From: an uncultured Alcanivoracaceae bacterium
GTDB taxonomy: Bacteria > Pseudomonadota > Gammaproteobacteria > Xanthomonadales > Marinicellaceae
Length of the DNA: 36,968 bases
Reading direction: 5' to 3'
NCBI GenBank assembly: GCA_913061105.1
Contig: CAJXVJ010000006.1
Coordinates: 1 to 36,968, forward strand
This document shows positions 1-36,968 of the stretch, in pieces; the first letter of the stretch is position 1; every line of letters begins with the position of its first letter. The notes below the pieces were generated by a model. The model made no database searches. It was not told the origin of the DNA and saw only the letters and a program-made list of their open reading frames with translations. The position numbers were made by a program, and so were the translations under genes.

Positions 1-31
1 GTCGGCAGCGTCAGATGTGTATAAGAGACAG
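1..31 (+). other. Nextera transposase adapter (read-1 side), technical
   Basis: The first 31 bases match the end of the Illumina Nextera read-1 adapter. Positions 13-31 are the 19-bp Tn5 mosaic end (AGATGTGTATAAGAGACAG). This is library sequence left at the contig edge, not genome. Genomic sequence begins at about position 32. The matching read-2/i7 adapter lies at the other end. Confidence 0.98.
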
Positions 32-614
32 CAGATATTGAAGTGATAATGGGTTGATCAACTGTATTAAATGGCTCAAATGCTTTGATATCAAATACAA
101 AAAATACAGCCAAACCAATCATAATTAATGGAATAATTTTTAAAATAGTGAACATCAGTTGAGTTATTCCAGCTTGCCTGACACCTCGCATATTAATCAA
201 CGTTAGACTCCAAATCAAAAGCAATGCGATGATTACAGCAAAAATGGGTTGTGCCATCAGCACAGGAAAGAAAACACCCATATAAGAAACAGCTGCCACA
301 GCAATGGCAGCATTACCACACCAGATTGAAATCCAATAAGACCAGGCCACAGAAAATCCCGCTAACTCTCCAAAATTATCATAAGCATAGCGATATGGAC
401 CGCCTTGTTTGGGAAACTTGCGACTCAGCCTAACAAAAACCAAAGCCGTCATAATCGCACCTATAGCTGAAGCCAGCCAACCAAGAATACTCACGCCACC
501 ATATTTCGCCAATGAGGCTGGCAACAAGAAAATACCCGAGCCAATCATATTGCCAATCACCAATGCGGTGCAGATCATCAAGCCTACCGATTTGTTTTTA
601 TTTTTGTTTGGCAT
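32..614 (-). CDS. AdiC/PotE-like amino acid or polyamine permease, N-terminal part (cut by contig edge)
   Basis: About 194 codons are readable from ATG 614 down to the adapter, with no stop, so the C-terminal half is missing. The protein belongs to the APC superfamily of inner-membrane amino acid/polyamine transporters. The motif GNMIGSGIF at residues 21-29 is the substrate-binding loop of TM1. It is followed by LLPASLA and by four more hydrophobic segments ending near residue 185. The KFPKQGGPYRYA stretch after TM2 and the WISIWCGN stretch in TM3 match the AdiC/CadB/PotE branch (basic amino acid or agmatine/putrescine antiporters) better than LysP-type permeases. The gene is divergent from the Rieske oxygenase at 690, with 75 bp between the starts. 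A shared substrate, such as a quaternary amine or amino acid, is possible but is inference. No clear Shine-Dalgarno precedes the ATG. The substrate cannot be fixed because later helices are absent. Confidence 0.88.
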
Positions 615-689
615 ATAATGTTGTATTGAAATATCCTATAAGTTTTAATCGGCAATACAATTATTGTCAACCTTTAAAGAGAAAAATTG

Positions 690-1769
690 ATGTCATCAGA
701 TCCAGATAAATTGGCTAAGCATTTAAAAATTGCCCAACCTGATAATGCCCATACTTTGCCAGCATCGCTGTATACCGATCCACAATATTTAACTCAAGAA
801 TTCAAAAAAATATTCGAAAACACTTGGCAATTAATTGGGCATGAGAGCCAATTAAAAAAAAGCGGAGATCAATTAGTTGCACAAGTCGGATGCATTCCTA
901 TTGTCGCTGTTCGTACTCAAACAGGACAGCTCAAAGCCTTTCATAATGTCTGTAGACACCGTGCAGGACCAGTGGCTGTAGAAAATAACAACAATAAAGT
1001 TTTGCGTTGTAAGTACCACGGCTGGACTTACACACTAGATGGTGAATTAAGAAGTGCCCCTGAGATGGAAACTACCCCTAATTTTGATGTGTGCCAATAT
1101 CATCTGCCTCAAGCAAAAATTACCACTTGGCAAGGATTTGTGTTTGTCTGTATTAATAAAGATGCTCCAGCCATTGAGACTGTCTTTAAAAACATAAAAG
1201 AAACCATTGCCCCAATTGATTTAAAAAGCATGCATTACCACCACACAGATGAATACACCATCAATTGCAATTGGAAAGTCTACATGGACAATTATCTTGA
1301 AGGATATCACTTGCCTCATGTACATCCAGGCTTGAGTAAGTTACTCGATTACCGCAGTTATAAAACTGAATTGGCCGAATGGTATAGCTATCAACACAGT
1401 CCTATTACTAATGACAATGAGAATAATATTTATGCTGATGGCGATGCCCATTATTACTGTGTATTCCCAAATCTGATGTTGAATATTTTACCGAATAGAT
1501 TACAAACCAATGTGATATTGCCAGATGGCCACGATAAGACAAAAATCATTTTTGACTATTATTATGCTGATACAGATTCAGAAACCACTAAAAAATTAAT
1601 TAAAGAAGACCTAGATTTCAGCGATGAAATCCAACAAGAAGACATTGATATTTGCGAAAAAGTCCAAATCGGCTTAAATTCAGGCAGCTACGAAACAGGA
1701 CGCTTGTGCATGAAAAGAGAAACTGGTGTGTTGCATTTTCAGAATATGGTGAGGCAGTTTTTGAGGTAA
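690..1769 (+). CDS. Rieske non-heme iron oxygenase, choline monooxygenase/GbcA-like large subunit
   Basis: 359 residues. The ATG at 690 follows AAAGAGA and is preferred over the in-frame TTG at 687. The Rieske [2Fe-2S] site is C88-R-H90 with C107-KY-H110 (CxH-x16-CxxH). The mononuclear Fe site is D200-NYLEGY-H207-x4-H212, with a third acidic ligand in the ED at about residues 317-318. The DNYLEGYH stretch and the C-terminal EDIDICEKVQIGL segment resemble plant choline monooxygenase and bacterial glycine-betaine or carnitine oxygenases. The length (about 360-430 aa in this group) indicates a complete subunit. Such enzymes hydroxylate and so demethylate quaternary amines, using electrons from a separate ferredoxin-type reductase. 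No reductase gene is in view, so the partner must lie elsewhere. The divergent permease at 614 could import the substrate. Aromatic-ring hydroxylation cannot be excluded from motifs alone. Confidence 0.9.
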   Translation: MSSDPDKLAKHLKIAQPDNAHTLPASLYTDPQYLTQEFKKIFENTWQLIGHESQLKKSGDQLVAQVGCIPIVAVRTQTGQLKAFHNVCRHRAGPVAVENNNNKVLRCKYHGWTYTLDGELRSAPEMETTPNFDVCQYHLPQAKITTWQGFVFVCINKDAPAIETVFKNIKETIAPIDLKSMHYHHTDEYTINCNWKVYMDNYLEGYHLPHVHPGLSKLLDYRSYKTELAEWYSYQHSPITNDNENNIYADGDAHYYCVFPNLMLNILPNRLQTNVILPDGHDKTKIIFDYYYADTDSETTKKLIKEDLDFSDEIQQEDIDICEKVQIGLNSGSYETGRLCMKRETGVLHFQNMVRQFLR

Positions 1770-1847
1770 GGAAAATTAATTTTCTATGGAGGGTATGAAG
1801 GATACGAAGGTAAAGTTTATAAAATCTGAAACCTTGAATCAACTCGG

Positions 1848-1945
1848 TTATGTAGGGTCCGGATCTGTGTGTCCGCCCGATTTTTTGATTTCAATACAAA
1901 TTCAATCCAACAAATAGGAGTACACATAGGTGCTCCACTACATTA
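1848..1945. repeat. Inverted pair of GTAG-headed REP-like palindromes
   Basis: The left unit starts at GTAG 1852 and forms GGG..CGGA / TCCGCCC (1855-1879). The right unit is its diverged reverse complement, ending at CTAC 1938-1941 with GGAG..AC / GT..CTCC arms. Heads point outward, as in BIME pairs. GTAG-headed dyads are known from REP families of Stenotrophomonas and relatives. No RAYT transposase is in the window. This pair begins the gene-free stretch 1770-2408; I saw nothing coding there. Confidence 0.6.
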
Positions 1946-2003
1946 GAATAGAGTCACTTTCATGGTTACCACCTGAAGCGAGTGTATATTAACGAGGGCA
2001 AAA

Positions 2004-2186
2004 GTCGGGACTAAACAGACTGTGAAAGTATTCTGCTGACGAGTAAAAATAGCATAAAATCAGCTACTTTTCGTTGAAAAACTTGGAATTAGCGAGCTAG
2101 TCACTACGTTTTCCGCCTCAATTAGCTAATTTTCTCCTCGTTTTTCTTTCGCCACATAATACTTTCACAGTCTGTAAAGTCCCAAT
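2004..2186. repeat. Long inverted repeat with 29-nt arms
   Basis: Arm 2004-2032 is the reverse complement of arm 2158-2186. It has an uninterrupted 18-bp core (AATACTTTCACAGTCTGT in the right arm), then AGTCCC after two mismatches. The 125-nt spacer has no convincing ORF. The outer ends carry GTCGGGACT and AGTCCC, the same half-sites found in the flanking 105-bp repeat, so this looks like part of one REP-rich mosaic. It could be a non-autonomous element. Confidence 0.7.
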
Positions 2187-2280
2187 TCCATTCGATTTTT
2201 CCTTTGGATTTGGGACTTTAGTCCCGACTGATAAATTGATATTAAACTGGGTTTTCGCGTAAGATGGGCCCTGCCCATCA
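2176..2280. repeat. 105-bp repeat, copy 1 (upstream of the beta-propeller gene)
   Basis: This stretch aligns without gaps to 4374-4478, with about 96 of 105 positions identical by hand count. A more diverged homologous tail continues to about 2332. It holds two short perfect palindromes: GGGACT-TT-AGTCCC with a GAC tail (2212-2228), and GATGGGC-CCT-GCCCATC (2263-2279). The two copies lie in direct orientation on either side of the gene at 2409-4358. They could mediate recombination that deletes or duplicates the gene, or act as 3' mRNA-stabilising or terminating hairpins. Confidence 0.85.
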
Positions 2281-2408
2281 TGAAATATTTTTAATAAGTT
2301 TCCTACCAACTCAAAATGATAGGCGGCCCCATTTTTAAAAATAAATATTTATTATTAGCACTATCAATTATAATGAATTCACTAATTGAACTTTGACCAT
2401 AAACAATC

Positions 2409-4358
2409 ATGAATATAAATAAAATAAAAATCATACTTTCACTATTAATTTTGGCTCTAATTCTACAAGGATGCCAATTTAAAAACACAAAGAAACCTCA
2501 TAAAATAAGATTAGAAAAAATCACTTCTTCAAAACAGATTAATGATTTCTTTAAAGAAATTTGGCAAAAAAATAGAAAACATGGGAAACAATCATTTAAA
2601 AACATTAATCCTTCATATGATTGTTTAAACATTTCTAACAATAAAGGTGATGAATTATGCCCAATTATAGTTACTGGTTCTCGGATAACTTCAAGTGATT
2701 CAATAACAAACAACCAAGTTGCCGGAGTAGACGAAGGTGACATAATAAAACAATTTAACAATATGTTAATTATTTTAAGAAAAGGCACACTCTATAGCAT
2801 TGACATTTCAGATCAAAATTCATCAAGTTTCATCAAACTTGATGAAGTCAAAGCGTTTTCACCTTATTGGCAGCACGATGCATTTTTTGATGAAATATTA
2901 ATTAATAATGGCATTATTTTAGTTTTGGGCTTTAATTATGATTTAGATGTAAGTGAGATAATAAGATTTGAGTTGACTGATGATGGAAAATTTACATTTA
3001 AAGACAATTATCTTATCAATTCAGAAGATTATTATGATCCTGAGAACTATGCCTCTCGATTATTTAACCATCAATTTACAAGCTATATACCTATAGAGCT
3101 CTATTTAAATGAGCCATTTGAAGACCAATTACCTCAAATAACTAAAGTCCCTAATGATTTTTCAGGGGATGAAAAAGAACTTATATGGAATACTCTTTTT
3201 GATATTTCTGATATCTACTTTCCTATTCAAAATTTATCGGAACCAACTCTACACAGTTTTATAGTCTGTCCGCTTAATCAAGATGATTTGATTTGTAATG
3301 GTGTAGGAGTAATTAGTTCAAACACATCACTATATTACAACAATGGTGAACATATTTATATGTGGGTATCTGCTTGGAAACAAGAAGCATTAGATATTGA
3401 TTCAATAAATACCTACGATACAATTTATGATATCGACAGAGGTTCTCTTACAAATGGAAAAAATAAAGTTACAAATATTGAGGAATTATACAATCCACTT
3501 ATCTACCGTATTTCTCTTAATGACTTTGATGTAGATGCAGTTCAAGTACAAGGCATGCCTGTTTCCCAGTTTTCATTTCATCATCAAAATGAAGCATTAT
3601 ATATGTACGGATTAATTGATAAGAATCACGCAAAACTTATGGAAATGCCCGATAGTATTTTTGATAAAGCTGCCAGTAAATATCCAATTATTATAACGGA
3701 AAATTACGAAGAAAACTCAATTAATTCTACCCAAAGATTTATTGGGAATTATTTTTTAATTGGCAATAGCTATGATAGGTATTTAGACGATTTTAGTATT
3801 AAGCCTGTAAATATAATCAATATTAAAAATGGCAAATCAGATGAAATCACATTAACACATTATGCTGATAGAATTGAAGCCATTGATGAAAAAGCCTTGG
3901 TTGTTGGTACTACTCAGGACAACAACCTTGGTTTGAGTTTATTATCATTAAAAGACATTAAAATTGATAAACAAACGATTCTATTAGATCGTTTAGAAGG
4001 GGAAAGTCGAAGTCATGCTTTCAACTTCAAATATATAGAAGACTTTTTATTAACTGGCATTACAACTCAGTTCAAAAATAAAGCTGAACTGGATGAAGGA
4101 TATTATTGGTGGGATGACAATATCCCTTCGGATATTACCTTCATTGGCGGTTTAGATAATTTTGATTACATTGGAGGACTTGTTAGTGATTCACCCCCAA
4201 CTCAGGGATGTACTGTTTCTTGTGATGATTGGTATGGTAATAGTCGTCCATTTTTTATTGAGAATAGAATTTTTGCTTTAACTGGAGATGAGTTAATAGA
4301 AGCCTCATTGATTGATGGGAAAATAGTTGAATTAAGTAGAATCAATATAACGGATTGA
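2409..4358 (+). CDS. Lipoprotein with secreted C-terminal beta-propeller domain (PF09826-type)
   Basis: 649 residues. The N-terminus is a lipoprotein signal: basic MNINKIKI, a hydrophobic stretch and lipobox LQGC (acylated Cys at residue 22), so the protein should be membrane-anchored and face the periplasm or outside. The segment NNQVAGVDEGDIIK (about residues 102-115), followed by LIILRKGTLYSIDI, is the characteristic entry strand of the beta-propeller family distantly related to WD40 repeats (usual consensus VEGVDEADIVK). Several repeats with an 'LxIIxxLxGES' look follow towards the C-terminus. Directly before the propeller is PIIVTGSRI (about residues 86-94), a string also common in TonB-dependent receptor plugs; its role here is unknown. 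No enzymatic motif is visible and no function is established. The gene stands alone, flanked on both sides by the 105-bp repeat. No Shine-Dalgarno is evident before the ATG. Confidence 0.82.
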   Translation: MNINKIKIILSLLILALILQGCQFKNTKKPHKIRLEKITSSKQINDFFKEIWQKNRKHGKQSFKNINPSYDCLNISNNKGDELCPIIVTGSRITSSDSITNNQVAGVDEGDIIKQFNNMLIILRKGTLYSIDISDQNSSSFIKLDEVKAFSPYWQHDAFFDEILINNGIILVLGFNYDLDVSEIIRFELTDDGKFTFKDNYLINSEDYYDPENYASRLFNHQFTSYIPIELYLNEPFEDQLPQITKVPNDFSGDEKELIWNTLFDISDIYFPIQNLSEPTLHSFIVCPLNQDDLICNGVGVISSNTSLYYNNGEHIYMWVSAWKQEALDIDSINTYDTIYDIDRGSLTNGKNKVTNIEELYNPLIYRISLNDFDVDAVQVQGMPVSQFSFHHQNEALYMYGLIDKNHAKLMEMPDSIFDKAASKYPIIITENYEENSINSTQRFIGNYFLIGNSYDRYLDDFSIKPVNIINIKNGKSDEITLTHYADRIEAIDEKALVVGTTQDNNLGLSLLSLKDIKIDKQTILLDRLEGESRSHAFNFKYIEDFLLTGITTQFKNKAELDEGYYWWDDNIPSDITFIGGLDNFDYIGGLVSDSPPTQGCTVSCDDWYGNSRPFFIENRIFALTGDELIEASLIDGKIVELSRINITD

Positions 4359-4364
4359 TTAAAT

Positions 4365-4540
4365 GTCGGGACTAAAGTCCCAATTTCGTTAGATTTTTCC
4401 ATTGGAATTGGATCTTTAGTCCCGACTGATAAATTGATATAAAACTGGGTTTTCGCGTAAGATGGGCCCTGCCTATCAAGAATTATCAATGGAACATTTT
4501 TATACTAACCCAATAAAATGATGGACAGGGCCCATCTTAC
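4365..4540. repeat. 105-bp repeat copy 2 with two REP-like inverted pairs
   Basis: Copy 2 of the 105-bp repeat spans 4374-4478. It is embedded in two inverted pairs. The first is GTCGGGACTAAAGTCCC (4365-4381) against 4410-4426, 15 of 17 matching. The second is 4457-4478 against 4519-4540, 20 of 22 matching, each arm centred on GGGCCC. Heads (GTC, GTAA) face outward in both pairs. The whole sits 7 nt after the beta-propeller stop codon and could act as a transcript-end structure. Confidence 0.8.
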
Positions 4541-4641
4541 ATAATAATCATACTTTTAAATATGGACAAAAAGACACTCTATGACTATCCGGTTTTATCT
4601 TGCTCTTGATCTTTAATTGCTAATTGATAAGTAACGCTTAA

Positions 4642-5142
4642 TCAGATTTCCTTTTCAATAATATAGTCATCCTTAAAGAAACCACCACCAATATCAGTTT
4701 TGATTTTATCTGTCACAACGAAATCACGGTTTTTATACCAATTATTGGCACCACTGTTCATCTTATTTACAGTGAGCCAAAGCAAGGAAATTTTCTCTGC
4801 AATGCACTTGTCTTCAACAAAATTCAACATCGCATGACCTGCTCCTTTTCCTCTAGCTGCATTATTGACATAAATTTTACTGATGAGAATTTTGTCTTTA
4901 GTATCATTAACGCTTAATCCAATATATCCTACTTGCTCATTTTCTATATCAACAAGATAGTATTCAACACCATCAGATATTTGAGATTTAATCGCAGCAA
5001 AACTTTGAAAGTTTTACAACATATATTCAACTTATTCTTGACTGATGATTGGCACGTAGTGATGGGTCCAAATTTCTTTCGCCAGGACGGTCACACTATC
5101 GATGTTATCGTCAGTTGAGACTGGTACTATCTTAATTGACAT
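4642..5142 (-). pseudogene. GNAT N-acetyltransferase pseudogene with two in-frame stop codons
   Basis: From ATG 5142 to TGA 4642 a single frame of 167 codons reads as a GNAT enzyme, with no frameshift. The start MSIKIVPVSTDDNIDSVTVL leads to WTHHYVPIIS. The motif KIYVNNAARGKGAGHAM is the acetyl-CoA pyrophosphate-binding Q/RxxGxG/A loop. WYKNRDFVV is the usual helix-strand near the end. The frame is broken by TAA at 5032-5034 (codon 37) and TAA at 5014-5016 (codon 43). Relatives typically have glutamine and an acidic or polar residue in the matching QVxYMLxxF segment, so each stop is one substitution away from sense. The shortest intact piece would start inside the domain and lack the first strands and helices. 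It is most likely a recent pseudogene. A translated C-terminal fragment is possible but unlikely to fold. Confidence 0.85.
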
Positions 5143-5178
5143 GATTGGTACCATTAATAAGCATATTGATTATTGATT

Positions 5179-7200
5179 TCACTCCTCACCAGAATATTTC
5201 TCAAACCAAGCCAATATAGCAGAAACTTTGGCAATTAAATTGCTGGGTTTTGAAGCGATGCCGTGTGAAGCTCCAGGAATTCTGACCATGGCACTTTCTA
5301 CTTTTTGTAGTTTTAATGCGGTGTAGTATTGTTCTGATTCTGAAATAGGGGTTCTGAAATCTTGTTCACCTGTGAGTAGCATGGTTGGGGTTTTGACATT
5401 GCCTACCAATGATAATGGTGAACGTTTATGATAGCTTTCAGGGTTTTCCCAAGGCATATCGGCAAACCAATACTTGGTAAAATAAGCTGGCACATCAGAA
5501 TGCAAGACAAAGCTTGTCCAATTTATAACGGGTTTTGCCACTACTGCGGCTTTAAATCGATCGGTTTTACCAATAATCCAAGCACTTAAAGTACCTCCAC
5601 CACTGCCACCTGTCACAAATAATTTTTCCTCATTGATATAACCTTTGGCAATCACAGCATCCACACCTGATATCAAATCATCGTAATCTTGGCTAGGATA
5701 ATTGTGGTGGATCAAATTGGCAAACTCTTTTCCATAACTGGTACTGCCTCTGGGATTGGTATAAAGCACTACGTACCCTGCTGCGGCGAACAGTTGAATT
5801 TCTGCTGAGAAGACTGGGCCATAACTGGAAAAAGGGCCGCCATGGATTTCCAGGATTAATGGATACTTTTTAGTGGGATCAAAGTTAGGCGGTTTAACTA
5901 TCCAGCCTTGCACATCTTTTTTATCAAATGTCGATTTATACCAAATTTCTTCAACTTGACCCAATTGTTTGTGTGAAAACAGGTCTGCATTGAGGTTGGT
6001 CAATCGCTTGTCTTTGCCATTTATACCTGATGCCAGATCTGCAGGATGATCGGCTTTGCCTAAAGTATAGGCGTATTTGCCATTGTTCGAAACACTGTAT
6101 GTGCCTGCATTGTAGGGTCGACCTAATGATAAACCGCCTAAGTTTTCTGTGATATCAGAGATTTTTCCTGATGTTGAAATAAATCCAAGCTTGGTATTGC
6201 CTTTGTCATCGTATTGAAAATACAAGCCTTTGCCTTTGTTATCCCATTGAATATTGGCCATGTCTCTATCAAAATCTTTTGTAACTAATTTTGAATTTGT
6301 GCCATCAATGTTCATCAGGTATAACTTGTTTTGATCATAACCCAAGTATTTGTCATCATGACCTAAATAAGCGATCTGCTTGCCATCTGGTGAAACCTTT
6401 GGTGATGCATCAGGCCCTTGTCTATTGGTCAATGGTTGTATCTTGCCATCACTGATTGCAATAGCATATATTTCAGAATTCATCGGATCGTATTCATTGT
6501 CTTCTTGCAAATTAGCCGAAAAAATCAATGATTTGTTATCATGTGACCAAGTTGGTCCGCCATGATCAAATTTTGAATCGGTTAACTGTCTAGGTGTACC
6601 ACCCGATACGGGCAAAGTAAATAATTGTGTGTGGCCACCTTTGATGTATCCTTGGCCATCAAAACGGTAATTCATTTGATCAATATATATGGGTGATGCA
6701 TTCCATTCTGCTCCTTCTGGTTTAGCCGGCATATTAATTATAGAATCGTTTTTAGCTGGAACAAACATGGTAAAAGCAATGTGATTATCGTCTAATGACC
6801 ACGAAATATTAGATGGGCTTTTCTCAGTATTGATGAGTATCATCTCATCACCTGAATCCATCCAACGCAAATACACCCGCATTTTTCCATCTGCATTAGA
6901 TTTATAAATCAATTTTTTGCCATCATGTGACCACAGGGGTGAAAAATCATTCTGGCTGCCAGTGGTCAGCGGTCGATTTTTAGATCCATCAAAATTTGCG
7001 ATCCATAGATTTGATAAGTTTTTATCAGTCATGACATCTTTGTAATTCCTGACATAAACAATGGTTTTACCATCGGGTGAGATCTGAGGATCAGAGACAT
7101 ATTCTAAATTGAATACATCGATTAGTTCTAATTTATTTGATAGTTCAGCATTACATTGGTAACTGGTGAATATAACGATAAGACAGATTAAATTTTTCAT
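5179..7200 (-). CDS. S9 family peptidase (dipeptidyl/acylaminoacyl peptidase type), exported
   Basis: 673 residues. An 18-residue signal peptide ends at about CNA. Residues 30-400 carry repeated PD40/WD40-like blades, for example ISPDGKTIVYV, SHDGKKLIYK and VSPDGKQIAYLG, forming the N-terminal beta-propeller. The C-terminal alpha/beta-hydrolase domain starts at about residue 420. It has the nucleophile motif GGSGGG with Ser533, Asp614 in GEQDFRTP and His646 in GASHG, a complete catalytic triad. The HGGP oxyanion motif is at about 454-457. The family removes dipeptides or acyl-amino acids from peptide N-termini, here probably in the periplasm. It lies alone, with the GNAT pseudogene downstream and 297 nt upstream to the next stop codon. 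Start ATG 7200 fits the signal peptide, though no strong Shine-Dalgarno is present. Confidence 0.95.
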   Translation of the reverse strand: MKNLICLIVIFTSYQCNAELSNKLELIDVFNLEYVSDPQISPDGKTIVYVRNYKDVMTDKNLSNLWIANFDGSKNRPLTTGSQNDFSPLWSHDGKKLIYKSNADGKMRVYLRWMDSGDEMILINTEKSPSNISWSLDDNHIAFTMFVPAKNDSIINMPAKPEGAEWNASPIYIDQMNYRFDGQGYIKGGHTQLFTLPVSGGTPRQLTDSKFDHGGPTWSHDNKSLIFSANLQEDNEYDPMNSEIYAIAISDGKIQPLTNRQGPDASPKVSPDGKQIAYLGHDDKYLGYDQNKLYLMNIDGTNSKLVTKDFDRDMANIQWDNKGKGLYFQYDDKGNTKLGFISTSGKISDITENLGGLSLGRPYNAGTYSVSNNGKYAYTLGKADHPADLASGINGKDKRLTNLNADLFSHKQLGQVEEIWYKSTFDKKDVQGWIVKPPNFDPTKKYPLILEIHGGPFSSYGPVFSAEIQLFAAAGYVVLYTNPRGSTSYGKEFANLIHHNYPSQDYDDLISGVDAVIAKGYINEEKLFVTGGSGGGTLSAWIIGKTDRFKAAVVAKPVINWTSFVLHSDVPAYFTKYWFADMPWENPESYHKRSPLSLVGNVKTPTMLLTGEQDFRTPISESEQYYTALKLQKVESAMVRIPGASHGIASKPSNLIAKVSAILAWFEKYSGEE

Positions 7201-7374
7201 AATTATTATTTTTAAATTGAGGGGGTTAACAAATGTTATTAGTTACTTTTATCAAACGATCACATCTCTGTTCCATTCTTAATAATTAGTTTAGCATTTG
7301 TCTAATGGATTTGTAAGTGATATGTTTAGAATGAAATTAACACGTAAAAAAACAAATACCTATGCCAAGTTAAC

Positions 7375-7549
7375 TTATTACCCAAATCCCGATATAGAGA
7401 ATACGATGATATCACAAGTCCTTGATGTACCTAGAAAACCTGAAAAAACACTTATCACCAATGAGGTGACTACGTTTTTTTCTGATTTCCTATGCACATC
7501 AGTTACTTGCAATCTCAAACGCATTTCTATGTCGGGATTTGGGTATTAA
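7375..7549. repeat. Inverted repeat with ~24-nt arms overlapping the 3' end of the FMN reductase gene
   Basis: Arm 7375-7398 and arm 7526-7549 are reverse complements at about 22 of 24 positions, including the perfect 14-mer TACCCAAATCCCGA (7379-7392). The right arm encodes part of the last 15 residues of the reductase. The loop contains a terminator hairpin. This may be a small mobile repeat that inserted at the gene end. The rest of gene-free 7201-7498 shows nothing recognisable. Confidence 0.55.
7442..7482 (-). terminator. Rho-independent terminator after the FMN reductase
   Basis: On the minus strand the stem TCACC / GGTGA, with flanking partial pairing (7455-7469), is followed by GTTTTTTC (7442-7449). 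On the plus strand it is followed by GTTTTTTT, so it may work in both directions. It lies 17 nt past the reductase stop codon at 7499. Confidence 0.6.
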
Positions 7550-8065
7550 ACTTTTAATAACGTTTTGTAATTCTAAAGCCAACTCGTTATTTAAGACTCT
7601 GTTGTTCTGGCTGTCATAATTATCGTAAAACTTTGGCAATGAAAAATTGCCTTTTACATCACCGTTAAAATGTGGCATGGAATTAATCGCTGTATTTAAA
7701 ACGTTTGATGCACCGCCTGCTCCAGGTGATGTTGAAAGCAATACCATGGGTTTATTTTGATAAACTTTTGGGTTAATGCGTGAACACCAATCAAATAAAT
7801 TTTTGTATGCCGCTGTATAGGAACCATTGTGTTCAGCAAATGAAATAATCACTGCATCTGCGTTTTCTATTTTTGCAAGAAATGCATGGGCCAATTCATG
7901 TTTGCCCAATTCATCTTCTCTGTCTTGACTAAAAAGCGGCATTTCATAATCATTGATGTCTAAAATTTCTACCGTGCAGTTATCAATTAAGCTGGCCGCA
8001 TAGGTGACCAATTTTTTGTTGATTGATTTGGTGCTGCTACTGGCAGCAAAAGCCATTACTTTCAT
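7499..8065 (-). CDS. NADPH-dependent FMN reductase (flavodoxin-fold)
   Basis: 188 residues from ATG 8065, chosen because AAGGAAA lies 8-9 nt upstream and the family starts with a beta-strand (MKVMAFAASSS). An upstream TTG would add 17 residues that do not fit the family. AASSSTKSINKKL (residues 6-18) is the phosphate-binding loop for FMN. ISFAEHNGSYTAAYKNLFDW matches the central PEYN(G/H)S..LKN.iDW-type motif, with E and N conserved. LLSTSPGAGGA is the usual S-P-G loop. Related enzymes (ChrR/YieF, azoreductases) reduce flavin, quinones or metals with NAD(P)H. It lies 34 nt after the 2-oxoglutarate oxygenase gene and is probably co-transcribed. The last residues after NVIKSL overlap an inverted repeat and may be an added tail. 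Confidence 0.9.
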   Translation of the reverse strand: MKVMAFAASSSTKSINKKLVTYAASLIDNCTVEILDINDYEMPLFSQDREDELGKHELAHAFLAKIENADAVIISFAEHNGSYTAAYKNLFDWCSRINPKVYQNKPMVLLSTSPGAGGASNVLNTAINSMPHFNGDVKGNFSLPKFYDNYDSQNNRVLNNELALELQNVIKSLIPKSRHRNAFEIASN

Positions 8066-8099
8066 GTGTTTTTCCTTCTTTGTGTTTAATAATTTTAGT

Positions 8100-8885
8100 T
8101 TAACCCAATCGACCAAAAAATGTCATTCTAGCTGATTCTGATAATGATACATCTGGGGTAGAATTGTAGGCTAGTACCACAAGCTTACGGGTTGTTTTGC
8201 CTTTGACAGGCGTTACTCTGTGCATTGAATTGCGACCTCTGAATAGAACCAAATCTCCTGAATTAATTGACAAGACTTTTGGAACAATTTCTCCATCCAA
8301 TATTTTTTTCGCATTATCAAAGCCCATTTCACCGGAGTCTGCATCACGTGCATCTTTTAAATATTCAAATACCCCACCATCCTCAGGTGTATTGATCAAT
8401 AAGGTGATGGCAAAAGAAGAATTATCAAAATGCCATCCAAGTTCTTCGCCCTCATCTGCATAATGTAAGTTAATTGAAGAAAGGTTGTCAGCATATTCGT
8501 ACAGTTGTTTTTCTCCTAATACTTGACAGAGAAACCTACGAAATTCAGGAGCATCATACAGCACATTAAGCGCTGATTCAGAAGGTATTTGATCTGTTGT
8601 AATACAACCTTTTGAAGAGGTCACTAAACGGTTTCTCACATGATTGCTATCATATTGGGGGTCGGATTCAGTAAGATAAATGTTATGCTGATTTTTAGTA
8701 TAGTACGCCAAGTGTTTTTGGTTTGCAGCATCTTTATTAATAGATTCGATGGCGGTTTCTAATAAAAAACCAGACAAAACCAATGCTCCATTCACATCTA
8801 AAGAATTTTTACATTCTTCAATGAATGTAGAGTCATTTAATGGATTTTTTCTTAAATTAATGACCTGTGATAATTCTTTATTCAT
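8100..8885 (-). CDS. Fe(II)/2-oxoglutarate-dependent oxygenase, HalD/ArpA-like
   Basis: 261 residues from ATG 8885; a TTG at 8900 is possible but less likely. The cupin core has H152-F-D154 (in GWHFDNSSFAITLL) and distal H222 (in FRGRNSMHRVTPV). Arg233, 11 residues later, is the likely 2-oxoglutarate anchor. EDGGVFEYLKDARD and the ending FFGRLG strongly resemble proteins annotated as ArpA or HalD/BesD-type amino-acid enzymes. In true BesD-type halogenases the HxD aspartate is replaced by glycine so that chloride can bind. Here Asp154 is present, which predicts a hydroxylase or desaturase, not a halogenase. The substrate is unknown; free amino acids are the known theme. The FMN reductase follows 34 nt downstream on the same strand. 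Confidence 0.87.
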   Translation of the reverse strand: MNKELSQVINLRKNPLNDSTFIEECKNSLDVNGALVLSGFLLETAIESINKDAANQKHLAYYTKNQHNIYLTESDPQYDSNHVRNRLVTSSKGCITTDQIPSESALNVLYDAPEFRRFLCQVLGEKQLYEYADNLSSINLHYADEGEELGWHFDNSSFAITLLINTPEDGGVFEYLKDARDADSGEMGFDNAKKILDGEIVPKVLSINSGDLVLFRGRNSMHRVTPVKGKTTRKLVVLAYNSTPDVSLSESARMTFFGRLG

Positions 8886-9068
8886 AAATATACCATTCAA
8901 CTGTTGTTAATATTTATGTTATCACATATGTAAATCTAAGCATAGTCTTTCAATTTTGTTAGAATGGTCTAAAAATCTCTATTAATTAAATAATTCATTA
9001 CTTTGATTTATAAAGCTTTAACCATGCTGTAATATGGCAACAATAAGTTTTTTATCACTGGACAACAA

Positions 9069-9542
9069 ATGACAAACAATGACCTATTACGTAGGCTGCG
9101 CTACATACTGAACATAAAAGACACTAAAATTATTAAAATTTTAGCCTTGGTCGATTACCAAGTGCCATTGCCTCGTGTGGTTTCATGGTTGAAAAAAGAA
9201 AACGACGAAGATTTTACAGAATGTTCTGATAAAGACATACTGGCATTTTTGGATGGATTGATTATTGAAAAGCGTGGAAAAAGAGAACCACCTCCAGGCC
9301 AAAAACTCAAACCCATACCAACTCAAAGACTCAACAATAATTTAATATTTTTAAAATTAAAAATTGCATTTAACTTAAAATCGGATGACGTTTTGAAAAT
9401 GTTAGAGTTGGCTGAATACAACATCAGCAGTTCTGAATTAACCGCGTTTTTCAGAAAGAAAAATCACCGTCATTACAGAGTATGTAAAGATCAAATCTTA
9501 CGAAAATTTATTAAAGGCCTACAGGTAAAACTCACATCATGA
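9069..9542 (+). CDS. yehS: YehS family protein (DUF1456)
   Basis: 157 residues. The protein consists of two homologous helical repeats. The first is about residues 3-70 (NDLLRRLRYILNIKD...FLDGLI) and the second about 88-152 (NNLIFLKLKIAFNLKSDD...FIKGL). They are joined by a basic/proline linker containing KREPPPGQK. This two-repeat layout and length are typical of E. coli YehS/DUF1456, whose biochemical role is not established. ATG 9069 is preceded by GGACAACAA. The stop overlaps the start of the next gene (ATGA at 9539), so the two are translationally coupled. Confidence 0.9.
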   Translation: MTNNDLLRRLRYILNIKDTKIIKILALVDYQVPLPRVVSWLKKENDEDFTECSDKDILAFLDGLIIEKRGKREPPPGQKLKPIPTQRLNNNLIFLKLKIAFNLKSDDVLKMLELAEYNISSSELTAFFRKKNHRHYRVCKDQILRKFIKGLQVKLTS

Positions 9543-10084
9543 AAATTAAAATATTCAGCATTGTTATCATCGCCACACTTTTAGCTTCATGTGGATTTAA
9601 AAACAAATTCAAAACCAATCTTGATTTTTTAAACAACTTTGGCCAATATTGTGGTCAATCTTTTGAAGGGAAAACTGTTTTTCCTGATGACCCAGGACAT
9701 GATTTTGCCGGCAAGAAACTTATCATGAATGTGGCAGAATGTTCAGAAAATGAAATTCGTGTTCCATTTCAAGTGGGTGAAAACACATCTAGAACTTGGA
9801 TAATCAGTCGCACAGATAAGGGCTTGTTATTAAAACACGATCACAGACACGCGGATGGCACACCAGATGAATTAACAATGTACGGAGGTTTTGAAGACAA
9901 GAACCTCTCTACCACAAATATGAAAGCCAGTTTTGCAGCGGATGATGAAACCGCAGAAATGCTTCCAGAAGCAAAAACCAATGTTTGGACATTAACTTTT
10001 GATAAAGCTAATAGTCAATTTATCTATTCTTTAACTCGCCATGGAAAACTACGTTATAAAGCCATATTTGATTTGTCCAATTAA
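9539..10084 (+). CDS. Conserved lipoprotein of unknown function
   Basis: 181 residues. The signal peptide with lipobox LLASC gives acylated Cys18. The mature protein begins with a short helix containing LDFLNNFGQYCGQSFEGK, then mostly beta-rich sequence including NVAECSENEIRVPFQVGE, RTWIISRTDKGLLLKHDHRH, and a final RHGKLRYKAIFDL strand. The HDHRHADG stretch (about residues 99-106) is striking and could bind metal, but this is speculation. I recognise the layout as a conserved uncharacterised proteobacterial lipoprotein and know no function. It is coupled to yehS by a 4-nt overlap. Confidence 0.75.
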   Translation: MKIKIFSIVIIATLLASCGFKNKFKTNLDFLNNFGQYCGQSFEGKTVFPDDPGHDFAGKKLIMNVAECSENEIRVPFQVGENTSRTWIISRTDKGLLLKHDHRHADGTPDELTMYGGFEDKNLSTTNMKASFAADDETAEMLPEAKTNVWTLTFDKANSQFIYSLTRHGKLRYKAIFDLSN

Positions 10085-10102
10085 TCTGTATGAGATTTTT
10101 TA

Positions 10103-10495
10103 TTAAATTTCTTTGACAGCTGTTGCAACTACTTTGATCTTACCACCAAAAGGCAACTTTGCTGCTTCATAGATGGTTCTTGCGGGCCTGCGTCCTTCAG
10201 GGAATAATGCCATATAAATTTCATTGACAGCCTCTACTTGGGATAAATCAGAAAAAGCTATGTCTACATAGACAATTTCACCTTTTTCAAAACCCGCAGC
10301 CTTCAGTGCTGAGAAAACATTATTAAAGGCACGGTTGGCTTCATCTTCAATGGCACCTGGTACATATTCACCTTGAACATTAACCGATAACTGTCCACTG
10401 ACAAAACACATGTTATTGACAACCACAGCATGGCTTATTGGATTCGACCAGTGGGGTAGTCCTTCTCCATGGGTTATAAATTTTCGATTATCCAT
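10103..10495 (-). CDS. RidA (YjgF/YER057c) family protein
   Basis: About 130 residues from ATG 10495, which gives the usual family length and overlaps the yjdF stop (ATGGATAA). An ATG at 10522 would add nine residues (MTNKLKKSQ). The sequence SNPISHAVVVNNMCFVSGQL is the signature N-terminal strand pair. The C-terminal RRPARTIYEAAKLPFGGKI carries the conserved Arg and the usual LP of the interfacial active site in the RidA trimer. Family members hydrolyse reactive enamine/imine intermediates made by PLP enzymes such as threonine dehydratase. Others have divergent substrates, and this one's GEGLPHW start differs from canonical RidA, so it may belong to a subgroup. It is the last gene of the minus-strand run rsgA-DUF3592-yjdF-ridA. 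Confidence 0.9.
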   Translation of the reverse strand: MDNRKFITHGEGLPHWSNPISHAVVVNNMCFVSGQLSVNVQGEYVPGAIEDEANRAFNNVFSALKAAGFEKGEIVYVDIAFSDLSQVEAVNEIYMALFPEGRRPARTIYEAAKLPFGGKIKVVATAVKEI

Positions 10496-11078
10496 TTGCG
10501 ACTTTTTCAATTTGTTTGTCATGCACCCATGACAATGTTACCAGTGCGATAATCGCTCCTAATAAACACAACCACATATCTGATTGTGTGTCCCATACGT
10601 AGCCTTGGGTTCCCAAAAAGGCTTCAGCATCTTCACCCGATGCCAAGGCCACCCACCATTCTAATAATTCATAAAAAGCACTGAATCCTAGACAGATTGA
10701 AATCACAATAAATATGCGCCAAGCATTGCCATTGACTACATTTTTTCGGATTAATAATTCTCTGGTTAATAAAGCAGGGACAAAACCTTGAAAAAAATGA
10801 CCAACCTTATCGTAGTTATTTCTTTCTGAACCAAATAAACCGTCGAAAAATGGCACTTCAGCATAGGTGTAATGACCTCCAATCATTAAAACAATGCAAT
10901 GCAACAAGATAAACCCGTAAAGTATAGGCGTGAGCCTGAATGAATTATAAGTAAATGCCATGAGTATTCCGCCAAAAATAGCAGGTGAAACTTCTAGAAA
11001 CCAAGTGAATTGATCTTTCGGGTTAATACCTGACCAAACTAACACGGCAAGAAAAATAACAGTCCAAATATATTTCAT
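10488..11078 (-). CDS. yjdF: YjdF family inner-membrane protein (DUF2238)
   Basis: 196 residues from ATG 11078, which has GGAG 11 nt upstream. A longer frame to 11192 would overlap the DUF3592 gene and add non-membrane sequence. About six hydrophobic helices are visible. The conserved loop YAEVPFFDGLFGSERNNYDK (about residues 75-94), then VGHFFQGFVPAL, FYELLEWWVAL and TQGYVWDTQSDMW, are hallmark DUF2238 segments rich in charged or aromatic residues within the membrane. E. coli YjdF has no firmly known role. The stop codon overlaps the ridA start. Confidence 0.9.
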   Translation of the reverse strand: MKYIWTVIFLAVLVWSGINPKDQFTWFLEVSPAIFGGILMAFTYNSFRLTPILYGFILLHCIVLMIGGHYTYAEVPFFDGLFGSERNNYDKVGHFFQGFVPALLTRELLIRKNVVNGNAWRIFIVISICLGFSAFYELLEWWVALASGEDAEAFLGTQGYVWDTQSDMWLCLLGAIIALVTLSWVHDKQIEKVANG

Positions 11079-11137
11079 AGTTGCGTTCTCCAATAAAATA
11101 TGGCCATTATTATTTAATGGCAAAATTTCAACAATTA

Positions 11138-11578
11138 TTATTGTAGCATTAATACTAGTATAACTGCCACTAACAGCACACCTAATTTCCAATAGAAATT
11201 TCCGCGGTAGCCTTGTTTCAACACCGACATGTTAAAGTTTTTTGAATTGACATAAACAGTGATTTTCGAACCGACTTTTAATCCCATTATGTCATCACAA
11301 GAGTCGCCATAATTGGTAGTCCAAATATCGCCATAGATAATTTTTTTGCCTTTGTAATGTGTCTTATTAATTGTGTATTCATACAGAATAAATGGTTGGC
11401 TTTCTTCAGTGCCATCTTCGTCTTCTCTCACATCTATCCCTAGTTTAGCCACAGATGCGGAACAAGGCTTCCAAGATTCAGAAGATTTGCCACGTAAATA
11501 CATTAGTGTTTCATAGAATATGATTATTATGAAAAACCCCCATAAAACAAACATGGGTATTTGGTATTCAAAAATCAT
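11138..11578 (-). CDS. DUF3592 domain membrane protein
   Basis: 146 residues. One hydrophobic helix lies at residues 8-28 and another at about 128-145, with a beta-rich domain between them (SWKPCSASVAKLGI...YEYTINKTHYKGKKI...VGSKITVYVN). The order TM, 'W..c.a.v', 'Y.Y.v..k.Y.g', 'G..v.VyvnP' and TM is the DUF3592 pattern. Function is unknown. It sits between rsgA and yjdF on the same strand, 30 nt after rsgA. A second DUF3592 protein is at 26247-26741. Confidence 0.78.
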   Translation of the reverse strand: MIFEYQIPMFVLWGFFIIIIFYETLMYLRGKSSESWKPCSASVAKLGIDVREDEDGTEESQPFILYEYTINKTHYKGKKIIYGDIWTTNYGDSCDDIMGLKVGSKITVYVNSKNFNMSVLKQGYRGNFYWKLGVLLVAVILVLMLQ

Positions 11579-11608
11579 TGGTTAACCCTTGTCGATTTAT
11601 CCTAAACA

Positions 11609-12673
11609 CTATCTTTGCTTGTTCTTTAAGGTTGATTTAATCAATTTTCCAAAGTTTTTGTCTTTTTTGCGTTTGTCTTGATAAGACATTTGATTGAAAT
11701 CCGACTCTTTTTTCATTTTTATGTAGTTTTGATAGCGTTTTTTGGATAACTCACCTGAATTAATTGCAGCAGAAATGGCACAGCCTTTTTCATTCGAATG
11801 TGAACAGTTTGAAAACTTACACGTATTTGACAAATCTAGTATTTCACTGAACGTATCATCCAAACCATCATCAACTGAAAAACTTCCCAATTCTCTGATG
11901 CCCGGAGTATCTATGATCATTGCTCCACTTTCTAAACGCACCAATTGTCGGCTTGTGGTCGTGTGACGGCCCTTGCTTTGGATGTTGCTGACTGCTTGGG
12001 TTTCATATTGTTCATCGCCCAAAATACTATTCAGCAATGTGGTTTTACCCACACCAGATGATCCTAACAAACAATAGGTCAATCCAGGCTTTAATGAGCC
12101 AATAACAGAATCTAAGTTTTCATGGCTGATGTTGCTGAATTCCATTACTACCGATTCAGGAGCAATATCCAGTACTTTTTGCTTAATGTCGTTAACTTCA
12201 TCAGTGGCCATAAGATCACACTTACTGAGCAGAATAACCGGTTCAATGCCACTTTCATTGACCATCACTAAGTAGCGTTCTAACCTACGAAGATTAAAAT
12301 TATCATTCAAAGATTGAATGATAAATGCCACATCGATATTGGCTGCCATCAATTGAAAATCAATTTTTTTGCCAGCAGTTTTTCTTTTCAATAACGTTTT
12401 TCTTGGAAAAACTGCGTAGATTATTGCATGAGTGTCGTCATCAAAACAATCGGCATACACCCAGTCTCCTGTGGTAGGAAGGTCTGAGGCAGATTCGGTA
12501 CCAAAAAGAAGGTTACCTGATAATTCAGCAAATATTTCCTTGCCTCCTTTGGTCAATGTATAACTGTCTTTATTGACAGTAACAATACGAGAAATACCAT
12601 GTATGGCACTTTGCTTTTGGTCTTCACGTTGCTTAAACCAATCACCGTATCCTATGCTTTCTAAATCACCCAT
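11609..12673 (-). CDS. rsgA: Ribosome small subunit-dependent GTPase RsgA
   Basis: 354 residues. It is a circularly permuted GTPase, with motif order G4 (SKCD, 150-153), G1 (GSSGVGKTT, 204-212) and G3 (DTPG, 255-258). An N-terminal OB-fold (about 25-95) and a C-terminal zinc-binding knuckle (C285, C290, H292, C298) complete the family architecture. RsgA helps late maturation of the 30S subunit by releasing assembly factor RbfA and checking the decoding centre. It is the first gene of a minus-strand run. An unusual minus-strand terminator-like hairpin lies 69 nt upstream of the start. Confidence 0.96.
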   Translation of the reverse strand: MGDLESIGYGDWFKQREDQKQSAIHGISRIVTVNKDSYTLTKGGKEIFAELSGNLLFGTESASDLPTTGDWVYADCFDDDTHAIIYAVFPRKTLLKRKTAGKKIDFQLMAANIDVAFIIQSLNDNFNLRRLERYLVMVNESGIEPVILLSKCDLMATDEVNDIKQKVLDIAPESVVMEFSNISHENLDSVIGSLKPGLTYCLLGSSGVGKTTLLNSILGDEQYETQAVSNIQSKGRHTTTSRQLVRLESGAMIIDTPGIRELGSFSVDDGLDDTFSEILDLSNTCKFSNCSHSNEKGCAISAAINSGELSKKRYQNYIKMKKESDFNQMSYQDKRKKDKNFGKLIKSTLKNKQR

Positions 12674-12741
12674 GTTAAGTATATATGTTTATTTGTTATG
12701 CATTATAGGATATTTATGCTGTTGCGCAATTAACAATTCGC

Positions 12742-12773
12742 AAAAAAAAAGCCTCTTGTAGAAAGTGGCTTTT
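12742..12773 (-). terminator. Terminator-like hairpin in the rsgA leader
   Basis: On the minus strand the stem AAAAGCC-a-CTT / AAG-a-GGCTTTT is followed by a run of nine T. No minus-strand ORF lies upstream of it: the next gene, at 13074, is on the plus strand. It may end a small RNA from 12774-13070, or act as an attenuator before rsgA. Apart from this hairpin and a GGGGGGAG stretch on the minus strand near 12825, gene-free 12674-13073 shows nothing I can name. Confidence 0.55.
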
Positions 12774-13073
12774 AAAATTATTATTATATTTATTATAAGA
12801 GAGTTTTTAAATATATTAAATTCTCCCCCCTTTTTTATAACACCTATCATATTCTATTTAGTGCTTTTACCATGAGGATTATTGGTTCAATTATTTGTAC
12901 AATTGGGTCAACTATCAAACTTAAACTGTTATTAACTATGAATCATTTAAAATTTTGTTATACATTTTTCAATGCTGAAATTATAGAATTTCAACCATAA
13001 GTTTTTATACAACCCATGATGCTTTCGATTATAATACCCATTGATAAATAAACAATGAATAAGGATTTGAATA

Positions 13074-13661
13074 ATGCAGCATATTATATGTACTGAGAGT
13101 GAAATAGTTGATAACGAAATTAAGTCAGATGGATTTATCAAAACTGATAAAAACATTTTTGATGTGAATAAAATCTGGATTGGACCTCGCCCTACTCTTG
13201 AAACCAATGAAAACTTCAAACAAATTATTCCATATATTCTGCTTTCTTATCAGGGAAAAATAGCGTTATACCAACGTACCAAAAAAGGTGGAGAGAATAG
13301 ATTACATAATATGCACTCTATTGGATTTGGTGGTCATATCGACGCGTTTGATTTGGCCTATCAAGAGAATGGTGAAATCAATCTGGATAAGACCATAGAA
13401 AAATCTGGTCAAAGAGAAATCGATGAAGAGTTAATAGTTTCAAGCATTACCTCTAAAAAACACTTGGGTTATATCTATGATGGCAGTAATCCAGTTGGGC
13501 GTGTTCACATTGGTGTTGTAGAGCAATGGGAATTGTCTTCAGATGCAATTAAAAGCAACGAAGATGAAATTCATGTGGTTGGATTATTGACTGTTGAAGA
13601 ATTAAAAAACCATACAGGTGAAATGGAAAATTGGAGCTCTCATATTATTAATGGGCTTTAA
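13074..13661 (+). CDS. Nudix-fold hydrolase, predicted phosphoesterase (COG4112-like)
   Basis: 195 residues. ATG 13074 follows AAGGA with good spacing. MHSIGFGGHID (about residues 79-89), then KSGQREIDEELIV (about 111-123), is a Nudix box with an insertion between the GGH part and the RExxEEL helix. RE and EE provide the Mg2+ ligands. A glycine-aromatic strand LGYIYDGSNPVGRVHIGVV and the acidic ending SNEDEIHVVGLLTVEEL match small MutT-like phosphoesterases. Substrates are likely nucleoside diphosphate derivatives, but they are not predictable here. The gene is convergent with the subtilase, whose stop lies 7 nt away. Confidence 0.78.
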   Translation: MQHIICTESEIVDNEIKSDGFIKTDKNIFDVNKIWIGPRPTLETNENFKQIIPYILLSYQGKIALYQRTKKGGENRLHNMHSIGFGGHIDAFDLAYQENGEINLDKTIEKSGQREIDEELIVSSITSKKHLGYIYDGSNPVGRVHIGVVEQWELSSDAIKSNEDEIHVVGLLTVEELKNHTGEMENWSSHIINGL

Positions 13662-13667
13662 TAAAGG

Positions 13668-15134
13668 TTATTCAAATCCATTTTCAAAAATAAGATCAAT
13701 GATGGCTTCAAACCCATTCTTAAATAAAAAACTTGGGTCAACAACCATTAAATCTGCCAACAATACGGCCGAATGGGCATTGATTCTACCATAACCCATT
13801 TGTAATGAATGACCAGGTTTTGATATATCATGGTCATAATTATAACCACCCACTTTATCTGCTGAATCTTTTAATATATTCCTGACTTGTTCGTTAGTTA
13901 GATTAGGATGACGGCTCATAACTAAACTGGCAATACCTGAGGTCAATGGTGCTGAGAATGATGTTCCTGATGTTGAGACATAGCCATTATTTAGCGTAGT
14001 AGTAACAATATCAGAACCCGGTGCAGAAATTTCTAATTTATCACCATATTGTGAAAAACTAGATTTAAAATCATTTTGATTAGAGGCTCCTACTGCCATA
14101 ATATCAGGGTGTGATGAAGGATAACCAACTGATGAAGCCGAACTATTTCCTGCAGCTCCTATGATTAAAACACCATGGGTATTATAGGCTTCAGTAATGG
14201 CATCATTTAGTGCCTGGCTTGAACCCACTGAAAGACTCAATTGAATGATATTTGCACCATTGGCAGCTGCATATAAAATTGCATCATCTAAAACTGAACC
14301 ATTGGGTGCATTATTACCAACATTTCCGATCATAATCGATGTGCCTTTATTGTTATTTCCACCTGCAATACCAGCTACACCATTATTGTTATTTGTTTTT
14401 GCAGCCACTACACCTGCAACCGCAGTACCATGAAAAAATCCGCCAGAACCATCATTATCATCACTATCAAAATCCCAACCTTTCCAATCATCAATAAAAC
14501 CGTTGTTATCATCATCAATATTGTTGCCCGTACTTGGATCCTCAGAATCAGTCCATGCGTCTTCACCTGAGTTAATCCAGATATTATTATAGTTATCGTT
14601 GCCCTGACCTAAATCACTGTGGGTAAACTCAGTACCAGAATCTAATACAGCTACAACTATATTACTGGTGCCAGTGTTTAAATCCCATACTGCTTCAGCG
14701 CTTACTTTTGGGAGATACCATTGTGATTGGTATTGATTGTCATTTGGAACCAGCAAATACCGACCAATGGTATTGGGCTCTACCATGGAGAATAGTCCAC
14801 TGTTTTCTAATTGCAGTAATTCATCTTTAAAATTGGCATTTTCAGGCAGTTGAATATCACTGTAGCCAGTTGATGCTGTACGCAATTTTTTTAAATTATT
14901 TTGTTGTAAATAACTGCTAAATTGGTTTGAGTTAAAATGTGGGGCAGGCTTTACAGTAATAACGCGAGTATTGACTTTAAATTGTTCACCATTGGATTCC
15001 TTAACCCACAATACCTCTTGATCTAGGAAATAATCTTTGCCTGCAAAATTAAATGAAAATTGTTGTTCTGCATTAACAGAAAATACTGCAAGAATGATTA
15101 ACAGTCGGAATACATAATATAAAGTTGCTTTCAT
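13668..15134 (-). CDS. Secreted subtilisin-like serine protease (S8) with doubled FxNGFE tail
   Basis: 488 residues. A signal peptide ends at about VNA (residue 22). A propeptide of about 110 residues follows (FSFNFAGKDYFLDQE...MVEPNTIGRY). The catalytic triad is Asp165 (VAVLDSGTEF), His235 (HGTAVAGVVAA) and Ser392 (GTSFSAP), with oxyanion Asn330 (GAAGNSS). Between Asp and His is an acidic loop NIDDDNNGFIDDWKGWDF, probably Ca2+-binding, common in large secreted S8 enzymes. The enzyme should degrade extracellular protein. The C-terminus has LFKNGFE (470-476) and IFENGFE (482-488, directly before the stop). Such GFE tails appear on other exported proteins of this bacterial order as I recall, perhaps as a sorting or processing signal. 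Confidence 0.95.
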   Translation of the reverse strand: MKATLYYVFRLLIILAVFSVNAEQQFSFNFAGKDYFLDQEVLWVKESNGEQFKVNTRVITVKPAPHFNSNQFSSYLQQNNLKKLRTASTGYSDIQLPENANFKDELLQLENSGLFSMVEPNTIGRYLLVPNDNQYQSQWYLPKVSAEAVWDLNTGTSNIVVAVLDSGTEFTHSDLGQGNDNYNNIWINSGEDAWTDSEDPSTGNNIDDDNNGFIDDWKGWDFDSDDNDGSGGFFHGTAVAGVVAAKTNNNNGVAGIAGGNNNKGTSIMIGNVGNNAPNGSVLDDAILYAAANGANIIQLSLSVGSSQALNDAITEAYNTHGVLIIGAAGNSSASSVGYPSSHPDIMAVGASNQNDFKSSFSQYGDKLEISAPGSDIVTTTLNNGYVSTSGTSFSAPLTSGIASLVMSRHPNLTNEQVRNILKDSADKVGGYNYDHDISKPGHSLQMGYGRINAHSAVLLADLMVVDPSFLFKNGFEAIIDLIFENGFE

Positions 15135-15312
15135 TATAAATTGTCACATTTTGATTTAAAACCGAATGAGTATACACTTATGTATTGATTGCATCAATTA
15201 AAACTATTTATTGCCCCTATTTTAGCAAACACTTAACGGTAGCAAACCTGAAAACAATATCGCGGTAATGTGTTTTGTCAATGGGAATGCAGCAATTGTG
15301 TTGATGCGTTTT

Positions 15313-15858
15313 TTATTCGGTTGTTGATACATCCTGTTTACTCAGTTGATGAATGATAATTGCGAACGTTATTTCAATCATACAACCCACAAAAGCACCA
15401 ACCACAAAAGACAGTGAGAGCGCAGCAATACAAATACCAGATGCCATAAGCATGACTCCAAGAGCCCAGTATATTTTTAAGCCGTAAAGAGTTTGGAATG
15501 TTAAATATCTGGCACCAATAATTATTAACATAATAGGATAAAACAGGGCGCTATTGTATTGAGACGAAACAAAAGCAATAAATAAACCACCAAACAATAT
15601 CCCCAAGTTTTCAAATGCTAGCTTATTAAGCACATTATCTTGTGAATGCTTACCAGTTGAACCAAGTAGTTTTGAAAATAAGATTGATAAAGGAAAAATA
15701 AACATGCCGCCTAAAAATAAGGTAAGCATACTGCTAACTGGAGAATAATAAACGCCAATAACACCAGCAAGACACCACACAATACCTGAGGAGGATACTC
15801 CAGTTGACCCATCTAAATAGGCTTGCCTCATGTCATTTTGCGACTCAATAAAATTCAT
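15313..15858 (-). CDS. Integral membrane protein, possibly DUF7010 family
   Basis: 181 residues. Six hydrophobic helices are visible, after a short polar N-terminus that contains AYLDGSTGVSSSGIVWCLAG. The pattern of that entry, then LGGMFIFPLSILFSKLLG, recalls small uncharacterised membrane proteins of the DUF7010 type. No catalytic residues stand out and I know no function. It lies between the M3 peptidase and the subtilase on the same strand, with gaps of 54 and 178 nt, so an operon is doubtful. Confidence 0.65.
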   Translation of the reverse strand: MNFIESQNDMRQAYLDGSTGVSSSGIVWCLAGVIGVYYSPVSSMLTLFLGGMFIFPLSILFSKLLGSTGKHSQDNVLNKLAFENLGILFGGLFIAFVSSQYNSALFYPIMLIIIGARYLTFQTLYGLKIYWALGVMLMASGICIAALSLSFVVGAFVGCMIEITFAIIIHQLSKQDVSTTE

Positions 15859-15912
15859 CTTTTATTAGTTACTCTATTTACCGTTTAATGTTTACTTAAA
15901 CTCATCAAGAAA

Positions 15913-17751
15913 TCATGAAATCTTTTCAATTGCCTTTTCAAAAGCATCACACATGCCATTAACTGAAACATCATTGCTTGCTATGACATTGGCTCCATCA
16001 ACTACTTGAATTTTTGCATTGAGATCATTAACTGGAACCTGGGTTCTTTGCGACAATTTATCGACTTTGACTTGTTCGATTTCCCATGCTTCATCAACTG
16101 ATAAGTTACAGACATCGGCTAAATACTTGGCATTAAAACCTTCTCCTGTTAAGTTTCTTATACTGTTATCATGACTAATACTGTTACCTGGGTTCCAATA
16201 GTGTTGGGTTAATAATGGGCCAATTTCTGGATTATCACACAAATAACCAAATTTCTGAGTGAAATATGCACGGGTTTGATAAACCGCCATGTTGGCCAGT
16301 AAATAACCCTGATAAGAACAGGCAGATTCGTCAGATAACAAATGAGGTATAGCCAGTAATGGGCGTGGACTGCATTCCAAACCTAGGATTTTTTGTTCGG
16401 TTTTTCTGGCCAGATTGGTGATATTTTGGGCCGTTAATTCTGCATCACTCATCTGATAAAGAGCACGTTCAAAATATGGCACAACCAAAATACTGCGCTC
16501 ACCATAGGCAAAGAAAGGTTGTTTGGTTTCAATCAGTGCTTTGATGACTTGATCTGGAACAGCTTGGCCATTTTTGTCTTTGGCATAGGCCTTTAGCCAG
16601 TCGGCATCACCCAATAAGCTGTCACAAAACATCGATTGAGTCTCAGCATAGGCCATTGAAGTCGGTGCAAATTCTTGTGAAAAACAAGGAGCATTTTGCG
16701 CGACATTTGAAAAATGTGCAGCATGTCCTCCTTCATGAAATAAAGTATTGATACCACTGTATCCACTGCCAACCTGGCTCGGAAGTGCATTACTGGTAAA
16801 ATTAACCTTTGCTGCTACCCATTGGCCATTGTCGTAATATGAAGGAACCGGTCCATGACAAAATCCATTTTGGTACTTGCCTTTTCTATCCAGTAAATCC
16901 AGTGTTAATTCAGCGCCTGCATAATCTATATTTAATCGACCAAATGATTCTACCCAAGCCCTTAGCGAACGAGAAAAAGGCATGTAAGGATCTAATGCGC
17001 GTGTGGCATCTCCTGCAAAGCTAAAATAAAAATTATGACTTTTCACAGCATCAGATCCTTTTTCATCTTGCAATGATTGGATACTTTTGAGGTTAGTTGT
17101 GCTGGTCTGTTTTTCAAAATCTTCTAATATGACAAACAATTCATCACCTGTCATGTGTTCGGTTTTAACCACAGAATAATCAAAAAAATTGTCAAAACCC
17201 AATGATTGTGCAAATTTGTTGCGCAATTTCACCAATTCTATAAAGCCATTGTTCAGCACCCATTGTTCTAAATCAAGGAAGGCTTGGTGCGAACTTAACC
17301 TGACTGCTTCATTGTTATTGGCTCTGAGGTTGGATGCCAAAGCCGGTGAACTGGCTTCAATTTTATCACCGTTTTCACCTGTGTATGACATCACATGATT
17401 TTTCTTTTTATCAAACAATACCGCTTCAGCATTAATCAAATCTGCTTTTAACTTTTGTTCGGTTTCAGACTCCAATGCATTCGACTCAAACAAAGCCAAC
17501 CAGCCCTTTAATCCATGTATGGTATTTTTATTCTCTTCAGTATCATCTGATAAATCATTTAAATAAGCCTTTATTTCAGTAATGCGGTTGGCATTTGAAA
17601 TAAAATCGGACCAACTTTTCTCTGATGTTGCGAACTCCTCTGATTGTTCGCTGGTGCCCATATAAGTAGACCAGAACAAATCTTCCTTTTTTCGATGAAT
17701 AGATAAATAATCGTTATTTAATGAGTCAAAATATTGTTTTGCTGTTTGCAT
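15913..17751 (-). CDS. M3 family oligoendopeptidase
   Basis: 612 residues, no signal peptide, so cytosolic. The zinc site is H339-E340-GG-H343 (LFHEGGHAAHF), with Glu370 of AYAETQSMF as the likely third ligand. YDNGQWVAAKVNF and SGYSGINTLFHE are typical of the M3 thermolysin-like catalytic domain. The helical N-terminal half (residues 1-190) closes the substrate channel. Such enzymes cleave short peptides during peptide recycling. It is closer to the PepF/M3-like group than to Dcp or OpdA by length. ATG 17751 has a good AAGGACA Shine-Dalgarno. Confidence 0.95.
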   Translation of the reverse strand: MQTAKQYFDSLNNDYLSIHRKKEDLFWSTYMGTSEQSEEFATSEKSWSDFISNANRITEIKAYLNDLSDDTEENKNTIHGLKGWLALFESNALESETEQKLKADLINAEAVLFDKKKNHVMSYTGENGDKIEASSPALASNLRANNNEAVRLSSHQAFLDLEQWVLNNGFIELVKLRNKFAQSLGFDNFFDYSVVKTEHMTGDELFVILEDFEKQTSTTNLKSIQSLQDEKGSDAVKSHNFYFSFAGDATRALDPYMPFSRSLRAWVESFGRLNIDYAGAELTLDLLDRKGKYQNGFCHGPVPSYYDNGQWVAAKVNFTSNALPSQVGSGYSGINTLFHEGGHAAHFSNVAQNAPCFSQEFAPTSMAYAETQSMFCDSLLGDADWLKAYAKDKNGQAVPDQVIKALIETKQPFFAYGERSILVVPYFERALYQMSDAELTAQNITNLARKTEQKILGLECSPRPLLAIPHLLSDESACSYQGYLLANMAVYQTRAYFTQKFGYLCDNPEIGPLLTQHYWNPGNSISHDNSIRNLTGEGFNAKYLADVCNLSVDEAWEIEQVKVDKLSQRTQVPVNDLNAKIQVVDGANVIASNDVSVNGMCDAFEKAIEKIS

Positions 17752-17863
17752 GTGTTGTCCTTTTTATTGATTTGACTATCTTACTTAGAAATCTACACCA
17801 ATACAATTACTTGAATAAAAATAAAGATTTGCACTGTTACTTTGTTAGTTGAACCGATATGAC

Positions 17864-18328
17864 TTATTTATTTGCTAATCTTAAAGTCATAAAACAACTA
17901 TTAGGGTCTATCTGATAATCTGCAAAGGGTTGACAGTATTCAAAACCATTCTTGGCATACAAATTTCTGGCTGGTTTAAAAAAGTCCATTGATCCCGTCT
18001 CAAGACTGAGCCTGGTATAATTTCTAGATTCCGCTACTGTGAGAACATGTGATAATAGTTTTGAAGCAATGCCTTGGTTTCTGGCATTGGTTGCTGTCCG
18101 CATTGATTTAATTTCACCATGATTAAGAGACAATTCTTTTATGGCAACACAACCCAGCACTTCTCTATTTTTTTCAGCTCTCCAAAAAGTAATTGATGGA
18201 TGCTTTAATGATTCTACATCTAATGCATGAATACTTTCGGGTGGTGACGTGGCATACATATCGACCAAGTGTTCTTCTAATAGTTTTATAACACCACCAC
18301 TGGTTAAATTGTCTATTGTTATCTTCAT
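17864..18328 (-). CDS. GNAT family N-acetyltransferase (YsnE-like)
   Basis: 154 residues. The acetyl-CoA loop is ARNQGIASKLL (about residues 82-92), the usual Q/RxxGxG/A with Ala at the last position. It is preceded by the strand EIKSMRTATN and followed by LSLETGSMDFFKPARNLYAKNGF, the standard beta5-alpha4 region. The ending FADYQIDPNSCFMTL matches the YsnE branch. Substrate is unknown. Unlike the GNAT remnant at 4642-5142, this gene is intact. It follows the membrane protein gene at 18352 on the same strand by 23 nt. Confidence 0.9.
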   Translation of the reverse strand: MKITIDNLTSGGVIKLLEEHLVDMYATSPPESIHALDVESLKHPSITFWRAEKNREVLGCVAIKELSLNHGEIKSMRTATNARNQGIASKLLSHVLTVAESRNYTRLSLETGSMDFFKPARNLYAKNGFEYCQPFADYQIDPNSCFMTLRLANK

Positions 18329-18351
18329 GTGTTTGTTTTAACTTAAGCCTC

Positions 18352-18756
18352 TCATAGGAAGCCCCTCAATTTAGCGCAGAGATACGGTGCCATGGCTGTG
18401 ACAAGCAAAACAACAGGCCAAATATTGCCATCTTTGAAAAGGTAAGCCTCCAACAATTCGGACCAAGGCTTGCCTTGTATGAGGTGCCCAAATGAGAACT
18501 CAAATATTAAGGTGAGTAACAGCCAACAACAACCAATGGTGACATAGAAAGATAGTGAGCTAATACCAAACCATGGCAATGTTAAGTAGGATACCACAAT
18601 AATGAGTATTGATAAAATCACTCCACTTAGTATATAACCTGGAACTTTGCCAAAAAATGGAACGAGTAGCGCTTCTCGAAGTGTTCCATTAGCAATGGCG
18701 ATCACAAGAATAGCAAACCAAACAGTTAAAACCTTTGTAATAATTGAGAGAGTCAT
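18352..18756 (-). CDS. Conserved four-helix membrane protein
   Basis: 134 residues from ATG 18756; a TTG at 18765 is the only other upstream choice. Four transmembrane helices are visible. Conserved motifs are AIANGTLREALLVPFFGK after helix 1 and FGHLIQGKPWSELLEAY before the last helix, followed by FKDGNIWPVVLL. I recognise this as a widespread uncharacterised proteobacterial protein without a known role. It is downstream of the HD gene by 29 nt and upstream of the GNAT gene by 23 nt, so the three may form an operon. Confidence 0.75.
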   Translation of the reverse strand: MTLSIITKVLTVWFAILVIAIANGTLREALLVPFFGKVPGYILSGVILSILIIVVSYLTLPWFGISSLSFYVTIGCCWLLLTLIFEFSFGHLIQGKPWSELLEAYLFKDGNIWPVVLLVTAMAPYLCAKLRGFL

Positions 18757-18785
18757 AATTTTCAACTACAATTTCTATAGACCAA

Positions 18786-19211
18786 TTAATTTTTTGCCAT
18801 TAACTTTAACCATGCTTTGTGGTATTTTGCTATGCGTTCCAAGTCATTATCTCTAATGGATTTTAAACGCAGAACATTAATATTGTCTTCGATATCCGCA
18901 ATTTTTATTTTTGTCGCCAAAGGGTTTTGTAAAACACGGTCGACAAATTGATCGTAACTTTCGCCTTTTACTTTGGATAATAACTCAACAGCGATAACCA
19001 CATCTGAAGGTATACCTTCTGATATCAAATCCTCAGCTGTGTAATCAGAATCTTCTATAACATCATGCAGTAAGGCTGCTGACATTTCATATTCTGTCTG
19101 CATTTTTGCCATTATTCTTAAGGGATGAAGGATGTAAGTTTTTCCTGCTTTGTCTTTTTGACCAGCATAAGCTTTTAAAGCTATTTCTAAAGATTTTTCT
19201 ATGATGTCCAT
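18786..19211 (-). CDS. HD-domain phosphohydrolase, SpoT/Mesh1-like
   Basis: 141 residues. ATG 19211 has a strong GAGGAAAC Shine-Dalgarno. The layout matches the hydrolase half of RelA/SpoT. His29 lies in YILHPLRI, H49-D50 in ALLHDVIEDS (with E53 and D54), and D106 in KIADIEDN. In SpoT the last motif is usually ADxxHN; here it reads ADIEDN, with Asp in place of His. The protein has no synthetase, TGS or ACT domain. It could be a small alarmone hydrolase or act on another nucleotide; the motif change leaves this open. It heads a possible three-gene operon. Confidence 0.85.
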   Translation of the reverse strand: MDIIEKSLEIALKAYAGQKDKAGKTYILHPLRIMAKMQTEYEMSAALLHDVIEDSDYTAEDLISEGIPSDVVIAVELLSKVKGESYDQFVDRVLQNPLATKIKIADIEDNINVLRLKSIRDNDLERIAKYHKAWLKLMAKN

Positions 19212-19367
19212 GTTTCCTCACTTACTTTTACAACATATTATAGATGTATAATTGTTGTATTTCTATCCATTTTTACCAATTTAATATTTGATATTAGAAA
19301 ATATGTCTCTTGGTTATTAACAAATCAAATTAATGTTTTATGAATCAATTTATATGATTTTAGACTT

Positions 19368-19396
19368 TTGTGAGTAAAAAATAGTTTTTTTATAGT
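19368..19396 (+). promoter_or_regulatory. Candidate sigma-70 promoter of the glutamate-synthase-like gene
   Basis: TTGTGA (19368-19373) and TATAGT (19391-19396) are separated by 17 bp. Transcription would start near 19403, leaving about a 30-nt leader with GGAG at 19421-19424 before the GTG start. The region is generally AT-rich, so chance matches are possible. Confidence 0.4.
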
Positions 19397-19431
19397 ATTC
19401 TATGCCTTTGTAATTAATTTGGAGTGCACCT

Positions 19432-21015
19432 GTGGTCATTCGTCACGTCTTTATTTTACTGTCTTTTTTGATTCCAATAAGCATTTATTTAATTGGTATG
19501 TATTGGAGCCCAATTTATTGGTCAATTATTGTTATTGCTCCTTTAATCATTATAGGTTGGATTGATGTTTTACAAAAAAAACAAACCATTCGCAGATTGT
19601 ATCCAGTCATTGGCAGACTCCGTTATTTATTTGAATCAATTCGACCAGAAATACAACAGTATTTTGTTGAATCCAACACCAATGGAACACCTGTTAGTAG
19701 AGAGTTTCGCTCCTTAATATATCAACGCGCAAAAGGTGACAGAGACACAAGACCATTTGGAACCATATTTGATGTTAATAAAGACGGATATGAATGGATC
19801 AACCATTCAATTAATCCAAAAAATCATGTAGATCACAATTTAAAAGTCAAATTTGGTGGTCCTGATTGCACCCAACCCTATGATGCATCACCCTTGAATA
19901 TTTCTGCCATGAGTTATGGATCACTTAGTCAAAATGCCATTATGGCACTCAATAAAGGCGCTAAAAAAGGCGGTTTCGCACACAATACTGGAGAAGGAGG
20001 TTTGAGCCCTTATCACCTTAAACATGGAGGAGATATTATTTGGCAAATAGGAACAGGGTATTTTGGTTGTCGCAATGAAGAAGGCAATTTTGATGATGAA
20101 AAATTCAAACAACAATCCAGCCTTCCACAAGTTAAAATGATTGAAATTAAACTCTCACAAGGAGCAAAACCTGGTCACGGAGGCATATTGCCTGCAATTA
20201 AATTAACCCAAGAAATTGCTGAAATCAGACACGTTCCTATGGGAAAAGATGTCATCTCGCCGCCTTCTCATACCGCATTTAATTCACCAGTAGGATTATT
20301 AAAATTTGTACAAAAAGTTCGCAAGCTCTGTGGTGGAAAACCCGTTGGTTTTAAACTCTGCATTGGTAATAAATTCGAATTCTTAGGCATATGTAAAGCC
20401 ATGCTAGAAACGGGAATAACACCTGATTTTATCACAGTTGATGGTGGAGAAGGTGGCACTGGTGCTGCACCCACTGAAATGACCAATGCAGTGGGCACTC
20501 CATTAAGAGATGCTTTAATTTTTGTTAACAGTGCACTGATTGGCATTGGTTTAAGAAATAAAATTAAAATAATTGCATCTGGCAAAGTATTTTCAGCATT
20601 CCATTTATTAAGGGCCATAGCCTTAGGTGCAGATACAGTCAATTCAGCGCGTGGCATGATGTTTGCCTTGGGTTGTATTCAATCCAGAACCTGTAACACA
20701 GATCATTGCCCAACAGGAATCGCCACCCAAGACCCTGCCAGATTTAAGTCATTAGATGTAGAACACAAAGCCAAAAGAGTTAAAGCTTATCAGTATGAAA
20801 CCGTTAAAAATTTAGCTGAACTCTTAGCCGTTGCAGGTTTAGATCATTTGGATCAGTTAGAACCAGCACATATTAACCAAAGAGTGAATGGCACTGTCGT
20901 GAAAAACTATGCACAACTTTACCCAGGTATTACCGAAAGCTGCCTATTGTCCGAAAAAACCTTGCCTGAGGATTGGAAATACGACTGGCAAAGATCCAAT
21001 GCCATGGCTTGGTAA
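19432..21015 (+). CDS. FMN-binding glutamate synthase family protein (GltB-like domain), membrane-anchored
   Basis: 527 residues, starting at GTG 19432. The start is supported by GGAG seven nucleotides upstream and by the hydrophobic N-terminus right after it. Two transmembrane helices (about residues 5-22 and 27-45) precede the soluble domain. The (beta/alpha)8 FMN domain of the glutamate synthase large subunit is recognisable by SAMSYGSLSQNAI, TGEGGLSPYH, SQGAKPGHGG and DGGEGGTGAAP, and by the cysteine motif SRTCNTDHCPTGIATQDP, which resembles the 3Fe-4S-binding segment. No glutaminase domain is present. These stand-alone proteins are widespread, and their substrate is not settled. Reversible amino transfer to 2-oxoglutarate is one proposal. 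It is followed by a shared terminator at 21047. Confidence 0.92.
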   Translation: MVIRHVFILLSFLIPISIYLIGMYWSPIYWSIIVIAPLIIIGWIDVLQKKQTIRRLYPVIGRLRYLFESIRPEIQQYFVESNTNGTPVSREFRSLIYQRAKGDRDTRPFGTIFDVNKDGYEWINHSINPKNHVDHNLKVKFGGPDCTQPYDASPLNISAMSYGSLSQNAIMALNKGAKKGGFAHNTGEGGLSPYHLKHGGDIIWQIGTGYFGCRNEEGNFDDEKFKQQSSLPQVKMIEIKLSQGAKPGHGGILPAIKLTQEIAEIRHVPMGKDVISPPSHTAFNSPVGLLKFVQKVRKLCGGKPVGFKLCIGNKFEFLGICKAMLETGITPDFITVDGGEGGTGAAPTEMTNAVGTPLRDALIFVNSALIGIGLRNKIKIIASGKVFSAFHLLRAIALGADTVNSARGMMFALGCIQSRTCNTDHCPTGIATQDPARFKSLDVEHKAKRVKAYQYETVKNLAELLAVAGLDHLDQLEPAHINQRVNGTVVKNYAQLYPGITESCLLSEKTLPEDWKYDWQRSNAMAW

Positions 21016-21046
21016 AAAATATTCTAGAATCTATTCTAGATTGATA

Positions 21047-21088
21047 AAAAAAACCGGAATCCAACAACTGTTATGTTCCGGTTTTTTT
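21047..21088. terminator. Bidirectional rho-independent terminator
   Basis: A perfect 13-bp stem AAAAAAACCGGAA / TTCCGGTTTTTTT with a 16-nt loop. It lies between the convergent stops at 21015 (plus) and 21107 (minus) and has T-runs on both strands, so it should end both transcripts. Confidence 0.92.
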
Positions 21089-21106
21089 ATTGTTTATAAA
21101 AATATC

Positions 21107-22240
21107 TTATAACTTAACTAAGGTATTATTTATTGCAATAAGCGCATCTTCGCCAAGCTTTTTACAACGATCTGCAGACCAACCATTAAATTCATCAGGT
21201 AAATCATGGTTATCTTTGAATGGCATTTCTACAGTATATGCCAATGTATTGAATGTTTCACCAATGTAATTAGTGGCAATTCTTAAATCACCTTTACCTG
21301 GTTCATCATCATCATATTTATGCACATCTTGAAAATCAGGACTGGCTGCTGCATAGGCAGCTTTAAAGGTATCTTCTAAATCTTTTAAATGCTCATTATA
21401 ATTTGGATTGCCTTCACAGCCTGCAACAAAATTATAAGGAATCGCTTCATCGCCATGTACATCGAGACACATATCCAATCCTGATTTGTGCATTTGCTCC
21501 CGCACTAAAAATACTTCTGGGCTTTTTTCCATGGTCGGTTCCAACCACTCACGGTTAAGATTAGCACCAGTGGCATTGGTACGCAGGTTGCCTCGATATG
21601 AGCCATCTGGATTCATATTGGGGACCACATGGAATCGGCAGTGTTGCAATAGATTTCTGGCAGTAGGGTTGTCGGTATCCAATAATGACTCCAATAGGCC
21701 TTCTACAAACCATTCGGCCATTGTTTCACCCGGATGTTGGCGTGCTATTATCCATATGTTTTTCTTTTCGACTAAATCAACTTCAGAATCTTCAATCACT
21801 AACATATCAAAATCTCTGCCATCTACTGTTTCACCAAGATTAATCAATCGGGAATGTTCTGAACTTTGAGCAAAAGCCAGCAAATCTAGGTGGCGTTCAA
21901 ATGAATAAGGCGCAAAATAAGCAAAATAGATATCATCAGTATCCGTAACAAAATCAGCCGTCAGTTGCTTTCCATCATAATTAGATGGGATGCGAAACCA
22001 CTCTTCTCTGTCAGTTGATGCACAGATATCGTAATCTTTCCAACCATCGGTATAAGATGTTTCACCCGCATTGATTATTTTAAGTGTGCATTCTTGGTCT
22101 TTAACTCCATGCAATCTGAATGAAAACCATTGCAGAAAGTCAGAATGTGAATCTTTTTTTATTTTAACTTGAATATCATTGAAAGAATCGGTTTTAACCA
22201 CCTCTATTCTTCCGCCATCAAAACAACTGCTGATTTTCAT
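21107..22240 (-). CDS. M14 zinc carboxypeptidase, cytosolic carboxypeptidase-like (AGBL/CCP subfamily)
   Basis: 377 residues, no signal peptide. An N-terminal beta-sandwich domain (about residues 1-120, including QWFSFRLHGVKDQECTL and IYFAYFAPYSFERH) is followed by the carboxypeptidase domain. Zinc ligands are H169 and E172 (ARQHPGET) and H262 (DVHGDE). Substrate-binding NLNRE is at about 227-231, and the catalytic Glu338 lies in YTVEMPF. This two-domain form is typical of bacterial relatives of eukaryotic deglutamylating carboxypeptidases, with solved structures from Shewanella and Pseudomonas. The natural bacterial substrate is not known. ATG 22240 follows AAGAGAAAA. Confidence 0.94.
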   Translation of the reverse strand: MKISSCFDGGRIEVVKTDSFNDIQVKIKKDSHSDFLQWFSFRLHGVKDQECTLKIINAGETSYTDGWKDYDICASTDREEWFRIPSNYDGKQLTADFVTDTDDIYFAYFAPYSFERHLDLLAFAQSSEHSRLINLGETVDGRDFDMLVIEDSEVDLVEKKNIWIIARQHPGETMAEWFVEGLLESLLDTDNPTARNLLQHCRFHVVPNMNPDGSYRGNLRTNATGANLNREWLEPTMEKSPEVFLVREQMHKSGLDMCLDVHGDEAIPYNFVAGCEGNPNYNEHLKDLEDTFKAAYAAASPDFQDVHKYDDDEPGKGDLRIATNYIGETFNTLAYTVEMPFKDNHDLPDEFNGWSADRCKKLGEDALIAINNTLVKL

Positions 22241-22372
22241 ATTTTTTCTCTTAATTCTTAGATTACACCATTATATAGAAGCACAGTTAATTGAGAATCA
22301 ATTTTTGGAATAAATGATAAATCATTAAAATACTGTATATTGATTGACTGTGTTCAATTAAATGAAAGGGAT

Positions 22373-22398
22373 AAAAAAAAGGAGCCGAAGCTCCTTTT
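22373..22398 (-). terminator. Terminator of the NTF2-like gene
   Basis: On the minus strand AAAAGGAGC-TTCG-GCTCC is followed by eight T. The UUCG tetraloop makes it very stable. It lies 25 nt past the stop of the minus-strand gene at 22424. Confidence 0.88.
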
Positions 22399-22423
22399 AA
22401 CTTTTTATAGAATACTCGAATTT

Positions 22424-22885
22424 CTAATCACTAGAAGGTGCATCATTACAATGCCAAGATAAAAATTTCCAGGCCTTTTTATCTTTAACCAGAACATCAG
22501 TACAACGACCGTGTGTGGTTTTGTGTTTTCCTTCTTTATTTTTAGCACCATTAGAATAGTAATAATGAGCAACAGCCGTTGACCCATGAACTACAATTGC
22601 AGTTGGTGAATATTCAGACATCAAGGTTTTTGATAGTGGCATACTATAAGTTGACCACCTTTTTGATGACTCACGGCTACGCGGCATTGGATTTGTTCCA
22701 CCCCAAACCATAGCATCAGCAGTGACCCACTTATCTGTCCAATTCGCATCATTTTTATCAATATCAGCATATGATCCCAGAACTGCTTCCCAAACTTCTG
22801 TTTGTTTTTTATCCCATTTTTGAGCTTGACTAACAGAACATATAAAAACAAGTGTAAGTGTAATAAATTTTATCAATTTATTCAT
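22424..22885 (-). CDS. Secreted NTF2-like (SnoaL/DUF4440-type) protein
   Basis: 153 residues. A 21-residue signal peptide ends at SQA. The mature part starts with a helix (KKQTEVWEAVLGSYADIDKN) and continues WVTADAMVWGG...EYSPTAIVVHGSTAVAHYYYS...GRCTDVLVKDKKAWKFLSWH. This is the helix-cone-strand order of the NTF2-like fold used by SnoaL-type cyclases, isomerases and many binding proteins. No catalytic set can be assigned. GGGGAGA precedes ATG 22885 at good distance, and a strong terminator follows, so it is a single-gene transcript. A perfect palindrome AATAAACA-TGAT-TGTTTATT lies just upstream. Confidence 0.82.
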   Translation of the reverse strand: MNKLIKFITLTLVFICSVSQAQKWDKKQTEVWEAVLGSYADIDKNDANWTDKWVTADAMVWGGTNPMPRSRESSKRWSTYSMPLSKTLMSEYSPTAIVVHGSTAVAHYYYSNGAKNKEGKHKTTHGRCTDVLVKDKKAWKFLSWHCNDAPSSD

Positions 22886-22902
22886 AGATTTCTCCCCTTT
22901 TT

Positions 22903-22922
22903 AATAAACATGATTGTTTATT
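22903..22922. promoter_or_regulatory. Perfect 8-bp palindrome upstream of the NTF2-like gene, candidate operator
   Basis: AATAAACA-TGAT-TGTTTATT lies 18 nt upstream of the ATG at 22885, next to the Shine-Dalgarno. It could be an operator or an RNA hairpin that limits translation. The rest of gene-free 22886-23206 is AT-rich promoter-like sequence between divergent genes, with nothing else I can name. Confidence 0.35.
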
Positions 22923-23206
22923 ATTATATTATATATCACATAGTAATGACCTTGTACAGATAAAACACTGGTATCTTTGCAATGGAAGTATTATATAAAC
23001 TATATAGAAAAGATTAGCATAGCTTTAAAATATTTATTTACGTGTTTAAATGCTAAATAAGAAATACAAGGAAGAAAAACACCACCATATAATGACAAAT
23101 AATGAAATGGTAATATAAGTTATACTTAAGTCACTTTTATTTTATGATAAAATCATGGAAACTGGAGAATTATAAATTTTATTGAGTAAGACATAAAACC
23201 CGGAAA

Positions 23207-26149
23207 ATGATTAATAAAACAGAACAATATAAAGTCATAAAACAAGTACTAGAATCAGTCGGTGATCAGCGTGCAAAGCTTATAACACAAATTAATGATT
23301 CAGAACTAAGACACCATATTGAAGGCATAATCAATGACCAGCAAGCCATCACTCAGCATTTTGATCAAGGTAATTCCAGTAATAATGTCGATGTAAATCA
23401 CAAACCAGAAGATTTAGAAAGTGGCACTAAGATCAATCGTATAACCATTGAAAAAATGCTCGGAAAAGGTGGCATGGGATCAGTCTATCAAGGATACGAT
23501 GAAAAACTTAAACGCAAAGTGGCAATTAAATCTATTCGCAGCGAATATTTACAAGTCGAATCAACCCATCAGAGGTTTATCCGAGAAGCGCAAATTCTCT
23601 CGAAAATAAACCACCCATCAATTTGCCATATTTATGATTATATTGAAACCGATAGCAGGGATTATCTGGTCCTAGAATTGATTCATGGTAAACAACTGAA
23701 TGAGGTCTTTTTAGATTATGATGAATTATTAAAAGTCATATTAAAATTGGCCAAAGCACTGGAAGCTGCGCATAAACATGGCATAGTTCACCGCGATTTA
23801 AAACCTGATAACATCATGATAACAGATGAGCATCAGGTAAAAGTGCTTGATTTTGGAATTGCACAATCTTTAAGTAACCCGATGGCAATAAAATCAAATA
23901 TTGATGAAAATGAAAATAATCACTCTGGGTTTACCAAACAAGGATCTTTAGTCGGAACCATTCGTTACATGAGTCCTGAACAAGCCAGAGGAGAGCCATT
24001 ATCAACAGCCAGTGATATTTATTCTTTAGGAATCATTATCCAAGAACTTTTTAGTCATGAAAATGCCTATGAGGCAACTGAAACATTCGAATTACTTGAT
24101 AGTGTTCAAAGAGGAGAAACATCTGATTTCACTTGTACATTCAAACCGATCACAAAACTCATTAAAAACTTGTGTCAATTACTGCCTGAAAACAGACCAT
24201 CTGCAACTGATGTTTGTGTCGAAATTGAAAATATTATTTTGGCCCCAAAAAAGAAAAAAAAGAGAATTTTACAAATTGTTGGTTTGTTTATTATTACTGG
24301 ATTAATTGTTGTCATGGGTTTGCAGTGGCGTGAATCAATGATTATTAACAACAGTTCAGAATTGGCCAAAACCTATACTGATAATATTAATCAATTGGTG
24401 CGAGAAGCAGAACAAATTTATGTTCTTCCAAAGCATGATATTAAATCTGAAATAGAACAAGTTTTAGAAAGAGGAACTCAATTGTATATTCAGATTGATA
24501 ATGACACATTGTTGACTGAAAAAGACCGAACACAATTACATGGCCTTATTTATTTAGAATCTGAAGATTTTGAAACCGCAGTAGATTTTCTTGAAAGATC
24601 CAATGCCAACCCAAACCTTTTAGCCCGCGCATGGATTGGTTTATACATAGATAAAACTTCTGATTATTCATCTATTTATGGTGTTTCCAAAGCATTACAA
24701 GCCGAAGAATTAAGAGAAAAATACTTAACCCCTGCGATAAAATACATCAACAATACAGCCCAACCAAACGCAGTACATGAAGCCTTTAAAATTGCACTTA
24801 CAGAGTCATTAGATGCTGGCCTTGTCCTTTTAAATGAAATTATACAAGAACAAAGTTGGGATAAAAAAGCAATAAGGCTCAAGGCAGAAATACTATTAAC
24901 TCAAGCAGATACCGCTATTCAAGCTGGTAATTGGGACACAGCCAAAAGCCTATATTTGCTCAGCATTGAAAATTTTGAACAAGCCACTGAAATGGCCAGA
25001 AGTTACCCTGAAAACTATCTTGGCCTGTGCCAAGTTAATAATATATTGCTCTTTGATAGCATTCAAAGAACTGGCCAAGACATTGAATTGCATTCCCGAA
25101 AAGCGATCCAAGCCTGTGAAAATTATTTAATTACTTTACCAGGTGATGAATTTGCCATCAATTTATTGGCAAGGATTCATCTAATAATGGCCCAAGGAGA
25201 AATATTGCATGATTTTAACCCAATGCCTCATATTGATAAAGCAGAAAAATGGATACTCCAATCATCTGATACTGGTGATGATTATGGAGCATTGTGGACA
25301 AAAGCACTTTTTCATAATATAAAGGCCATGCATTTACTTAATACTGGGCATTTAGATAACACAGATATAAATTTAGCCATTGATTACTATAAAAAATCGA
25401 TTATATTTGCTCCATCTAACCAATCTTATCTGAGTTCAGACTTAATATCTGCATATGGATTACAAGCTGATTTATTGTTTAGAAAGAATCTTGAGATCAT
25501 ACCAACTATAACAAAGGCGGAATATATTTTTGAGCAATCAATAAATAACACATCACTACTCATCGGTGACAAGAGAGAATTCTACCTCGACATGGCTTCG
25601 GTCTATTTCGTCCAACTAAAATATGATTATATTAATGGCGAAAATATTGTACAAATAGGTGAAAAATTACTAGAACTCTTCGAATTGGCCACTAATGAAT
25701 TATTGGTCGAACCCAAAGTAGAGTTGAATATTGCCAATGTACATTTGCTTTTAGCAGAATCGCAAATTGATGCTTCGGATATCAACTCAGTCAAGCACCA
25801 TTTAACATCGGCAAATCAATCTATTGAAAAAACAGAGATGATTAATGCGAATCATCCAAATTTATTGCTCTCTAAATTATGGTTACAATCATTGTATGCT
25901 CATTTAGACAATGAAAAATATACCGTCACCGACAAGATGTTTTTGCAAATCAGTGCGGAGATGCCAAATAATGACGAAATTAATTTCCTGTGGGCGAAGT
26001 ACTTATTGACAAAATCACAGAAAATAACAAACCAACTTGAAAGAAATACATTAGTTGAGACAGCAAAAAATAAAATTCAAAAAGCATTAAGGATTGATTC
26101 TAGTAATAGATTTTACTTGAGGTTAGAAGAAAAACTTAACAGCATATAA
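23207..26149 (+). CDS. Transmembrane Ser/Thr protein kinase with long TPR-like C-terminal domain
   Basis: 980 residues. An N-terminal helical segment (1-70) precedes a complete Hanks-type kinase domain. It has a glycine loop GKGGMG (86-91), VAIK with Lys108, the HRDLKPDN catalytic loop (195-202), DFG (215-217) and SPEQARG (256-262). All catalytic residues are present, so it should be active. After a basic stop-transfer KKKKKR, one transmembrane helix spans about 353-373. The remaining 600 residues are helical with TPR-like pairs, for example TAIQAGNWDTAKSLYLLSIE and NLALDYYKKS-type units, and would be periplasmic. Such receptors sense an external or envelope signal and phosphorylate cytosolic proteins. 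No PASTA domain and no neighbouring phosphatase is seen, so targets are unknown. The start follows CCCGGAAA. Confidence 0.93.
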   Translation: MINKTEQYKVIKQVLESVGDQRAKLITQINDSELRHHIEGIINDQQAITQHFDQGNSSNNVDVNHKPEDLESGTKINRITIEKMLGKGGMGSVYQGYDEKLKRKVAIKSIRSEYLQVESTHQRFIREAQILSKINHPSICHIYDYIETDSRDYLVLELIHGKQLNEVFLDYDELLKVILKLAKALEAAHKHGIVHRDLKPDNIMITDEHQVKVLDFGIAQSLSNPMAIKSNIDENENNHSGFTKQGSLVGTIRYMSPEQARGEPLSTASDIYSLGIIIQELFSHENAYEATETFELLDSVQRGETSDFTCTFKPITKLIKNLCQLLPENRPSATDVCVEIENIILAPKKKKKRILQIVGLFIITGLIVVMGLQWRESMIINNSSELAKTYTDNINQLVREAEQIYVLPKHDIKSEIEQVLERGTQLYIQIDNDTLLTEKDRTQLHGLIYLESEDFETAVDFLERSNANPNLLARAWIGLYIDKTSDYSSIYGVSKALQAEELREKYLTPAIKYINNTAQPNAVHEAFKIALTESLDAGLVLLNEIIQEQSWDKKAIRLKAEILLTQADTAIQAGNWDTAKSLYLLSIENFEQATEMARSYPENYLGLCQVNNILLFDSIQRTGQDIELHSRKAIQACENYLITLPGDEFAINLLARIHLIMAQGEILHDFNPMPHIDKAEKWILQSSDTGDDYGALWTKALFHNIKAMHLLNTGHLDNTDINLAIDYYKKSIIFAPSNQSYLSSDLISAYGLQADLLFRKNLEIIPTITKAEYIFEQSINNTSLLIGDKREFYLDMASVYFVQLKYDYINGENIVQIGEKLLELFELATNELLVEPKVELNIANVHLLLAESQIDASDINSVKHHLTSANQSIEKTEMINANHPNLLLSKLWLQSLYAHLDNEKYTVTDKMFLQISAEMPNNDEINFLWAKYLLTKSQKITNQLERNTLVETAKNKIQKALRIDSSNRFYLRLEEKLNSI

Positions 26150-26246
26150 CTCCTAATGAATTTATTGGATAAATCTAAAATCAAAAATTTATTATCACTA
26201 CATTATATGCATAATTTCATGCAGCGATTCGGTATTAAATTAAAAG

Positions 26247-26741
26247 CTATTCTGGCTTAACTACAGGCGGAATAAATTTATGCAATAAGAATCCTAAGAA
26301 GAAGAACAGTAACCCCAATAAGATCGGCATAATTGTCCCAATATTAATCCCTGAACTAATAACAGTAGTCTCAGGCTCACCTGATTTGACAAATACAGTG
26401 ACTTTCTTACCAGATGAATAATCAAAAGTTTTTAACCATTTCCTGGCTTCAGATTTTTCATTAAACCCTCCTTCAACAGTATTACCTGTGCCCAATGAAA
26501 ATCGGCTATTCTCATAGGTTTTACCATCCACATCATAGGCATAAGTGATTTCAATCCTGTAAACCAAATGTCTTTGTGTTGCGCTACCTGTATTAGATAA
26601 AGTGGCTGGGATTCGTGTATTAATAATTGTTCCCTCAACTTGATCCCAACTTTTACTTGCCATCGCTACCGCAATAAAATAAACCCCAAATCCAATCATT
26701 AACAGACCCAGAATCATTAACCCTTTATAAACTTTTGTCAT
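26247..26741 (-). CDS. DUF3592 domain membrane protein (second copy)
   Basis: 164 residues. Hydrophobic helices lie at about 8-29 and 133-155. The middle domain has SWDQVEGTIINTRI, YRIEITYAYDVDGKTYENSRF and GKKVTVFVKSGEPETTVI, the standard DUF3592 strand order, ending with a second membrane segment. ATG 26741 has GAGGTG upstream. It shares architecture with the protein at 11138-11578 but little identity by eye. Function is unknown. It is convergent with the kinase gene, with 97 nt between the stops and no clear terminator. Confidence 0.82.
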   Translation of the reverse strand: MTKVYKGLMILGLLMIGFGVYFIAVAMASKSWDQVEGTIINTRIPATLSNTGSATQRHLVYRIEITYAYDVDGKTYENSRFSLGTGNTVEGGFNEKSEARKWLKTFDYSSGKKVTVFVKSGEPETTVISSGINIGTIMPILLGLLFFFLGFLLHKFIPPVVKPE

Positions 26742-26813
26742 TAAAGCACCTCATGTAGCACAATATTTATTATAAGTCTAAGCTACGATATTAGCAAATG
26801 AGACATTTAATTA

Positions 26814-27221
26814 CTAAAAATCACCAATATAATCAGGATCTGGAAGTTCCCTTAGCACCACTGCCTTGATTGATGATAGGCCAGAAACATGGGCTTTAGC
26901 CAGTCGGTGAAGACCATCCAATACGCCAAGTTCAGGATTAATTATTATTGGAAAGGACAAATCAGCTTTCTCGACTCTTTGATAATGCTCGATAATCGCT
27001 ATTATCGTCGGCTCATTTTCTCCATGAAACCAAGCATTTTCATCCAGATACTCATTAAGCTCACATAACTCAATATCAATGACAGGTAATTTTTCAGTGG
27101 CCTTTACCAAACTCTGAATAAACCAAGTATGACGCTCACCATTAACCTGCGTACAAAACTTCCCATAAAACCCAACTGGCATATTCGCAACAGTTTTAGC
27201 ACATATTTTTATTTCTTTCAT
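26814..27221 (-). CDS. ParB-like/sulfiredoxin-fold protein of unknown function
   Basis: 135 residues from ATG 27221. The C-terminal segment NPELGVLDGLHRLAKAHVSGLSSIKAVVL has the DG.HRL..A...G...I.A pattern of ParB-type nuclease/CTPase-fold domains. PIIINPELGVLDG replaces the usual V..d.. .iiDG. N-terminal residues 5-60 show no known domain (FCTQVNGERHTWFIQSLVKA). It has no helix-turn-helix part, so it is not a partitioning ParB. Small stand-alone ParB-like proteins are common and uncharacterised. It lies between the second DUF3592 gene and the repeat remnant downstream of fabG. Confidence 0.68.
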   Translation of the reverse strand: MKEIKICAKTVANMPVGFYGKFCTQVNGERHTWFIQSLVKATEKLPVIDIELCELNEYLDENAWFHGENEPTIIAIIEHYQRVEKADLSFPIIINPELGVLDGLHRLAKAHVSGLSSIKAVVLRELPDPDYIGDF

Positions 27222-27252
27222 CAACTGTCTCGGTTAAATATTATATGCTTTA

Positions 27253-27274
27253 CCACACGGAGCGTGGGAACGAG
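27253..27274. repeat. Decayed REP-like element
   Basis: CCACACGGAGCGTGGGAACG, extending to GAG at 27274, resembles one half of the widespread CTCGTTCCCACGCTC-type palindrome. The partner arm is not intact. It lies in the 145-nt gap between fabG and the ParB-like gene, where acpP would be expected. Confidence 0.5.
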
Positions 27275-27366
27275 TGTAGGTCTGTGCTTGGAAATATGAG
27301 CCAACGGAGTGTTAGTGATTATTTATCAAGTGCTGAGATTCAGAGTTTATAGCGTGATATAAACCA

Positions 27367-28107
27367 TTAATTCATGAGCATGCCGCCGTTGACGTGTAGC
27401 GTCTCGCCGGTAATGTAGTCACCCATATTGGATGCCAAAAAAAGCACAGCATTGGCAATGTCTTGTGCTTGCCCCAATTTACCCAAAGGCACATCTTTCA
27501 TTAATGCTTCTTTATTGGTATCATCCATGTCCTTGGTCATATCTGTTTGTATAAATCCGGGTGCGATGACATTTACTGTGATGTTTCTTGAGCCTATTTC
27601 TTTGGCCAGTGACTTACTAAAACCAATCAAACCGGCTTTGGCTGCTGCGTAGACAGATTGTCCTGGATTGCCCATTGATCCAATGACAGATCCGATTGTA
27701 ATGATACGGCCAGTCTTAGCTTTCATCATGGGCCTTATACAGGCTTTACTCATGCGGTAAACTGATTTCAAGTTGGTGTCCATTAACCAATCCCACTCGT
27801 CATCTTTTAAACGCATTAAAAGGTTATCTTTGGCAACCCCTGCATTGTTAACCAATATAGTTGGCAATGTTTTTGCAGTTTTTAAGTCGCTCATTAAAGT
27901 GGCTATTGAATCCGCATCGCTTACATTTAATACCTTGCCTATTCCACCTGTGCCCAATTTTTCTGATATGGCTGCAGCTCCTGCTTCACTGGTTGCTGTT
28001 CCTATGACATAGGCGCCTGCTGCTATTAAAGTATCTGCAATTGCAGCACCAATACCTCTAGATGCACCAGTGACCAATGCGACTTGGTTTTCTATGCTAA
28101 TGTTCAT
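27367..28107 (-). CDS. fabG: 3-oxoacyl-[acyl-carrier-protein] reductase FabG
   Basis: 246 residues of the short-chain dehydrogenase family. The NADPH-binding motif is TGASRGIG (13-20), with NNAG at 87-90. The catalytic residues are Ser140, Tyr153 and Lys157 (YAAAK). ETLHVNGGML near the C-terminus is the FabG signature. It reduces 3-ketoacyl-ACP in each elongation cycle. Its ATG overlaps the fabD stop by one base (TAATG), so the two are coupled. It is the last gene of the block. The expected next gene, acpP, is absent, and a REP-like remnant follows. Confidence 0.96.
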   Translation of the reverse strand: MNISIENQVALVTGASRGIGAAIADTLIAAGAYVIGTATSEAGAAAISEKLGTGGIGKVLNVSDADSIATLMSDLKTAKTLPTILVNNAGVAKDNLLMRLKDDEWDWLMDTNLKSVYRMSKACIRPMMKAKTGRIITIGSVIGSMGNPGQSVYAAAKAGLIGFSKSLAKEIGSRNITVNVIAPGFIQTDMTKDMDDTNKEALMKDVPLGKLGQAQDIANAVLFLASNMGDYITGETLHVNGGMLMN

Positions 28108-29042
28108 TATTCTTCTGCTCCAAGGGCTTTATCGAAGCCTTTTGTTGTATTTAAACTGTTAATATTCCATGCACGATTGGTGCGTTTAGCCAAACCAGAT
28201 AATACTTTATTGGGGCCACACTCGGTAATATTTATAATATTGTTTTCCATAAGAAATTGATTTGTCTGGCTCCATTTTACAGACTTATATAGCTGCTCTA
28301 CCAAAGCTTTTTTGATTTCATTTGGTGAAATATGTGGCAATACATCAACATTGTGAATGACTGGAAAATCTGGAGATTTAATATTGACTGTTTCTAGGTC
28401 TTCAGCTAATTTTTCTGCTGCTGGTTGCATTAATTGGCAATGAGATGGCACACTTACCGGTAATGGCATGACTCTTTTTGCGCCTTTCTCCTTGGCCAAT
28501 TCACTGGCTTTCTCAACAGCCTCTTTAGCGCCAGAAATAACCACTTGTCCTGGTGAGTTAAAATTTGCAGCACTGACATTTCCACCAGAATCGGCTTGTT
28601 GGCACAGTTCAATGACAACTTCATCATCCAAACCCAATACAGCTGCCATGGCACCTGTGCCTTCGGGAACAGCCTGTTGCATATATTGGCCGCGTTTATG
28701 AGTTAACAATACAGCATCTTCAAAATCCAGTGCTCCTGCACAAACCAATGCAGAATATTCACCCAATGAATGTCCTGCCATATAGGTTGGTCTAATTTCG
28801 GATTGCTCATTCCAAAGATTCCAAATCGCAACTGACGTGGTCAATAATGCAGGTTGGGTATATTCTGTTAGGTTAAGTAAGTTATGTGGGTCTCTTGCGA
28901 CCATTTCAAATAAATCAACATTCAAAATATCGCTTGCTCTGGAAAACTGGTGTTGAATTTGTGGATATTTTTCAAACAAGTCATCGAGCATGCCCACAGC
29001 CTGTGAGCCTTGCCCTGGAAAAACAAATGCAAGGTTTTTCAT
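28107..29042 (-). CDS. fabD: Malonyl-CoA:ACP transacylase FabD
   Basis: 311 residues. FPGQGSQ (8-14) is the entry motif. The nucleophile is Ser92 in GHSLGEY, and the active-site histidine is His201 in VPSHC, with R117 in HKRG. It transfers malonate from CoA to ACP for chain elongation. It has AAGGGGCA before the ATG and lies 25 nt after fabH. Its stop overlaps the fabG start. The C-terminal GPNKVLSGL is also standard. Confidence 0.97.
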   Translation of the reverse strand: MKNLAFVFPGQGSQAVGMLDDLFEKYPQIQHQFSRASDILNVDLFEMVARDPHNLLNLTEYTQPALLTTSVAIWNLWNEQSEIRPTYMAGHSLGEYSALVCAGALDFEDAVLLTHKRGQYMQQAVPEGTGAMAAVLGLDDEVVIELCQQADSGGNVSAANFNSPGQVVISGAKEAVEKASELAKEKGAKRVMPLPVSVPSHCQLMQPAAEKLAEDLETVNIKSPDFPVIHNVDVLPHISPNEIKKALVEQLYKSVKWSQTNQFLMENNIINITECGPNKVLSGLAKRTNRAWNINSLNTTKGFDKALGAEE

Positions 29043-29067
29043 ATTGTGCCCCTTAATTATTAATTAG

Positions 29068-30030
29068 TTAGTATTTTAGCAACGCAGAACCCCAGGTGAA
29101 TCCTCCACCAAAAGCTTCTAAAAGTACAGTTTGACCACGTTGTATTTTGCCTGATCGTATGGCTGAATCTAATGCCATTGGAACTGATGCAGCTGATGTA
29201 TTGCCTGTCATATCAACTGTCACAATGACTTGATCCATGTTCATTTTTAATTTTTTAGCTGTGGCTGTAATGATGCGTAAGTTGGCTTGATGCGGCACCA
29301 ACCAATCGATTTCAGATTTATCCATGTTGTTGTGAGCCAAAGTTTCATCTACAATGCGTCCTAATGTTTTTACTGCCACTTTAAATACTTCATTGCCTTT
29401 CATAGATATGGCGATGTCTTCTTCCTTAAATCCTGTTGAAGGACCAACATTGGTTTTTAATAAATCAGCATAATCACCAGTTGCATGGATATGTGAAGAT
29501 AATACTCCTGGTTCTTCGCTGGCGGTTAAAACTGCAGCACCAGCTCCATCACCAAATAATACGGCTGTGGTTCTGTCTTCCCAATTCAAAATTCTGGTCA
29601 GTGTCTCAGCTCCAACAACCAAAACATTTTTGTGGCTTCCAGATTTGATGAATTTGTCGGCAACACTGAGTGCATATATAAAACTACTGCATGCAGCGTT
29701 TACATCAAAAGCACCAATTTCTTTAATGCCCAATTTACTTTGTAATAAACAAGCTGTGCTAGGAAAAACCAAATCTGGAGTGGTTGTACCCACAACAATC
29801 AAATCTAAATCATCTGCGCTAATCCCTGCAGCTTCAATGGCTTTCTTGGAAGCTTCAAATGATAAATCAGATGTATACTGGCCATCTGCAGCTACGTGTC
29901 TTTGTTTTATCCCCGTTCGTGCTTGAATCCATTCGTCACTGGTGTCTATTATTTTTTCTAAGTCACTATTTGTGATGACTTTTTCTGGCAAATAACTGCC
30001 AGTACCAATGATTTTTGAATAAATTGTCAT
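29068..30030 (-). CDS. fabH: 3-oxoacyl-[acyl-carrier-protein] synthase III FabH
   Basis: 320 residues. The catalytic triad is Cys114 (NAACSSF), His247 (PHQANLRI) and Asn277 (GNTSAAS). [12 protein letters not shown] near residue 34 and the C-terminal [14 protein letters not shown] are diagnostic. It condenses acetyl-CoA (or another short primer) with malonyl-ACP to start fatty acid synthesis. The ATG directly follows the plsX stop (TAAATG), with GGAG inside plsX acting as its Shine-Dalgarno, so expression is coupled to plsX. Confidence 0.97.
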
Positions 30031-31035
30031 TTACGAATTCTCCAGTATTGTTATCATTTGTGACACTATGGGTTGTTGCGATGTATTGTATGCTTGTTTT
30101 AAAGCTGACTCAAAAGACATGGCATTACAATTACCATGGCTTTTAATAACTAGGCCATCTAAACCCAATAAAAGTGCACCATTATACTTATCTGGCTCAA
30201 CAATTCGCATTCCTTTTTTGATTTTCTGCCAGATTGTGCTTTTTGGTGCATCAGAACTTTCATTTTTTATATAAGATGCCATGGCTTCACAAGACTTCAA
30301 TGTTATGTTACCTACAAAGCCATTACAACAAATGACATCAGCAAATCCATTAAATAAATGGGTACCTTCACAAAAGCCTTTATAATTTAATTCAGATTCA
30401 TTTAACATCGCATCGGCCTGTTTGACTGTGTCGTCACCTTTGTTGTTTTCCATGCCAACATTCAACAACACCACTTCTGGTTTTTCTATGTCATTAGCCG
30501 ATTGTTGCCATGCGCTGCCCAATCGGGCAAAATTGTATAAATCATAAGCACGGGCATCAATGGTTGCACCCACGTCTAGAAGCAAAGCCCGTTTTGATTT
30601 GCTCGGAAGTAAGGTTGCTAATACTGGTTTTTCAATGTCACTCATGGGTTTCAACCAATATTTAGCCAACACTACCAATGCTCCTGTATTTCCTGCTGTT
30701 ACTGATACATCTGCATTTTTTAAAGCCACATCTTTAATCGCCAATGATAAACTAGAATCACGTTTTTGACGCAAAGCAGTAAAAGCTGATTCTTGCATTG
30801 AAATTGATCGCCCACATGCTATAAATAAAATTCTATTTTTATCTAGTAATGGAATACGATGAGCAATAGTATTGAGGTAACTTTTTGATACAAAAACCCT
30901 GAAGTTAATGTCATTTTGAGACTTTATTATAGACAATATCGTTTCCAAGCGATCGTCTGGATACGCATCTCCACCCATCAAATCGACTGCGATTGTGGTG
31001 GTTTTCATGGTGCTGATTTGGTTGATTTTATTCAT
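30031..31035 (-). CDS. plsX: Phosphate acyltransferase PlsX
   Basis: 334 residues from ATG 31035. An internal ATG at 31008 (MKTTTIAVDLMGGDA) gives a start closer to E. coli PlsX and may be the true one; neither has a clear Shine-Dalgarno. VDLMGGD, SVTAGNTGALV, LLDVGAT and CNGFVGNITLK are the conserved PlsX blocks. It converts acyl-ACP to acyl-phosphate, the donor for PlsY in phospholipid synthesis. DVGAT replaces the common DxGAN, a small deviation. It is the first gene of plsX-fabH-fabD-fabG, separated from rpmF by 261 nt containing two hairpins. Confidence 0.93.
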   Translation of the reverse strand: MNKINQISTMKTTTIAVDLMGGDAYPDDRLETILSIIKSQNDINFRVFVSKSYLNTIAHRIPLLDKNRILFIACGRSISMQESAFTALRQKRDSSLSLAIKDVALKNADVSVTAGNTGALVVLAKYWLKPMSDIEKPVLATLLPSKSKRALLLDVGATIDARAYDLYNFARLGSAWQQSANDIEKPEVVLLNVGMENNKGDDTVKQADAMLNESELNYKGFCEGTHLFNGFADVICCNGFVGNITLKSCEAMASYIKNESSDAPKSTIWQKIKKGMRIVEPDKYNGALLLGLDGLVIKSHGNCNAMSFESALKQAYNTSQQPIVSQMITILENS

Positions 31036-31117
31036 ATCTTAGACTGAGAATTGTACACTACTCTACATGATTGTATAACTAATACACCATTGACACAAAA
31101 ATAAATTTTAAATTCCA

Positions 31118-31154
31118 TAAAAAAACGGAGCCTAAATTTAGCATTTAAGCTCCG
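31118..31154 (-). terminator. Terminator between rpmF and plsX
   Basis: On the minus strand CGGAGC-TTAAAT pairs with ATTTAG-GCTCCG (11 bp with one bulged pair) and is followed by seven T. It should end or attenuate yceD-rpmF transcripts about 80 nt before plsX begins. Confidence 0.8.
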
Positions 31155-31212
31155 CTTTGGTGATATTTTGTTTCTTTATTTAATGTGAACAATTAGTCAC
31201 ATCAAACTTTTT

Positions 31213-31253
31213 ATTATTATTAATCTAGTAAGTTTTTCTAGATTAATAATAAT
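31213..31253. repeat. Perfect 16-bp AT-rich hairpin downstream of rpmF
   Basis: ATTATTATTAATCTAG (31213-31228) and CTAGATTAATAATAAT (31238-31253) are exact complements around a 9-nt loop. It lies 44 nt past the rpmF stop, before the GC-richer terminator at 31118. It lacks a T-run on the minus strand, so an RNA-stabilising or processing stem, or an operator, seems likelier than a terminator. Confidence 0.75.
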
Positions 31254-31296
31254 GTAATGCAATAATTATACAATTAATGCAAAAAAGTTACTATAG

Positions 31297-31494
31297 TTAT
31301 TCTTGATCTTCTACAAAATCATCAGCCATGTCGATGACTTTTTGACCTTTGTAATAACCTTCAGCACTGACGTGATGACGGATATGAACTTCACCACTCT
31401 CAGAATCAGTAGATAATGTACGTGCTTTAAGGTTGTCATGAGAACGTCTCATGCCTCTTTTTGATGGTGTTTTACGACTCTTTTGTACAGCCAT
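31297..31494 (-). CDS. rpmF: 50S ribosomal protein bL32
   Basis: 65 residues. [20 protein letters not shown] is the unmistakable bL32 start, and [18 protein letters not shown] the conserved end. It is the cysteine-free form, so it does not need zinc. The acidic tail [11 protein letters not shown] extends beyond the usual gammaproteobacterial end. GGAGAA precedes the ATG. It lies 16 nt after yceD, the normal partner. Confidence 0.98.
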
Positions 31495-31510
31495 TTTAAT
31501 TTCTCCAAAA

Positions 31511-31999
31511 TTATTTTAAATTTTTCAATACTGCGAATGGGTTCGGTTTTTCATCAGTCATACTGGCTTCCTCAATGTCATCATCTGCATAATGTTCATT
31601 AAATGGTGCATCAGGTACTGCTAAAATTAACTCATCTTCAATTATTTCATGTGGTTTAACTGTGCCTTCTTCTACCCAAGAAGCTTCCATATCATCACCT
31701 ATCAAGTCTTCGTAAGCAAGGTCATCAATAAAGCCAATTGTCGAATCAATATCCACAGGAAACATAAATTGTTTTGAACTGATTGTGCACATTAGTGCCA
31801 ATTCAGTTTTTACTTTAACCCGAGCTTTTCCCAGCAATCTTGCAGCCCTATCAAACTGTATAGAAAATTCAACATCACCACTGTCTTCAGCTAACATCTC
31901 TGTTAAACGTGACAATTGTTGAATTTTTATGCTTCCTTGATAGTGCCTTTGTCCATTAACTGCCTTATCTAGGGCAATTTTATCGGGTAGTTGTTTCAT
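31511..31999 (-). CDS. yceD: YceD family protein (DUF177, 23S rRNA accumulation)
   Basis: 162 residues. Position directly before rpmF and the strand order [17 protein letters not shown]...[18 protein letters not shown]...[14 protein letters not shown] are those of YceD, implicated in 23S rRNA accumulation. In many relatives a CxxC pair follows the 'kv.l.C.rC' strand; here only the first cysteine remains ([10 protein letters not shown]). The acidic segment after ELILAVP is longer than in E. coli and ends in [12 protein letters not shown], the usual C-terminal signature. It is divergent from the amidase gene at 32148. Confidence 0.93.
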
Positions 32000-32147
32000 A
32001 GCCGGCGGATTTTACTTGGTTTATATTGCCTTTGCAAATAATAATTTGAATGATTTTGCTAAATATACAATAAATTGCTAATAATAATCAAAAAGCTTAC
32101 TAAAATGAATAAATTTGTTAAAATAATATTTTTTTGGGGCCAAGTCC

Positions 32148-32711
32148 TTGTCAAACCAACTCTCTGCTTTATTGCCTTATAACGACAAATTAGAGTCAAG
32201 AAACATCTCAGACATTGAGTTTGTTATTATTCATTGTACAGAATTACCTGATATTGAAACTGCAAGAGTTTACGGAGAAAAGGTTCATTACAAATCTGGA
32301 ACCGGTAACAGTGGACATTATTATATCTCAAAATCAGGCCTTGTCTATCAATGGGTTGAAAACGACCGCATGGCGCACCACGTAAAAGACCACAATAAAA
32401 ACTCAATAGGCATTGAATTAGACAATTTAGGACGCTATCCTGATTGGCACAAAACCAACCATCAAATCATGTTCGATGAATACCCAAATGCACAAATAGA
32501 TGCTTTGATTAAACTGATACACACATTACAAAAATCCTTGCCCAATTTAAAATACATCACGGGCCATGAAGATTTAGACAGGCGATTAATTAAATCCGAA
32601 AATGACCCAAGTATTTATATTAGAAGAAAAATGGACCCAGGTACCATGTTCCCTTGGGATAAAGTCATGCAACAAATCAACCTTATTAACACAGGTATAT
32701 TAGGACAATAA
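32148..32711 (+). CDS. N-acetylmuramoyl-L-alanine amidase (amidase_2 family, cytosolic)
   Basis: 187 residues from TTG 32148, with GGGG eight nucleotides upstream; no in-frame ATG exists before residue 75. The zinc ligands are His29 (VIIHCTE), His140 (ITGHEDL) and Asp163 (MDPGTMF). Glu90 (IGIELDN) is the conserved acidic residue. There is no signal peptide, so it should act inside the cell, like AmpD, which frees peptide from anhydro-muropeptides during wall recycling. It lacks the long zinc-loop of E. coli AmpD and looks more like the short PGRP-type form, so ampD is not assigned. tesB follows after 2 nt, so the genes form an operon. Confidence 0.9.
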   Translation: MSNQLSALLPYNDKLESRNISDIEFVIIHCTELPDIETARVYGEKVHYKSGTGNSGHYYISKSGLVYQWVENDRMAHHVKDHNKNSIGIELDNLGRYPDWHKTNHQIMFDEYPNAQIDALIKLIHTLQKSLPNLKYITGHEDLDRRLIKSENDPSIYIRRKMDPGTMFPWDKVMQQINLINTGILGQ

Positions 32712-32713
32712 TT

Positions 32714-33601
32714 ATGAATGCGATGCAAAAATTACTGGAGTTTTTCCAATTAGAAAAACTGGAAGAAAATCTGTACCGAGCACAATCATTAGACATTGGC
32801 ACTGGGCGCATATTTGGCGGACAAGTTTTATCTCAAGCCTTAGCCGCTGCATACAGAACTGTTGAGAACAAGCAAGCCCATTCGTTTCATGCCTATTTTT
32901 TACGCGAAGGTGATGTCAAAAAACCAGTAGTGTTTCAGGTCGATAGGGCCAGAAATGGCCGCAGCTTTGATAATAGAAGAGTCGTTGTCATCCAACATGG
33001 CCGCCCTATTCTAAATCTTGCCGCGTCTTTTCAAATTGAAGAACATGGCTATGAACATCAAGTTGATGCTCCAAAAATCCCCTTACCTGATGAGTTGGAT
33101 GAAAAACCATTTTTAAGCACAAAACAAATGAACTCACTAACTCCTCGAATGCGCCGTTTAATGACCACTCAAGGACCATTTGAATTTCGATTTGCAGATG
33201 ATATAGACCCATTTGATTTAAATAAAAACGAGCCCATCCGCCAAATTTGGTTTAAAGCCAGACATGATGTACCAGATAACCAGGCATTACACAGACAGTT
33301 GATGGCTTTTGTGTCTGATTTTCATTTGGTAGCAACTTCTACATTTCCACACCCTGTTTCTTATTTAGATCCTACATTGCAAATTGCCAGTCTCGATCAT
33401 GCCATGTGGTTTCATCATGACATCAATGTTAACGATTGGTTGTTGTATGATTGCTTCAGCCCAGTGGCTTCTCAGGGACGTGGTTTCGCTCAAGGTCGCG
33501 TATTTACACTAGATGGAAGATTGGTTGCCAATACATCGCAACAAGGTTTGATTCGTCAAAGAGACAAAGCCAGAAAACCTTTTGTACCTCAAAAAAAATG
33601 A
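32714..33601 (+). CDS. tesB: Acyl-CoA thioesterase II TesB
   Basis: 295 residues with two tandem hotdog domains. GRIFGGQVLSQAL (about residues 31-43), AHSFHAYFLREGD and NGRSFDNRRVVVIQ form the first. FVSDFHLVATS, IASLDHAMWFH and ANTSQQGLIRQ form the second, including the Asp, Thr/Ser and Gln of the catalytic set. It hydrolyses medium to long acyl-CoA. AGGACA precedes the ATG. The stop at 33601 faces the stop of the serine hydrolase at 33613 without a visible terminator. Confidence 0.96.
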   Translation: MNAMQKLLEFFQLEKLEENLYRAQSLDIGTGRIFGGQVLSQALAAAYRTVENKQAHSFHAYFLREGDVKKPVVFQVDRARNGRSFDNRRVVVIQHGRPILNLAASFQIEEHGYEHQVDAPKIPLPDELDEKPFLSTKQMNSLTPRMRRLMTTQGPFEFRFADDIDPFDLNKNEPIRQIWFKARHDVPDNQALHRQLMAFVSDFHLVATSTFPHPVSYLDPTLQIASLDHAMWFHHDINVNDWLLYDCFSPVASQGRGFAQGRVFTLDGRLVANTSQQGLIRQRDKARKPFVPQKK

Positions 33602-33612
33602 GGTTTGATTAA

Positions 33613-35025
33613 TCACTGAATTTTGACATAGTTTCCACTTTCTCCCTGAAAGTAGGTTTTTCCCTCGTGGGTAATAAATGCCATGGTTGCCACTGACTCG
33701 TCCACGTAGCGAAAATGTGTGTTATTAACGGCATAAATGGATTGCTTGAATCCTGTGTTGTATTGAATAGCCAACACTCCATCATGATTAATAATTTCAA
33801 ATGCTACTGCATTTGGTTGTGAGCGTTTTTTAAAACTATTGGTCAATTTTTTGTACTTGCCAATGTTTTTTGCAAGTTCTTTGTCGCTTAATTTAAGTCT
33901 TAATGGATAGTTTGGCTTTGGTAAATCTTTAGTGATATGGTTTTCTATCACATTGCGCATTTGTTTTAGTGTTCCATGTTGAAAGGCATTTATCATCACG
34001 TAAAAGGCCAATCCTGATTCTTTATTATAACCGTACCGTGACAAGTAGCCATCGGCATCTCCACCGTGCCCATAAAAGTGATAACCATTTGTTTGCCATT
34101 GGTAGTTACCCAATCCATAACCATAGGTTAATTTAGACTTGCCTGCCAATGTTGTTTTGGGTGTTTCTATTCGAGTTATATCATCTGTACTAAGAAATTG
34201 CTTTTTATTGTGCATGCCATTATTGAGCATCAGTTGTAAGAAATTCACCATGTCTTTGGTGTCCGTATTTATTGCAGCAAACGGGCGGTAAATATTATGC
34301 CAATAAGGAATGGGTGTTTTGCCATCTGTGTTATAGCCTTTTATTAAACTTTCACTAACGTATTTGTCTAGGAATAAAGTTGATGAAGGCATTCCTAATG
34401 GCTTGAACACATACTCATGCATTAAATGTTCGTACTTTTTACCACTGGCTTTTTCTAATGCTAAGCCCAAATATCCTGCACCTACATTGCTATAAGATGA
34501 ATGCATGCCAGGCTGCCATTGGCTCACATGATTACCTAACTTTAAATCCATGGCCTGATCAATAGATATACTTTGGCTTTTGTTGTAATTCCATTCGGCT
34601 CGAGATAATTCAGGTAAACCAGCAGTATGCTCTAATAATTGTTCCAGGGTAATTTCTGTATTGAAATTGTTTTCAATGTATTTTTTCTTGAGATAATAAT
34701 TAAGTGGTTTTGTTAAATCAATTATGCCAGCTTGTTGCATTTTCATGGCCAGAATGGCCGCAAAGGATTTACTTATGGAACCAATCCTAAACATATTAGA
34801 ATGATTAAAAGGCATGTCACTTTCCCAACTGCCTGTGCCTAAATACGATTGGGAGATAACTTTATCATTATCGACGATAATAACTAGTGCGGCACTGACT
34901 TGGTTTTCTTTTCTTATTTGATCAATTAATTTAATAAAAGAATCAGATGAAATTGCAGAAAATGGTAATATTAAAAGAACAAATATAGATAGAAAAAATA
35001 AGGATTTTAAGTTATGAAAATTCAT
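33613..35025 (-). CDS. Exported serine hydrolase, class C beta-lactamase/S12 type
   Basis: 470 residues with a signal peptide (about residues 1-26, ending SAISS). The active-site motif SxxK is S83-I-S-K86 in RIGSISKSFAA. The second motif is Y178-S-N180, and the third is HGG at about 320-322, replacing KTG. LLEHTAGLPEL is another family hallmark. A C-terminal lipocalin-like or uncharacterised beta domain of about 110 residues starts near residue 360. Members include DD-peptidases, D-aminopeptidases, esterases and AmpC; substrate is not predictable, and true beta-lactamase activity is unlikely from motifs alone. Its promoter side faces the Y-shaped repeat element at 35047. Confidence 0.92.
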   Translation of the reverse strand: MNFHNLKSLFFLSIFVLLILPFSAISSDSFIKLIDQIRKENQVSAALVIIVDNDKVISQSYLGTGSWESDMPFNHSNMFRIGSISKSFAAILAMKMQQAGIIDLTKPLNYYLKKKYIENNFNTEITLEQLLEHTAGLPELSRAEWNYNKSQSISIDQAMDLKLGNHVSQWQPGMHSSYSNVGAGYLGLALEKASGKKYEHLMHEYVFKPLGMPSSTLFLDKYVSESLIKGYNTDGKTPIPYWHNIYRPFAAINTDTKDMVNFLQLMLNNGMHNKKQFLSTDDITRIETPKTTLAGKSKLTYGYGLGNYQWQTNGYHFYGHGGDADGYLSRYGYNKESGLAFYVMINAFQHGTLKQMRNVIENHITKDLPKPNYPLRLKLSDKELAKNIGKYKKLTNSFKKRSQPNAVAFEIINHDGVLAIQYNTGFKQSIYAVNNTHFRYVDESVATMAFITHEGKTYFQGESGNYVKIQ

Positions 35026-35046
35026 GTCTGTTATTAAATTGTGTAC

Positions 35047-35336
35047 TATATTAACCTTGCTAGGTAATATCGCTCACTCAGTCGTCGTGTGTTTGTTCAT
35101 TCACGAGTTATTTTTGTGAAGTCATAGTCGCTCTACAACAAATAAAAATATCGAAGTGATGCGCGAACACACGGCGACCTATCTTTTTAATATCATATGG
35201 TTAGGGATGACATATGAAAAATATCTCTGCGTTACAATTTGCAATTAATGGAATGACCATTGAGTAAAAATTAAGCCTTGATATATTCTTCATATGTCAT
35301 CCTGAGTGTGCGATATTATCTAGCAAGGTTAATATA
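35047..35336. repeat. 290-bp inverted-repeat element with Y-shaped fold (MITE-like)
   Basis: Outer arms 35047-35081 and 35302-35336 are reverse complements at 33 of 35 positions. Inside are two further hairpins of equal 98-nt span. The first is 35081-35178 (GTCGTCGTGTGTT against its complement near 35165-35178, imperfect arms of about 39 nt). The second is 35205-35302 (perfect 14-bp GGATGACATATGAA, longer with mismatches). TATA at both ends would allow a TA target duplication. It lies between divergent genes in gene-free 35026-35418, and I saw no ORF of its own. It is either a MITE or a large structured regulatory element. Confidence 0.8.
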
Positions 35337-35418
35337 TTGTAAAGTATACATAAATTTCTGCAACTTATTTCATTTTATTGGGTCATTTATATATGCCAAT
35401 AAATTTTCACCTGACTTT

Positions 35419-36810
35419 ATGAAATTATATTTAACCTTAATAATAGTGTTTTTTTTGAGCACTAATACTTCTGCTCAAAAAAATAACTATAGGGTTCAAG
35501 TTGATCACATTAATAAAACATTGCATATAGAAACCTGCTTTAAGCAAGCACCTGATTATTTACACACCATTTCAAGAAATGCTGAAAAACTCATACAAAA
35601 CATTAAATGGAATGATAAGCCAATCCAACACCGCAACCGTTACATAAATCTACCCGATGGTAAACAAGGTTGTTTGACTTACAGTGTCAACAGTAAGCAA
35701 CAAAGAAGTCGCCTGAATAATAGTTCCATAAACAAACAACATCCGCATGATACTGTTTTAGAAATTTCAGATTGGTTATGGAAAAGCGACGTTTACAACC
35801 AATACTCAGAGGTAACCATAACATTTTTACACGACACTGGTGTAAATGTCTCAGCCCCATGGCCATTAATTTCTCGAAACACAAACAAAACAGAATACTT
35901 TGTTAAATATACACCTGATAGTTGGGTTGGCTATATTGGTTTTGGCATATTTGATATATTGGAATTAGACATATCTAATAGTAAATTCAACTTGGCCATT
36001 ATCAATGGTAATAATTCATTTAATAAAGACAGCATCACAGATTGGATTCAACAAATGACAGGTGCTGTGGCTAGCATTGGCAATGGTTTTCCAATAAAAG
36101 AAGTGCAAGTGATGGTGCTATTGATCAAAGGAACCAGAGGCACTGTGCCTTGGGGCCAGGTTAATAGACATGGTGGTTCGGGTGTATTCTTTGTGGTTAA
36201 CCCTGATAAATCACACCGAGAACTAATCAGTGATTGGACCGCTGCACATGAGTTTAGCCACTTACTATTACCGTATACTCCAGATGACCGTTGGTTATCT
36301 GAAGGATTTGCCAGCTATCATCAAAACATTTCAAGGGCAAGGACAGGTTTATTAGATGAAAAAAGTACATGGGAAAAATTATTAGCTGGTTTTGAACGGG
36401 GTCAAAAAACAGCAAACAAATACAATGCACCCACATTAAAATATGCAAAAGGCCGAAACAGAATGCAAATGTATTGGGGTGGTGCTGTTATAGCATTAAA
36501 AGCCGATGTCGCTCTTCAACAAGCAACCAATGGGCGCAATAGTTTATCTCAAGCATTAGATAAATTAAGTGATTGCTGCTTAGATTCTTCTCAAGAGTGG
36601 ACAGCAAGAGAAACTTTTGCACGTTTGGATAAAATTACCAATACCCGGATTTTTTCTCAATTGTATTACCAAGAAGTCAAAAAACAAAGCTATCCACACT
36701 ATCAACAGATGTTAAAAGAATTGGGTATCATTCAAAAATACAATGGCCACATAATATTGGATGATTCGGCCGAAAAAGCCCATATCCGTAAAAAAATTAT
36801 TAATGGTTAA
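35419..36810 (+). CDS. Exported gluzincin-like metallopeptidase (M1/M61-like)
   Basis: 463 residues from ATG 35419, chosen because it begins a clean signal peptide (MKLYLTLIIVFFLSTNTSAQ). A longer in-frame reading from a TTG at 35278 would run out of the repeat element and is rejected. Zinc motif H277-E278-FS-H281 (AAHEFSHLL) is followed by W-L-S-E295-G-F-A-S-Y, the gluzincin third-ligand block. Only 13 residues separate His281 from Glu295, against 18 in classical M1 enzymes. The N-terminal 200 residues are beta-rich, as in M1/M61 proteins. PWGQVNRHGGSGVFFV (245-260) may contribute substrate-binding backbone. The C-terminal helical part resembles M61. Peptidase activity is likely, and specificity is unknown. 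No clear Shine-Dalgarno is seen. Confidence 0.82.
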   Translation: MKLYLTLIIVFFLSTNTSAQKNNYRVQVDHINKTLHIETCFKQAPDYLHTISRNAEKLIQNIKWNDKPIQHRNRYINLPDGKQGCLTYSVNSKQQRSRLNNSSINKQHPHDTVLEISDWLWKSDVYNQYSEVTITFLHDTGVNVSAPWPLISRNTNKTEYFVKYTPDSWVGYIGFGIFDILELDISNSKFNLAIINGNNSFNKDSITDWIQQMTGAVASIGNGFPIKEVQVMVLLIKGTRGTVPWGQVNRHGGSGVFFVVNPDKSHRELISDWTAAHEFSHLLLPYTPDDRWLSEGFASYHQNISRARTGLLDEKSTWEKLLAGFERGQKTANKYNAPTLKYAKGRNRMQMYWGGAVIALKADVALQQATNGRNSLSQALDKLSDCCLDSSQEWTARETFARLDKITNTRIFSQLYYQEVKKQSYPHYQQMLKELGIIQKYNGHIILDDSAEKAHIRKKIING

Positions 36811-36922
36811 TCTCCTCATTAGACCTATACAATGTTTAACTGCATTAATAAACAACCCTTATTAAATAACATTTAGTCAAAGTTCATTAAGCCAATCACC
36901 ACCATTGAATTCATTTATATCC

Positions 36923-36968
36923 CTGTCTCTTATACACATCTCCGAGCCCACGAGACAGGCAGAAATCT
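36923..36968 (+). other. Nextera read-2 adapter with i7 index, technical
   Basis: The last 46 bases are the Nextera mosaic end (36923-36941), the rest of the read-2 adapter (to 36956), the eight-base i7 index AGGCAGAA (36957-36964) and ATCT of the P7 end. It is library sequence, not genome. The 112 nt before it (36811-36922) hold nothing I can identify. Confidence 0.98.

Follow-up and report, generated by a model that had tools for sequence, protein, structure and literature searches.

Genomic locus and structure of the element

The window, i.e., the whole stretch of 36,968 nucleotides analysed here, contained a 290-bp element at positions 35047-35336, in the divergent intergenic region between two genes. 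The gene on its left (33613-35025, negative strand) encodes a serine hydrolase with a Pfam Beta-lactamase match, and the element begins 22 bp from its ATG. The gene on its right (35419-36810, positive strand, ATG at 35419) encodes a putative metallopeptidase 64% identical to a relative in genome G006 and without a Pfam match. The orthologous divergent gene pair was present in G006 (57.6% and 63% amino acid identity) with no element between the genes. The first-pass annotation had proposed to compare empty sites for TA duplication; at this locus the flanks were too diverged to read the TA state.

Re-measurement of the outer arms gave the same values as the annotation, i.e., inverted repeats at 35047-35081 and 35302-35336 with 33/35 bp matched, and confirmed the two separate hairpins of 98 nt each located inside them (35081-35178 and 35205-35302). 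A three-way junction was predicted from the positive and the negative strand alike. As RNA, the positive strand had a minimum free energy of -124.1 kcal/mol (z -14.9; 0/200 shuffles equally low) and the negative strand of -106.4 kcal/mol (z -11.6 versus shuffles), both far below the shuffles. This fold does distinguish the element from simple MITEs, as had been pointed out. The transposon proper probably corresponds to 35051-35332 (282 bp), with TA dinucleotides at 35049-35050 and 35333-35334. No ORF of at least 80 aa was confined to these 282 bp, indicating that there is no transposase gene inside. The features of the element are the following (classes and models are described below):

35047-35081, positive strand: left outer arm, 33/35 versus the right arm; its outer ~25 bp match the ends of an IS630-type element in the relative G009, as read at G009 contig ends
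35049-35050, no strand: flanking TA on the left, presumed target dinucleotide (TA on both sides in 27/32 class A copies)
35051-35332, no strand: entire class A element, TTAACC...GGTTAA, 282 bp; related copies in G009 (88% identity) and G007 (77%)
35081-35178, negative strand: hairpin 1, a module copy in inverted orientation and partly eroded; the homologous G009 hairpin matches model R1 on the strand opposite to hairpin 2
35179-35204, no strand: AT-rich central linker separating the modules
35191-35203, positive strand: IHF-like site TATCATATGGTTA, one mismatch versus WATCAANNNNTTR
35201-35306, positive strand: hairpin 2, a complete module in sense orientation (R1 109.6 bits, R2 95.5 bits)
35225-35234, positive strand: mispaired internal loop, 5' side CTCTGCGTTA, conserved across modules
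35247-35261, positive strand: apical hairpin of module 2, AATGGAATGACCATT
35273-35282, positive strand: mispaired internal loop, 3' side AAGCCTTGAT, conserved across modules
35302-35336, negative strand: right outer arm, inverted-repeat match to the left arm
35333-35334, no strand: flanking TA on the right

Copies, ends and mobility

When 61 genomes were searched with the element by BLAST, near-full copies were recovered from two genomes of the same genus, G009 (88% identity, two sites) and G007 (77%). Further genomes held incomplete or variant copies; the dispersed copies had different flanks. R1, a covariance model of hairpin 2, matched 27/33 genomes of the family. There were 77-80 matches in each of G015 and G017, and about ten in the window's own genome; these numbers are not element counts, since a near-palindromic hairpin can match on both strands. 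The element is not single-copy: the search for further copies suggested by the first-pass annotation yielded many, in its own genome and in relatives.

TA was present on both sides of 27/32 class A copies with TTAACC/GGTTAA ends, in a search that did not require it, and the terminal inverted repeats (the arms) were present in most copies. Judging from these flanks, TA would be duplicated on insertion. G009, G121 and G394 carried IS630-type transposases bounded by MITE-like ends: the IS630-type end TTAACCCGGCAGGAAAGTAG and the MITE end TTAACCCGGCAGGTATGTAG are from the same genome, G121, and the G394 IS630-type end GTACATCGACCAGTTTATATTGAC resembles the G273 MITE end GTACATCAACCACTTTATATTGTC. 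Searches for a DDE_3 transposase were negative in the genome of the window and in G015 and G017, draft assemblies being prone to collapse repeats. The window element is a non-autonomous IS630/Tc1-mariner-type element (MITE), TTAACC...GGTTAA between TA dinucleotides, and its mobility is well supported. It belongs to what is apparently a large, undescribed family of tiny jumping DNA spread through many gammaproteobacteria; no description of this family emerged from the literature searched, although that does not prove that none exists.

Other arrangements were observed in the same genomes. An element with one hairpin and AGAGGCTCTGA-type ends lay nested between the two modules of a class A element (L119, G015:C32:2070-2975), and a derivative of class A adjoined a class B element at a common TA-containing junction (L205, G320:C1:164336-167440, positions 1432-1893). 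Many G009 contigs (C17, C22, C23, C41, C93, C100, C105 and others) ended ~100 bp inside the IS630-type element, which is thus multicopy and fragments the assembly. Within one genus, G015 and G017 had 77-80 module matches and the nearly complete G013 had none, a contrast that suggests a recent burst or a loss. The window's own genome carried another two-hairpin element with different ends, GGTATCTCTCTACAATAG (L123, G000:C72:5083-5990). Short derivatives consisting only of arms were located at L016 (G002:C107), L030 (G009:C48) and L047 (G003:C182), the first two with the same flanking genes in the two genomes. G320 presented a multicopy IS630-type element (L247, L249, L252, L255 and L256) with ends TTGAGCCTTGCATAAATAGTGAAC, unlike those of either MITE class. 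Exact matches to the end pattern in genome contigs (9 stretches, unrelated taxa) were taken as chance. Of five representative elements compared with plasmids by BLAST, four had no match and one had a partial match in a Halomonas replicon.

Element classes and distribution

The elements fell into two classes. Those of class A had TTAACC ends, a length of about 280 bp and a gap of 72-78 nt between module cores, whereas those of class B had other TA-flanked ends (e.g., GTGTAGTG and GTGGGCCATG), often in CTAG, a length of about 264 bp and a gap of 52-58 nt. The same module pair was found behind several unrelated IS630-type ends. The linkers also differed: predicted sites matching the IHF consensus were present among the 27 non-redundant class A linkers (8 exact and 11 with one mismatch, versus 0.06 and 0.66 in shuffles), whereas class B linkers had no IHF consensus and showed a C(UNCG)G-type mini-hairpin in 33/38, some overlapping entries included.

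The R2 model matched 86/200 genomes of the order, 85/274 sampled genomes of the class (about 31%, 71 genera) and 51/249 genomes in a sample of the phylum, among them 28 from a single family of another class. That the first of these classes is Gammaproteobacteria was judged from the gene content, the Halomonas match and the genome sampling. Searches of 20 loci against Rfam gave no family at gathering score, with only weak sub-threshold matches in the window. A relation to integron attC sites was dismissed by inspection only. The gene contexts of the copies were tandem (15), convergent (13), divergent (8) and inside a gene (1), i.e., no clear position relative to genes, as judged from crude ORF calls and with no background.

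The twin-module core

Full elements contained two modules of ~105 nt in divergent orientation: the 96 right modules were all on the positive strand and the 89 left modules all on the negative strand, with one exception. To our knowledge, ordinary MITEs have no such core of paired divergent hairpin modules. Module length departed little from ~105 nt, even among genera that differ widely in GC content.

In ten variant copies, retrieved either through BLAST or through their ends and aligned with MAFFT without a structure model, the layout was kept and the stem sequences differed: 93.8% of the cells were paired, and double changes occurred in 19/32 pairs (59 cells, versus a shuffled mean of 18.3 and 5-14 in slid controls). 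An alignment of 33 modules, which leans to the R1 fold because many of them were found by R1, had double changes in 32/36 pairs (349 cells versus 116.5 shuffled and 92-165 in slid controls). Stem sequence is thus free, and pairing is maintained by compensatory change on both sides of the stem. The first-pass annotation had held that many TA-flanked copies would mark a MITE and one conserved, covarying copy a regulatory RNA; dispersed TA-flanked copies and strong compensatory change were both found here, and the single conserved locus was not.

The nearly invariant bases were those of the mispaired loop, CTGCGTT/GCCTTG. The motif recurred, flipped, across the inner stem, with CTTG in 47/94 and C[TCG]GCG in 41/94 module representatives (2.2 and 3.3 in shuffles). 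In consensus stems of 12 clusters, 158/168 pairs (94%) were Watson-Crick; in sense orientation the mismatches included 0 G.T and 8 C.A, the clusters being partly related. On individual copies, a first count gave more A.C than G.T, a bias that became weak when further copies were counted and conserved positions excluded.

Possible reasons for the conserved fold

We favour, with a probability of about 0.7, an IS630-type MITE moved in trans, with a conserved twin-hairpin core that would act in cis as folded DNA together with IHF. The data in its support are the signs of mobility, the shared ends, the conservation of the fold, the loop motif and the match to the IHF consensus. Given the shared ends and the TA, an IS630 transposase would recognise the ~25-bp ends, move the element in trans and insert it at TA. 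The core would act in cis at the DNA level, its hairpins extruding as cruciforms or folding on single-stranded DNA, and in class A IHF may bend the AT-rich centre between the hairpins and thereby bring the two ends together for transposition. We infer DNA folding and IHF bending as first choice from the Watson-Crick character of the consensus stems (158/168), the symmetric layout and the central IHF-like site. If the core served the spread of the element itself, this would fit the dispersal without a preferred gene context and the conservation across different ends. The existence of one-module and arms-only derivatives argues that the twin core is not strictly needed for insertion, and the lack of an IHF consensus in class B linkers also speaks against this proposal. 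That the fold itself, as folded DNA with IHF, helps transposition has in our judgement somewhat less than an even chance.

A cruciform alone would not predict the 0 G.T versus 8 C.A bias, which hints at one strand, either RNA or single-stranded DNA. A broader reading, which we hold tentatively, is that compensatory evolution, in Gammaproteobacteria and in a second class, has preserved a single folded twin-module nucleic acid, which uses the ends of several different IS630 subfamilies; the folded strand, DNA or RNA, would be recognised by some factor through the repeated CTGCG/CTTG loop, and the element would be a structured selfish element with exchangeable ends and not a decayed IS.

The core could instead be a structured RNA: read-through transcripts would fold and bind a protein or protect or regulate transcripts, the inverted twin working in either direction of insertion. 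The strong covariation of the stems, G.U on one strand only in the consensus stems and the UNCG-type hairpin of class B linkers point this way, but that loop is not decisive, since on the other strand it reads as what we take to be a stable DNA GNA loop. Given the few wobbles in stems that are 94% Watson-Crick, the little strand bias in individual copies once conserved positions are left out, the lack of an Rfam family at gathering score and insertion sites without clear position relative to genes, we regard this as unlikely.

Alternatively, the arms may be complementary through template switching (quasipalindrome correction), the motifs being ordinary double-strand protein sites and the fold functionless. 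Copying of one arm from the other would be expected to give near-perfect Watson-Crick stems and roughly neutral-looking single-copy mismatches, and would thus explain the stems; it fails for the retained mispaired loops, since correction should erase a CTGCG/CTTG loop that stays unpaired on both arms and is repeated flipped in the module. The steady module length of about 105 nt, despite wide differences in GC between genera, also argues against this, and we consider it improbable.

The inverted hairpin pairs resemble BIMEs, but a REP/BIME-like element mobilised by RAYT or another HUH (Y1) transposase is very improbable: searches for Y1_Tnp found none in G015 or G017, the genomes with 77-80 module matches, and the ends and TA fit IS630. 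Hardly credible is a regulatory role, as an element or as an RNA, dedicated to the two adjacent hydrolase genes, one of the options raised in the first-pass annotation: despite the location between divergent genes, close to the start codon of one of them, and the weak promoter-like matches in or near the element (6 versus 3.6 expected), such a role is unsupported, because the compensatory changes run across a mobile family and not one locus, the orthologous pair in G006 has no element and other copies adjoin unrelated genes.

MITEs are usually viewed as decayed insertion sequences whose middle is unimportant. In the window family the middle is the part best conserved in structure, occurs in about 31% of the sampled genomes of the class and is common to elements with unrelated ends; it is thus testable with this core whether folded DNA or RNA, and IHF, aid the spread of small transposons. 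A covariance model would also let annotators spot many unannotated copies.

Comparison with known systems

The bcr1 repeat of Bacillus cereus is a dispersed structured repeat with reported compensatory changes, from a Gram-positive host, shorter and with other termini. BIME/REP systems with RAYT, in which short REPs are linked to Y1 transposases, share the alternating hairpin orientation and the many copies, whereas Y1 was not found in the highest-copy genomes of the window family (PMC2817692). QMITE1 of Coxiella burnetii, as far as described in the part of the source consulted, is a structured MITE of 300-400 bp with a potential IHF site, like the window family, and with transcripts; it differs in having variable 2-3 nt direct repeats instead of TA, and that part describes no two-hairpin core (PMC5896051). 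Correia/NEMIS of Neisseria (about 107 or 155 bp, the 155-bp form binding IHF) are likewise TA-ended MITEs with a long fold and a link to IHF, which here is a consensus match in class A only, but they are listed for Neisseria and no twin inverted modules are described (PMC2229807). RUP of Streptococcus pneumoniae (107 bp, 9-bp TIRs, one species) is thought to be moved in trans by an IS630-family element and resembles the window family as a small repeat with TA at its ends and ends matching those of an IS630-family element; unlike RUP, the window family has a twin-module core in elements of 264-282 bp, with stems that covary across a class (PMC2229807).
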